Shown: positions 1 to 49,422 of the stretch, in pieces
Layout of the letters: each line of letters begins with the position of its first letter
Position numbering within the stretch: the first letter of the stretch is position 1
Assembly: GCA_030425645.1 (NCBI GenBank)
Contig: JAUHZK010000009.1
Coordinates: 66,290 to 115,711 of the forward strand
Source of the DNA: Gammaproteobacteria bacterium
Lineage (GTDB): Bacteria; Pseudomonadota; Gammaproteobacteria; JAPPPA01
DNA: 49,422 nucleotides
Reading direction: 5' to 3'
Program-made: the position numbers and the translations under genes
Notes under the pieces: generated by a model
What the model was told of the DNA's origin: nothing
Database searches by the model: none
What the model saw: the letters and a program-made list of their open reading frames with translations, nothing else

Positions 1-414
1 ACGCCCCCGATACTGCAGCCCACCCGCTTGGTTATAACCAAAAAAGTCCGGCGTGCAGATAGCACCAAATTCGTGCGCCACCGCTTGGCTCTCATCAAAC
101 AAATATGGAAACGGATAACCCTGCTCAGCAGCCACCGTTTTCATATTGTCGAAACTGTCCTCAGGGTAATCATTAGGATCATTCGCACTAATCGCAACCA
201 CAGCAACGCCCGCTTCTAACAAGGCTTGGGCATCAGCCACTAAGCGACTATTAATGGCTTTCACGTACGGACAATGGTTGCAGATAAACATGACCAGCAG
301 GCCCTTGCTGCCCATGAGTTGTTGTTTTGAATATCGCTGACCATCAGTCGCCAACAATTCAAAGTCCGGACAGGGCTGATCAAAATCACAAACCGGCGTA
401 TGCATTAAAACCAT
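1..414 (-). CDS. Thioredoxin-fold (AhpC/TSA-like) protein, 3' end cut by window edge
   Basis: The reading frame runs from ATG at 414 to the window edge without a stop, giving the first 138 residues. The start is supported by a GAGG ribosome site five bases upstream. A thioredoxin-type redox motif CNHCPYV (Cys45, Cys48) follows a hydrophobic strand, and a TPDFF segment near residue 119 fits the cis-proline loop. This matches the peroxiredoxin-like thioredoxin family proteins that act as cytoplasmic thiol reductases; no signal peptide is visible. Its physiological substrate is unknown. The gene is divergent from metK and shares the 166-bp spacer with it. Family is secure, function is not. Confidence 0.8.
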   Translation of the reverse strand, partial: MVLMHTPVCDFDQPCPDFELLATDGQRYSKQQLMGSKGLLVMFICNHCPYVKAINSRLVADAQALLEAGVAVVAISANDPNDYPEDSFDNMKTVAAEQGYPFPYLFDESQAVAHEFGAICTPDFFGYNQAGGLQYRGR

Positions 415-488
415 TGTTACCTCAGGGCATTCACTATTACTGCAGTGTTTATCTTAATCCGACTCTGACTCAGCTGCTTAATTAAGCG

Positions 489-517
489 TTGCCGTTATCC
501 ACACTCGGCCGTATAAT
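489..517 (+). promoter_or_regulatory. Sigma70 promoter of metK
   Basis: A -35 box TTGCCG (489-494) and a perfect -10 box TATAAT (512-517) are separated by exactly 17 bases. Transcription would start near 524, leaving a leader of about 57 bases before metK. No SAM or SAH riboswitch could be recognised in this leader. Confidence 0.75.
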
Positions 518-535
518 GCGCAACTCAATCAATCA

Positions 536-551
536 ATCCGAATATACGGAT
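536..551. promoter_or_regulatory. Inverted repeat in metK leader (operator candidate)
   Basis: ATCCG (536-540) and CGGAT (547-551) form a palindrome around AATATA, just downstream of the predicted transcription start. The position suits a repressor of the SAM/SAH cycle operon, for example an ArsR-family SahR-type regulator, but that identity is inference. It could equally be a weak mRNA hairpin. Confidence 0.35.
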
Positions 552-580
552 ATATAAACTTAGCTGAGGGATATTTCCTA

Positions 581-1732
581 ATGAGCAACTACTTGTTTAC
601 CTCTGAATCGGTATCTGAGGGTCACCCGGATAAAATCGCGGATCAGATTTCTGACGCCGTACTTGACGCCATTTTGGCGGAAGACAAACACGCCCGCGTT
701 GCCTGCGAAACCCTAGTTAAGACCGGTATGGTCGTGGTTGCTGGTGAAATCACCACCAGCGCTTGGATTGATTTAGAAGACCTTGTTCGTAACACCATTT
801 TAGAGATTGGCTACAACGACTCTGACATGGGCTTTGACGGCGCGACCTGTGCGGTTTTGAACGCCATCGGCAAACAGTCTCCAGACATCGCCCAAGGCGT
901 TGATCGTGAAAAAGACGAAAACCAAGGCGCTGGCGACCAAGGTCTAATGTTTGGTTACGCCACTAACGAAACTGACACCTTGATGCCAGCAGCGTTGGAA
1001 TACTCGCACCGCCTAGTGCGCCGCCAAGCAGAAGTGCGTAAAAACGGCACCCTTGGCTGGCTACGTCCAGACGCTAAGTCGCAAGTGACTCTGCGTTACG
1101 AAAACAACAAGCCAGTAGCGATTGACGCGGTTGTGCTTTCAACTCAGCACCAAGCCGACATTAAGCATGCTGACTTAGTTGAGGCCGTGCGTGAAGAAAT
1201 CATCAAGCCGATTCTTCCAGCTGAGCTACTGACTAACGACACACTGTTCCACATCAACCCAACTGGCCAATTCATCATTGGGGGCCCAGTAGGCGACTGT
1301 GGTTTAACCGGTCGTAAGATTATTGTTGATACCTACGGTGGCGCGGCTCGTCACGGTGGTGGCGCATTCTCTGGTAAAGACCCATCTAAGGTTGACCGCT
1401 CTGCCGCCTATGCTGCTCGTTACGTAGCCAAAAACATCGTTGCCGCTGGCCTTGCCGAGCGTTGCGAAATTCAAGTGAGCTACGCCATTGGTGTTGCTGA
1501 GCCTACCTCGATCACCGTAGAAACCTTTGGTACCGGAAAAGTTAGCAATGAAAAACTGACTGAGTTGGTACGTGAGCACTTTGACCTACGCCCTTACGGC
1601 ATTGTCAAAATGCTTGACCTTATCCAACCCATTTACAAAGGCACCGCAGCTTATGGCCACTTTGGCCGTGAAGACCTCAATGTGCCTTGGGAAAAAACTG
1701 ACAAAGCCGCTGATTTAGCCGCGGCCCTATAA
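581..1732 (+). CDS. metK: S-adenosylmethionine synthetase MetK
   Basis: Makes S-adenosylmethionine from methionine and ATP in the cytoplasm, releasing phosphate and pyrophosphate. The 383 residues match the usual length of about 384. Visible signatures are [13 protein letters not shown] at residues 15-27, the GAGDQG family signature at about 116-121, and the glycine-rich [16 protein letters not shown] segment near 259. The start ATG has a GAGGG site about ten bases upstream. It heads an operon with ahcY (19 bases downstream) and metF, so production of the methyl donor is coupled to recycling of the SAH by-product. No abnormal residues were seen. Confidence 0.98.
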
Positions 1733-1751
1733 CGCCTGCTAGGAATACACC

Positions 1752-3143
1752 ATGACTGATTACATCATTAAAGACATTAACCTTGCAGAGTTCGGTCGCA
1801 AGGAAATTGCCATTGCCGAAACCGAAATGCCTGGTTTGATGCAAACCCGCGCCGAGTACGCGGCTAGCCAACCTCTAAAAGGTGCGCGTATTGCTGGTTC
1901 ATTACATATGACCATTCAAACCGCGGTACTGATCGAAACCCTAAAAGCATTGGGTGCCGAGGTACGTTGGGCTTCTTGCAACATTTTCTCTACCCAAGAC
2001 CACGCCGCTGCAGCCATTGCCGACGGTGGCACACCAGTATTTGCTTACAAAGGTGAAACCTTGGAAGAGTACTGGGACTACACCCACAAAATCTTTGAAT
2101 GGGCCGACGGCGGTTCACCAAACATGATTTTGGACGATGGCGGCGACGCCACCTTGCTGTTGATATTGGGCTCTAAAGCTGAAAAAGATCCAAGCATCCT
2201 AGACAACCCAGGCAGCGAAGAAGAAACCTTCCTATTTGCCGCCATCAAGAAACGTCTTGCAGAAGACGCGACTTGGTACAGCCGCACCAAAGCCTGCATC
2301 CAAGGTGTCACCGAAGAAACCACTACTGGCGTACACCGTCTATACGAGATGGCCAAGGCCGGCGACCTGCCGTTCCCTGCGATCAACGTGAACGATTCGG
2401 TAACTAAGTCTAAGTTCGACAACCTCTACGGCTGCCGTGAGTCACTAGTTGACGCTATCAAACGTGCTACCGACGTTATGGTTGCCGGTAAAGTGGCCGT
2501 TGTAGCTGGTTACGGCGACGTAGGTAAAGGCTCTGCACAATCACTACGTGGTCTAGGCGCCATTGTCTGGATTACCGAAGTAGACCCTATCTGCGCTCTG
2601 CAGGCAGCAATGGAAGGCTACCGTGTCGTTACCATGGAAACCGCCGCGCCAGAAGCTGATATTTTTGTTACCACCACCGGCAACTTCAACATCATTACCC
2701 GTAAGCATATGGACATGATGAAGGACCAAGCCATTGTTTGTAACATCGGTCACTTTGATAACGAAATCGACATTGCTGGCATTAAAGACTGCGAGTGGGT
2801 CGAGATCAAAGACCAAGTACACCACGTGGTTTTCCCAGACGGCAAACGCATCATCATGTTGGCCGAAGGCCGCTTGGTAAACCTTGGCTGCGGCACCGGC
2901 CACCCAAGCTTTGTAATGAGCAACAGCTTCACCAACCAAACCTTGGCGCAAATTGAGCTATTCACCCGTGGCGACCAGTACGACAACAATGTTTTTGTAC
3001 TGCCTAAGCACTTGGATGAAAAAGTGGCTCGTTTACACCTAGAAAAAGTAGGTGCCCAGCTGACCGAGCTGACCCAAGAGCAAGCCGACTACATCGGCGT
3101 GAAAGTTGAAGGCCCTTACAAGCCTGAGCATTACCGCTACTAG
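1752..3143 (+). CDS. ahcY: Adenosylhomocysteinase (SAH hydrolase)
   Basis: Hydrolyses S-adenosylhomocysteine to adenosine and homocysteine, relieving product inhibition of methyltransferases. The 463-residue length is typical of the bacterial form. The N-terminal substrate domain carries [16 protein letters not shown] near residue 50, the NAD-binding motif [11 protein letters not shown] lies near 251-261, and the protein ends in the conserved KPEHYRY. Bound NAD is used catalytically. An AGGA ribosome site precedes the ATG. It sits between metK and metF. Its presence implies the single-step SAH hydrolase route; genes for the alternative Pfs/LuxS route are not in the window. Confidence 0.98.
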
Positions 3144-3154
3144 GTAATCGACCC

Positions 3155-3184
3155 ACGGGGTGGGAGCCGTCGCTCCCACCCCGT
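3155..3184 (+). repeat. Perfect 13-bp hairpin between ahcY and metF
   Basis: ACGGGGTGGGAGC (3155-3167) pairs fully with its complement at 3172-3184 around a CGTC tetraloop. No T-run follows (the next bases are TCGCACAGAG), so it does not look like a simple intrinsic terminator. A role in mRNA processing, 3' protection of the metK-ahcY message, or control of metF expression is possible. Confidence 0.8.
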
Positions 3185-3203
3185 TCGCACAGAGATAGAC
3201 AAC

Positions 3204-4046
3204 GTGACTGACACCCAGACACCCATTTCATTTGAATTTTTTCCGCCGCGTACCGACAAAGGCCGAGAAAATTTACAAAGCGTTTGGCGCGAACTAGCGG
3301 AGCTGAAGCCGGAGTTTTTCTCGGTAACCTTCGGCGCTGGCGGCACCACACAAGACGGTACTTTCGAGACCGTTCAAGCGATTACCCAAGACTGTGGCGT
3401 TGAAGCAGCGCCGCATTTGAGCTGCGTAGGCTCAACCCGCGACAGCATTGCCGAGCTATTGCAGCAATATAAAGACGCCGGTATTAAGCGCATTGTTGCG
3501 CTGCGCGGCGACCTCCCCAGCGGCATGATGTCGACGGGTGAGTTTGCTTACGCCAATGAGCTGGTCAGCTTTATCCGCGAACAGCACGGCGATCATTTCC
3601 ATTTGGAAGTAGCGGCTTACCCGGAATTCCATCCGCAAGCGCGCACACCCGACGAAGACTTAGCCAATTTTGTGCGCAAGGTTGAAGCCGGTGCCAATAG
3701 TGCGATTACCCAATACTTCTTCAATGCCGACGCCTACTTCGATTTCGTTGAGCGCTGCGAAGCCGTTGGCGTAGACGAGCCGATTGTGCCCGGCATTATG
3801 CCAATCACCAACTATGCGCAGCTGGCGCGTTTTTCCGATACCTGCGGTGCTGAAATCCCTCGCTGGATTCGCAAACGCCTAGCGGCTTATGAGCAAGACG
3901 AAGCCTCACTCATCGCCTTTGGCCATGATGTGATTACCGAACTTTGCTCAGAACTATTGGATGGCGACGTCCCCGGCTTACACTTTTACAGCCTCAATAA
4001 AGCTGAACCCACTCGGCGTTTGGTAAAAGACCTAGGCCTCGCCTAA
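3204..4046 (+). CDS. metF: 5,10-methylenetetrahydrofolate reductase MetF
   Basis: Flavoprotein that reduces methylenetetrahydrofolate to methyltetrahydrofolate, the methyl donor for homocysteine remethylation. The 280 residues are slightly shorter than the roughly 296 of E. coli. The N-terminal SFEFFPPRTDKG segment (residues 9-20), the VTFGAGG strand near 48 and the YPEFHP motif in the barrel are family signatures. The start is GTG at 3204: homologues begin a few residues before the FEFFPP motif and no ATG is available there. Only a weak AGAG ribosome site is visible. It completes the methyl cycle with metK and ahcY; metE and metH are not in the window. Confidence 0.96.
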   Translation: MTDTQTPISFEFFPPRTDKGRENLQSVWRELAELKPEFFSVTFGAGGTTQDGTFETVQAITQDCGVEAAPHLSCVGSTRDSIAELLQQYKDAGIKRIVALRGDLPSGMMSTGEFAYANELVSFIREQHGDHFHLEVAAYPEFHPQARTPDEDLANFVRKVEAGANSAITQYFFNADAYFDFVERCEAVGVDEPIVPGIMPITNYAQLARFSDTCGAEIPRWIRKRLAAYEQDEASLIAFGHDVITELCSELLDGDVPGLHFYSLNKAEPTRRLVKDLGLA

Positions 4047-4062
4047 ACCGCCGGTCTCTCCA

Positions 4063-4091
4063 CCGAGGGCGTGACTTTACCGCGCCCTCGG
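4063..4091 (+). terminator. Possible terminator after metF
   Basis: CCGAGGGCG (4063-4071) pairs with CGCCCTCGG (4083-4091) across an 11-base loop. The following sequence CTTAAGCTTT is only weakly T-rich, so termination may be partial. It separates the methyl-cycle operon from the lipase gene. Confidence 0.5.
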
Positions 4092-4123
4092 CTTAAGCTT
4101 TGCCCATCTTATTGGGAGTCAAC

Positions 4124-5065
4124 ATGGTCACCAACACCGGTACCCTAGCTAACGGCCTGCGCAAAGCGTTTTATGTCGAATTTGGCCTCTACGGCCTATG
4201 GATATTATTAAGCCTAAAAGGCGGCGACAGCCTGCTAAGCGCTCTCTGTGGCCCTTTTCTGGTTTGGGCTGGCATCCGCATCGTGGCTTGCGGCAAAAAC
4301 TTCCTGCAAACCGAGCTGGATAAGTCACCACGAACACCTGACGAACAGCTAAACCTAATCCAAAGCCTACGGTTATTCTGGGGCGAACTCTGGATTACCT
4401 GCCTGACCTACTCTTTCTTCTTCCCATTTGAAAAGCAATTTACCCCGACCGCGCCCAAAGCCGGTTTAGCCCATCAAGGACATCCCATCGTATTGGTACC
4501 CGGTTTTGCCTGTAACCGCGGCTATTGGGTGCTGATGCGCAAATGGTTGGCCAAGGCCGGTTACGGCAAGGTCTACGCTGTGACCTTAGAACCTGTGTTT
4601 GGCAGCATCGAAGCCAACGCCAAGAATCTAGCCACGCAAATCGAGAGCATTTGCCAACACAGCGGCAGCGACAAGGTCATATTGATCGGCCACAGCATGG
4701 CTGGCCTAACTACACGGGTCTATCTGCACCAACTCAACGGCGCTGAGCGTATTGCCAAGATTATCTCTTTAGGCGCGCCGCATAACGGCACCAGCATTGC
4801 CAAAGGTTTGCAAAAGCTGGGTAAAAATCTAGAACAAATGCAGCCCAGCAGCGAGTGGAGCAGCGACTTCAATCAAGCCACTACCGGCGAGCCCTGCCCC
4901 GTGCCATTTGTGAACGTGGTGACACCACATGACAACATCGTCGCCCCTCAACACAGCTGCCGGCTTTCAAAAACCTATGCCAAGCAAGTCGTATTACCGG
5001 GCATTGGACACTTGGAAATGGTGGCTTCAAAACCGGTGTTAAACGTTATTCTCGAAGAGTTATAA
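4124..5065 (+). CDS. Alpha/beta-hydrolase lipase/esterase with N-terminal membrane region
   Basis: A 313-residue serine hydrolase. The nucleophile elbow is GHSMAG with Ser191; the likely triad partners are Asp270 in TPHDN and His296 in GIGHLEM. The oxyanion-hole region is VLVPGFACNRGYW, as in EstA-type and class I triacylglycerol lipases. Two hydrophobic stretches (about residues 17-36 and 38-52) precede the catalytic domain, plus another near 80-95, so the enzyme is probably anchored in the inner membrane with the domain on one side. The start ATG has GGGAG five bases upstream; a longer TTG start at 4100 lacks such support. Substrate is unknown; long-chain esters are plausible. Confidence 0.85.
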   Translation: MVTNTGTLANGLRKAFYVEFGLYGLWILLSLKGGDSLLSALCGPFLVWAGIRIVACGKNFLQTELDKSPRTPDEQLNLIQSLRLFWGELWITCLTYSFFFPFEKQFTPTAPKAGLAHQGHPIVLVPGFACNRGYWVLMRKWLAKAGYGKVYAVTLEPVFGSIEANAKNLATQIESICQHSGSDKVILIGHSMAGLTTRVYLHQLNGAERIAKIISLGAPHNGTSIAKGLQKLGKNLEQMQPSSEWSSDFNQATTGEPCPVPFVNVVTPHDNIVAPQHSCRLSKTYAKQVVLPGIGHLEMVASKPVLNVILEEL

Positions 5066-5186
5066 ACAACTAGCCGAACGCCGTACACAAGGCGGACTTA
5101 CTAAAGCAAGCGCCGAAAAAACACGCCAAACAGGCGAAAAAGTTAGACAGCAGCATCTCGCCCTCTGTGCGGCTGAGGAGCGGAGC

Positions 5187-5247
5187 AAAATCAAGATTGA
5201 GCCTGCGGCCTGTTTGAGCGCAGCGAGTTCCGCAGGCGCTTGATTTT
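5187..5247. repeat. Nested inverted repeat, 9 bp plus 8 bp
   Basis: The outer stem is AAAATCAAG (5187-5195) with CTTGATTTT (5239-5247). The inner stem is GCCTGCGG (5201-5208) with CCGCAGGC (5230-5237). The apical loop contains GAGCGCAGCGAG. An asymmetric internal loop (ATTGA opposite G) separates the two stems. Confidence 0.75.
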
Positions 5248-5300
5248 GAGAGCACCGCAAGGAACCGCGAAGCGGCCGCACGGCGGGTAAAGCATTTTTC

Positions 5301-5326
5301 GCCTATTTTGATGCTTCAAAATAGGC
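5301..5326. repeat. Perfect 11-bp hairpin with tetraloop
   Basis: GCCTATTTTGA (5301-5311) pairs with TCAAAATAGGC (5316-5326) around TGCT. It is the second strong structure of the 5066-5429 region. No T-run follows on either strand, so it is not an obvious terminator. Confidence 0.75.
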
Positions 5327-5429
5327 TCGGCCCGCACTAGGTTACTCGATGTACACCAAGGAGGCTTCCAAAGGCCGAAACCGCCACCAAAAAATTATCT
5401 AGCCCCAGAGCTTTTACTATTGGGCGGTG

Positions 5430-6017
5430 CTATTTTTTACTAATACCCGCGGTCATCGCAAAACGCATGGCTTCTTCAAACGAAATATCTAGCGGTGTTA
5501 GCTGTTCTGGCTGTAGCATTAAAGTGTAACCGCCAATCTGGTAACTCATGGGCATGTAGACCGCGACATGTCCTACTAAAACATCAGCTGCCCGCAGCCG
5601 TTGCAATGAGTCAGTGGTCACAAATCCAACCACTTTTGCATCCAAACTAGGAAGGTTTACCAGCACTACCTTGTTAAATTCCGCCTTGCTGGACTGAGAA
5701 AAGTAGCCCAAGAAGTCGCTGACTGCGCCATACAGGGTTTTCACCATCGGTAAGCGCAACATCAATTGTTCAAACCATTGCAGCAGCTTACGTACTGCCC
5801 AAGCTTTGACCGCGACGCCGATAAACATCACCACCACTACGCCGGCGACCAAACCCATGCCGGGCATATAGCTATCTGCTGGTAAAAGCTTCTGTAGCCA
5901 GCCACCTAGTAAGGCTTCGCTGCCGGTACCCAACCACCAGCAGAGATATAGCGTTACACCTATCGGCAATAACGTCGCCAAACCGCGGAAAAAGACCACT
6001 CCTAACTTACTAAACAT
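5430..6017 (-). CDS. DUF502 family membrane protein
   Basis: A 195-residue protein starting at ATG 6017, eight bases after the stop of the dehydrogenase gene; the open frame extends upstream but only inside that gene. FRGLATLLPIGVTLY opens the first membrane helix (about residues 7-30), and GMGLVAGVVVVMFIGVAVKAW forms the second (about 54-75). The remainder is the soluble domain typical of DUF502, ending with PEQLTPLDISFEEAM and a glycine near the C terminus. It is an inner-membrane protein of unknown function. It appears translationally coupled to the upstream dehydrogenase gene. Confidence 0.88.
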   Translation of the reverse strand: MFSKLGVVFFRGLATLLPIGVTLYLCWWLGTGSEALLGGWLQKLLPADSYMPGMGLVAGVVVVMFIGVAVKAWAVRKLLQWFEQLMLRLPMVKTLYGAVSDFLGYFSQSSKAEFNKVVLVNLPSLDAKVVGFVTTDSLQRLRAADVLVGHVAVYMPMSYQIGGYTLMLQPEQLTPLDISFEEAMRFAMTAGISKK

Positions 6018-6025
6018 AAAGCCGA

Positions 6026-6802
6026 TTACTTCTTCGCTGGCCCAGACACCAAGTCCACAAAGCGCAAAATAATCGCCCGCGGCGTGATACGAACGGATTG
6101 CGCCAGCAACCAATTAAATAACCCATGGATCACCACTCCGCGCCCACCGAGCATTTTGCGGTAGCCATAACTCGCGACCTCGTCAGCAGTTGGCAACTTT
6201 TTACCGCGCACCAACTTTGAGTTCTCCATTTCTGCCAAGGCTTGAAAGCCCGACACGGTGGCGCCCGGACACAAGGTAGTCACGGAAATCCCTGTATTTC
6301 GCAGCTCATAGCTAAGCGCATCAGAAAAGGACAATACATAAGCTTTAGTGGCGTAATACACCGCCATCCACGGGCCGGGCTGAAACGCTGCCGTTGATGC
6401 CACATTGAGAATGCGGCCGCTGCCGCGAGCCAAGAACGTCGGTAGTAGCAAGTGCGTCAATTGCGTCAAGGCCGTGATATTGAGCTGAACCATTTCATTA
6501 AGCTTGTTCCAGTCGCGCTCAGCAAAAGCACCAAAGTCACCAAAGCCGGCATTGTTGACTAGGTAGTCAATCGGTTTGCCGGCCAAGGCTTCAACAATCG
6601 TTTGCGCGGCGTTAGGCGTGGCCATATCGCAGGCAATCACCGCCACCGCTACTTCATGCTTAGACTTCAACTCGTCGGCCAAGGTTTGCAGCTTATCCTC
6701 ACTGCGCGCCACTAGTACCAAGTCAACTTTATCGGCCGCCATTAAGCGCGCCATTTCTAAGCCAATACCGCTGGAAGCGCCCGTAATTAATGCGGTTGTC
6801 AT
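6026..6802 (-). CDS. Short-chain dehydrogenase/reductase (SDR family)
   Basis: A 258-residue classical SDR, a cytoplasmic NAD(P)-dependent oxidoreductase. The cofactor motif TGASSGIG is at residues 7-14, NNAG at 83-86, and the catalytic set is Ser136, Tyr149 and Lys153 (Y-x3-K). The C-terminal PTADEVASYGYRKM stretch resembles the DltE/YqjQ-like subgroup, which often occurs with lipid genes, but the substrate cannot be read from the sequence. An AGAGG-like site precedes the ATG. DUF502 follows eight bases downstream. The gene lies 38 bases beyond the stop of the TPR-DUF1329 gene and may be co-transcribed with it. Confidence 0.9.
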   Translation of the reverse strand: MTTALITGASSGIGLEMARLMAADKVDLVLVARSEDKLQTLADELKSKHEVAVAVIACDMATPNAAQTIVEALAGKPIDYLVNNAGFGDFGAFAERDWNKLNEMVQLNITALTQLTHLLLPTFLARGSGRILNVASTAAFQPGPWMAVYYATKAYVLSFSDALSYELRNTGISVTTLCPGATVSGFQALAEMENSKLVRGKKLPTADEVASYGYRKMLGGRGVVIHGLFNWLLAQSVRITPRAIILRFVDLVSGPAKK

Positions 6803-6840
6803 CGTTGTATCCTCTTACTTAATACCGCCACTGCCAGCTG

Positions 6841-9435
6841 TTATTTAATGCGCTGTTTCAGTTTAGTCGGTGAGAACCAGCCCGGCTTAAGCTCAGGTAA
6901 GTTGTATTCTGTAACGGTTTCTTCTTGGTGCAACTTGGTCACAAAATACCGTTTTTCAGCCAGATCATAGACAATTTCGGGCATCGTCGTTGCGGCTTGG
7001 ATATCAAACTGCGCCAACAGGTGCCCCTCTTGGAATTTCCATAAGCGGTTAGTGGCATTAAAACCATCCACCATCACAATGCCCCAGCTGTCCTCATCAA
7101 TATAGAAACGGCGCTTACGGAAGTGATGGCTAGTGCCGCTACGTTTAACGGCATCCACCACCCAAACACGATGTTTCTCATAGCGGGTGTATTGTGGGTT
7201 TAGAAATTCCGGCCCTAATATTTGGTCGTAGCTAAGGTCGCGCGCGTTTAATGCATAGGCGCTATAGGGAATAAACATTTCTCGCTTGCCAATCAAACGC
7301 CAGTCATAACGGTCAAAAGCACCGTTATACATATCGATCATATCGACAAACTGCAGCCCCTCTGAGCCCGGGTTGGGAAAGTCATAACCAATCGGCGGGA
7401 TACGCAGCACCTTTTTATAGCCGCCACCAGCGCCCCAGATCTTACGTGCACTTTGATCAACATCAATGGTGTCATGGGCCAATACGGTTGCACCGCGAGC
7501 CTGTTGTGGCGACAAGGTTTGAGCAAAATAGTAGATCAATAGATTCTTGCCGGCCGCTTTACCTGGGCTTTCTAAATTGCCGTAGTCGAAGCGGATTTTG
7601 ACGTCACTCACAATCTTCAACCAGCCACCGCCGGGACGCTGCGCAATGCTGGCAATGCGCCCCGCCATACTGTCTCCACGATAACGAACCCGGTGATTCC
7701 AAATCGCCTGCGCACCGTGCTCTGGCCGTCTAAACGGGAAACCTAAGCGCGCATCAACCAGGCTGTCCGAGCCAACTAACTTGGCGGTTTTTTCGTTTGC
7801 CAAGGTGGCATCGTAAATCGCTTGCGGGTAGCGCACCGTGCGATGGCTTGGATAAACCGGCATTTGGTAGCTGGGGTAAGCCTTAAACATGGCTTGGTGG
7901 CCCGCAGACAACCATTGCGCGTAATCCTGCACATTATCTTGAGTAATCACGAACAGCGGCTGTTCATCCGCAAAGGGGTTTACCAAAGCACCATTGGCAT
8001 CATGTATTGCTGGCAACGTAGCAACATCTAAGCCGCCGTCCCAAGCCGGGATACTGCCGTCACCGGAGGCCGCAAGCTCAGCCCCCACCGGCGTTAATTG
8101 GCCGGTATTTTGGCGCGCGCCACCGCCCTGCGCGTCGGCCACCTCAATGCCGCCGCGGCGGTATAAACCAGACACATCACCGCCCAAGCTGACGTTCACG
8201 CCAGCGTCTTTGCCAGCCACCTTAGAGGCAAAGAAACCATGCGATTCAATATCGTCTAAATACTTTAACCACTGCTGCGAAACCGCCTTCGAATTTTTAA
8301 AGCGCCCCGCCTGCGTAAAGGCATCACGAGCGCCGTTAAAATTTCGTTGCTGATAACGCGCCAAGCCCAAGGCCAGATAAGCCTCGTCTTGATTACTTCC
8401 CAAGCCCTGTAGTTTGATTGCGGTACTGAGCGCGACCTCAGCCTGACGCCATTGGCGCGAGTCCAAACGAATCTGCCCCAGCTGCAGCCACCATTCGCCT
8501 CTAGCCTTTTGCGCTAAGGCCTTATCTAACGCGGCCGCCGCCTTTTGATGCTCTCGCGCCTGCTGCCACAGAGCGGCGAGCTGCACATATTGCTCAGCAT
8601 GGGCCGACAAACTGCCGTCAGCAATCCAACCAGCCAATAGACTAGCGCCGTAAAAAGGCGCCCCAGCGCCCGCAAACAGCGACACAAACTGCTGCAAATC
8701 GGTTTCTTCAGATAACAGTCCGTAACGGTAGGCCATTTCCACCGTCGCCAAAGCCGAGTGACGTTTTTTCTGTTTTAACTGCAGACCCGCCAGTTGTTGC
8801 CAATAATCCAACTTGTCTGGATAAGCCCGCGTCATCCGTTGCAGTAGCGACTCGGCAGCTTTGTGATCCTTAGTATTAAAGTAAACCGCCAATAACAAGC
8901 GGTACCAATCTTCATGCTCTGCTTGCTGTTTACCGCCATCGATTTGCTCAATCGCACTCTGTAAAGGCCGCTTGGCTAGATCAAAACGTTTCAGCTGCAC
9001 ATAAGCACTACCTAACAACACCCAAGCCTGAGCTGTGGCGCCGCCACCATCTTTGAAGTAGGCCTTCATCAGATTAATGGCCTTTTGATACTGACCATCG
9101 GCGTAATAAAGCTGCGACAAGTTGTAGCGCACCGGCTGCAACGCCGGCCCCGATAACGACTTCTGTTTAAGCAGGCGTTGGTAATATTCAATCGCTTTGT
9201 CGTTGTTTTCGGCCTTGATCGCCTGCGCCGCTAACTGCTGCAACAACAACGAGGTTGCATAAGGGTTACCTTTGACTTTGCGCAGCTCTGCTTCTGCGTT
9301 CTTGGCCACTTCCTGAATGCTAGGTGGCTCTTCAATATCGCCACTAACTACGCGACTAGTGGACTCATACTGGGCGGCATAGGAAGCCGGCGCCAGCAGC
9401 GCAAGAAAACCAAACGCGAAAATCAGGCCACGCAT
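6841..9435 (-). CDS. TPR protein fused to a C-terminal DUF1329 domain, last gene of the TonB cluster
   Basis: An 864-residue exported protein with signal peptide MRGLIFAFGFLALLAPASYAA. Residues about 40-430 form helical TPR repeats, like the TPR protein that closes TonB2-type exb-tonB operons in marine gammaproteobacteria. From about residue 447 (LTPVGAE, then GDGSIPAWDGG) to the end it reads as a complete DUF1329 protein, a LolA/LppX-like periplasmic fold usually encoded separately next to DUF1302 and RND exporter genes. There is no internal stop and no frameshift is needed. It overlaps the tonB stop by one base. I infer a link between TonB energy and transfer of a lipidic or hydrophobic substrate at the outer membrane; this is not demonstrated. 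Confidence 0.85.
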   Translation of the reverse strand: MRGLIFAFGFLALLAPASYAAQYESTSRVVSGDIEEPPSIQEVAKNAEAELRKVKGNPYATSLLLQQLAAQAIKAENNDKAIEYYQRLLKQKSLSGPALQPVRYNLSQLYYADGQYQKAINLMKAYFKDGGGATAQAWVLLGSAYVQLKRFDLAKRPLQSAIEQIDGGKQQAEHEDWYRLLLAVYFNTKDHKAAESLLQRMTRAYPDKLDYWQQLAGLQLKQKKRHSALATVEMAYRYGLLSEETDLQQFVSLFAGAGAPFYGASLLAGWIADGSLSAHAEQYVQLAALWQQAREHQKAAAALDKALAQKARGEWWLQLGQIRLDSRQWRQAEVALSTAIKLQGLGSNQDEAYLALGLARYQQRNFNGARDAFTQAGRFKNSKAVSQQWLKYLDDIESHGFFASKVAGKDAGVNVSLGGDVSGLYRRGGIEVADAQGGGARQNTGQLTPVGAELAASGDGSIPAWDGGLDVATLPAIHDANGALVNPFADEQPLFVITQDNVQDYAQWLSAGHQAMFKAYPSYQMPVYPSHRTVRYPQAIYDATLANEKTAKLVGSDSLVDARLGFPFRRPEHGAQAIWNHRVRYRGDSMAGRIASIAQRPGGGWLKIVSDVKIRFDYGNLESPGKAAGKNLLIYYFAQTLSPQQARGATVLAHDTIDVDQSARKIWGAGGGYKKVLRIPPIGYDFPNPGSEGLQFVDMIDMYNGAFDRYDWRLIGKREMFIPYSAYALNARDLSYDQILGPEFLNPQYTRYEKHRVWVVDAVKRSGTSHHFRKRRFYIDEDSWGIVMVDGFNATNRLWKFQEGHLLAQFDIQAATTMPEIVYDLAEKRYFVTKLHQEETVTEYNLPELKPGWFSPTKLKQRIK

Positions 9436-10148
9436 TAGCGCCAGTTCCCAAAGAAATCTTCAGGCTTAAAGTCTAAGCGCTGCCGCACTTCACGGGCCTG
9501 ACCGGCCATCACTTTGCGGTCATATTGCCAAGACAAAACCGACAGCACGGCGGCCTCTTCAAAGATGCCCTTAGGATTGGCATCGAGAATCCGGGGATTA
9601 CGAACCTGACCGTCTTTATCAACAATAAAGACCACCTCAACCCAACCCGAAATACCTCTGTCGTAGGCATATTTAGGAAACTGTGGTCGCCCGGTACTAA
9701 CCGGCACTAACTTTTTACCAGCGAAGCCTTTACCGCCACCGCTGCCGGCACCGCTACCACTACCGGCTACGGCAAAGGCGCTGCCGCTCAAGCCGCCGCT
9801 GACTGATAGGTCCATACTTAGGTCGGCCGGACCGGCATTAAACGCTGGCAAACTGACCTTAGCGTTAGCCACATTGGAAATAGGAATCGTCGGAACCGGT
9901 TGCGGCACATCCTGCGCTTGTTCTATTGCTTGCTCAGCACTAGGCGCGCTATCACTGCTATCTTCTTGCTGGCTTTCCGGGTCCGGCTGCACCAAATCCA
10001 AAGAGATCGTATCCAAGTCATCCGGCACCGCAGGCGGCTCGGCCTGCATCGCAATTAATTGCCACATTACCCAAAACAGCCCCAATGCAACCAGCGCTGC
10101 TCCGACAGGCGGCATCACCACGCGGTTAATTTTGGCTAATACCGCCAC
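9435..10148 (-). CDS. tonB: TonB-family energy transducer
   Basis: A 237-residue protein with an N-terminal membrane anchor (about residues 13-34), an acidic proline/serine-rich periplasmic spacer, a glycine/serine-rich linker near 128-145, and a C-terminal TonB domain containing YPKYA-like FPKYAYDRGISGWVEV and a VLSWQYDRK strand. It would carry proton-motive energy from the ExbB complex to outer-membrane receptors. The start is GTG overlapping the upstream exbB stop by one base; an internal ATG at residue 12 is an alternative. Normally an ExbD gene separates ExbB and TonB in this operon type, but none is present here. Confidence 0.9.
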   Translation of the reverse strand: MAVLAKINRVVMPPVGAALVALGLFWVMWQLIAMQAEPPAVPDDLDTISLDLVQPDPESQQEDSSDSAPSAEQAIEQAQDVPQPVPTIPISNVANAKVSLPAFNAGPADLSMDLSVSGGLSGSAFAVAGSGSGAGSGGGKGFAGKKLVPVSTGRPQFPKYAYDRGISGWVEVVFIVDKDGQVRNPRILDANPKGIFEEAAVLSVLSWQYDRKVMAGQAREVRQRLDFKPEDFFGNWR

Positions 10149-10747
10149 TAGTGAAACCGCAACCTATCTGCCAAGCGATCAACTTCGCGAGCAATGTTCT
10201 TATTCATCCGAGTGGAAAAATAGAGCCCAGACAAGGCCACTACCATGCCCGCCATGGTTGGGACGGTTGCTCGCGAAACACCACTGGCCAAGGCTCGCAC
10301 TTCGCCACTGCCGCCTAGGGCCATGACATCAAACACCGAAATCATGCCGGTCACGGTGCCTAACAACCCGAATAGCGGACACATCGCCACTAACACTTGA
10401 ATCACGGCCACGTTACGGGTCAGCGAGACACGGGCCTCAGAGATCATTCCTTCACGAATGCGGTGCGCAAACCAGCTGACCTTATCACTACGACCATCCC
10501 ATTCGGCCACCCAGGCGGCCATCTGCTGCGGGTATACACGGCGATAGAACCAATAGCGCTCAAAGATCAGCAGCCACAGCAAAAAGCACACTAAGAGGAT
10601 TGCCCAGAGGACATTGCCGCCGGTTTCAATTAGGGAGTGCAGGGCACTAATTGGCCCCCAGCCACCCGCTAGCAGGCCCTCTAGCCACCGCAGCGGGTTA
10701 TTGCCACTGGCGTCTAGATATTGTTGGGCTAACTCTAAGGAGTCCAT
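10148..10747 (-). CDS. exbB: ExbB-type proton channel protein (short)
   Basis: A 199-residue MotA/TolQ/ExbB protein. Membrane helices are near residues 44-62, 112-138 and 158-178. The signature PLFGLLGTVTGMI is at 124-136 and the TVPTMAGMVVAL helix follows. It would form the pentameric inner-membrane channel that normally surrounds an ExbD dimer. A spacer of 23 bases separates it from the long ExbB upstream; the TonB start overlaps its stop. The N-terminal 40 residues are longer than in E. coli ExbB orthologues lacking the periplasmic extension. Confidence 0.93.
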   Translation of the reverse strand: MDSLELAQQYLDASGNNPLRWLEGLLAGGWGPISALHSLIETGGNVLWAILLVCFLLWLLIFERYWFYRRVYPQQMAAWVAEWDGRSDKVSWFAHRIREGMISEARVSLTRNVAVIQVLVAMCPLFGLLGTVTGMISVFDVMALGGSGEVRALASGVSRATVPTMAGMVVALSGLYFSTRMNKNIAREVDRLADRLRFH

Positions 10748-10770
10748 CGCCTAGGCTAATCTTGCTGAGT

Positions 10771-12129
10771 TTATTCAGCGGCTGGGCGCTGATTTTTCTC
10801 AACCACTCGCGCCAACAGGCCGGCGCTCTGCTGTTCTAGCACCTGAATCAGGCCACGACTGCGAGAGGCTAAAAAGCTATGCGCAAACAGCAGCGGAATC
10901 GCCACCACTAAGCCCAACACGGTAGTCACCAAGGCTTGCGAAATACCGCCAGCCATCAGTTTAGGGTCACCGGTGCCGAACAAAGTAATCGACTGGAAGG
11001 TAATGATCATGCCAGTCACCGTACCTAACAGCCCTAATAGCGGCGCCACCGCGGCTAGCAACTTCAGCGTTGTTTGGCCGCGCTCCAAGGCTGGCACTTC
11101 ACGCAAAATCGCATCGTCTAATTTCAGCTCCAGCGTTTCCGTGTCAGTAGCATCTTCGGTCTTAAAGACCGACAGGATACGACCCAGCGCATTGCCCGCA
11201 TCTGGCTGCTCGGGACGTTTTGCCTGCGCGGTGATTTTGCCGCCTAACAGGGTCAATACCACCAAACGTACGGCTGCGATCAACAAGCCAATGGCACCCA
11301 GAGCTAGAATCACATAACCAACCACGCCACCCTGCTGCACGCGTTCGATTAAAGTTGGGCTTTCCACCAGCAGCCCCAAAATAGAGCCTCGAGTGGGGTC
11401 GATCAAGACGTTGCTATAGCCTGAGCTGGTGTCCGCCAAAGCATTGGCATCACTCACCGCACCACTGCTGGGCTGGCGGCCAAGCAGCTCTAAACGGCCA
11501 TCTTGATAGCGCAAAAAGCCGTCTTCCGAGAATGCACTAAAACCGCCCACGCGAACTACCGACTGCGACTGCGATTTCCCATCCGGTGCCACTACTTGGG
11601 TACGTAACTGTTTAACTTTGCCGACTTCGGTGGCTTCCTGCTGCAACAGGAACCACAGACTGCGCAGCTCTTCGCTGCCCAATACGCCTTGTTTGTTGGC
11701 GATGGCCGCTGCTTGGTCAGCTTTATCATCACCATCTAAGGTCGTTAATGAATCAGCCAATCGGGCTTGCAGATCACCCGCGACTGAACGCGCCACACTA
11801 AATAGCTCACGCAGGTCGCCGGCCTGTTCGTCTAACTCGGCTTGCAGGCGCTTAATTTCAGCCTCTTCCTTGTCTAGCTGCTTACGTAAGCTACGGGCTT
11901 TTTTCTCGGTTTCTTTAAACTCGTCTTTAGCTTCTTCTACCAAGTCCTTACGTTTATTTTTGGCTCGCAAAAACTCGCGCTCGCGTTTTTTGTTTAGCTC
12001 GCTGGTATCAGCTTGGCTTTGTTTCACCTGATCTAGCAGTTCGTCTAAATTCGAAGGTCCCTCCGCCAAAGCAGCGGTAGAAGCGACAAATCCCATAGCG
12101 GCAAAACAGCCAATTACTAATCTTTTCAT
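10771..12129 (-). CDS. Long ExbB/TolQ-type protein with periplasmic coiled coil (TtpC-like)
   Basis: A 452-residue protein with signal peptide (residues 1-22, ending ALAE), a charged coiled coil (about 25-125) rich in Lys/Glu/Asp, a globular region, and a C-terminal MotA/TolQ/ExbB domain whose signature PLLGLLGTVTGMI lies at 363-375. The architecture is that of TtpC, an extra ExbB-like component in TonB2 systems of Vibrio and other marine bacteria. It overlaps DUF3450 at the start (TAATG). Together with the short ExbB, the cluster has two ExbB-like proteins. Confidence 0.92.
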   Translation of the reverse strand: MKRLVIGCFAAMGFVASTAALAEGPSNLDELLDQVKQSQADTSELNKKREREFLRAKNKRKDLVEEAKDEFKETEKKARSLRKQLDKEEAEIKRLQAELDEQAGDLRELFSVARSVAGDLQARLADSLTTLDGDDKADQAAAIANKQGVLGSEELRSLWFLLQQEATEVGKVKQLRTQVVAPDGKSQSQSVVRVGGFSAFSEDGFLRYQDGRLELLGRQPSSGAVSDANALADTSSGYSNVLIDPTRGSILGLLVESPTLIERVQQGGVVGYVILALGAIGLLIAAVRLVVLTLLGGKITAQAKRPEQPDAGNALGRILSVFKTEDATDTETLELKLDDAILREVPALERGQTTLKLLAAVAPLLGLLGTVTGMIITFQSITLFGTGDPKLMAGGISQALVTTVLGLVVAIPLLFAHSFLASRSRGLIQVLEQQSAGLLARVVEKNQRPAAE

Positions 12130-12908
12130 TAGCCTTGCCCTCCACTCACCGGTGCCGGCACCGGTAAGTCAAGCAAATCTGGGGCGGCCTGTTCACGCGC
12201 CATACGAATACCACGGCGAATCGCTGGCGCATATCCGGCTGAGACAATTTCCCAGCGCTGCTGGGCTTTGTTCCACATGCCGGATTCTTTGCCATCTAGC
12301 GTTTGGTAAAACATGGCAACGCGGCCAACATGTAGAAAATCAACGGTGCGGCTTTCCACACCTAGCAACAGGTCTTGCCGCCAAGCGCCAATGGCGTTGC
12401 CGTAATCAAGCTCTTTCTGCCACGCTTCTAAAATTTTGCGATATTTCGACGCCACTGCTTGCTCAGGGTCTTTAAGAGTTTCGCGGAGACCTTCAATACG
12501 CTCAACTCGCTCGTCAGCCTTAAACGGCAAATCCAGACCAATAAAGTCAGCCAGTGTTTCTACCATTTCCTGCATCAACGGCAGCACATCTCGCTCTACT
12601 TCCTGTAGTTCAACCTTTTGCCGTTCAATATCAGCCTTTTTACCGGCCTGCTGCGACAACAACTCCTCAACCTGCTTAACGTAAACCTGCAGTTTCTCGG
12701 TCTTAAGTGTGGTCGTCAGGAATTCTTCGCGTAGATCACGCGTTTGCGCGTCATAACGGTTCACTCGCTTCTGCGATTTCTCCGATGCGCTATGTGTTTC
12801 AACCGCGGTTTTCAGCGCTTGACGGTGTTTCTTGGCATCCTCTTCAGGCCCAGCATTCGCCACAGACCCAATAAGCATAACCACCGCTATTGCTAACAGT
12901 TGTTTCAT
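12129..12908 (-). CDS. DUF3450 family periplasmic coiled-coil protein
   Basis: A 259-residue exported protein with signal MKQLLAIAVVMLIGSVANA, followed by a long helical segment (about residues 25-115) with many charged residues and a conserved C-terminal part containing GRVAMFYQTLDG and SGMWN. DUF3450 proteins are encoded at the head of TonB2/TtpC clusters and are thought to work in the periplasm with the ExbB-like proteins. Here it is the first gene of the TonB cluster, 55 bases after pgpA, and shares its stop region with the next gene. Its biochemical role is unknown. Confidence 0.9.
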   Translation of the reverse strand: MKQLLAIAVVMLIGSVANAGPEEDAKKHRQALKTAVETHSASEKSQKRVNRYDAQTRDLREEFLTTTLKTEKLQVYVKQVEELLSQQAGKKADIERQKVELQEVERDVLPLMQEMVETLADFIGLDLPFKADERVERIEGLRETLKDPEQAVASKYRKILEAWQKELDYGNAIGAWRQDLLLGVESRTVDFLHVGRVAMFYQTLDGKESGMWNKAQQRWEIVSAGYAPAIRRGIRMAREQAAPDLLDLPVPAPVSGGQG

Positions 12909-12924
12909 GATGTCCCCTATTGTT

Positions 12925-12945
12925 CCGCTCTTATTAACTGAGCGG
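12925..12945. repeat. Short hairpin between pgpA and the TonB cluster
   Basis: CCGCTC (12925-12930) pairs with GAGCGG (12940-12945) around nine bases. Neither strand has a good T-run after it, so it may be a weak pause or stability element rather than a terminator. Confidence 0.35.
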
Positions 12946-12963
12946 TTTCAACGCTATTGTTAT

Positions 12964-13542
12964 TTAAAAAAGTCGGCCAGCTTGCTGTAGGTGGATGGCA
13001 TACATCACTACAGCCGTATCTAAACCAGCCAAAACGTCATCGATCATAATCCCCAAACCACCGTCGACCTGTTTATCGACCATGCCAATGGGAAACGGTT
13101 TCAAGACGTCAAAAATTCGGAAAACAAAAAAGCCAACCACAATCCACAACCACATAGGCCAAGCGCCGACTTCGGTCTCAAGGCCAATCGGGCCCGTGTG
13201 ATTCGCGGCTAAAAACACCACTGGGATCATGCCAATTAAAAAGCCGGCGAATTCATCCCAAACAATGCCACCGTGATCGTGCACCCGCAGCCAGTCAGTG
13301 GTGCGCTGGCAAATATAGATGCCCGCAACTGACACTACAGTGGTGGCAATTAAATATTGGATCGGCGTTAAGCCAACTAGAAATAGCCAAAACAAGGGAA
13401 TCGCCGCGGCGGTGCCGGCAGTACCTGGGGCAAAAGGTGACAAGCCACTGCCAAAACCAAAGGCCATAAAGTACATCGGGTTTTGCACAATCCCGCGTAA
13501 GGTTGGTTTTACTGCAGCTAAATGATCATTGGGGCCGGCCAT
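12964..13542 (-). CDS. pgpA: Phosphatidylglycerophosphatase A
   Basis: Removes phosphate from phosphatidylglycerophosphate to make phosphatidylglycerol at the inner membrane. The 192-residue protein has the PgpA signature GFGSGLSPFAPGTAGT at about residues 29-44, WDEFAGFLIGM near 95-105, and the conserved FDVLKPFPIGMVDK with IMIDDVLAGL near 144-174. Four hydrophobic helices are visible. It lies downstream of thiL, as in most gammaproteobacteria, with a 79-base gap. Confidence 0.95.
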   Translation of the reverse strand: MAGPNDHLAAVKPTLRGIVQNPMYFMAFGFGSGLSPFAPGTAGTAAAIPLFWLFLVGLTPIQYLIATTVVSVAGIYICQRTTDWLRVHDHGGIVWDEFAGFLIGMIPVVFLAANHTGPIGLETEVGAWPMWLWIVVGFFVFRIFDVLKPFPIGMVDKQVDGGLGIMIDDVLAGLDTAVVMYAIHLQQAGRLF

Positions 13543-13621
13543 TGGCTACCTTTATCTAGTTAGTGAATCTCGCTTTCAGTGTAACGCAGAACAGACCGAC
13601 TGCGCATGCCAGCAAGCTGAT

Positions 13622-14551
13622 TTAGAAATGCTGGAAGCCGGGCTTATCTAGGGCCTCGGCAAAACCCGCTTGTAACCAGCTTGGGCCGCCATTTAACTGA
13701 ATGGCATTGGGCTCGCGAGCAGCTACGGCGACACCAATATCATTGGCCCAATCGGGTACAGCGATACCGGCCGAGGTCACAAATAACAGCGCGTAGTCAT
13801 CACCACCGGCAAAAAGTAGCTTAGCGGCTTGGCTGTCTTGCTCCACGGCCAGTGCCGCTAAAGCCTCACCGTCCAAATCAAACCCCAACGATGAGGCCTG
13901 TGCGATATGACCTAAGTCAGCCAGCAAACCGTCAGAAACATCACAGGCGGCAGTGGCGATGCCATGCAAACGTAAACCCGCCGCCAGCTGTGGTTGTGGA
14001 AAATCCAAGGCTTGAGAAGCCGCGGCGGACGCCTGGTTTCCGGCCTCACGTGCTGCCACCGCCATCGCGGCCAAGCCAAGGCCACCAACAATACCCAAAC
14101 GGCCACCCACTTGTGCACCACCGCGCAAGAACGCAGGTCTACCAGTCGGCAGCTCGCCTGCCGCAGTGATTGATATAGACAGCGGCCCGCGGGTGGTATC
14201 ACCACCTATTAGGCAAACGCCATGCTCATCGGCAAGCCGAAACAGTCCCTCGGAGAAGGCCGCCAGCCAGTTCTTATCCACCTTCGGCAAGGTTAGATTG
14301 AGAGTAAACCACCGCGGCTTAGCCCCCATTGCGGCTAGGTCAGACAAGTTAACCGCTAAGGCTTTATGCGCAATGGCACGTGCGTCTGTACCTGCGAAAA
14401 AATGCCGTCCTTCAAGCAAAGTGTCGGTAACAATAACTTGCTGAGCTGGGCTGGGCTCGATAACGGCGCCATCATCGCCAATACCTAGCGCCAACCATTC
14501 AGGTTTAGCTGGGCGATGAAAAAACTGTTGGATGATGTCGAATTCGTTCAT
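13622..14551 (-). CDS. thiL: Thiamine-monophosphate kinase
   Basis: Phosphorylates thiamine monophosphate to thiamine pyrophosphate with ATP. The 309-residue protein carries the ThiL nucleotide and metal motifs GIGDDGAVIEP (residues 23-33), DTLLEGRHF (43-51), NLSDLAAMGAKPRW (69-82), IGGDTTRGP (about 116-124) and CDVSDGLLADLGHIA in the C-terminal half. It sits in the customary nusB-thiL-pgpA order, although an extra gene separates nusB from thiL. Confidence 0.96.
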   Translation of the reverse strand: MNEFDIIQQFFHRPAKPEWLALGIGDDGAVIEPSPAQQVIVTDTLLEGRHFFAGTDARAIAHKALAVNLSDLAAMGAKPRWFTLNLTLPKVDKNWLAAFSEGLFRLADEHGVCLIGGDTTRGPLSISITAAGELPTGRPAFLRGGAQVGGRLGIVGGLGLAAMAVAAREAGNQASAAASQALDFPQPQLAAGLRLHGIATAACDVSDGLLADLGHIAQASSLGFDLDGEALAALAVEQDSQAAKLLFAGGDDYALLFVTSAGIAVPDWANDIGVAVAAREPNAIQLNGGPSWLQAGFAEALDKPGFQHF

Positions 14552-14579
14552 AGCTGCACAACCACGAACTGACAGACCG

Positions 14580-14915
14580 TTAGCGAATGATTTCTAGCAG
14601 CACCAGCGCTGCGCCACGGCCGTCGTACCACTCGCTGGCGCGGTAGGCGATCTCACCCGACATACTGGAGGCCGACACATAGACTTGCTCAGGCGACACC
14701 GTGTGGTTTCGCGCATGCGCCTGCCAAAACTGCAGGCTTTCATCAATGCTAATTTCGCGGCTGCGGCCACCGCGATCGCGAATCACAATACGCACCCGTT
14801 CACGACGAAAAAGACGATCGACATCGCTTTTGTCCAACGGCCCCATCTTTGCAGCATGAGGCAGCAACCCATCGCCGCCGTCCCAAAAGTTCGCATCTGA
14901 TGGATCAATGACCAC
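14580..14915 (-). CDS. Hypothetical protein between nusB and thiL
   Basis: A 111-codon frame in the gap normally absent between nusB and thiL. The only start covering the whole frame is GTG at 14915, five bases after the nusB stop; an in-frame TAA lies just upstream. The product is soluble, with no signal peptide or membrane helix, and has a basic RRERVRIVIRDRGGRSREI segment followed by acidic and aromatic residues (WYDGRG near residue 96). I do not recognise the family. Tight packing in the operon supports a real gene. An internal ATG at residue 24 would give a shorter product. Confidence 0.65.
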   Translation of the reverse strand: MVIDPSDANFWDGGDGLLPHAAKMGPLDKSDVDRLFRRERVRIVIRDRGGRSREISIDESLQFWQAHARNHTVSPEQVYVSASSMSGEIAYRASEWYDGRGAALVLLEIIR

Positions 14916-14920
14916 CGCTG

Positions 14921-15406
14921 TTAGGCCTTATGTGCAGAAAACTCAAAGCGGCGATAGTCTTGCGCCAACTTATCCATAACGCCGTTGATGTACTTGTAGC
15001 TTTCTTCGGCGCCCATGTCTTTGGCCAATTCAACGGCCTCGTTCACCACTACGCGGAACGGCACATTCATCTGGTTCTTTAGTTCGCCACTACAAACTAA
15101 CAAAATGCTTTGCTCAACCGGGTCTAAAGAACCCCAAGCTCTATCTAGTAGTGGCTTAATTTGGTCTCGCAGTTCATCGTGCTGGGCAAAGGTTTGTTCC
15201 AGCAGCAATTGGAAATAGGCGAAATCGGCCGCCCAACGTTCGGCATTGATTTGCTGATCTTCTTCATCAGCCTCATCAACCGGCCGGAATTCAACCAGCA
15301 ACTGGGTAATACCAGTATTGTTTAGCTCATGCTGGTACATCGCCTGTACCGCCATATGACGAGCAATAGAGCGCTTTTCAGCATTGCCTAATTTAGGAGA
15401 CGGCAT
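14921..15406 (-). CDS. nusB: Transcription antitermination factor NusB
   Basis: Binds BoxA RNA with NusE/S10 in the antitermination complex on rRNA operons. The 161-residue helical protein has the N-terminal RSIARHMAVQAMYQHEL, the central LDRAWGSLDPVEQSILLV and the C-terminal VVNEAVELAKDMGAEESYKYINGVMDKLA signatures. It starts three bases after the ribBX stop, so translation is probably coupled. The usual gene between ribBA and nusB, ribH, is missing. Confidence 0.96.
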   Translation of the reverse strand: MPSPKLGNAEKRSIARHMAVQAMYQHELNNTGITQLLVEFRPVDEADEEDQQINAERWAADFAYFQLLLEQTFAQHDELRDQIKPLLDRAWGSLDPVEQSILLVCSGELKNQMNVPFRVVVNEAVELAKDMGAEESYKYINGVMDKLAQDYRRFEFSAHKA

Positions 15407-15409
15407 CGC

Positions 15410-16546
15410 TTAGTCGTCCTCTTGGTCGTACACATAGTCCACTACTTCTAGGCCAAAGCCTGAAATAGCGTGCATGTTTTTCGGACGCGACAGCACTCGC
15501 ATTTTCTTAATACCTAGATCACGCAAAATCTGCGCACCAACACCATAGGTTCTGAGATGCGGGCTGTTACGATCCATTTCGGTGGTTTCCGCAGCTGCAT
15601 TATGCGGCATGCCAATACGCTGAATTTGCTCAATCAGCTCGCGCGATTCCTCTGGCTTACGCAGCAGTACCACCACGCCAGCACCTTCTTCGGCAATCCG
15701 CTCAAGCGCATCAGAAATCGGCCAGCCAAACTGTTCGTGCTGCACACCCAAAACGTCATTCAAGGTATGACGCAAATGCACACGCACCAAAGTTGGGGTT
15801 TCTGGATCAATGTCACCTTTAACCAAGGCCAAATGCACGGTTTGGTCGATAGTATCTTCATAAGAAATCAATCGAAATTCGCCGTAGCGAGTTTGCACTG
15901 GCGCTTCCACCAAACGCTCAACCACGTGTTCGTTTTCATTGCGGTAACGGATCAGCTCGGCAACCGTGCCAATCTTTAAGTCGTGCTCTTTGGCAAACTT
16001 CTCAAGATCCGGCCGACGCGCCATGGTGCCGTCGTCATTTAGAATCTCGACAATCGCCGCAGCTGGATGGCAGCCGGCTAAACGCGCCAAATCACAACCA
16101 GCCTCAGTGTGGCCCGCACGCGTCAACACGCCACCGGGGCGCGCCATTAGCGGAAAAATATGACCCGGCTGAACAATATCTTCTGGTTTAGCTTGCGGAT
16201 TGGCGGCCGCCAATACCGTGGCCGCGCGATCATGCGCCGAAATACCGGTAGTCACGCCCTCAGCGGCTTCAATGGAAACAGTGAAGTTAGTACCGTGGCG
16301 CTCGGTATTTTCTTGCACCATTAACGGCAGGCGCAGCTGCTCGCAGTGGTGCCGAGTAAGGGTTAAGCAAATTAAACCGCGTGCATAACGAGCCATAAAG
16401 TTAATGGCTTCTGGGGTCACGTGCTCGGCGGCCATAATGATATCGCCTTCGTTTTCGCGGTCCTCGTCGTCCATCAAGACGACCATTTTTCCGGCACGGA
16501 TATCGGCAATAATTTCTTCGGTACTATTTAGGCTCACGCCGCACAC
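15410..16546 (-). CDS. ribBX: RibBX: DHBP synthase with degenerate GTP cyclohydrolase II domain
   Basis: The N-terminal domain (to about residue 200) is 3,4-dihydroxy-2-butanone-4-phosphate synthase, with the acidic metal motif DDEDRENEGD (residues 26-35), RHGTNF (83-88), GVTTGISAHDRA and TRAGHTEAGCDLARLAG. The C-terminal domain aligns in layout to GTP cyclohydrolase II, but its zinc cysteines (normally Cys-x2-GDxFxSxRCDC) are replaced by RHTLNDVLGVQHEQFGW, so it should not bind zinc or hydrolyse GTP. This is the RibBX variant known in proteobacteria. Start is GTG at 16546 or 16537. A separate ribA would be needed elsewhere. No FMN riboswitch is visible in the 94-base upstream gap. Confidence 0.9.
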   Translation of the reverse strand: MCGVSLNSTEEIIADIRAGKMVVLMDDEDRENEGDIIMAAEHVTPEAINFMARYARGLICLTLTRHHCEQLRLPLMVQENTERHGTNFTVSIEAAEGVTTGISAHDRAATVLAAANPQAKPEDIVQPGHIFPLMARPGGVLTRAGHTEAGCDLARLAGCHPAAAIVEILNDDGTMARRPDLEKFAKEHDLKIGTVAELIRYRNENEHVVERLVEAPVQTRYGEFRLISYEDTIDQTVHLALVKGDIDPETPTLVRVHLRHTLNDVLGVQHEQFGWPISDALERIAEEGAGVVVLLRKPEESRELIEQIQRIGMPHNAAAETTEMDRNSPHLRTYGVGAQILRDLGIKKMRVLSRPKNMHAISGFGLEVVDYVYDQEDD

Positions 16547-16640
16547 TCACGCTGTAAAAGAACTTTGGCCGCGGATTTTCGCAGATTTGGCGACAAAACG
16601 CCTTATCTATTGCGCCATCGGCGCCAACTTTACCCGTAAA

Positions 16641-17285
16641 TTAGCCTAAAAAGCCGCTATTTTTTAGCCGCTCAAGCAGTTGGTCGCTGGATTCTCCGGC
16701 ACTGAGCAGGCGCTCGAGGTAACGCGCAATCACATCAACCTCAATATTCACCTCAGTACCCGCCTGATAACCGGCAATGATCGTACGCTCTTGCGTATGC
16801 GGCACGATGTTGACGTCGAACACATTGCCGTCCACATGGTTTACGGTCAGGCTGACACCATCAATACAAACGCTGCCTTTAGCGGCGATATAACGGGCCA
16901 ATGCTGTTGGCACTTCAAACTCAAAGCGCTCACTACGCGCATCTGGATAGCGTCTAACAACCTTGCCCATGCCGTCGACATGACCAGACACCAAATGCCC
17001 ACCCAAGGGCGTTGACGGCGTTAAGGCTTTTTCCAAATTCACGGTACTACCCACAGCCAACTGCCCTAGGCTGGTCAACGATAGCGTTTCATTGGAAACA
17101 TCGGCGGCAAAAACCTCACCGCTAATTTCGACAGCGGTTAAGCAAACACCGTTAACAGCGATGCTATCGCCTAATGCTGCGGTCTCAAGGCCGAGGCCTG
17201 TGGCGTCGATTTCTAGGCGCAGATCGCCGCCTTGCGGCTGCTGCGCCACCACACGACCCAAGGTTTGAATAATGCCAGTAAACAT
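16641..17285 (-). CDS. ribE: Riboflavin synthase alpha chain
   Basis: Dismutates two molecules of dimethyl-ribityllumazine to riboflavin. The 214 residues consist of two lumazine-binding repeats, about 1-97 and 98-195. MFTGIIQTLGRV opens the first; GDSIAVNGVCLT and the related GSVCIDGVSLTVN mark equivalent positions in each half. It lies 12 bases after ribD in the nrdR-ribD-ribE-ribBX order. Confidence 0.96.
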   Translation of the reverse strand: MFTGIIQTLGRVVAQQPQGGDLRLEIDATGLGLETAALGDSIAVNGVCLTAVEISGEVFAADVSNETLSLTSLGQLAVGSTVNLEKALTPSTPLGGHLVSGHVDGMGKVVRRYPDARSERFEFEVPTALARYIAAKGSVCIDGVSLTVNHVDGNVFDVNIVPHTQERTIIAGYQAGTEVNIEVDVIARYLERLLSAGESSDQLLERLKNSGFLG

Positions 17286-17297
17286 AATGCTTAATTT

Positions 17298-18404
17298 CTA
17301 TTGTTGAAGGGTGTAGCTAAGACGTAGGTCGTCACCAAGCTGGCGCACATCGAGCAGCTGGAAATTCACCCGATCCTGCATCTGCTGCAAGTCGGGCATA
17401 TCAAATAGGCCTCGCGCTGACGCGCCCATGACATGAGCCGCTTGATACAAAAATAGTTCGTCAATACAGCCGGCCGCGAGGAAGGCGCCGTTAAGGCCAG
17501 CACCGGCTTCTAACATCACGTTATTGCATTGCTGTTGTGCCAGCCATTGCAACACTTGTGGCGGTGTCAGTTCGTCGGCCAGTGACACCACTTCGGCGCC
17601 AGCGGCTTGCAGGGCAGCTACTTGTTCGGCGGCTTGCTGCAAGGCCACGGTCGTGGTCAGCACAACCACCCGACCAGGCGTTGTTAACATCGCTGCATTG
17701 GCCGGCATCCGTAACTGACGATCTAATACCACGCGCAAGGGCTGCGACGGCAGCTGATCCAACAAGGCGTCATCACGCACGTTGAGCTGCGGCTCATCCG
17801 CCAGCACCGTCGCAATGCCAGTCACAATGGCACAGGCCGAGGCGCGTAGGCGCTGCACATCAGCGCGAGCCTCGGCACCAGTAATCCACTTACTTTCACC
17901 TGAGGCCATTGCTGTGCGGCCGTCTAAGCTAGACGCCAACTTTGTAAACACGCGCGGCCTAGCGTTACGCATGCGCTGAAAAAAGCCAGCGTTAATCTGT
18001 TCCGCTTCAGTTTCCATTAAACCGCTGGCGACTTCGATTCCGGCCGCAGACAACCTTGCTAAACCACGCCCGGCAACTTCTGGATTAGGGTCTTGAATGG
18101 CCGCCACAACACGTCCGACCCCGGCGGCAATTAAAGCATCGGCACAGGGGCCCGTTTTGCCGGTATGACTGCAGGGCTCTAGGGTCACATAGGCGGCAGC
18201 GCCACGAGCGGCTGGGCCTGCCGCCTGCAGCGCATAGACTTCTGCATGAGGACCGCCCGCCTGTTGATGCCAGCCTTCACCAACCACCTCTGCGCCTCGC
18301 GCGATCACGCAACCCACCGCTGGGTTGGGGCGAGTAGACAAAGAACCAAGCCGCGCCAAACGCAAGGCTTGGGCCATATGTTGATGATCTAGGGCTGTAA
18401 ACAT
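17298..18404 (-). CDS. ribD: Bifunctional riboflavin biosynthesis deaminase/reductase RibD
   Basis: Deaminates the pyrimidine intermediate and then reduces its ribosyl side chain. From ATG 18404 the product has 368 residues. The zinc deaminase motif is HAE at 53-55 with PCSHTGKTGPC (Cys78, Cys87); the reductase half begins around residue 145 with KLASSLDGRTAMASGESKWITG. The open frame extends to GTG 18443 inside nrdR, but homologues start shortly before the MAQAL helix, which favours 18404. Neither start has a strong ribosome site. Confidence 0.95.
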   Translation of the reverse strand: MFTALDHQHMAQALRLARLGSLSTRPNPAVGCVIARGAEVVGEGWHQQAGGPHAEVYALQAAGPAARGAAAYVTLEPCSHTGKTGPCADALIAAGVGRVVAAIQDPNPEVAGRGLARLSAAGIEVASGLMETEAEQINAGFFQRMRNARPRVFTKLASSLDGRTAMASGESKWITGAEARADVQRLRASACAIVTGIATVLADEPQLNVRDDALLDQLPSQPLRVVLDRQLRMPANAAMLTTPGRVVVLTTTVALQQAAEQVAALQAAGAEVVSLADELTPPQVLQWLAQQQCNNVMLEAGAGLNGAFLAAGCIDELFLYQAAHVMGASARGLFDMPDLQQMQDRVNFQLLDVRQLGDDLRLSYTLQQ

Positions 18405-18426
18405 ACGCCGGCCGACGCCGTTGGAC

Positions 18427-18900
18427 TTATTTATTACCACCAAGCGTGGTGGTTGATTTCAGACGATCAATCTCGTCCTGAAAAGCCGACACATCTTGAA
18501 ACGAGCGATACACCGAGGCAAAGCGAATATAGGCGACATCATCAAGCTTGCGCAGCTCATCCATCACCCAATCGCCAATCTGGCGACTCGCGACTTCACC
18601 TTCGGCGGCGCTACGCGCGCGACGCATGATATTGCCCAGCGCCAACTCAATCTGCGAGGTTTCAACCGGGCGCTTTTCTAGCGAAAGCTGCAAACCTTTA
18701 CGCAATTTGGCTTCGTCAAAGGCAACCCGTTCGTCATTACTTTTAACCACTCGGGGCAAGCTGATCTCGGCCCGTTCATAGGTGGTGTAACGCTCGTCGC
18801 AGTCATTGCATTTACGCCGCCGCCGCACCGCGTCGCCGTCGTCAATCAAACGTGAATCAATCACAGAGGTGTCGGCTGAATGGCAGGCGGGGCAACGCAT
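18427..18900 (-). CDS. nrdR: Transcriptional repressor NrdR
   Basis: ATP/dATP-sensing repressor of ribonucleotide reductase genes. The 157-residue protein has a zinc ribbon with Cys3, Cys6, Cys31 and Cys34, then an ATP-cone domain from about residue 49 (VVKSNDERVAFDEAKLRKGL). It heads the riboflavin operon, as in many gammaproteobacteria, 63 bases beyond the glyA stop. No NrdR box was searched for in the window because no ribonucleotide reductase gene is present. Confidence 0.97.
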   Translation of the reverse strand: MRCPACHSADTSVIDSRLIDDGDAVRRRRKCNDCDERYTTYERAEISLPRVVKSNDERVAFDEAKLRKGLQLSLEKRPVETSQIELALGNIMRRARSAAEGEVASRQIGDWVMDELRKLDDVAYIRFASVYRSFQDVSAFQDEIDRLKSTTTLGGNK

Positions 18901-18963
18901 AATGCTGTCCTAATAAAGTCGCAGAGCTTAACTCGGCTAGGCGTAACGAATCCGGGCTACATC

Positions 18964-20235
18964 CTAGGCGGCGTAGACCGGAAACTTAGCGCAAAGCGCT
19001 TTTACTTTCTCACGAGTAGCATCAACAACCGCCGCATCGGCTTCATCAGAGCCAGCAGGAATGCTGTCCATAACGTCACAGATCCAACCCGCCAGCTCAA
19101 CGCACTCATCAATACCAAAACCGCGGGTTGTGACCGCCGGTGTACCAATGCGCAGACCACTGGTCACGAACGGTGAACGCGGGTCGTTAGGCACGGCATT
19201 CATGTTGACGGTAATAAAGGCGTTACCGAGGGCGGCATCAGCGGCCTTTCCGGTAATGTCTTTGTCGATCAGGTCAACCAAGAATAAGTGGTTCTCAGTA
19301 CCACCAGAAACAATCTTGTAACCACGCGCTTTCATGGCTGCCGCCATGGCTTGAGCATTGGCTTTTACCGCTGCCTGGTAAGTCTTGTACTCAGGAGCCA
19401 GAGCCTCTTTAAAGGCTACCGCTTTAGCCGCAATCACGTGCATTAACGGGCCGCCCTGCGTACCTGGAAAAACCACTGAGTTAATTTTCTTCTCAATCTC
19501 AGGGTTGGCCTTGGCCAAAATCAGACCACCACGTGGACCACGCAAGGTTTTATGAGTGGTGGTCGTAGTGACGTCAGCAATCGCTACCGGGCTTGGGTAT
19601 TCGCCAGCAGCAATCAGGCCCGCTACGTGAGCCATATCGACAAACAGGTAGGCACCTACTTTGTCAGCGATATCGCGGAAACGCTGCCAATCAACAACCT
19701 GTGAATAGGCCGAAAAACCGGCCACAATCATTTTCGGTTGGTGCTCAACCGCCAAGGCTTCAACGTGGTCGTAGTCAATCACGCCATCATCAGTAATACC
19801 GTACTGAACCGCGTTATAAATTTTGCCGGAGAAGTTAACCTTGGCACCGTGAGTTAAGTGGCCGCCATGCGCCAATGACATACCCAGTACCGTGTCGCCC
19901 GGTTGGCAAAGTGCCTGATAAACCGCCGCGTTGGCTTGCGAACCCGAATGCGGTTGCACATTGGCGTAGTCGGCACCAAACAGTTCTTTAGCGCGATCAA
20001 TCGCTAAGGCCTCGGCCTTATCAACATACTCGCAACCACCGTAGTAACGCTTGCCTGGGTAACCTTCTGCGTACTTATTGGTCAGCACGCTGCCTTGCGC
20101 TTCCATCACGCGTGGGCTGGTGTAGTTTTCACTCGCAATCAGCTCAATATGTTCTTCTTGACGTACCTCTTCCGCTTGAATTGCGGCTAGTAGTTCGTCG
20201 TCATAGCCCTTGATGGTCATTTGGCGGTTATACAT
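18964..20235 (-). CDS. glyA: Serine hydroxymethyltransferase
   Basis: PLP enzyme converting serine and tetrahydrofolate to glycine and methylenetetrahydrofolate, the substrate of MetF. The 423-residue protein has the [11 protein letters not shown] motif near residue 32, [17 protein letters not shown] near 200 and the PLP lysine in [14 protein letters not shown] (Lys229). The ATG at 20235 is preceded by GGAG at six bases, which supports it over an internal ATG at 20220. A TAGAAT -10-like box lies at 20290-20295 on this strand without a clear -35. It precedes nrdR. Confidence 0.97.
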
Positions 20236-20453
20236 TCACGGCTCCGTTGCGCTGGTAAGTTATGCGAGAAACAACAAAATAAGGGGCGCATTCTACTCGT
20301 TAACCACAATATATAGAAGTTTAGCCCGCAAGATTCCGACGAACTTCTGACCAACGCGCGCCCCTGAAAAAAGCCCGCCAATGCAGCCAACACCGCCAAA
20401 TTTCGCCCACATCTCGCTATAATGGCGAACTTATTTGCCAGAGCGGTATCGCA

Positions 20454-20744
20454 ATGGACCACCTTCGCCAGCTTCCACGTCAATTATTGATGCTTGTCGT
20501 GCGTGGGTACCAACTGCTGATATCACCTTGGCTAGGGCAAAACTGCCGCTTTACACCGAGCTGTTCTTATTACGCACTTGAGGCGCTAGAGCAGCATGGC
20601 GCGCTACGCGGCGGCTACCTAGCCCTAAAGCGAATTAGTCGCTGCCACCCGCTAAATCCGGGCGGCCACGACCCTGTTCCAAAACCAGTTAAACATTGCT
20701 GCGGCCACCAAGCGCCCAGCCACGATCACGACAGAAAGGACTAA
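20454..20744 (+). CDS. yidD: Membrane protein insertion efficiency factor YidD, with His/Cys-rich tail
   Basis: A 96-residue YidD protein, a small membrane-associated helper of YidC-dependent insertion. Family signatures are [23 protein letters not shown] (residues about 20-42), two conserved cysteines in it, and [18 protein letters not shown] (about 60-77). The last 20 residues, containing HCCGHQ and HDHD, are an unusual possible metal-binding tail. A TATAAT sequence at 20418-20423 could be the -10 box, but no good -35 is seen. The gene is not in its common rnpA-yidD-yidC setting; it lies divergent from glyA and three bases before thrS. Confidence 0.9.
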
Positions 20745-20746
20745 GA

Positions 20747-22693
20747 ATGCCAGAGCTAAGATTGCCAGACGGAACCGTACGTAATTACGACGCACCGGTA
20801 ACTGGCACCACCGTAGCTACTGATATTGGCCCCGGCCTTGCCAAGGCGGCACTGGCGATTAAAGTCGATGGCGAACTCAAAGACCTCTATCACGAGATCA
20901 GCGCGGACTGCGACTTTGAGATTATTACCGCACGCTCTGAAGAAGCCCTCGAGCTACTGCGTCACGACTACGCCCATGTAATGGCGCAAGCCGTGCAAGA
21001 GCTATTCCCTAATACTCAAGTCACCATTGGCCCGGCCATTGAGAACGGCTTTTACTACGACTTTGCGCGCGACGAGTCTTTCTCACCAGAAGACCTCGAC
21101 ACCATCCAAACCAAGATGCGCGAAATCATTAAACGCGACATCCCTATTCAACGCGAAGTTTGGAACCGCGACGAAGCGATCAAATACTTCGAAGGCATTG
21201 GTGAAGCCTATAAAGCCGAAATTATTAGCGACTTATCAGCAGATGAAGAAGTTACCGTTTACCGCCAAGGCGAATGGCTAGACCTTTGCCGTGGCCCGCA
21301 CTTGCCATCAACCGGCAAGCTGCCAAAAGACGCCTTCAAGCTACAAAAGCTAGCTGGCGCTTACTGGCGTGGCGACAGCAACAACGCCATGTTGCAACGT
21401 ATTTACGGCACTGGCTGGACTGACAAGAAAGCCCTAAAAGCCCACTTGTTAATGCTAGAAGAAGCCGAAAAGCGCGATCACCGCAAACTCGCCAAAGAAA
21501 TGGATTTACTCCACTTTGAAGAGCATGCACCGGGCGCCATCTTCTGGCACCCGAAAGGCTGGACCCTCTTCCAGAACCTGATTGCCTATATGCGTGAGAT
21601 GCAAGAGAACAACGGTTACGTTGAAATTTGCACACCCGACGTCATGGATCGCAGCCTCTGGGAAAAATCCGGTCACTGGGAAAAGTTTGGTGAAAACATG
21701 TACACCACTCAAACCCCAGATGAGCGCGTCTACGCCATTAAGCCAATGAACTGCCCGGGCGGCGTGCAGGTGTTTAAGCAAGGCAACCGCAGCTACCGTG
21801 ACCTACCGCTACGCATTGCAGAATTTGGCCGCGTACACCGCTACGAACCATCAGGTGCTTTACACGGCATGATGCGCGTGCGTGAGTTCACACAAGATGA
21901 TGCGCACATCTACTGCACCGAAGACCAGCTGATTGACGAGTGTTTGAAGATCACTGACCTAGTGCTCAACATCTACAAGCAGTTCGGCTTTGAAGATGTC
22001 CGCGTGAAATTCTCAGACCGTCCTGAGAAGCGTGTTGGTTCAGACGAAATTTGGGACAAATCAGAAGCAGCTCTAAAGGCGGCTTGTGAAGCGGCCGGTT
22101 TAGAAACCACCCTAAACCCAGGTGAAGGTGCCTTCTACGGCCCGAAACTAGAATTTGTACTACGTGACGCCATTGGCCGCGACTGGCAGTGCGGAACACT
22201 GCAGGTTGATCTCAACCTACCCGGCCGCCTCGGCGCCACCTATGTCGGCGAAGATGGCGAGAAGCATCACCCTGTGATGCTACACCGGGCGCTGTTTGGT
22301 TCTTTGGAGCGTTTCACCGGCATTTTGTTGGAGCACTATGCAGGTCGTCTACCACTGTGGCTATCACCTCAGCAGGTTGCGGTGTGCACCATCACCAATG
22401 ACTTTGACGACTACGCTTACGACGTAGTGGCCAAACTACGCCAAGCAGGCATTAAAGCCGAAGTTGATGTACGTAACGAAAAGATCAACTACAAGATCCG
22501 TGAGCACGCACTCGCCAAAGTGCCAGTGATGTTTGTGATTGGTGCCCGTGAGCAAGAGGAAGGCAAGGTTACGATTCGCCGCCTTGGCCAGAAGGCACAG
22601 GCCAACCTAACGGTAGAAGACGCCATTGCCATGCTGAAAAATGAAATCAGTGAGCGTCGACCGCTAGAAATGGATGCAGCCAGCGACAACTAA
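20747..22693 (+). CDS. thrS: Threonyl-tRNA synthetase
   Basis: Charges tRNA-Thr. From ATG 20747 (AAAGGA six bases upstream) it has 648 residues, close to E. coli's 642. The order is the TGS domain ([14 protein letters not shown] onward), the editing domain with [15 protein letters not shown] near 72-86 and the [10 protein letters not shown] segment, class II catalytic core with [11 protein letters not shown] near 334 and [11 protein letters not shown] motif 3, and the anticodon-binding domain at the end. Frames open further upstream only by overlapping yidD. The usual downstream partners infC, rpmI and rplT are absent; a terminator follows. Confidence 0.98.
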
Positions 22694-22739
22694 GGCCGCT
22701 TTCTGAGCTGATTAGCAATAGTCCACATCTCAATAAAAC

Positions 22740-22766
22740 AAGGCCGGCGCAAGCGCCGGCCTTTTT
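22740..22766 (+). terminator. Intrinsic terminator after thrS
   Basis: AAGGCCGGCG (22740-22749) pairs with CGCCGGCCTT (22754-22763) around CAAG and is followed by a T-run to 22766. The preceding A-run makes it bidirectional, but no minus-strand gene ends nearby except the 22951 gene, which stops 185 bases away. Confidence 0.93.
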
Positions 22767-22950
22767 ATGTGGACTCATATACTGAGCCCTTTATAACAGG
22801 TTCTCCGTGAACCCTTTCTGACATCCTGCCATTTATATAAGCGGCATCCCTACCACTTTCTCAGGCTTGGTATCACTTGGTCAAAGTCAATATTCACTTC
22901 CACCAAGTCAAAACAGCTAACACTGCCGCCCGCCATCATCGGCGCTACCA

Positions 22951-23331
22951 TTAAGGCGCCCCAACTGGAGCGACTTCTGGGCCGGTTTGCGAGTCTAACA
23001 ACGCGTAATAAACTCCACGCGCTGGCGTCATACGCAACTCCAACAAACCCATTCCGTTCAGCTCAAGGCTATCACTGCGTTGCACAAAAACACCCAACTG
23101 CAGCTCCGGCTCCTTAATCTCCTGACCGAAACGGAAGTTAAACTTCAACGCTACCGCCGGCTCATAGTCGCCGGCCTCTGCGGTATCCGGTAGCACCGCT
23201 ACCAATACCAGTGAAATCAGTCCCAACACCCAACCAAAGCGCTTCAGCTCTGCTCTAGTAACAATGCCGCATACATGCGACTCAAATCTTGCCTGAGAGT
23301 AATAACCGCTCTTTTTACCCCGATAACCCAT
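22951..23331 (-). CDS. Small exported or membrane-anchored protein of unknown function
   Basis: From ATG 23331 (GGTGG-like ribosome site) it encodes 126 residues; a GTG three codons further upstream is also possible. A basic N-terminal stretch of about 34 residues precedes a hydrophobic segment (about 35-48, WVLGLISLVLVAVL) ending in an AEAG-like cleavage region, so the start might be misplaced or the protein may have a long signal. The mature part alternates polar and hydrophobic residues (VALKFNFRFGQ, LELRMTP), suggesting beta strands. I do not recognise the family. Confidence 0.5.
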   Translation of the reverse strand: MGYRGKKSGYYSQARFESHVCGIVTRAELKRFGWVLGLISLVLVAVLPDTAEAGDYEPAVALKFNFRFGQEIKEPELQLGVFVQRSDSLELNGMGLLELRMTPARGVYYALLDSQTGPEVAPVGAP

Positions 23332-23533
23332 GACACCCACCCCGTCATTTCTCGCTCTCTTCTTTGTCTATTCGGTATTTATTATTGGTGAGCATATAAG
23401 GAATTGAAGCCTCAACCGGACAACTGGGGCTAAAGCTCTGGCGAGCAACCTAAAGACTCTTTAAACGGTCAGTTTCAAGCGCTTAAAGGAGCGTGACGAT
23501 GACGCAGGAGGGGCCTGAAAACGACCCAGAAAC

Positions 23534-23562
23534 AAAAAAGCCTCGCATAGCGAGGCTTTTCT
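23534..23562 (-). terminator. Intrinsic terminator of the fur-glsB transcription unit
   Basis: AAAAGCCTCGC (23536-23546) pairs with GCGAGGCTTTT (23550-23560) around ATA. On the minus strand the stem is followed by a T-run (AAAAAA at 23534-23539 on plus), placed 18 bases after the GlsB-type gene. A-runs and T-runs on both sides allow bidirectional use. Confidence 0.9.
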
Positions 23563-23579
23563 TTAGCTTGAGCAGTGCT

Positions 23580-23828
23580 CTACTTGGCGAGCTGGCGTCT
23601 CAACCAAAGCAAGGCTAGAGCGCCCACGGTAGCAAGCACCAGGGTACGGATATCAAACCCGCTGACACCGCCAAAGCCCAATAAGTTACCAACAAAACCA
23701 CCTACAAAGGCACCGGCAATACCCAATAGCATGGTGATTAACAGGCCGCCGCCATCTTTACCCGGCATGATCCACTTGGCCAATGCACCAGCAACAATAC
23801 CCATCAAAATCCACGACAAAATACCCAT
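23580..23828 (-). CDS. GlsB/YeaQ/YmgE family stress-response membrane protein
   Basis: An 82-residue protein with three hydrophobic helices (about 3-20, 28-50, 58-75) and the glycine-rich signature GILSWILMGIVAGALAKWIMPG followed by GAFVGGFVGNLLGFG. Members of this transglycosylase-associated family are small inner-membrane proteins of unknown biochemical role, often stress induced. It follows fur by 20 bases and shares its terminator, so Fur or its promoter may set its expression. Confidence 0.9.
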   Translation of the reverse strand: MGILSWILMGIVAGALAKWIMPGKDGGGLLITMLLGIAGAFVGGFVGNLLGFGGVSGFDIRTLVLATVGALALLWLRRQLAK

Positions 23829-23848
23829 AGTCAGTTCCTCTTAGAAAA

Positions 23849-24262
23849 TTATTGCTCGCAACAACCATCACACTCGCCATAGAGCGTGAGACTGTGATCT
23901 ATTAACGAAAACCCTTTCTGTTCAGCAATTTCATGCTGCAAGCGCTCAATCGTTTCATCCATAAACTCAACCACCTTGCCGCACTTCATGCACACAATAT
24001 GATCGTGGTGATGACCTTGGTCCAACTCAAATACGGCATGGCCGCCTTCAAAGTTGTGGCGCTGCACCAAGCCCGCCGCCTCAAATTGAGTGAGCACGCG
24101 ATAGACGGTAGCCAAACCAATTTCTTCATTCTGATCTAGCAAGGTTTTATAAACATCTTCAGCGCTCAAATGCCGCTGATCGCTGTCGGCTAAAATTTCT
24201 AATATCTTTACCCGCGGCAAAGTGACTTTTAGGCCCGCTTTTTTTAAATCGTTCTGTTGCAT
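23849..24262 (-). CDS. fur: Ferric uptake regulator Fur
   Basis: Iron-sensing repressor. The 137-residue protein has the N-terminal winged-helix (LKVTLPRVKILEIL, then EIGLATVYRVLTQFEAAGLV), the metal-binding HHHDH at 84-88, and two cysteine pairs, Cys91/Cys94 and Cys131/Cys134. These features are typical of Fur rather than Zur or PerR. Upstream an extended -10 promoter is visible. It is separated from recN-bamE, near which fur is often found in gammaproteobacteria. Confidence 0.96.
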   Translation of the reverse strand: MQQNDLKKAGLKVTLPRVKILEILADSDQRHLSAEDVYKTLLDQNEEIGLATVYRVLTQFEAAGLVQRHNFEGGHAVFELDQGHHHDHIVCMKCGKVVEFMDETIERLQHEIAEQKGFSLIDHSLTLYGECDGCCEQ

Positions 24263-24289
24263 GAATCGTCAATCTATATGGTTATGAGC

Positions 24290-24298
24290 ATTCTACCA
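24290..24298 (-). promoter_or_regulatory. Extended -10 promoter element of fur
   Basis: On the minus strand TGG TAGAAT (24298-24290) matches the TGn-extended -10 form, about 28 bases before the fur start. No clear -35 box is seen, which is usual for extended -10 promoters. No convincing Fur box was noticed. Confidence 0.45.
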
Positions 24299-24338
24299 GC
24301 CTAGGCGGTCTGCAGCTTCTAAACGCTAAAAATCGCTA

Positions 24339-25175
24339 TCACTGAGCCGGCATCGGCGGCACTAGTAACACCGGGTCAACGCGTTCGCCGCGCCAGTTCA
24401 TACGCCAATCTAAATGCGGCCCGGTTACCCGCCCGGTGGCGCCGATATCGGCAACAAGTTGGCCCTGCTCAACACGCTGCCCTTCTTCAACGTGGATCTT
24501 GCTCAAATGCAGGAATGCAGAGGTCACACCGTGACCGTGATCAATAATCACCGTGCCGCCCGAGAAGTACATATCTTCATGCACCAATCGCACAATGCCT
24601 GCCGCCGGTGCCATCGTCGGCGTGCCGGTAGGTCGTGCAATATCAACACCAAAGTGCGGACGTCGCGGGTTGCCATTAAGAATACGTTGACTGCCATAAA
24701 CACCAGAAATAGGCCCTGTGGCTGGCCAAATAAAATCAGCAAAAACGTCGTCACGTAAGTCGCGATGCTTTCTCGCCGCCTTAGCCGCCGCACCCTCTTT
24801 GCGAATGCGCTTCAACTGCTCGGCGTTGGGTGTGACTTTGCTAGGTGGCAAGCCATCAATACGCTGGATTTGATACTCCCGGCTAGCAATATCTAATTTC
24901 CACACCTGTAATGCTTGCTCAGGGCAGGCCGCGGTTAGCACGGCGGTAGACTTGTAATCGCGCCCAAAGCCAAATACAAAACGCCCCTCTGCATCAACCT
25001 GCAGGCTTTGGTCATCTAGATGTAACTGGCATCCGCTTGCGCCAGCGCCGCGCACCAACTGCCCTTGCTGCAACACTTGTGGCTGCCAGCTAATTTCTGG
25101 CGACTGCGCATCAGCGACCGTGGCGAACCCTGTAGTTAGCGCTGCCAGCAACAACGTTTGCTTAAGATATTTCAT
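24339..25175 (-). CDS. M23 (LytM-like) family peptidase with H-x-D in place of H-x-H
   Basis: A 278-residue exported protein with signal MKYLKQTLLLAALTTGFATVADA. The LytM domain occupies about residues 165-275. The first zinc motif H-x3-D is intact (His174, Asp178 in HFGVDIA). The downstream motif reads GPHLDWRM, so the position that is normally the second zinc-binding histidine is aspartate. A catalytic-type histidine is present in SAFLHLSK. It would act on periplasmic peptidoglycan or as a regulator of an amidase, like degenerate EnvC/NlpD relatives. It is divergent from the diguanylate cyclase gene. Confidence 0.88.
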   Translation of the reverse strand: MKYLKQTLLLAALTTGFATVADAQSPEISWQPQVLQQGQLVRGAGASGCQLHLDDQSLQVDAEGRFVFGFGRDYKSTAVLTAACPEQALQVWKLDIASREYQIQRIDGLPPSKVTPNAEQLKRIRKEGAAAKAARKHRDLRDDVFADFIWPATGPISGVYGSQRILNGNPRRPHFGVDIARPTGTPTMAPAAGIVRLVHEDMYFSGGTVIIDHGHGVTSAFLHLSKIHVEEGQRVEQGQLVADIGATGRVTGPHLDWRMNWRGERVDPVLLVPPMPAQ

Positions 25176-25263
25176 ATGTAACTAGTTGATAAATTGGGTT
25201 TAATTTGGGTTAAGGTGCCTCAACGGAGATACCTTTTAATGCGTCCAAACGCACGATCTAACA

Positions 25264-26409
25264 ATGTATTCTAAAAATGATCAGGGTGACCCACTCACCC
25301 ACGCGCTGCTAGACCACTGCGTGCCACCCAGTTTACGGCATGGCTCTTACTCTGCGCTACGTAAAGCTAGATTACTCGGCGGAGCATTGCTGATCGGTCC
25401 TGTCCTGATTCTAGTCATGTGCGTGCTGCTGACGCTGATAGATGCCAGCAACCTGCACAAGCTACTACCGCTATACATAGGCGGTTTGGGTTTCTGGGGG
25501 ATTATGGCGGTTTATTGGCACCGCGGCAGTTACGACCTCTCAGCTCACTGCACCATCTTGCTTAAGAACAGCTTAATTCTTTATTTTTCCTACCTATGGG
25601 GCGTTGGCACACCCATTACCGTGTGGCTAATCTCAAGCCTCGTTTTTTCCATGTACTTAATGAAAAAAAGCTGGGTCACCGCACATGTGCTGTTTCTAAC
25701 CGCCGGCACTGCCGTATTTGCGGTACTAGAAGCCAGCGGCCAACTTGTCCCCATCGCCATTGCTCAAGAGCATTACGCATTAATGGCCTTGGTCGCCGTG
25801 GTGCTGGCGCTGACCTTTACCTTCTTTGTTACCTCTGAAGTGCGTTACTTGTATGACCGTGCCGAATTGCTGCTCGATCGCGAAGCCCGCACTGATGCTT
25901 TGACGCAAATTCCTAATCGCCGCCACTTTTTTGATCACGCTCGCGCGGAAGCCATTACCGCGCTAGAAAACGATTGGGCGATGGCGGTGATATTGGTCGA
26001 CATGGACCACTTCAAGCGTCTCAATGACAACTACGGCCACGCCACAGGTGACCAAGCATTGGTTACCGTCGCCAAAATATTGCGCAAGTCGGTGCCACAG
26101 TTTGTCGGCTTTGCAGCGCGAATTGCCGGTGACGAATTTGCGGCTCTCATTCCGCATTCAAAAATCACCAAATCGGAGCATATTGCAGAGCTGATACGAC
26201 AACGTGTGGCAAGTGCAGAACTCACGCCACGAGGACGCAACAACAAAGTTTCATTATCGGTCAGTGTTGGTGTCGCCGAATATTACCCCACTCAAGGCGA
26301 AACCATCGACGACGGCCTCGCCCGAGCAGACCAATTACTCTATTCCGCCAAGGAAAATGGCCGCAACCAGGCCTGCCACGACAATCGTCTAAGCGCCGTG
26401 GCCCACTAA
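25264..26409 (+). CDS. Membrane diguanylate cyclase (GGDEF domain, AGDEF variant)
   Basis: A 381-residue protein with five to six hydrophobic helices in residues about 35-200 (a MASE2-like sensor region) and a GGDEF domain from about 215. The domain starts with DALTQIPNRRHFF, has the metal/substrate strand VILVDMDHFKRLNDNYGH, and the signature is AGDEF at 288-292; alanine in the first position is tolerated in active enzymes. No RxxD inhibitory site lies five residues before it. It should make cyclic di-GMP in response to an unknown signal. No ribosome site is obvious. The end overlaps the convergent phosphatase gene by four bases. Confidence 0.9.
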   Translation: MYSKNDQGDPLTHALLDHCVPPSLRHGSYSALRKARLLGGALLIGPVLILVMCVLLTLIDASNLHKLLPLYIGGLGFWGIMAVYWHRGSYDLSAHCTILLKNSLILYFSYLWGVGTPITVWLISSLVFSMYLMKKSWVTAHVLFLTAGTAVFAVLEASGQLVPIAIAQEHYALMALVAVVLALTFTFFVTSEVRYLYDRAELLLDREARTDALTQIPNRRHFFDHARAEAITALENDWAMAVILVDMDHFKRLNDNYGHATGDQALVTVAKILRKSVPQFVGFAARIAGDEFAALIPHSKITKSEHIAELIRQRVASAELTPRGRNNKVSLSVSVGVAEYYPTQGETIDDGLARADQLLYSAKENGRNQACHDNRLSAVAH

Positions 26410-27053
26410 AGTTGGCCGGCGTGAAATACCAAGGTCGGCACTTGGCGGCCATGATGGTCACCACCTTGCTCGGTATACACACGCACGCGGCTCACCGCCG
26501 CATAGGGCACATGCCAACGAAAGGTATTAGCGATAGGCATTTCAGCAAGCAGGCTTAACAGCACCCGAATAACGCCACCGTGACAAACCAGCAAGATGTG
26601 CTGACCAGCATAGTCCGCCAATAAGGTTTGCCAAGCCGCTTCAATACGCTGGTAAAAATCAGCGAAAGGCTCAGAGCCACTGGGCCCATTAGTCACCGGG
26701 TCAAGCCAGAAATTGAGCAACTGCTGCGGATCTTGCTCGCGCAAGGCCTGCGGCGTTTGGCCTTCCCAAGCACCAAAGCAAATTTCCCTAAACGCCGGCG
26801 TGATGGTCAGCGGGATCGCCTGTTGTTGCGACAGCTCCTGCGCGAACTCAGCACAACGTTTTAACGGTGAACTGACAATATGGTCCCAGGCCGGTGGCGC
26901 AGAGGCTGCCGCACGCATTTGTTCCCAGCCCAATTCAGACAGCGGGTCATCTTTGGTGCCGCGGTACATTTCGCCACCGGCAGGCTCACCGTGGCGGATC
27001 AAATCAACCGTAGTAGTTAGAGGGTTATTTAAGGCATCCGCTAATTTCGCCAT
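26406..27053 (-). CDS. Histidine phosphatase superfamily protein (CobC/PhoE-like)
   Basis: A 215-residue cytoplasmic phosphatase of the phosphoglycerate-mutase fold. The phosphoacceptor motif is LIRHGEP with His21; the acid/base Glu90 lies in FREICFGAWEG and the second histidine is His158 in LVCHGGVIRVLL. The form resembles alpha-ribazole phosphatases and other small-molecule phosphatases, but the substrate cannot be assigned. It starts two bases after the polytopic membrane protein gene, so it may be the last gene of the cytochrome cluster. Confidence 0.85.
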   Translation of the reverse strand: MAKLADALNNPLTTTVDLIRHGEPAGGEMYRGTKDDPLSELGWEQMRAAASAPPAWDHIVSSPLKRCAEFAQELSQQQAIPLTITPAFREICFGAWEGQTPQALREQDPQQLLNFWLDPVTNGPSGSEPFADFYQRIEAAWQTLLADYAGQHILLVCHGGVIRVLLSLLAEMPIANTFRWHVPYAAVSRVRVYTEQGGDHHGRQVPTLVFHAGQL

Positions 27054-27055
27054 CG

Positions 27056-27835
27056 TTATTCTTGTCGCTCGCCCATATGCGCCGCTTGAATGTGTCGGCG
27101 ACGTTCTTCTGCGTCTTTGTCGCTAAACAGAATAACGTGAGGGAATAACAACACGCGTAACAAAGCCACCAACATGTAGAGATAACTTAAGCTAAACATG
27201 GCGCCACAGAAGATGGAGACATACTCAAAGTTGGGGTGGATAAACTTAATGCCCCACCAGCTCATCACATCCACTAAGGCCGAGATCAAGCCAATCGGGA
27301 AGATAATTTGGTAGTAACGCAGATGGTTAAACTGCATCGAGAACGGCACCCCGATAACCAAAAACGAAGTAGTAAAACCGAACAAGTGCGCATGGGTAAA
27401 GGCGATCAGTTTGCCGGTCGACATGTTGGCAAAGTAAGCCTCAGCCGAACCATGCACATGAATCTGCCACCAAGCCTCTAAAGCACCAAAGGCAAAAGCA
27501 ATGCCGTACATGGTTAGCGCCATCGCTAGACCACGCTTTACGCCGGTTGGGTAGTGGTAAAGCAACAAGTCTTCTTTACTCACCTTAAACGGCACGGTGA
27601 CCTTATTTAGCCAAATCATAAAGAAGAAAAACACCGCCAAGGCGACGGGTGCTGCGGTGGTTTCCCAAACACTAGGCGGCTCAGGCACAGCCACTAGGTC
27701 ATCTTCAACAATCTCGATTTCAGCCAGAAAATCGCCTTCGCCGAAATCGAAGCCCTCCTCCGCTGTAGCAAATCCGCCCACCAAGACCAATAACAGCAGA
27801 GCAATCTTCAAGCTAGACATAGTTAAATAGCGCAT
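27056..27835 (-). CDS. Polytopic membrane protein of the cytochrome cluster, unknown family
   Basis: A 259-residue protein with an N-terminal signal-like helix, an acidic periplasmic stretch (FDFGEGDFLAEIEIVEDD), then five hydrophobic helices: about 62-78, 103-122, 145-165, 175-195 and 205-230. Histidines sit at or inside the membrane in WWQIHVHG and AFTHAHLFGF, with another in FNHLRYYQ; such positions could ligate haem or a metal. AGGGAA precedes the ATG by eight bases. I do not recognise the family. Position directly behind three c-type cytochrome genes suggests it is their membrane partner, perhaps in quinone or electron transfer; this is inference. Confidence 0.7.
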   Translation of the reverse strand: MRYLTMSSLKIALLLLVLVGGFATAEEGFDFGEGDFLAEIEIVEDDLVAVPEPPSVWETTAAPVALAVFFFFMIWLNKVTVPFKVSKEDLLLYHYPTGVKRGLAMALTMYGIAFAFGALEAWWQIHVHGSAEAYFANMSTGKLIAFTHAHLFGFTTSFLVIGVPFSMQFNHLRYYQIIFPIGLISALVDVMSWWGIKFIHPNFEYVSIFCGAMFSLSYLYMLVALLRVLLFPHVILFSDKDAEERRRHIQAAHMGERQE

Positions 27836-27855
27836 CGCGTATTTCCCTTAAAGGT

Positions 27856-28617
27856 TTAGCGCTTAAGGCGCACATAAATCATGGCGCCGGCTTTTTTGAC
27901 AGCATAAGCCAAGGCATCTGCCGCATTGTCGGCACCGGCTTGAGCCTCAACCTTGGGTGCAAATTGCCCCTTAAAGCGATCCACATCGCCAAAATCAAGA
28001 TCATCAGCTTGCAACGGCAGCACCTGGTCAACCGCTAGCTTACGCGTAGTGGTCACCAACACGAAGACGTTCTTGTCCGCCACCACCGCCGGCAAAATAA
28101 CCGCCACCCCCACCGGCTTGCCTTCGACAACCGGCAAATAGATAACCGTCTCATCCGTTTTACTTAAGCTCACGCCCATGCCCGCGGCGCGCTCGATGTC
28201 GTTGTCAGTGAATAAGGCATCCAACGGTTTATAGGTTTTTACGCCGGCAAATGCGGCCTGAATCGGTTTCGGAATCAGGTTCTCTACATTCAACCAGTTG
28301 CCAGGTTTAGCTGGCGTCGAGGCTGCATCTCCGGGGTGAGATTTGGCGGCGCCTTCGTCCGCATTGCTAAAGCCATCAGCATCGCTATCTTTGGCCGCTA
28401 TCAGCGCAAATGCAGCCGCATTCTGACCCGCCTGTTCAAAGGCTTTACCATAGGCGTTTAGGGGGCTGCCGCCGCCATCAACATGACAAGCATTGCAGGC
28501 GGGCATATAGCCAAATTGGCTTTTGTATTGGCGGGCGAAGCCCGGCTCAGCCATCAGCTGTGCCGATACCAACAAGCCACAAAGCCCTATTAAACCTTGG
28601 CTAATACGCTGTCTCAT
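27856..28617 (-). CDS. Monohaem c-type cytochrome with EF-hand-like loop and unknown C-terminal domain
   Basis: A 253-residue exported protein with a signal peptide ending near LMAEP (residue 24). The haem motif is CNACH (41-45). DSDADGFSNADE (77-88) matches the calcium-binding loop pattern. A second domain from about residue 120 to the end has alternating hydrophobic strands (ETVIYLPVVEGKPVGVAVILPAV) and no further haem motif; it loosely recalls FMN-binding or NosR-like periplasmic domains, but I cannot assign it. It lies between the anchored diheme protein and the membrane protein, with gaps of 46 and 20 bases. Confidence 0.75.
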   Translation of the reverse strand: MRQRISQGLIGLCGLLVSAQLMAEPGFARQYKSQFGYMPACNACHVDGGGSPLNAYGKAFEQAGQNAAAFALIAAKDSDADGFSNADEGAAKSHPGDAASTPAKPGNWLNVENLIPKPIQAAFAGVKTYKPLDALFTDNDIERAAGMGVSLSKTDETVIYLPVVEGKPVGVAVILPAVVADKNVFVLVTTTRKLAVDQVLPLQADDLDFGDVDRFKGQFAPKVEAQAGADNAADALAYAVKKAGAMIYVRLKR

Positions 28618-28663
28618 TCATTCCAACCTGTTTTTGTCTTCTGTCGCCGTCAAAAAATAGAAA

Positions 28664-30412
28664 CTAAAAATCAAATAACGACGGCATCGCATCTTGCATT
28701 CGCTGCAAGTCGTTCTCACCAGCACCCATTGCCGCGTCTAGTTTAGCTCGTTGCCGCGAGTTAGCCGGTGGCATCAGCTTGCCATCCTTCGCTGTTCCGG
28801 CAAAGCGCTCGTAGTCTAACGCGTCAGAAATTTCACTGGTTTCTTGAATACGCCGCAATACCTCATCCTCGCTATCGCCATTCATAAAGTCGAGCTTGGC
28901 ATTTGGGTTGCCTCGGTGACAGGCAAAACAATAGGTTTCAAAAACCTCCAACACCGAGCCCTGACTAATAGCCAACGGTGGCGCACCATCTGCCACGGGT
29001 GGCGACATACCTTCAGTCGTATGACAACAGCTATCCGGTAAGCGTTCCGCGCCGAGCTCCGTTAGCAAAGCTTGCAGTAGTGGAATACGGCGAAATGGCA
29101 GCGGCTCAAACAGGCTAACCAAGACCTCGCTATCCACTGCCGCTTTGACCGCCTCTAACTGGTATTGACTGTGCTTCTCCAAGAGGCGCAGATCGTTCTC
29201 GCTCAACATCTGCGCTAAACCGTAAATACCTTCTAAGGAGTCAGGGCCGTAGATCGCTTTGGGCGGTCTTGGCATTAAGGGGTCCACTTCTACCCTCAAG
29301 GGCGGCAATTTCTCGAACTCGGTCAACCCCAGTTCGACAGATTTTTCAGACAAGCTAGCGGCTGTTTCTGAAAACCCAAACAAATCCTTCAAGAATAACC
29401 ACAGCGGGCTGCCAAGCGGCTTTTCTGTTAAGGGGTTACGGTTGGCAAGGTCACCATTAGCTAGGCGCACACCTTCGCTAGGCCAGTTTTGAGACTGCAG
29501 CTGCAAATGTTCTAGCACAGCGGCGCTACTTGGATTAAAACTGCCCGGGCTCCACAGATATTCCAAGGCCAACTTAAGCATACTGCGGCGACAAGAATTA
29601 CCGGCATCACCGGCACCACAACCGTCTAACCAAATTTTCTGCGTAGTGATGATGGCATTGCCCTTGTCAGCCATATCATCAACGATCTCTGGGTTAGCCA
29701 AAGGTACCGATAGTGGCGCGCCAAAATAATTATCGTTGTCTGCGTGATGACCTTTAATGAGCTCCGCCACCCCTGGGTTCGCGTTGGTTTCTTCCCAAGG
29801 CCTTACCGGAAAGATCGGTGCTCCAGATTGATGGCAGGTGCTGCAAATCGCTCTTTTGGCGTAAACAATTTGAGGGTTCAGGTCTGGGCCATAATCTTTT
29901 ACTAGCTGAAACTCGAAGCGGCCGGCCATCTCGTTGTAGCTAATCACTTCAATTTCGTTGGCGTCTTCAACAAAACCCATAAACAAACGGCCTCGATACA
30001 TTTGATCAAAGGCGTAGTCGCTAGCTGGCTGCCGCACATCAGCCACGGCAAGTAAGCGAGGGTGTTTAAAGTTAGCTTGGCCTTTAAGTAAAGAACGCCC
30101 ATTAGGAATTAGCACCGTGGTCGCTGGCCGGCCGTCCCGATCTTGATTTGCCACTAGGTCCAAGAGCTCGTCAAATGGGTACGGCAAACTGCCATGCTCT
30201 TTAATGAGGTGGTCAAATAAGGAGCGCGTGCCCTCTGGCGGCAAGTCGTCCTCGGTAATCACTTGCGCATGCAGAGTGTCACTAGCTTGGGCCTGCCGCT
30301 CAGCCAGCTCACTAACTTTTAGCGTGCTGACCTCGGCATCGTCAGCTAGCAATAATTGGTAACCAATAACCGCCAGCAAAGCCAACAACACAAAAATGGC
30401 GAACTTTTTCAT
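28664..30412 (-). CDS. Membrane-anchored diheme c-type cytochrome, large
   Basis: A 582-residue protein with one N-terminal membrane helix (KKFAIFVLLALLAVIGYQLLL) that lacks an obvious cleavage site, so it is probably anchored facing the periplasm. Two haem motifs are CSTCH (190-194) and CFACH (495-499), the latter in a C-terminal domain ending with a KLMPPANS motif whose methionine could be the axial ligand. CCHTTEG near 462 is another cysteine pair. The middle 300 residues have no domain I recognise. It is separated from the large cytochrome upstream by 123 bases carrying a hairpin. Confidence 0.78.
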   Translation of the reverse strand: MKKFAIFVLLALLAVIGYQLLLADDAEVSTLKVSELAERQAQASDTLHAQVITEDDLPPEGTRSLFDHLIKEHGSLPYPFDELLDLVANQDRDGRPATTVLIPNGRSLLKGQANFKHPRLLAVADVRQPASDYAFDQMYRGRLFMGFVEDANEIEVISYNEMAGRFEFQLVKDYGPDLNPQIVYAKRAICSTCHQSGAPIFPVRPWEETNANPGVAELIKGHHADNDNYFGAPLSVPLANPEIVDDMADKGNAIITTQKIWLDGCGAGDAGNSCRRSMLKLALEYLWSPGSFNPSSAAVLEHLQLQSQNWPSEGVRLANGDLANRNPLTEKPLGSPLWLFLKDLFGFSETAASLSEKSVELGLTEFEKLPPLRVEVDPLMPRPPKAIYGPDSLEGIYGLAQMLSENDLRLLEKHSQYQLEAVKAAVDSEVLVSLFEPLPFRRIPLLQALLTELGAERLPDSCCHTTEGMSPPVADGAPPLAISQGSVLEVFETYCFACHRGNPNAKLDFMNGDSEDEVLRRIQETSEISDALDYERFAGTAKDGKLMPPANSRQRAKLDAAMGAGENDLQRMQDAMPSLFDF

Positions 30413-30459
30413 ATGCCTATCCGAACCCTATTTCGGTCATTACATTGATGCTTAAAGCC

Positions 30460-30496
30460 AAAAGGCCGACTCCACAATGCGCGGAACCGGCCTTTT
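30460..30496 (-). terminator. Hairpin after the large cytochrome gene (partial terminator)
   Basis: AAAAGGCCG (30460-30468) pairs with CGGCCTTTT (30488-30496), and the inner TCCGC/GTGGA pairing extends the stem. On the minus strand the T-rich arm ends in TTTTGGCTTT. It lies between the first and second cytochrome genes and may lower downstream expression rather than stop it. Confidence 0.6.
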
Positions 30497-30535
30497 GATT
30501 TTTATGCAAACAAAACTAAGGAGGTCCTTAGTTGC

Positions 30536-32968
30536 TTACATCATTTTCAAGAACTCAGTTAAGGCGCGCTTCTCGTCGGCACTTAGGTCAACACCAAACT
30601 GGTGACCTTTGTTTTCAACTAAGTCGTCACACTTCTGGAACGTTGGGCTGTGAGGGTCTGAGCTACCAAAGTTAGCAATCGGTGTCCCTTCTTTCACAGG
30701 CAACTTGATAAAGCCTTGGCCGTCTTCACGCAGCGCCAGCTTCATATCCATCGTGGTCTTGGTGATCTTCTGTGGACGATGTGGCTCCACATTCGGATCA
30801 TCAGACATTAGCAGACGTTCCATCGCAATCTCGTACTGCTGCACGCGACCTTTAACGGTGTAATCAATGCTGCCGTCTGGCAAGTAGGTCAATTCGCCTA
30901 GCGAGTTGTTGTGCAAGAACGGCGCAATCGCCCAAGCAGATAGCAAGGAAATATTACGGAAGTAACCGGCGCCAGAGCCTTCGCCGCCAATTTCAGTCTC
31001 GCCGAATTCCATACCACCTAGGCCTGGCACCATACGGCTTAGACGGCGCGGCACAGAACCCACTGAAGGACGCTCACGGAAGGTTTCTGAAGCGAACTCC
31101 TCCCAGATATGACCTTCGTCATGGTTGTCATGCATGGCACGGCACATATTCACGCCAACTTCATGGAATGGCGTGATGTTGTCGTTACCCAACCAGTCCT
31201 GACCAAACAAACCATCTTTAGCGAACTGCGCCGGACGCTTAACGCCGTTGGCATCGGTCGCCATATGCTTGGCTTGGAATTTGGCGGAGTTACGTTCTTC
31301 AGCGGTAAATTCGTATTGCCAGAACTGCTCAGCGCCAAATACATGGCCTTCGTAGAATTTCTCCAAGGCATCTTTGTCATTGGTGATTGACTCAGGCGGC
31401 ACTTTAGTCGAGTGACAACGAGCACACTCACGGGCATAAGTCTTACGGCCTTCAGGTACCTTGGCGGTGTCAATAAAGGCTGAGCCCGGCGTGCCATCAA
31501 CGTCAGTCGCATTCATCAAGTAGGTTGGGCCGCTGGTCATAATGTACTGCGCTAAATGACCCATCTTGGCATCAGCATGGTTCCAAGCTTCACACTCTTC
31601 CGCACACTGCTTAATGCTCATTGGCTGTTGACGTGACTTGTCGCCAAAGAACGTTCCTGGGTAAGGGAAGTTAGGTACCCAGCACTCTTCGGTACACATA
31701 CCAATATTGATATATACACGTAGCAAAGCTAAACGATCACCTACCGAATCCTCAGCGCCTTTCAGCACGTGGAAGGTTGGTGCTTCTTCAAGCTCACCGG
31801 TAAATGGGTGCTTCATTACGTGGTTAAAGACACGCTTATTCATAAAGTCGGTGATGTTGTTCTGGGTACCCGGATTGTTCATAAAGTCATTCGGGTTAAT
31901 CGAGGTATCAACCGTACCGGGGCGCGCAGAACCAATCACCTGCTTAGCAAAATGATCCGGTGGCGTCGCGGACAAGAAACCTGTCAGCGGCTGATTCACA
32001 TATTGGTTACCAATCAAGCCCATAATGTTTTCCCATTCGGGCTCATTCGGGTCTTGAGGCGGATTGGTTGGATCAAAGGCTACGTGGCACTGCACGCAAG
32101 GATGGCCAATCGCAAAACGGCGATTGTTTTCACGCTCGCCTTCTTGATAAGGGGTGGTTCTAGGGTCAAAAATCACATTGCCGTCAGCGTCTAACTCTGG
32201 CTCGCGGAAATATTTGCGATAGCCCAATACGCCGGTGCTATGAGGGTCTTGGCAGATATCTACCCAATACGACTCTTCATTACCCTCTTTACAATCCGGG
32301 TCATTAATCATGCCCCACTTGGTAAAGCGCTGAGAACGCGTGCGCGTGTCCATCCACGGCGCATAGTTCATATTCTCTTTGCCGATGGTACGTGCAAGGT
32401 GAATTTCATTTAGGTCTTGGTTGCCAAAGGTACCTTTAAACCAAACATCACGGCCGCGACGCACTGATTCACGCAAGGCCTTGGCCTTCTCTGGATCAAC
32501 CGCTTCTACGTCTTTATAAAGACTATTGGCAATACGGCAACCTTCGGCGTCATAGCCGGTTGGTTGGGGCTGATCGCAATCGGGTGGATCGTACTGAGGA
32601 AGCGGCACAATATCCCAAGTAATGGGACCACCGCGCTCATGTTCTTCGGGGCTGGTGCCTTCGTGCCAAACTTTACGCGAGGCTAAGGTGGCATAGAACG
32701 TGTCGTCATAGCGATCAAAGTTCTCTTCAACCTTGGGTGAACCGTGGTAGATACCAGTCAGTTTGCCACGTGCGGCCAGTTCTTCTAGCGGAGCGCTACG
32801 TAGCGTCCGAGTAAAGCCCTCGTCAGAAACCGGAATCTCTGCAAAACCGTCCTCGCCAACTGGGTGACCGGGTGCCGGTTCAACCAAATTGGGAATGACA
32901 TCAATCGCCCAAGTGAAACTTGCTGCAGCGGCAACGCCTGCCAGTGCCAGAGTGATTTTTTTCATCAC
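30536..32968 (-). CDS. Large exported diheme cytochrome, CCP/MauG/RoxA-like
   Basis: An 810-residue protein with a signal peptide (residues 1-20, ending FTWA). Haem motifs are CVQCH (291-295) and CARCH (515-519). The C-terminal domain contains ISLLSAWAIAPFLHNNSLG with His686, which parallels the APYLHNG motif of cytochrome c peroxidase/MauG proteins and of rubber-oxygenase-type RoxA. Extra cysteines (CTEEC, CAEEC) could form disulfides. Size and motifs suggest a periplasmic oxidoreductase or oxygenase with an unknown substrate. The ATG has a strong AAGGAAGG site. It is first in the cluster, behind its own promoter and an inverted repeat. Confidence 0.8.
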   Translation of the reverse strand: MMKKITLALAGVAAAASFTWAIDVIPNLVEPAPGHPVGEDGFAEIPVSDEGFTRTLRSAPLEELAARGKLTGIYHGSPKVEENFDRYDDTFYATLASRKVWHEGTSPEEHERGGPITWDIVPLPQYDPPDCDQPQPTGYDAEGCRIANSLYKDVEAVDPEKAKALRESVRRGRDVWFKGTFGNQDLNEIHLARTIGKENMNYAPWMDTRTRSQRFTKWGMINDPDCKEGNEESYWVDICQDPHSTGVLGYRKYFREPELDADGNVIFDPRTTPYQEGERENNRRFAIGHPCVQCHVAFDPTNPPQDPNEPEWENIMGLIGNQYVNQPLTGFLSATPPDHFAKQVIGSARPGTVDTSINPNDFMNNPGTQNNITDFMNKRVFNHVMKHPFTGELEEAPTFHVLKGAEDSVGDRLALLRVYINIGMCTEECWVPNFPYPGTFFGDKSRQQPMSIKQCAEECEAWNHADAKMGHLAQYIMTSGPTYLMNATDVDGTPGSAFIDTAKVPEGRKTYARECARCHSTKVPPESITNDKDALEKFYEGHVFGAEQFWQYEFTAEERNSAKFQAKHMATDANGVKRPAQFAKDGLFGQDWLGNDNITPFHEVGVNMCRAMHDNHDEGHIWEEFASETFRERPSVGSVPRRLSRMVPGLGGMEFGETEIGGEGSGAGYFRNISLLSAWAIAPFLHNNSLGELTYLPDGSIDYTVKGRVQQYEIAMERLLMSDDPNVEPHRPQKITKTTMDMKLALREDGQGFIKLPVKEGTPIANFGSSDPHSPTFQKCDDLVENKGHQFGVDLSADEKRALTEFLKMM

Positions 32969-32993
32969 TTCCTTCCTTTTTATCTACCAACCT

Positions 32994-33022
32994 AAGGTAA
33001 TCAGTCGGTAAACGTAAGCCAA
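32994..33022 (-). promoter_or_regulatory. Candidate promoter of the cytochrome cluster
   Basis: On the minus strand TTGGCT (33022-33017) and TACCTT (32999-32994) are separated by 17 bases. The match to consensus is moderate, consistent with a promoter that needs an activator. A perfect inverted repeat abuts the -35 side. Confidence 0.45.
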
Positions 33023-33023
33023 G

Positions 33024-33054
33024 TTATCTGACAACGCAAGCTGTTGTCAGATAA
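33024..33054. promoter_or_regulatory. Perfect 12-bp inverted repeat (operator or hairpin)
   Basis: TTATCTGACAAC (33024-33035) is the exact complement of GTTGTCAGATAA (33043-33054), with a seven-base spacer. It lies one base upstream of the candidate -35 box of the cytochrome cluster and 44 bases after the HIT gene stop. No T-run follows on the minus strand, so an operator is at least as likely as a terminator. Confidence 0.65.
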
Positions 33055-33097
33055 GCCAAAAGCTCTTATTCCCCTAGCGCCATAGCCAATTTTTTAA

Positions 33098-33442
33098 TTA
33101 GCCTGGCGGCCAACTTAATTCACGCCCACCGATAATATGAAAATGCAGGTGAAACACTGACTGCCCGGCCTTTTCACCGCAGTTATTAACCAAGCGGAAG
33201 GCATTCTCGTAACCCTCGGCGGCAGCAATCTTAGGCGCCGTAAGCAATAAGTGCCCCAACAGGGCCTGATGTTCAGTTTGCGCAAGGTTTAGCTGGCTGA
33301 TGGGCTCTTTAGGAATCAATAAGATATGCATAGGTGCCTGCGGTGCCACGTCTCTAAACGCCAAGCAAAGCTCGTCTTCATAAACGATATCCGCCGGAAT
33401 TTCTCGGCCTATGATTTTGCTAAAAATAGTGTCTTCACTCAT
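33098..33442 (-). CDS. HIT family hydrolase (HinT-like)
   Basis: A 114-residue histidine-triad protein. FSKIIGREIPADIVYEDELCLAFRD opens the fold and the triad HLHFHI is near residue 98-103. HinT-like enzymes hydrolyse adenosine phosphoramidates and related nucleotide conjugates in the cytoplasm. It is divergent from mnmC with only 28 bases between the starts. The usual neighbours vary, so context adds little. Confidence 0.93.
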   Translation of the reverse strand: MSEDTIFSKIIGREIPADIVYEDELCLAFRDVAPQAPMHILLIPKEPISQLNLAQTEHQALLGHLLLTAPKIAAAEGYENAFRLVNNCGEKAGQSVFHLHFHIIGGRELSWPPG

Positions 33443-33470
33443 ACGACTGGTTCTCTAATAAAATACCCGG

Positions 33471-35201
33471 ATGAACGCCGAGTTTAGCCCACTACTCCCC
33501 TATGCCGACATCGAAATTGATGACAACGGTCTTCCCGTTAACCAGCAATATGATGACCCCTACTTCAGCCGCAACGGCGGGCTAGAAGAAACCCGCCACG
33601 TTTTCCTTAAGGGTAACAAGCTGCCAACACGCTGGCAGCAACGCGATTGTTTTGTTGTGGGTGAAACCGGCTTTGGCACCGGCCTTAATTTTCTAACCAC
33701 TTGGCAAGCTTGGGAGCAGACTACAGCAAGCGGATGGTTGCACTTTGTTTCCACCGAGCTACACCCTATCCGCCTGTCACAGCTTGTTCAGCTACACCAG
33801 CAATGGCCGGAACTGGCCGACTATACGGCCCAACTTCAACAGCAATGGCCGCTGCCACAACGTGGCTTTCATCGGCTCAATTTCCCCGATAGTCGGATCA
33901 GCCTGACCCTGTTATATGGCGACGCCAGCGAGACACTGCCGCAGCTTTCGGCAAAAGTAGACGCTTGGTATCTAGACGGCTTTGCGCCAGTCAGAAACCA
34001 AAGCTTGTGGAACCCCGAGCTGTATCAAACCATTGCCAAACTGACTGCCCCAGGCGGCAGTTTTGCGACCTATACGGCAGCTGGCCATGTGCGGCGAGGG
34101 CTGGCCGAGGTTGGCTTTGAAGTTAGCAAGTGCGAGGGTTTTGGATATAAACGCGACATGAGCGTTGGCCAGATGCCGGGGGAAGCAACAAATCCTACCG
34201 CCACACAATCCGCAACCGTTGTAGGCGCGGGTATTGCCGGCGCTGCTGTCGCTAGAAGTTTGGCGGAACGTGGACTTGAGGTTACGGTACTGGAAGCAGG
34301 CGCGCAGCCGGCCTCAGAGGCATCTGGCGTATTTGCCGGTTTAGTCCGGCCCTGGCCCGAATTAACGCGCAGCCCCCGCGAACGTTATTTTGAAAACGCT
34401 TTCCTTTTTACTCGGCGCCAGCTCACACAGCCATCGGCGTGGCTACAGCAATCCGGTATTACCCAAGCTTTTGATAACACCGAACGCGCCAACCGCATTG
34501 CGCAGCGCGGCTTTAGCGAGCAATTACTTGCCATTGATAACGGCCGCCTTCACTACCCCAACGGCCTCACGGTCTCTCCGGCGGCATGGTGCCAGCAGCT
34601 ATTGCAGCACCCCAATATCGAGGTTCGTTATCGCTCACCAATTACAGCCCTAACCGCAACAGCTGCACCACTGATTTTGGCTGGCGGCTGGAAGTTGGCC
34701 GCCTTATCGCAACCAGAAAACTGCAAACTACAATTTATTCGCGGCCAGCTCAGCGCGATTGCGACTTCCCCGCCAACAGAAGCACGCTGCCACAACGGTC
34801 ATTGGCTGAGTTACCCGGATCATCCCGGCAGTGTGGTAGGCAGCAGTTTTGTACCCAACAGCAGCAACTGCGAGTTAAGCCAACAAGAACATCTAGACAC
34901 GCTAGAGAAACTGCAGCGAGATCGGTTACTGCCAGACGGCCCTCACCCCGCCAGCAAGCTCTACGCCAATGTGCGCTTAGCCTCTAACGACCGTATGCCA
35001 GTCATTGGCAGGTTGAGCAGCCCTAACGATGAGCCGGTTTATGTTTCCACTGCTCACGGTTCACGCGGGCTGACCGGCGCACTATTGGCTGCCGAGATAA
35101 TAAAAAGCCGGCTCCTAAATGAGCCGGCTCCGGTTGAGCTTGATTTGCTAGCGGCTGTCGATCCTAAGCGATTCGCAGCGCGCTCTAATCCAAAAGATTA
35201 G
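33471..35201 (+). CDS. mnmC: Bifunctional tRNA wobble-uridine modification enzyme MnmC
   Basis: Completes mnm5s2U at the wobble position: an FAD-dependent oxidase domain removes the carboxymethyl group and a SAM domain methylates the aminomethyl product. The 576 residues are shorter than E. coli's 668 but contain both parts. The methyltransferase half has VGETGFGTGLNFL near 62 and DAWYLDGFAP near 164; the FAD motif GAGIAG is at 252-257, and the C terminus carries DRMPVIGRL and STAHGSRGL. The 3' end overlaps the convergent acyl-CoA-binding protein gene by four bases and hosts that gene's terminator. Confidence 0.94.
   Translation: MNAEFSPLLPYADIEIDDNGLPVNQQYDDPYFSRNGGLEETRHVFLKGNKLPTRWQQRDCFVVGETGFGTGLNFLTTWQAWEQTTASGWLHFVSTELHPIRLSQLVQLHQQWPELADYTAQLQQQWPLPQRGFHRLNFPDSRISLTLLYGDASETLPQLSAKVDAWYLDGFAPVRNQSLWNPELYQTIAKLTAPGGSFATYTAAGHVRRGLAEVGFEVSKCEGFGYKRDMSVGQMPGEATNPTATQSATVVGAGIAGAAVARSLAERGLEVTVLEAGAQPASEASGVFAGLVRPWPELTRSPRERYFENAFLFTRRQLTQPSAWLQQSGITQAFDNTERANRIAQRGFSEQLLAIDNGRLHYPNGLTVSPAAWCQQLLQHPNIEVRYRSPITALTATAAPLILAGGWKLAALSQPENCKLQFIRGQLSAIATSPPTEARCHNGHWLSYPDHPGSVVGSSFVPNSSNCELSQQEHLDTLEKLQRDRLLPDGPHPASKLYANVRLASNDRMPVIGRLSSPNDEPVYVSTAHGSRGLTGALLAAEIIKSRLLNEPAPVELDLLAAVDPKRFAARSNPKD
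35101..35129 (-). terminator. Intrinsic terminator for the acyl-CoA-binding protein gene, inside mnmC
   Basis: AGCCGGCTC (35106-35114) pairs with GAGCCGGCT (35121-35129) around CTAAAT. On the minus strand it is followed by TTTTTATTATC, a strong U-tract. It lies 69 bases past the acyl-CoA-binding gene stop and within sense codons near the mnmC 3' end. Confidence 0.85.
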
Positions 35202-35461
35202 TCGGCAGCTTGCAGCTCTCGCACTTTGGCGATGTAACTTTGCATGGCTGCCTCAGCGTCGCTGCCTGATAACTTACCCCAGGCGTCAAATTTAGCGCGG
35301 CCGGCCACATCTAGCATGCCCGGACGTTTGCCTTGCACGTCACCGACGGTGGCTTGTTTAAAGGTTGCGTACAAGGTCAACAAGTCGTTATTGCTTGGAC
35401 GCGCGCTTAGCTGTTTAACTTCTTCTTGGCAGCTTTCAAATTCTGCTTGTAGATCGGACAT
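35198..35461 (-). CDS. Acyl-CoA-binding protein (ACBP family)
   Basis: An 87-residue four-helix protein. The family core is LYATFKQATVGDVQGKRPGM followed by DVAGRAKFDAWGKLSG and AMQSYIAKV, matching the binding residues of eukaryotic ACBP (Tyr, Lys and the GRAKWDAW region). It would buffer and carry medium- to long-chain acyl-CoA in the cytoplasm. ACBPs are uncommon in bacteria but occur in some marine lineages. GGAG lies close upstream of the ATG. No lipid operon surrounds it; its neighbours are mnmC and dapB. Confidence 0.92.
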   Translation of the reverse strand: MSDLQAEFESCQEEVKQLSARPSNNDLLTLYATFKQATVGDVQGKRPGMLDVAGRAKFDAWGKLSGSDAEAAMQSYIAKVRELQAAD

Positions 35462-35540
35462 CGGGCACTCCTCCCAGAGTAAAAACCAGAGTAAAAATAC
35501 AAAGCCGCAGGACTAAGTGCGACTCCTAAAAATTGAATCG

Positions 35541-36365
<825 letters not shown>

Positions 36366-36380
<15 letters not shown>

Positions 36381-38189
36381 GGCCTCGGCCAACCACTGTT
36401 GTTCGGCAGCCGTTAAATGCGGCGCCAGCATTGTGTAAACGCGCTGATGATAACGGTTTAACCAGCCACGTTCCTCTGTTGTTAGCATTTCAGCATCAAT
36501 TAATCGCCGATCAATCGGCGCTAGGGTTAGGGTCTCAAAGCCCAACATCGGTCTTTCGCCGCCTGCTGGCGCCACCACCAAGACCAAATTCTCAATGCGA
36601 ATGCCGTAAGCACCGGCTTTGTAGTAACCCGGTTCGTTCGACACAATCATGCCAGGCACCAGAGCTTGGGTATTAGGTCTGGGAGAAATATTCTGCGGGC
36701 CTTCATGCACGCACAAATAGCTGCCGACGCCGTGACCAGTACCATGATCAAAATCGTAACCACCTTGCCACAGCGCATAACGCGCAACGGCATCAAGTTG
36801 ACTACCAGACACGCCCTGCGGAAAACGCGCCAAGGCCAAGTTGATATGACCTTTCAATACGCGGGTATAACGGTCGCGCATTTCCGCGGCCAATTCGCCA
36901 GCTAGCAGTTCATCCAAAATCACAGAACGGGTGATATCGGTGGTGCCATCTAAATACTGGCCACCAGAGTCGACTAAATAAATATCGCCCGCCTTTAAAT
37001 CACCATCATGCTCTGGCGAGGCAGAATAATGCGGCAAGGCGGCGTTTTCGCCCGTCGCTGAAATGGTATTAAAGCTTAAATCTTTCAGCTGCACGCCAAA
37101 CTGTTCAGCTACGGATACGCGGGTTTGTCGCAATTGTTCAGCAACGGACAACTCGGTGGCCGCAGCCGGTCTTGCGGTATCTAGCCAACACAAAAACTTA
37201 GTTACGGCGACGCCGTCGCGGATATGCGCTTGCCTCGCGCCCTCGGCTTCAACCGGGTTTTTAATCGCTTTCGGCAACACACAGGGATCTTGCCGATTCA
37301 ATAGCTCGGCACCAGCATCTTCCAGTGTCTGGGCAATGGCGGCGGGAATGCTCGCGAAATCTAGCTGTACAGCGGCGTTAGCCTGCCCCAATTTATCTAA
37401 TAAGACAGTGAAATCATTAACGGGGCTGACTCTGACTGCCGCAGGCAAACTGGCTTGTGCCTCCGCCGTCAGGCGATTGGCATCCACAAACAATTCCGCT
37501 TGGCCGGCGGCATCAACCGCCGCATAAGCACCAAACACGGGGTTATAGGGAATATCACTGCCGCGCAGATTAAATAACCAGGCGACCGAGTCGGTGGCGC
37601 TAAGTAGCGTGGCATCAACATCATTAGCAGTTAAGGTTTGCGCTACGGCCGCCAATTTATCGCTCGTTGCTTGGCCGGCATATTCTACTGTATGGGCAAC
37701 AATTGGCTTAGCCACCGCCGCTGGCCTATCCAGCCATAAAGCGTCGACCAAGTTATCACTGCCGACTAACTCTGCCGAAGCCTGCGCACAAGCATTTTCA
37801 AAACGGCGGTATTGGCCATTGGCGTGTAACCAGGCATCGCAACCAATACGCTGGTTGGCGCTAAGGTTTTCAGCCAGCCAGCTTTCGTAGCTAAGGCCAG
37901 AGCCAATTTGCACACATTGCACTAACTGTGGGTCAGTTTGCTGAGCCGCTTGCACGGTATAACGACCATCAACAAAGAGAATAACTTGCTCTGCAAGCAC
38001 CAAGGCCAAACCAGCCGAGCCGGTAAAACCTAATAACCAAGCTAAACGCTCGTCGGCGGCAGAAACGTATTCATTTTGGAAACGATCAGCACGCGGCACC
38101 AGAAAGCCATCTAACTGGTTCTGGGCCATCACCTCGCGCAAAGCCGCGAGCTTTTCTGCAGTGGTCGTTAAGACCGGTGTTTGCGACAT
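36366..38189 (-). CDS. Aminopeptidase P family (Xaa-Pro) metallopeptidase
   Basis: A 607-residue M24B peptidase, three-domain form like eukaryotic cytosolic Xaa-Pro aminopeptidase rather than the 440-residue PepP. Two creatinase-like N-terminal domains precede the pita-bread domain (about 310-540). Metal ligands are visible as DSGGQYLDGTTD (near 406), HGVGSYLCVHEG, NEPGYY and IRIENL. A C-terminal extension follows. It removes N-terminal residues next to proline. It starts 12 bases after dnaJ and precedes dapB. Confidence 0.93.
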
Positions 38190-38201
38190 TTTTTGTAGCT
38201 T

Positions 38202-39341
38202 TTAGAAGCGATCAAAAAATGATTTTACACCGTCAAAGAAAGAACTGGACTGCGGACTATGGCGTTTGCCGCCTTCTTGCAGGCTAGAGTCAAACTGTTC
38301 AAGCGCGTCACGCTGTTCACGCGTTAGGTTGACCGGCACTTCGACCGCCACACGGCAATACAAATCACCCGTACTGCTGCTACGTACGGATTTCACGCCT
38401 TTGCCGCGCAAACGGAAGACTTTGCCACTCTGGCTTTCCGCGGGGACTTTTAAGGTCACCCGGCCACCCAGAGTCGGCACTTCAATATCACCACCCAAGG
38501 CCGCAGTAGCGTAGCTGATGGGAATATCACAGTGCAGATTGTCGCCGTCACGGGTAAAAATGTTGTGCTCGCGCACCGCCATTTCTACGAACAAATCACC
38601 GGCTGGACCATTACGCTCACCCGGTTCGCCTTCACCACTTAGGCGAATGCGATCACCGGTATCAACACCGGCTGGAATTTTAACTTGTAGGGTTTTAGTT
38701 TTACGTACTTGCCCACTGCCATGACAGCTAGAGCAAGGATTGGTAATCATCTCACCGCGGCCACGACATTGCGGGCAGGTCTGCTGCACTGAGAAAAAGC
38801 CCTGCTGCATACGGACTTGGCCAACGCCACCACAGGTGCCGCATTTTTGTGGGCTAGAACCCGCCGCACAGCCGTTGCCATTACAAGACTCGCAAGTCGA
38901 GCGAGTTGGGAATTTGATGGTTTTTTCCGCACCAAAAACCGCTTCTTCAAGATCAATTTCTAGCTCGTAGCGTAGATCGGCACCACGATAGCTTTGTTGT
39001 TGTCCGCCACGGCCACCGCCGCCGCCAAACATATCCCCAAAGACGTCGCCGAAAATATCGCCAAAGCCACCAGCACCGCCACCAAAGCCGCCATGGCCGC
39101 CACCACCGGCGGCGCCACCAACACCGGCATGACCAAATTGGTCATAGGCGGCGCGCTTCTGCGAGTCCGACAACACATCCCAAGCGTCTTGCGCTTCTTT
39201 AAATTTAGCTTCGGCCTCAGCGTCACCCGGGTTACGGTCTGGGTGATGCTTCATTGCCAAACGCCGATAGGCCTTTTTAATTTCGGCCTCGGAAGCGTTT
39301 TTACTGACGCCTAAAACTTCGTAGTAATCGCGTTTGCTCAT
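38202..39341 (-). CDS. dnaJ: Chaperone DnaJ
   Basis: Hsp40 partner of DnaK. The 379-residue protein has the J domain with HPD (HHPDRNPGD near residue 32), a long glycine/phenylalanine-rich linker ([16 protein letters not shown]), four zinc-finger repeats [24 protein letters not shown] and CSSCHGSG, and the C-terminal substrate domains. It follows dnaK by 74 bases containing a hairpin. ATG start; nothing abnormal. Confidence 0.98.
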
Positions 39342-39370
39342 ACGGGCAGTGTGTCCTGGAACTTATACTG

Positions 39371-39407
39371 GCAAGAAAGAAAATACGGGCACATCGTCAT
39401 GCGCCCG
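39371..39407 (-). terminator. Attenuating terminator between dnaK and dnaJ
   Basis: CGGGCACA (39386-39393) pairs with TGCGCCCG (39400-39407), including one G-T pair, around a six-base loop. On the minus strand the stem is followed by TATTTTCTTTC. It may reduce dnaJ relative to dnaK expression. Confidence 0.5.
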
Positions 39408-39415
39408 CACCCTAT

Positions 39416-41368
39416 TTACTTCTTGTCGTCGTCTTTCACTTCGGTGAATTCGGCGTCTACCACGTCATCAGCTGCATTCGCATCAGCTTGGGCGTCACCG
39501 CCCATGTTAGACATGTCAGGGCCACCTTCGGCACCGGCTGCTGCCGCTTGCTCGGCATACATCTTCTGCATCACTGGGCCAGACACTTCGGTCAGCTTAG
39601 CGGTAGCCGCTTCAATGGCTTCTTTGTCGTCGCCTTTGATCGCTTCTTTAACGCCATCAACGGCTTCTTGGATCGCTTTCTGCTCGTCTTCAGACACTTT
39701 GTCGCCCATCTCTTTGATGGCTTTCTCGGTGCCGTGCGCCAAGCCATCAGCTTGGTTGCGAGCTTCTGCTAGCTCGGCGAACTTACGGTCTTCTTCAGCG
39801 TGATCTTCGGCGTCTTGCACCATGCGATCGACTTCTTCGTCAGACAGGCCAGAGTTAGCAGTGATCTTGATTGACTGCTCTTTACCAGTAGCTTTGTCTT
39901 TCGCTGATACATGCAAGATGCCGTTAGCGTCAACGTCAAACGCCACTTCAATTTGTGGCATGCCGCGTGGCGCTGGTGGAATATCCGCCAAGTCAAAACG
40001 ACCCAACGACTTGTTAGCAGAAGCCATATCGCGCTCACCTTGAAGCACGTGAATGGTTACTGCGGTCTGGTTGTCTTCCGCGGTTGAGAAGGTTTCGGTC
40101 TTCTTGGTTGGAATGGTGCTGTTGCGCTCGATCAACTTGGTCATGCGCTGGCCCATGGTTTCAATACCAAGCGACAGCGGAATAACGTCTAACAATAGAA
40201 CGTCTTTCACGTCACCGGCTAGTACGCCACCTTGTACCGCCGCGCCCATCGCTACCGCTTCATCAGGGTTTACGTCACGACGTGGCTCTTTGCCGAAGAA
40301 GTCTTTAACCGCTTCACCAACTTTAGGCATACGGGTTTGACCACCCACAAGAATCACGTCATCGATGTCAGACACGCTTAGGCCAGCGTCTTTCAACGCA
40401 AGCTTGCATGGCTCGATGGTGCGAGTCACAAGGTCGTCAACCAAAGCTTCTAGCTTGGCGCGCGTTAGCTTCACGTTAAGGTGTTTAGGGCCAGACGCAT
40501 CAGCAGTGATGTAAGGCAGGTTCACGTCAGTTTGTTGACCTGAAGATAGCTCGATCTTGGCTTTTTCAGCACCCTCTTTTAGGCGCTGCATGGCTAGCGG
40601 GTCGCCAGACAAGTCCATGCCGTTTTCTTTCTTGAATTCCTCGGCGAGGTATTCAATCAAGCGCATGTCAAAGTCTTCGCCACCTAGGAAGGTGTCGCCG
40701 TTTGTCGCCAATACTTCAAACTGCTTCTCGCCGTCGATGTCAGCGATTTCGATGATAGATACGTCGAAGGTACCGCCACCAAGGTCATAAACCGCGACTT
40801 TGCGATCGTCAGAACCTTCTTTGTCTAGACCGTAAGCCAAAGCCGCAGCAGTTGGCTCGTTGATAATACGCTTCACTTCTAGGCCAGCAATTTTGCCGGC
40901 GTCTTTGGTAGCTTGGCGCTGTGAGTCGTTAAAGTAAGCCGGTACGGTGACAACCGCTTCGGTCACTTCCTCACCAAGGAAGTCTTCCGCGGTTTTCTTC
41001 ATTTTCATGAGAACGCGCGCAGACACTTCAGGTGGCGCCATTTTCTTGCCTTGAGCTTCTACCCAAGCATCGCCATTATCAGCAGCAACAATTTCATAAG
41101 GCACCATGTCCTTATCTTTAGCCACTACCTTGTCGTCAAAACGACGGCCGATTAGACGTTTAACCGCGAACAAAGTGTTCTTAGGGTTGGTGACGGCTTG
41201 GCGCTTAGCAGGCTGGCCTACTAGCACTTCGTTATCGTCAGCAAAGGCCACAATCGATGGCGTGGTGCGATCACCTTCGCTGTTTTCAATTACCTTGCTG
41301 TTTTTTCCATCAAGAACGGCTACGCAACTGTTAGTGGTGCCGAGGTCGATACCAATAATTTTGCCCAT
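39416..41368 (-). CDS. dnaK: Chaperone DnaK (Hsp70)
   Basis: ATP-dependent protein-folding chaperone. The 650-residue protein has the nucleotide-binding signatures [13 protein letters not shown] (residues 5-17), [13 protein letters not shown] (about 194-206) and [13 protein letters not shown] (about 340-352), then the substrate domain with the linker [15 protein letters not shown]. The tail is glycine/alanine/aspartate-rich, ending with a [12 protein letters not shown] motif as in other proteobacterial DnaK. It lies in the hrcA-grpE-dnaK-dnaJ order. Confidence 0.98.
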
Positions 41369-41438
41369 GGCTAAAAATCTCTAAAAATAAGTAAAAAATT
41401 CTGGTTACACCCTAAGTGCGGGTGTTTCTATGTAAATT

Positions 41439-41457
41439 CAAGAGCGGCTAGCTCTTG
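41439..41457. repeat. 7-bp hairpin in the grpE-dnaK spacer
   Basis: CAAGAGC (41439-41445) pairs with GCTCTTG (41451-41457) around GGCTA. A second small stem ACACCC/GGGTGT lies at 41408-41426 nearby. These structures sit in the 127-base leader of dnaK and could affect its translation or the grpE 3' end. Confidence 0.5.
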
Positions 41458-41499
41458 TTAAAACTAGCTCTTAATAAAACTAGCCCTTATTAAAACTAG
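41458..41499. repeat. Three-copy 16-bp tandem repeat ending in the grpE stop
   Basis: AAAACTAG occurs at 41460, 41476 and 41492, a period of exactly 16 bases, with imperfect TAAAACTAGCYCTTAA-type units. The third copy contains the grpE stop codon (41498-41496 on the minus strand). It occupies the start of the grpE-dnaK spacer. Confidence 0.75.
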
Positions 41500-42119
41500 T
41501 CGGCTGCCTTCGCTACCACTACCCGAGCCGCACGTAATACGCGGTCGTTAAGCTTGTATCCCTTTTGGAAAGTGTCGAGTACGGTATTAGGCTCCGCATC
41601 GGCAGACGGCTGCATCACCATCGCTTCATGTTCTTCGGGGTCGAACTTCTCACCGGTCGGATCAATTTGCTCAACACCATGCTTGGTCAGGGTGTCGATA
41701 AACATCTTCAGCGTGAGTTCGCTACCTTCGGTCACTGCCGCCACCGTCGAGCCTTCTGCCTTAGCTGCCTGTACGCCCATATCTAGGCTGTCCATCACTG
41801 CCAACAAGTCACCGGCAAATTTTTCCAAAGCGAATTTGCGGGCCTTTTGTACTTCACGCTCAGAGCGCTTACGTACGTTCTCCAGCTCGGCCTCAGAGCG
41901 CAAGTAACGATCTTTAAACTCATCAGCTTGGGCTTGCGCGCCGGCCAGTTGCTCTTCAAGCGTTGGGGCTTCGGCCTCGGCACCATCAGACTCAGCTGCG
42001 GCGTCAACTGCCTCAGACTCTGGTGTCGCTTCGGTGGCATCAGTAGCAACCGCTTCTGCCGCCTCAGCTGAGGCTACTTCTTCGGTTTCGTTTTCTGGGG
42101 TTTTGTTGTCGTTGCTCAC
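41496..42119 (-). CDS. grpE: Nucleotide exchange factor GrpE
   Basis: Releases ADP from DnaK. From GTG 42119 it has 207 residues; GGAG lies six bases upstream of this GTG, while the ATG five codons further upstream has no ribosome site. The acidic, alanine-rich N terminus (about 70 residues of Glu/Ala/Asp/Thr) is longer than in E. coli GrpE; the coiled coil (DRYLRSEAELENVRKRSEREVQKA) and the C-terminal beta domain ending in RVLRAARVVVAK follow. Confidence 0.94.
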   Translation of the reverse strand: MSNDNKTPENETEEVASAEAAEAVATDATEATPESEAVDAAAESDGAEAEAPTLEEQLAGAQAQADEFKDRYLRSEAELENVRKRSEREVQKARKFALEKFAGDLLAVMDSLDMGVQAAKAEGSTVAAVTEGSELTLKMFIDTLTKHGVEQIDPTGEKFDPEEHEAMVMQPSADAEPNTVLDTFQKGYKLNDRVLRAARVVVAKAAD

Positions 42120-42154
42120 GAACAGCTCCGGCATATAGAAACGTGGTGCCGTTC

Positions 42155-42182
42155 GATTTGGGGGCTACGAATGGATTTTCAA
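42155..42182 (-). promoter_or_regulatory. Sigma32-like heat-shock promoter before grpE
   Basis: On the minus strand TTGAAA (42182-42177) is followed after 13 bases by CCCCAAATC (42163-42155), resembling the heat-shock -35 and the CCCCATnTA -10 consensus. It is placed 36 bases before the grpE start, downstream of hrcA. It would allow heat induction of grpE-dnaK-dnaJ by RpoH. Confidence 0.5.
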
Positions 42183-42221
42183 TGCCCTAAAAGCGATTTT
42201 TTACAGATTTATTTCGCTGCT

Positions 42222-43301
42222 TTATTTAGTTAGTGCAGCACCAAGCAATCTAGCGGTGGCATCAACCACGGGAATCACTTTGTCATAGGCCATTCTCGTC
42301 GGCCCCACCACGCCCAACACGCCAATAATGTCATCCTGATTGCCATAAGGCGTCGCAATCACAGAGCACTCATCTAAAGGTTGATAGCCAGACTCATGGC
42401 CAATAAAAATTTGAATACCACTGGCGTTTTCGCAGCGGTCGAGGAACCCCAATAGTTCGCGTTTTTGATTAAAGGCATCCAGCAAACCGCGCAATTTGCC
42501 AACCTCACAAAATTCTTCGAAACCAAACAAATTGGTCTGCCCCGCCACCACCACGCGGCTGGCAGCATCATTGGCATCACCAGCCGCTAGCGCTTTCTCG
42601 GCCATACCAACGGCGTCTGCCATCATATTGTTCATTGTCTCGCGAGCCGTGGTCATTTCCGCCAACAGGCGCCGGCGCACCTCTGACATGCTTAAGCCCG
42701 ACAAATGGGCATTCAAATAGCCCGCCAACTGCTGCAGCTCGTCCCGGCCGTATTCGCGCTCAACGTCAATTACGCGGTTTTGCACATCATGATCATTGGT
42801 TACTAATACCGCCAGTACCCGGCGATCACTCAGCGGCAGAAATTCTATTTGCCGCAGCGCCGAGAACTCCTGTTTAGGCACGGTCACCAGACCTGCCATA
42901 TGCGTAATTTCAGACAACATGCCTGAGGCCACTTCAACAATATTTGAGGAGTCCAAATCGCCTTGCTGCAATTGCGTTTGCAGCAAGTTCAATGCAGCGC
43001 CTTCCAACGGCTCCACCTTAAGCAGGGAGTCAACAAAGAAACGCAGACCTTGTTGGGTGGGGATGCGCCCTGCAGAAGTATGGGGCGACGCGATTAGGCC
43101 AGCGCCCTCTAAGTCCCCCATTACATTACGAATGGTGGCCGGACTTAAGCCTTTGCCGGTGCTTTGTGAATAGTCTTCTGCAAGCGTTTTTGAACCGACC
43201 GGTTGGCCGTCACTAATATAACGCTCAACCAAGTTTTTTAGTAACGCACGCGCACGCTCATTGAGCTCAGAATTAGTAGAGGCAGATACGGTATCGGTCA
43301 T
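42222..43301 (-). CDS. hrcA: Heat-inducible transcriptional repressor HrcA
   Basis: Repressor of class I heat-shock genes, normally acting at CIRCE operators. From ATG 43301 it has 359 residues; a TTG 21 bases earlier is less likely. The winged helix is at the N terminus (NERARALLKNLVERYISDGQPVGSKTLAE, LSPATIRNVMGDLEGAGLI) and the GAF-like core and FIGHESGY segment follow. HrcA is common in many bacteria but scattered in gammaproteobacteria. It is divergent from nadK. No CIRCE could be found upstream of hrcA, grpE or dnaK. Confidence 0.96.
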   Translation of the reverse strand: MTDTVSASTNSELNERARALLKNLVERYISDGQPVGSKTLAEDYSQSTGKGLSPATIRNVMGDLEGAGLIASPHTSAGRIPTQQGLRFFVDSLLKVEPLEGAALNLLQTQLQQGDLDSSNIVEVASGMLSEITHMAGLVTVPKQEFSALRQIEFLPLSDRRVLAVLVTNDHDVQNRVIDVEREYGRDELQQLAGYLNAHLSGLSMSEVRRRLLAEMTTARETMNNMMADAVGMAEKALAAGDANDAASRVVVAGQTNLFGFEEFCEVGKLRGLLDAFNQKRELLGFLDRCENASGIQIFIGHESGYQPLDECSVIATPYGNQDDIIGVLGVVGPTRMAYDKVIPVVDATARLLGAALTK

Positions 43302-43340
43302 GCCCCAAATCTGCCTTCCCAACCTCGCACTGTCAAGCTA

Positions 43341-43369
43341 CTGACAAAACCATCGCTTTACGGTACTTT
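43341..43369 (+). promoter_or_regulatory. Candidate sigma70 promoter of nadK
   Basis: CTGACA (43341-43346) and TACTTT (43364-43369) are separated by 17 bases and end 27 bases before nadK. On the other strand a TTGACA lies at 43336-43331, facing hrcA, but its paired -10 is poor. Confidence 0.45.
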
Positions 43370-43396
43370 CATGCCTTTCAAGCTAACATTGCCGTC

Positions 43397-44320
43397 ATGA
43401 CATTTAATACGGTTGGCATTATTGCCAAGCACCCACAGCACGTTCCGGCCGAACAGCGTGTACCGCTACAAGAAGCGCTACAAAAGCTCGCTGCCGTCTT
43501 GGCTAAACACCAAGTTGAGGTCATTGTTGACGAAGCCAACGGCGAACAATTAGCCACCAACTTGCAAACCGTTAGCCGCAATCAAATTGGCAAACAGGCG
43601 GATTTGGTGATTGTTGTGGGTGGCGACGGCACCCTACTAGGTGCAGCCCGCGACATGCTGCCGAGCGGCACACCCATTCTAGGGGTAAACCTTGGCCGCT
43701 TAGGCTTCTTGGTAGATGTGTTGCCACAAACCTTAGAAGACACCATGACGCAAATTTTGCGTGGCGAATATATTCGCGAAGACCGCCTAATATTAGAAGC
43801 GCATATCAGCCAACAGGGACAGACCATTTGCACCCACTTGGCGTTTAATGACGTTGTCATTCACAGCCGCGACCTGCCGCGAATGCTAGAGCTAGAAAGT
43901 TTTATCGACGGCCAATTTATTAGTAGCCACCGTGCCGACGGCCTAATTATTACCACGCCCACCGGCTCAACCGGCTATGCGCTGTCTGGCGGCGGCCCGG
44001 TGCTGCATCCGAACTTACAGGCCATTGGCATCACGCCGATTTGCCCGCACGGTTTAGGTGATCGCCCCATTGTGGCACCCAGCAGTAGTCGAATTGAAGT
44101 ACAAATCAGCGACAACGCCCACCCCGACGCCATCGTGGCCTGGGATGGACAAATTTTAGAGAACCTATCAGCGGGCGACACTGTACATATCGCCCCGGCG
44201 GCGAATCATGTGCGCCTGATTCATCCCCAAGGCTATGACTTTTTTAACCTATTACGCAGTAAACTAGGCTGGGGCCGGAACCGCAGCGCTAGCGGCAACG
44301 ACAACTCAAACAACAGATAA
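43397..44320 (+). CDS. nadK: NAD kinase
   Basis: Phosphorylates NAD to NADP. The 307-residue protein has the GGDGT motif (VVGGDGTLLGAARDML near residue 73-88), LGFLVDV, the EAHISQQ strand and TPTGSTGYALSGGGP near 190. The order hrcA (divergent), nadK, recN is found in several proteobacteria. No ribosome site is obvious before the ATG. A serine/glycine/asparagine-rich tail ends the protein. Confidence 0.97.
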   Translation: MTFNTVGIIAKHPQHVPAEQRVPLQEALQKLAAVLAKHQVEVIVDEANGEQLATNLQTVSRNQIGKQADLVIVVGGDGTLLGAARDMLPSGTPILGVNLGRLGFLVDVLPQTLEDTMTQILRGEYIREDRLILEAHISQQGQTICTHLAFNDVVIHSRDLPRMLELESFIDGQFISSHRADGLIITTPTGSTGYALSGGGPVLHPNLQAIGITPICPHGLGDRPIVAPSSSRIEVQISDNAHPDAIVAWDGQILENLSAGDTVHIAPAANHVRLIHPQGYDFFNLLRSKLGWGRNRSASGNDNSNNR

Positions 44321-44333
44321 ACCTTCAGCACTC

Positions 44334-46001
44334 ATGCTCACTCGGCTTTCCGTTCGGCAACTCGCCATCATCGAAAAACTTGAACTGAATTTCGCGACTG
44401 GCCTCACGGTCATTTCCGGCGAAACCGGTGCGGGCAAATCTATTTTGATGGACTCGCTCGGCTTAGTACTGGGCGAACGCGCTGACAGCGGCATGATTCG
44501 TCATGGCGAAAGCCGCGCCGAGATAGAAGCCGAGTTTGACGTTAGCGGCCTGACTGCCGCACAAGCTTGGTTAGCAGAAGAAGAGTTAGACGAAGATGAC
44601 GAGCTCAGCATTCGCCGTGTTCTGAAAGATAGCGGCAGCTCATCGGCTTGGATCAATGGGCGCAAATGCACCTTAAGCCAGCTCAAAAGCTTAGGAGAGT
44701 TGCTGGTCGACATTCACGGCCAACATGAGCACCAGTCACTGCTAAAAGCGGCCGCACAGCGACAGCTGCTAGACGAATACGCGCAACACGGCGAGTTACT
44801 GAGCCAGGTCAAAACTCAGTGGCAGCAATGGCAGCAGCTACAGCAACGCTACGACCAACTGTCACAAGCCGGCAACGACCGCGAAAGCCGGCTTGATTGG
44901 CTGAGTTTCCAACTCAAAGAATTTAACGACCTCAGCCTTGTAGAAGGCGAGCTGCCGGAGTTGGAACAGGAGCATAAGAAGCTCGCCAATGCCGGCCAGC
45001 TGCTACAAGATTGCCAGCTCGCTAGCGCTCTGCTCTACAACGATGAAACCAGCGCCCAAAGCCTCTTAAGCCAGGCGGAACGTGCATTGGAACAAGTCGC
45101 TGAGTTAGACGCATCCTTGGCAGAATCATTGGACTTGGTCAGCAATGCCAGCGTCCAGGCGCAAGAAGCCGCCGACAGCCTACGGCGTTATGCCGATAGC
45201 ATTGACTTGGACCCCGCGCGCCTAGCCGAGGTTGAAAACCGTCTGGCGGCGATTCAAGACTTGTCACGCAAACATCACTGCGAACCGGAAGCCTTAGCAG
45301 ACACTCAGCAAAAGCTGCAAGCCGAATACGATGATCTGGCCCAAGCCGACATCCGCAAAGAAGCACTAGAAGCCGACCTCAAGGCAGCGCAAACGGCTTG
45401 GCAACAAAGCGCGGACCAACTGAGCAAACAGCGCCAACAAGCCGCGACCAAACTTGCCTCGGGCGTGACTCAGGGCATGCAACCACTGGGCATGCCCAAT
45501 GGCCAGTTCCAAATTGCGATTGAGCCCAGCAAAGCCAGCGCCACGGGCCAAGACAAAGTGGTTTTTGAAGTTGCTATGAACCCTGGGCAGCCGTTTCAAT
45601 CGATGGCCAAAGTTGCCTCCGGTGGCGAGCTGTCACGGGTTAGCTTGGCCCTACAAGTGGTGGCTGCTAATTCTGTACATGTGCCAGTTAGAGTCTTTGA
45701 TGAAGTCGACACCGGCATCGGCGGTGGCGTCGCGCAGATTGTTGGCCAGCAACTACAAACGCTCGCCAACGACTGCCAAGTACTCTGTATTACCCACTTG
45801 CCGCAAGTGGCCTCGCACGGTCATCAACATTTGTATGTGAATAAACGCACTGACGGCCAACAAACACAAACCGCGGTGACTGAACTCTCAGCCGAGCAGC
45901 GCGTCGAAGAACTAGCCCGCATGCTGGGTGGTGTTGAATTAACCGACCAAAGCCTTGCTCATGCGCAAGAAATGTTTTCACTCTCACAGGCAGCAAGCTA
46001 G
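44334..46001 (+). CDS. recN: DNA repair ATPase RecN
   Basis: SMC-like ATPase for double-strand break repair. The 555-residue protein has Walker A GETGAGKS at 29-36, long coiled coils on both sides of the middle, the signature VASGGELSRVSLAL near 428 and Walker B VRVFDEVDTGIGGG near 452. It starts 13 bases after nadK; no LexA box was recognised in the gap, so SOS control would have to act further upstream. bamE begins 22 bases after its stop. Confidence 0.97.
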   Translation: MLTRLSVRQLAIIEKLELNFATGLTVISGETGAGKSILMDSLGLVLGERADSGMIRHGESRAEIEAEFDVSGLTAAQAWLAEEELDEDDELSIRRVLKDSGSSSAWINGRKCTLSQLKSLGELLVDIHGQHEHQSLLKAAAQRQLLDEYAQHGELLSQVKTQWQQWQQLQQRYDQLSQAGNDRESRLDWLSFQLKEFNDLSLVEGELPELEQEHKKLANAGQLLQDCQLASALLYNDETSAQSLLSQAERALEQVAELDASLAESLDLVSNASVQAQEAADSLRRYADSIDLDPARLAEVENRLAAIQDLSRKHHCEPEALADTQQKLQAEYDDLAQADIRKEALEADLKAAQTAWQQSADQLSKQRQQAATKLASGVTQGMQPLGMPNGQFQIAIEPSKASATGQDKVVFEVAMNPGQPFQSMAKVASGGELSRVSLALQVVAANSVHVPVRVFDEVDTGIGGGVAQIVGQQLQTLANDCQVLCITHLPQVASHGHQHLYVNKRTDGQQTQTAVTELSAEQRVEELARMLGGVELTDQSLAHAQEMFSLSQAAS

Positions 46002-46023
46002 ACTACGCAGCCAACTTCAGACC

Positions 46024-46464
46024 ATGACCCGCAACTCAATGAAAGCTCTCGCCTCTGCCCTGCTTATCGCCATCTGTGTCGGCCAAATTAGCGCCTGCAG
46101 CATCTACCGTCTCGGCTCGCGCCAAGGTAACGAGGTCACTGCAGAGAAGCTGCAAGCCTTAGAAGACGCGCTAACCCGCGAACAAGTTGTCGAGATTATG
46201 GGCACGCCTTTAGTGACAGACCCATTCCGTAACGACCGCTGGGACTATGTTTACTATTACAGCAAGCATTACGAAGAAACCAAGCTGCGCCGCATTACCA
46301 TTTTCTTCAACGAAGACTTAGTCGCGCGTATTCAACATACCGGCATTGATACCAGTGAGCAGAATGCAGATACCGACGTTGACAGTGATGTTGGCGGCGA
46401 CGGCATTGGGCCCGAGACCGACAGCAAAACACGGGTCGACACTGATGCCGAACGCCCGGACTAG
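46024..46464 (+). CDS. bamE: Outer-membrane assembly lipoprotein BamE with acidic tail
   Basis: A BAM-complex lipoprotein. From ATG 46024 it has 146 residues with signal and lipobox QISAC (Cys25); ATG 46039 is an alternative. The BamE core reads LTREQVVEIMGTPLVTDPFRNDRWDYVYYYSK, followed by a strand and RITIFFNEDLVARIQ. The C-terminal 40 residues are strongly acidic (many Asp, with DTDVDSDVGGDGIG), an extension beyond the usual BamE core. The frame is open upstream into recN, but those codons are not a plausible signal. Confidence 0.93.
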   Translation: MTRNSMKALASALLIAICVGQISACSIYRLGSRQGNEVTAEKLQALEDALTREQVVEIMGTPLVTDPFRNDRWDYVYYYSKHYEETKLRRITIFFNEDLVARIQHTGIDTSEQNADTDVDSDVGGDGIGPETDSKTRVDTDAERPD

Positions 46465-46496
46465 TCAGAGCTTAATCAAGGCTTTAAAGCCAAAAC

Positions 46497-46525
46497 AAAA
46501 AAGGCGCCCTTACGGCGCCTTTTTT
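46497..46525. terminator. Bidirectional terminator between bamE and rnfH
   Basis: AAAAAAGGCGCC (46497-46508) pairs with GGCGCCTTTTTT (46514-46525) around CTTAC. T-runs on both strands let it serve convergent bamE (plus) and the RnfH-family gene (minus). Confidence 0.93.
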
Positions 46526-46558
46526 ATTTGCACAAGAACTGTGCAAAATCATACGCGG

Positions 46559-46840
46559 CTATTTCTTAGCGCGCCGGCGACGCACCTCTTTCGGGTCACA
46601 CTGTAGCGGTCGATACAGCTCGACACGGTCGCCTTCACGCAGCACTTGTTGCGGTTTAATCTGATGGCCAAAGATTCCCATCGGGTGGCTACTAAGATCA
46701 ATCTCCGGAAATTTACGCGCAATCCCGGATTGCTCAGCAGCCTCTTGGGCGGTCGCGCCAACAGGCACATTCACCGCCAGTATTAACTGCTTGTCAGGGG
46801 CAGCATAGGCCACCTCAACTTGAATCATTTCGTCACTCAA
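46559..46840 (-). CDS. RnfH-family ubiquitin-like protein
   Basis: A 93-residue small beta-grasp protein. IQVEVAYAAPDKQLILAVNVP opens the fold and VELYRPLQCDPKEVRRRRAKK closes it with the typical basic tail. The start is TTG 46840 with GGAG eight bases upstream; ATG 46828 is possible. RnfH proteins are encoded next to bamE and usually beside ratA (a START-domain toxin-like protein), which is absent between this gene and the transporter. Function is unknown. Confidence 0.9.
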   Translation of the reverse strand: MSDEMIQVEVAYAAPDKQLILAVNVPVGATAQEAAEQSGIARKFPEIDLSSHPMGIFGHQIKPQQVLREGDRVELYRPLQCDPKEVRRRRAKK

Positions 46841-46867
46841 ACCGTTTTCTCCGGCGCGCTAGCGCCT

Positions 46868-48256
46868 CTACCATTCAACACCAATCAAACTTAAGGCCTT
46901 GGGCAATAAACCTGTGGCGTTAAGAAATACCAAAATAATGCAAACCCGCACCACATAACGCAGCAAGAAGTGCCACAGTTTGAAGACCAAGCCGTCTTCT
47001 AACTGCAACTCTTCTCCCAGCACTTTGCGAGACATAAACCGCGCCACAAAAATAGCAATCAGCAAGCCACCCAGTGGCAACATGATATTACTTGTTAAGC
47101 CGTCTAGCAGGTCAAACACGGTTCGATCGAGCAAGGGCTTAAAGTCGGCGGCGATATTAAACGAAAACACCGTTCCTAGACCCAATAACCATACCGTGCC
47201 ACCGGCCAAGAGGGCTGCGGCTTTACGATTCAACCCGGTATGCCGAACGGCCCAAGATACGGACGGTTCTAGCAAAGAAATAGCCGATGTCAGCGCCGCC
47301 ACTACCAGCAGCAAGAAGAATAGAGTTCCTAGCACCCAGCCGCCGGTCATTTGGCCAAAGGCTAGTGGCAAGGTTTCAAATACCAAACCTGGACCAGCAC
47401 CCGGTGCTAGGTCATTCGCGAAAACAATTGGGAAAATCGCCAACCCAGCCAATATAGCCACCGCGGTATCGGCCGATACCACCGCTAGAGCAAGCTTAGG
47501 AATCGAGGCGCGATCTGGCAAATAAGCGCCGTACATCATAATGGCACCCATTCCCAAACTTAGTGAGAAGAACGCCATGCCCACGGCAGACAGCACTACC
47601 TGCGGCGTTACTTTGCTGAAGTCCGGGCTAAACATAAACGTTAAAGCCTGATCCATATAACCGCTGGCCGCAGAATAGCCAAACAGAATCAGCAGAATCC
47701 CGAGCAGCGCTGGCATCAGATATTTAACGGCTTTTTCCAAGCCTGCTTCTACGCCAGCTGAAACAATCCCAATGGTAATCACAATAAACAAGCTGTGCCA
47801 AAACAGCAGTCGCTTAGGGTCAGAAACAAGGTCACCAAACAAGCCCGAGATTGTGGCGGCGTCAGCGCCTGTAAAGCCACCACTGACCGCGACTGGCACA
47901 TAAGCCATCGCCCAGCCGGCGATAACGCTGTAAAAAGACAAAATCAGAATACCGGCAATAATGCCCATAAAGCCGACCAGCCACCACCAACTACGGGCGC
48001 CGGATTCACTGGCGAGATCACGAAAACTATCGGCTGGGTTTTGGCGCCCACGCCTTCCCATCAGGATTTCCGCCATCATTAGCGGCACCCCAATCACCAC
48101 CACGCAAAGCAAATAAATCAGTACGAAAGCGCCGCCACCGCTTTCTCCCGCCACATAGGGGAACTTCCAAATATTACCTAGGCCGACCGCCGACCCAGTT
48201 GCCGCTAAAACAAAAGCCAGCCGTGATGACCAAAGCGCTGCTGGTGCTGTTGCCAT
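46868..48256 (-). CDS. Sodium-dependent transporter of the NSS/SNF family
   Basis: A 462-residue inner-membrane symporter with about eleven to twelve hydrophobic helices. WSSRLAFVLAATGSAVGLGNIWKFPYVAGESGGGAF contains the unwound first helix that binds sodium and substrate in LeuT relatives. The substrate (an amino acid or other amine) cannot be determined. It lies 27 bases upstream of the rnfH start on the same strand; a terminator separates it from the DUF1302 gene further upstream. Confidence 0.93.
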   Translation of the reverse strand: MATAPAALWSSRLAFVLAATGSAVGLGNIWKFPYVAGESGGGAFVLIYLLCVVVIGVPLMMAEILMGRRGRQNPADSFRDLASESGARSWWWLVGFMGIIAGILILSFYSVIAGWAMAYVPVAVSGGFTGADAATISGLFGDLVSDPKRLLFWHSLFIVITIGIVSAGVEAGLEKAVKYLMPALLGILLILFGYSAASGYMDQALTFMFSPDFSKVTPQVVLSAVGMAFFSLSLGMGAIMMYGAYLPDRASIPKLALAVVSADTAVAILAGLAIFPIVFANDLAPGAGPGLVFETLPLAFGQMTGGWVLGTLFFLLLVVAALTSAISLLEPSVSWAVRHTGLNRKAAALLAGGTVWLLGLGTVFSFNIAADFKPLLDRTVFDLLDGLTSNIMLPLGGLLIAIFVARFMSRKVLGEELQLEDGLVFKLWHFLLRYVVRVCIILVFLNATGLLPKALSLIGVEW

Positions 48257-48286
48257 AGCCTTTCCCCCAATTAGTTATCTGCATAA

Positions 48287-48316
48287 AAAAACCCACGCAG
48301 TGTAGCGTGGGTTTTT
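48287..48316 (-). terminator. Intrinsic terminator of the DUF1302 gene
   Basis: AAAAACCCACGC (48287-48298) pairs with GCGTGGGTTTTT (48305-48316) around AGTGTA, with the minus-strand T-run downstream of the DUF1302 stop. It isolates the transporter gene. Confidence 0.9.
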
Positions 48317-48343
48317 ACTGGCGTCATCGCTAAAGCGCTGTGA

Positions 48344-49333
48344 TTAGAAGCTGTAGCGAATATCAATGCTGTAGTGATCGCGGTCGTTTTCCAAGTTACG
48401 ATCGCCAGCGCCGTTAAACCAGTTGTATTTTAGGTTAAGCGCCCAGTCACCTTTAACAAACTCACTGCCCCACAAGAAACGCTTACGGCCTTCAACAAAG
48501 TTGCCGCCAGGGCCAGGAGAGTTGCCGTTGATATCCCAGAAAGCACCCAAGGTTTGGTTCAAAGTGCTACCAAAGATCAAATTGTTATAGGTCATGATGG
48601 TCAGCACGCGCGCACCCCAGGAGAAGCTATCAGCAAAGGTTGATAACGGTTCAGAGTCTGGCGTTTGATTAAGCACACCCGGCACACAGGTAAAGTCAAA
48701 GGCTTGTGTGTTGCTTAGCAAATTACCCAACACCGCAACAGGGTTGGTTAATAGACCGGTTACCGGGCTACCGACTGCTTGAACTAAAACGTTACTTTCT
48801 TGGTTACAAGCCGTTCCAGAGACGGTTAACGCCTGGTCCTGCTGCGCTCGACCTACACCGGCATGGTTGTCATCGCCAGGAGCCGATAGCTGCAATACAT
48901 TTTTGTCTGGCATATCCCATACTTTGGTAGCACCAAAGTCGCCCACAATCACAACAGAGTCAGCACCAAATGGGTTTTGACCAGTGGAGTACAAAGTAGT
49001 CACCGAGAAGTTAGCAACAGGTAGTTCTACATAACCATGAATAATCTCTCCCGGTTTCGCCTGAAACTCATCGGTTGGCGAATACTGAAAACCAGAAGCG
49101 TCTTCACCGCCATCCCAGTAAGTCCGGTAAGGCTGACCGGCACGGTAGGCCTCAATATAGCTACGCGCTGTTACATCCCGAGAGGTTCCAAACGCCGGGC
49201 TCAGCGCATACAAGGTCAAATCAACGGGGCTAATTTGCACCGGCAAATCGGGGCGGTAAGCCACTTCACCCGACAGCGACAGGTCGCCAACTGTGGTGTT
49301 AAAAGGGCTATTTGCATTTGAAGGTTGCATCGT
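48344..49333 (-). pseudogene. DUF1302 family outer-membrane protein, 5' part missing
   Basis: The C-terminal part of a beta-barrel protein: GEVAYRPDLPVQ, the WDINGNSPGPGGNFVEGRK motif, the RNLENDRDHY segment and a terminal SIDIRYSF ending in phenylalanine are typical of DUF1302. About 310 residues match; family members usually have 550 or more. Upstream, the frame reads through short repeats for a few codons to an ATG at 49372 and then meets TAA at 49396-49394, so the N-terminal half and the signal peptide are missing from this place. The gene looks truncated by an inserted element; a frameshift or assembly junction is another possibility. DUF1302 proteins often pair with DUF1329 proteins. 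Confidence 0.65.
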
Positions 49334-49422
49334 AACTTTGCTGAAACTCCAAAAAAAGCCCGTAATTTGCATTTCAGGGTTGCAAGGTGGTTTTTAAGTG
49401 TTAGTCTGTAACTTGCATTTCA
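49308..49422. mobile_element. Array of short repeats, candidate transposon end
   Basis: On the minus strand TGCAA(G/A)TTAC-type units start at about 49420 (AAATGCAAGTTACAGACT), 49374 (AAATGCAAATTACGGGCT), 49344 (AGCAAAGTTACGATGC) and 49319 (AAATGCAAATAGCCC), with TGCAACC links. Multiple ordered binding-like sites at the broken edge of a gene recall the ends of Tn7/Tn5053-like transposons, where transposase binds repeated sites. The exact boundary lies somewhere in 49293-49320; the rest of the element is outside the window. Confidence 0.45.

Follow-up and report, generated by a model that had tools for sequence, protein, structure and literature searches.

A TonB-cluster TPR protein fused to DUF1329, a domain with a predicted LolA-like fold, is characteristic of the Nevskiales/Salinisphaerales

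The locus and the fusion protein

The window (the whole stretch of DNA that we analyzed, 49,422 nucleotides) contains a TonB cluster whose last gene, directly after TonB, encodes a TPR protein fused to a DUF1329 domain (Table 1). The other genes of the cluster encode ExbB2, a long ExbB, and a DUF3450 protein. Neither DUF1329 nor DUF3450 has a known function. A second genome from the window's genus, which was assembled independently, has the identical arrangement. The gene for a short-chain dehydrogenase (SDR) on the other side of the fusion is also kept as a neighbor in the sister species. We identified no outer-membrane receptor at the window's locus, and there is no RND or MMPL transporter beside the fusion.

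Table 1. Features of the window, with positions counted from its first nucleotide.
Feature	Position	Strand	Details
SDR	6026..6802	-	38 bases downstream of the fusion; membership in the system uncertain
TPR-DUF1329 fusion gene	6841..9435	-	864 amino acids, ATG start; closes the TonB cluster
DUF1329 / LolA-like domain, residues 445-864	6844..8103	-	Pfam match (496-859), model, Foldseek
Linker, residues 399-444	8104..8241	-	Low confidence in the AlphaFold model; probably flexible
TPR solenoid, residues 40-398	8242..9318	-	Pfam, homology, AlphaFold model
Signal peptide, residues 1-20	9376..9435	-	...APASYA/AQYES, read by eye
TonB, 237 amino acids	9435..10148	-	TonB_C, E = 3.2e-12; GTG start
ExbB2-type proton-channel protein, 199 amino acids	10148..10747	-	MotA_ExbB match
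Long ExbB (TtpC-type), 452 amino acids	10771..12129	-	MotA_ExbB match; N-terminal coiled-coil/DUF3450-like extension
DUF3450 protein (TtpB-type), 259 amino acids	12129..12908	-	E = 1.4e-73; head of the cluster
Four-gene block with haem-c motifs	27056..32968	-	Three of the genes have CxxCH motifs (one, two, and two)
DUF1302 outer-membrane protein, C-terminal part	48344..49372	-	At the contig end

The sequence-only reading had described a TPR protein and a full DUF1329 domain in a single frame, and profile searches gave significant matches for both. The DUF1329 match (PF07044) spans residues 496-859 and covers positions 1-367 of the 368 in the profile (E = 2.8e-108). Its score of 362.9 bits, versus a gathering cut-off of 23.1, shows membership over the whole profile. 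Several TPR families match between residues 65 and 395. The TPR half is homologous to the stand-alone TPR protein that belongs to the second Ttp cluster of the genome (28% identity, E = 4.9e-33), and our label of TtpD-type rests on this homology, not on a comparison with Vibrio TtpD. Identity between the fused DUF1329 and the genome's stand-alone DUF1329 proteins is 36-42%. Since the N-terminus is Sec-type and the protein as read has zero cysteines in its 864 amino acids, we expect it to be a soluble periplasmic protein and not a lipoprotein.

An AlphaFold model, built from an alignment of 35 fused homologs (mean pLDDT of 82), has TPR helices at residues 40-398, a disordered linker at roughly 400-444, and then a LolA-like domain; the pTM is 0.52, so how the two domains are placed relative to each other is uncertain. 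When compared to solved structures with Foldseek, the predicted first half matches TPR solenoids. The predicted second half matches LolA3 (9tp6, with a TM-score by target length of 0.76), the LolA-like protein 3bk5 (0.67), and a solved DUF1329 protein (4z48, 0.66, E = 2.7e-9). By sequence, the protein does not reach the LolA family: the LolA_like profile in Pfam gives 16 bits versus a cut-off of 30 (E = 0.0097).

ExbD and the type of the cluster

The window's cluster shares these features with TonB2/Ttp systems: DUF3450 at the head, a long ExbB with a second short ExbB, and TonB with a TonB_C domain. A TPR protein is the last gene, as in those systems, but it carries DUF1329. As the sequence-only reading had noticed, ExbD is missing. 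ExbD queries had zero matches in the window's TonB cluster, and the stop codon of ExbB2 (TAG) and the start codon of TonB (GTG) share one base, which leaves no space for ExbD between them. Because ExbD in cis is the feature that fails among those we tested, the cluster is best described, from its genes, as Ttp-type rather than as a full member.

The absence of ExbD had also been proposed as a defining trait of a new system. This does not hold: ExbD is present in 43 of the 48 named loci with the fusion, and the window's genome has both an orphan ExbD and a complete second Ttp cluster. Among the named fused loci, a true absence of ExbD from the cluster is limited to the window's genus and Abyssibacter (L144, with which L105 groups). 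In three further named loci where ExbD is missing, a contig end truncates the sequence. The two losses seem to be secondary and, judging by the tree of the fusion, independent.

The window's genome encodes six ExbD/TolR-type genes: one is in the complete Ttp cluster, one is the orphan, two are in tandem, and two are beside ExbB/TolQ-like genes. The orphan is on another contig (G000:C8:224091-224462, or L087:7095-7472), where it adjoins an alpha/beta hydrolase gene, with no ExbB alongside. We considered that the orphan might be the cluster's own ExbD, relocated, but its nearest relatives are the ExbD proteins of unfused clusters, not those of fused clusters, so we rejected this. Nevertheless, the orphan is a candidate that may supply ExbD in trans to the window's cluster.

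Distribution and origin of the fusion

The fusion had been described as a property of "this lineage." It is indeed present in the window's genus, whose order is represented by only two genomes in our data set, but it is not confined there. In an even draw of 369 genomes from the class, we found the fusion only in the window's genus and in one other genome (G026), and a draw of 398 genomes from the phylum added no further fusion. A scan of named genomes identified the order of G026 as Nevskiales/Salinisphaerales, and 58 of 85 genomes from this order have the full-length fusion. There are 48 named loci with the full fusion, of which one (L119) is from the window's genus. The fusion is present in the type strains of Solimonas, Hydrocarboniphaga, Fontimonas, Panacagrimonas, Sinimarinibacterium, and Stenotrophobium, and also in Nevskia. 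In the named loci and in the genomes of the order, it is almost always visible as the final gene of the same cluster. The fusion is a characteristic of the Nevskiales/Salinisphaerales; the survey of the order also includes G278, which has an unfused cluster (L209) and whose relatives yielded no fusion.

The window comes from a draft genome with 16 contigs, and assembly or annotation might have wrongly joined two neighboring genes. We consider this extremely improbable and rejected it. The independent assembly from the genus has the full-length open frame as well, at 86% identity, as do other named loci, cultured type strains among them. The sequence-only reading would have been undone if related genomes always had two separate genes here; instead, many carry the same fusion.

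We excised the TPR and DUF1329 domains from the loci, labeled them as fused or unfused by their reading frames, and built one tree for each half (153 tips for DUF1329 and 90 tips for TPR). In both trees, the fused copies form a single clade (support of 0.993 and 0.99). The only tip in the fused clade that lacks the fused label (L214) ends at a contig edge. A single fused clade in both trees means that the fusion arose once, as one old event followed by inheritance or early transfer. In the TPR tree, the window's genus is basal in the fused clade, and ThrS from the window's lineage is closest to that of Abyssibacter (65%, for this one marker). The window's genus could have obtained the fusion either by vertical descent or by an old transfer.

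Gene neighbors of the fused cluster

A link to DUF1302 had been expected from the usual company of DUF1329. Using the genome's own DUF1302 proteins as queries, we found DUF1302 within about 1.5 kb of 26 of 27 stand-alone DUF1329 loci, but at only 4 of the 48 named fused loci, even when the search reached up to 10 kb into the flanks. In the window, no DUF1302 gene is near the fusion. We rejected a DUF1302 partnership at the fusion locus: the fused DUF1329 is uncoupled from its usual gene neighbor and is coupled to the Ton cluster instead. Besides the partial DUF1302 gene at the contig end (Table 1), the window's genome has seven DUF1302 matches, some with 730-880 amino acids.

The core order DUF3450-ExbB1-ExbB2-ExbD-TonB-fusion is found in every one of the 38 named loci that have 6.5 kb or more of upstream sequence. 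Downstream of the fused cluster, among the 37 loci with enough flank, we found an ABC1/UbiB-type kinase in 23, DUF2505 in 21, and a second DUF1329 in 17, while upstream, among 36 loci with enough flank, 18 have an alpha/beta hydrolase and 7 have an MMPL/RND transporter (these counts span related species and hence are not independent events). The clearest operon is in L165, which has LolA-like, MMPL (with a match to a sterol-sensing domain), DUF3450 through the fusion, GDPD, two small genes, ABC1, DUF1329, and DUF2505. The cluster in the window's own genus lacks ABC1, DUF2505, and the second DUF1329. No DUF1329 or ABC1 kinase adjoins any of 24 complete unfused Ttp clusters, and ExbD is present in all 24.

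We did not count the SDR as a conserved partner, as the upstream SDR in relatives is only distantly similar (63 bits, for the one that we checked). The SDR and the alpha/beta hydrolase are members of very broad superfamilies. Taken together, the operon context in relatives (ABC1, the second DUF1329, DUF2505, the hydrolase, and sometimes LolA with MMPL/RND) seems to fit work on lipids or other hydrophobic molecules.

We also noticed several other arrangements. The MMPL proteins at L094:12933-15659 and L165:2927-5620, which stand first in some of the fused operons, combine a C-terminal cyclic-nucleotide-binding domain with the sterol-sensing match. In the window's genome, the complete unfused Ttp cluster (L022, G000:C2:188000-206500) is divergent and lies near a DUF1329-YCF48-MMPL/RND set; a similar arrangement is absent beside the 24 other unfused clusters. 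At L213:9184-11808, L240, L248, and L250, DUF3450, a long ExbB, and ExbD occur in another order, with no TonB seen directly beside them, and these clusters may represent another type of DUF3450 motor. Finally, the haem-c block in the window has almost no Pfam matches, and we found no clear solved relative of its 810-amino-acid protein. In a Salinisphaerales MAG (L160/L096), homologs of the block with 50-68% identity, arranged in the same order and orientation, adjoin the fused TonB cluster on its upstream side; the window's block and TonB cluster are 14 kb apart. A functional link or a joint transfer is possible.

Proposed role of the fusion

We propose that the fused clusters are a variant of the TonB2/Ttp system in which a TtpD-type TPR subunit is permanently joined to a LolA-like DUF1329, so that a carrier of hydrophobic ligands is tethered to the motor. 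We put the probability of this at about one half. The firm ground for it is the architecture, the single origin, the predicted LolA-like fold, and the fixed place as the last gene of a conserved TonB cluster. The fusion is evidence for a tie between the two domains, not for their cargo; the two halves may cooperate in lipid transport.

The TPR half would dock on the complex of ExbB, DUF3450, and TonB. With the flexible linker, the DUF1329 half could pick up or deliver a hydrophobic ligand (a fatty acid, sterol, hydrocarbon, or lipid), and this exchange might occur near the outer-membrane channel that TonB contacts. In the relatives, the second DUF1329, the DUF2505 protein, and, in some species, a LolA-like protein and an MMPL/RND pump could pass the ligand onward. 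More tentatively, the whole could be a dedicated and hitherto undescribed machine, driven by the Ton motor, that moves hydrophobic molecules across the envelope: TonB would transmit the proton-motive force, and the tethered LolA-like carrier would take the ligand at the outer membrane and pass it to the second DUF1329 or LolA and to MMPL/RND. Import of hydrophobic growth substrates seems slightly more likely than export of envelope lipids, and we favor it only weakly. The sequence-only reading had also linked the TonB system to lipids. The fusion is real and has become fixed across a large clade, and the relatives' operons fit that idea, but the arguments from the absence of ExbD and from DUF1302 fell away.

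Alternatively, the motor might maintain the envelope by driving the movement of endogenous lipids or lipoproteins from one membrane to the other, as in LolA-like or Tol-Pal-like systems, with the DUF1329 half as a tethered shuttle. This would suit the LolA-like fold and its match to the solved LolA3, the LolA-like and MMPL/RND genes that head some operons, and neighbors of the lipid-metabolism type (the ABC1 kinase and GDPD). Also, the recurrent operon genes include no outer-membrane receptor. However, hydrocarbon users are abundant in the fused clade, which we count against this explanation. Furthermore, the characterized DUF1329 proteins are tied to the use of exogenous hydrophobic compounds: AmeB is required for growth on monoterpenes (PMC6394551) and PP_0766 is required for growth on Tween 20 (PMC10866462). 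And the Ttp systems that have been studied serve uptake: in Vibrio, TonB2-dependent uptake requires both the DUF3450 protein TtpB2 and the TPR protein TtpD2 (PMC6957404). We consider envelope maintenance to be somewhat unlikely.

We also considered that the fusion might matter only for stoichiometry or localization, with the TonB cluster acting as a general energizer of TonB-dependent receptors and DUF1329 acting in its own, unrelated pathway. A linker that is predicted to be disordered is consistent with this, as are the missing DUF1302 at most fused loci and the description of the Vibrio TonB2 system without any DUF1329 (PMC6957404). But the fusion has been kept in tens of species, as one clade and with no split copy (the one seeming exception, L214, is truncated at a contig end), and it recurs together with a second DUF1329 and lipid-type genes. 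This explanation seems unlikely.

Our proposal of a tethered carrier touches an open question, which is how lipid-type transport at the outer membrane is supplied with energy. As the covalent link between a Ton subunit and a LolA-like carrier is conserved in cultured environmental genera, the system is directly testable.

Comparison with known systems

In open-access text, we found no paper that names the fusion or that mentions DUF1329 together with tetratricopeptide. Domain databases probably list the TPR-DUF1329 architecture already.

The predicted C-terminal half shares its fold with the LolA carriers (3bk5, and LolA3, 9tp6), but with only about 11-16% sequence identity. It belongs to another sequence family, and there is no LolCDE or LolB context. 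A complete DUF1329 with a LolA-like fold is also shared with the DUF1302-DUF1329-YCF48-RND sets, such as AmeABCD of Castellaniella (PMC6394551) and, in Pseudomonas putida, PP_0765/PP_0766 with PP_2018/PP_2019 (PMC10866462). In contrast to those sets, the window's DUF1329 is fused to a subunit of the Ton complex, and the DUF1302 barrel, the YCF48-like protein, and the cognate RND gene are absent beside it. The versions of the operon with LolA and MMPL resemble the BstABC sterol transport system of Methylococcus (PMC10942540), which is a lipid conduit through multiple compartments with an RND member in the inner membrane. However, the periplasmic proteins are from different families, and BstABC has no Ton motor.

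The kinds of genes in the window's cluster are those of the Vibrio TonB2/TonB3 (Ttp) systems (TtpB, TtpC, ExbB2, ExbD2, TonB2, and TtpD). Here, the TPR protein has a C-terminal DUF1329, the window's cluster is without ExbD, and the operons of most relatives have extra genes of the lipid type.
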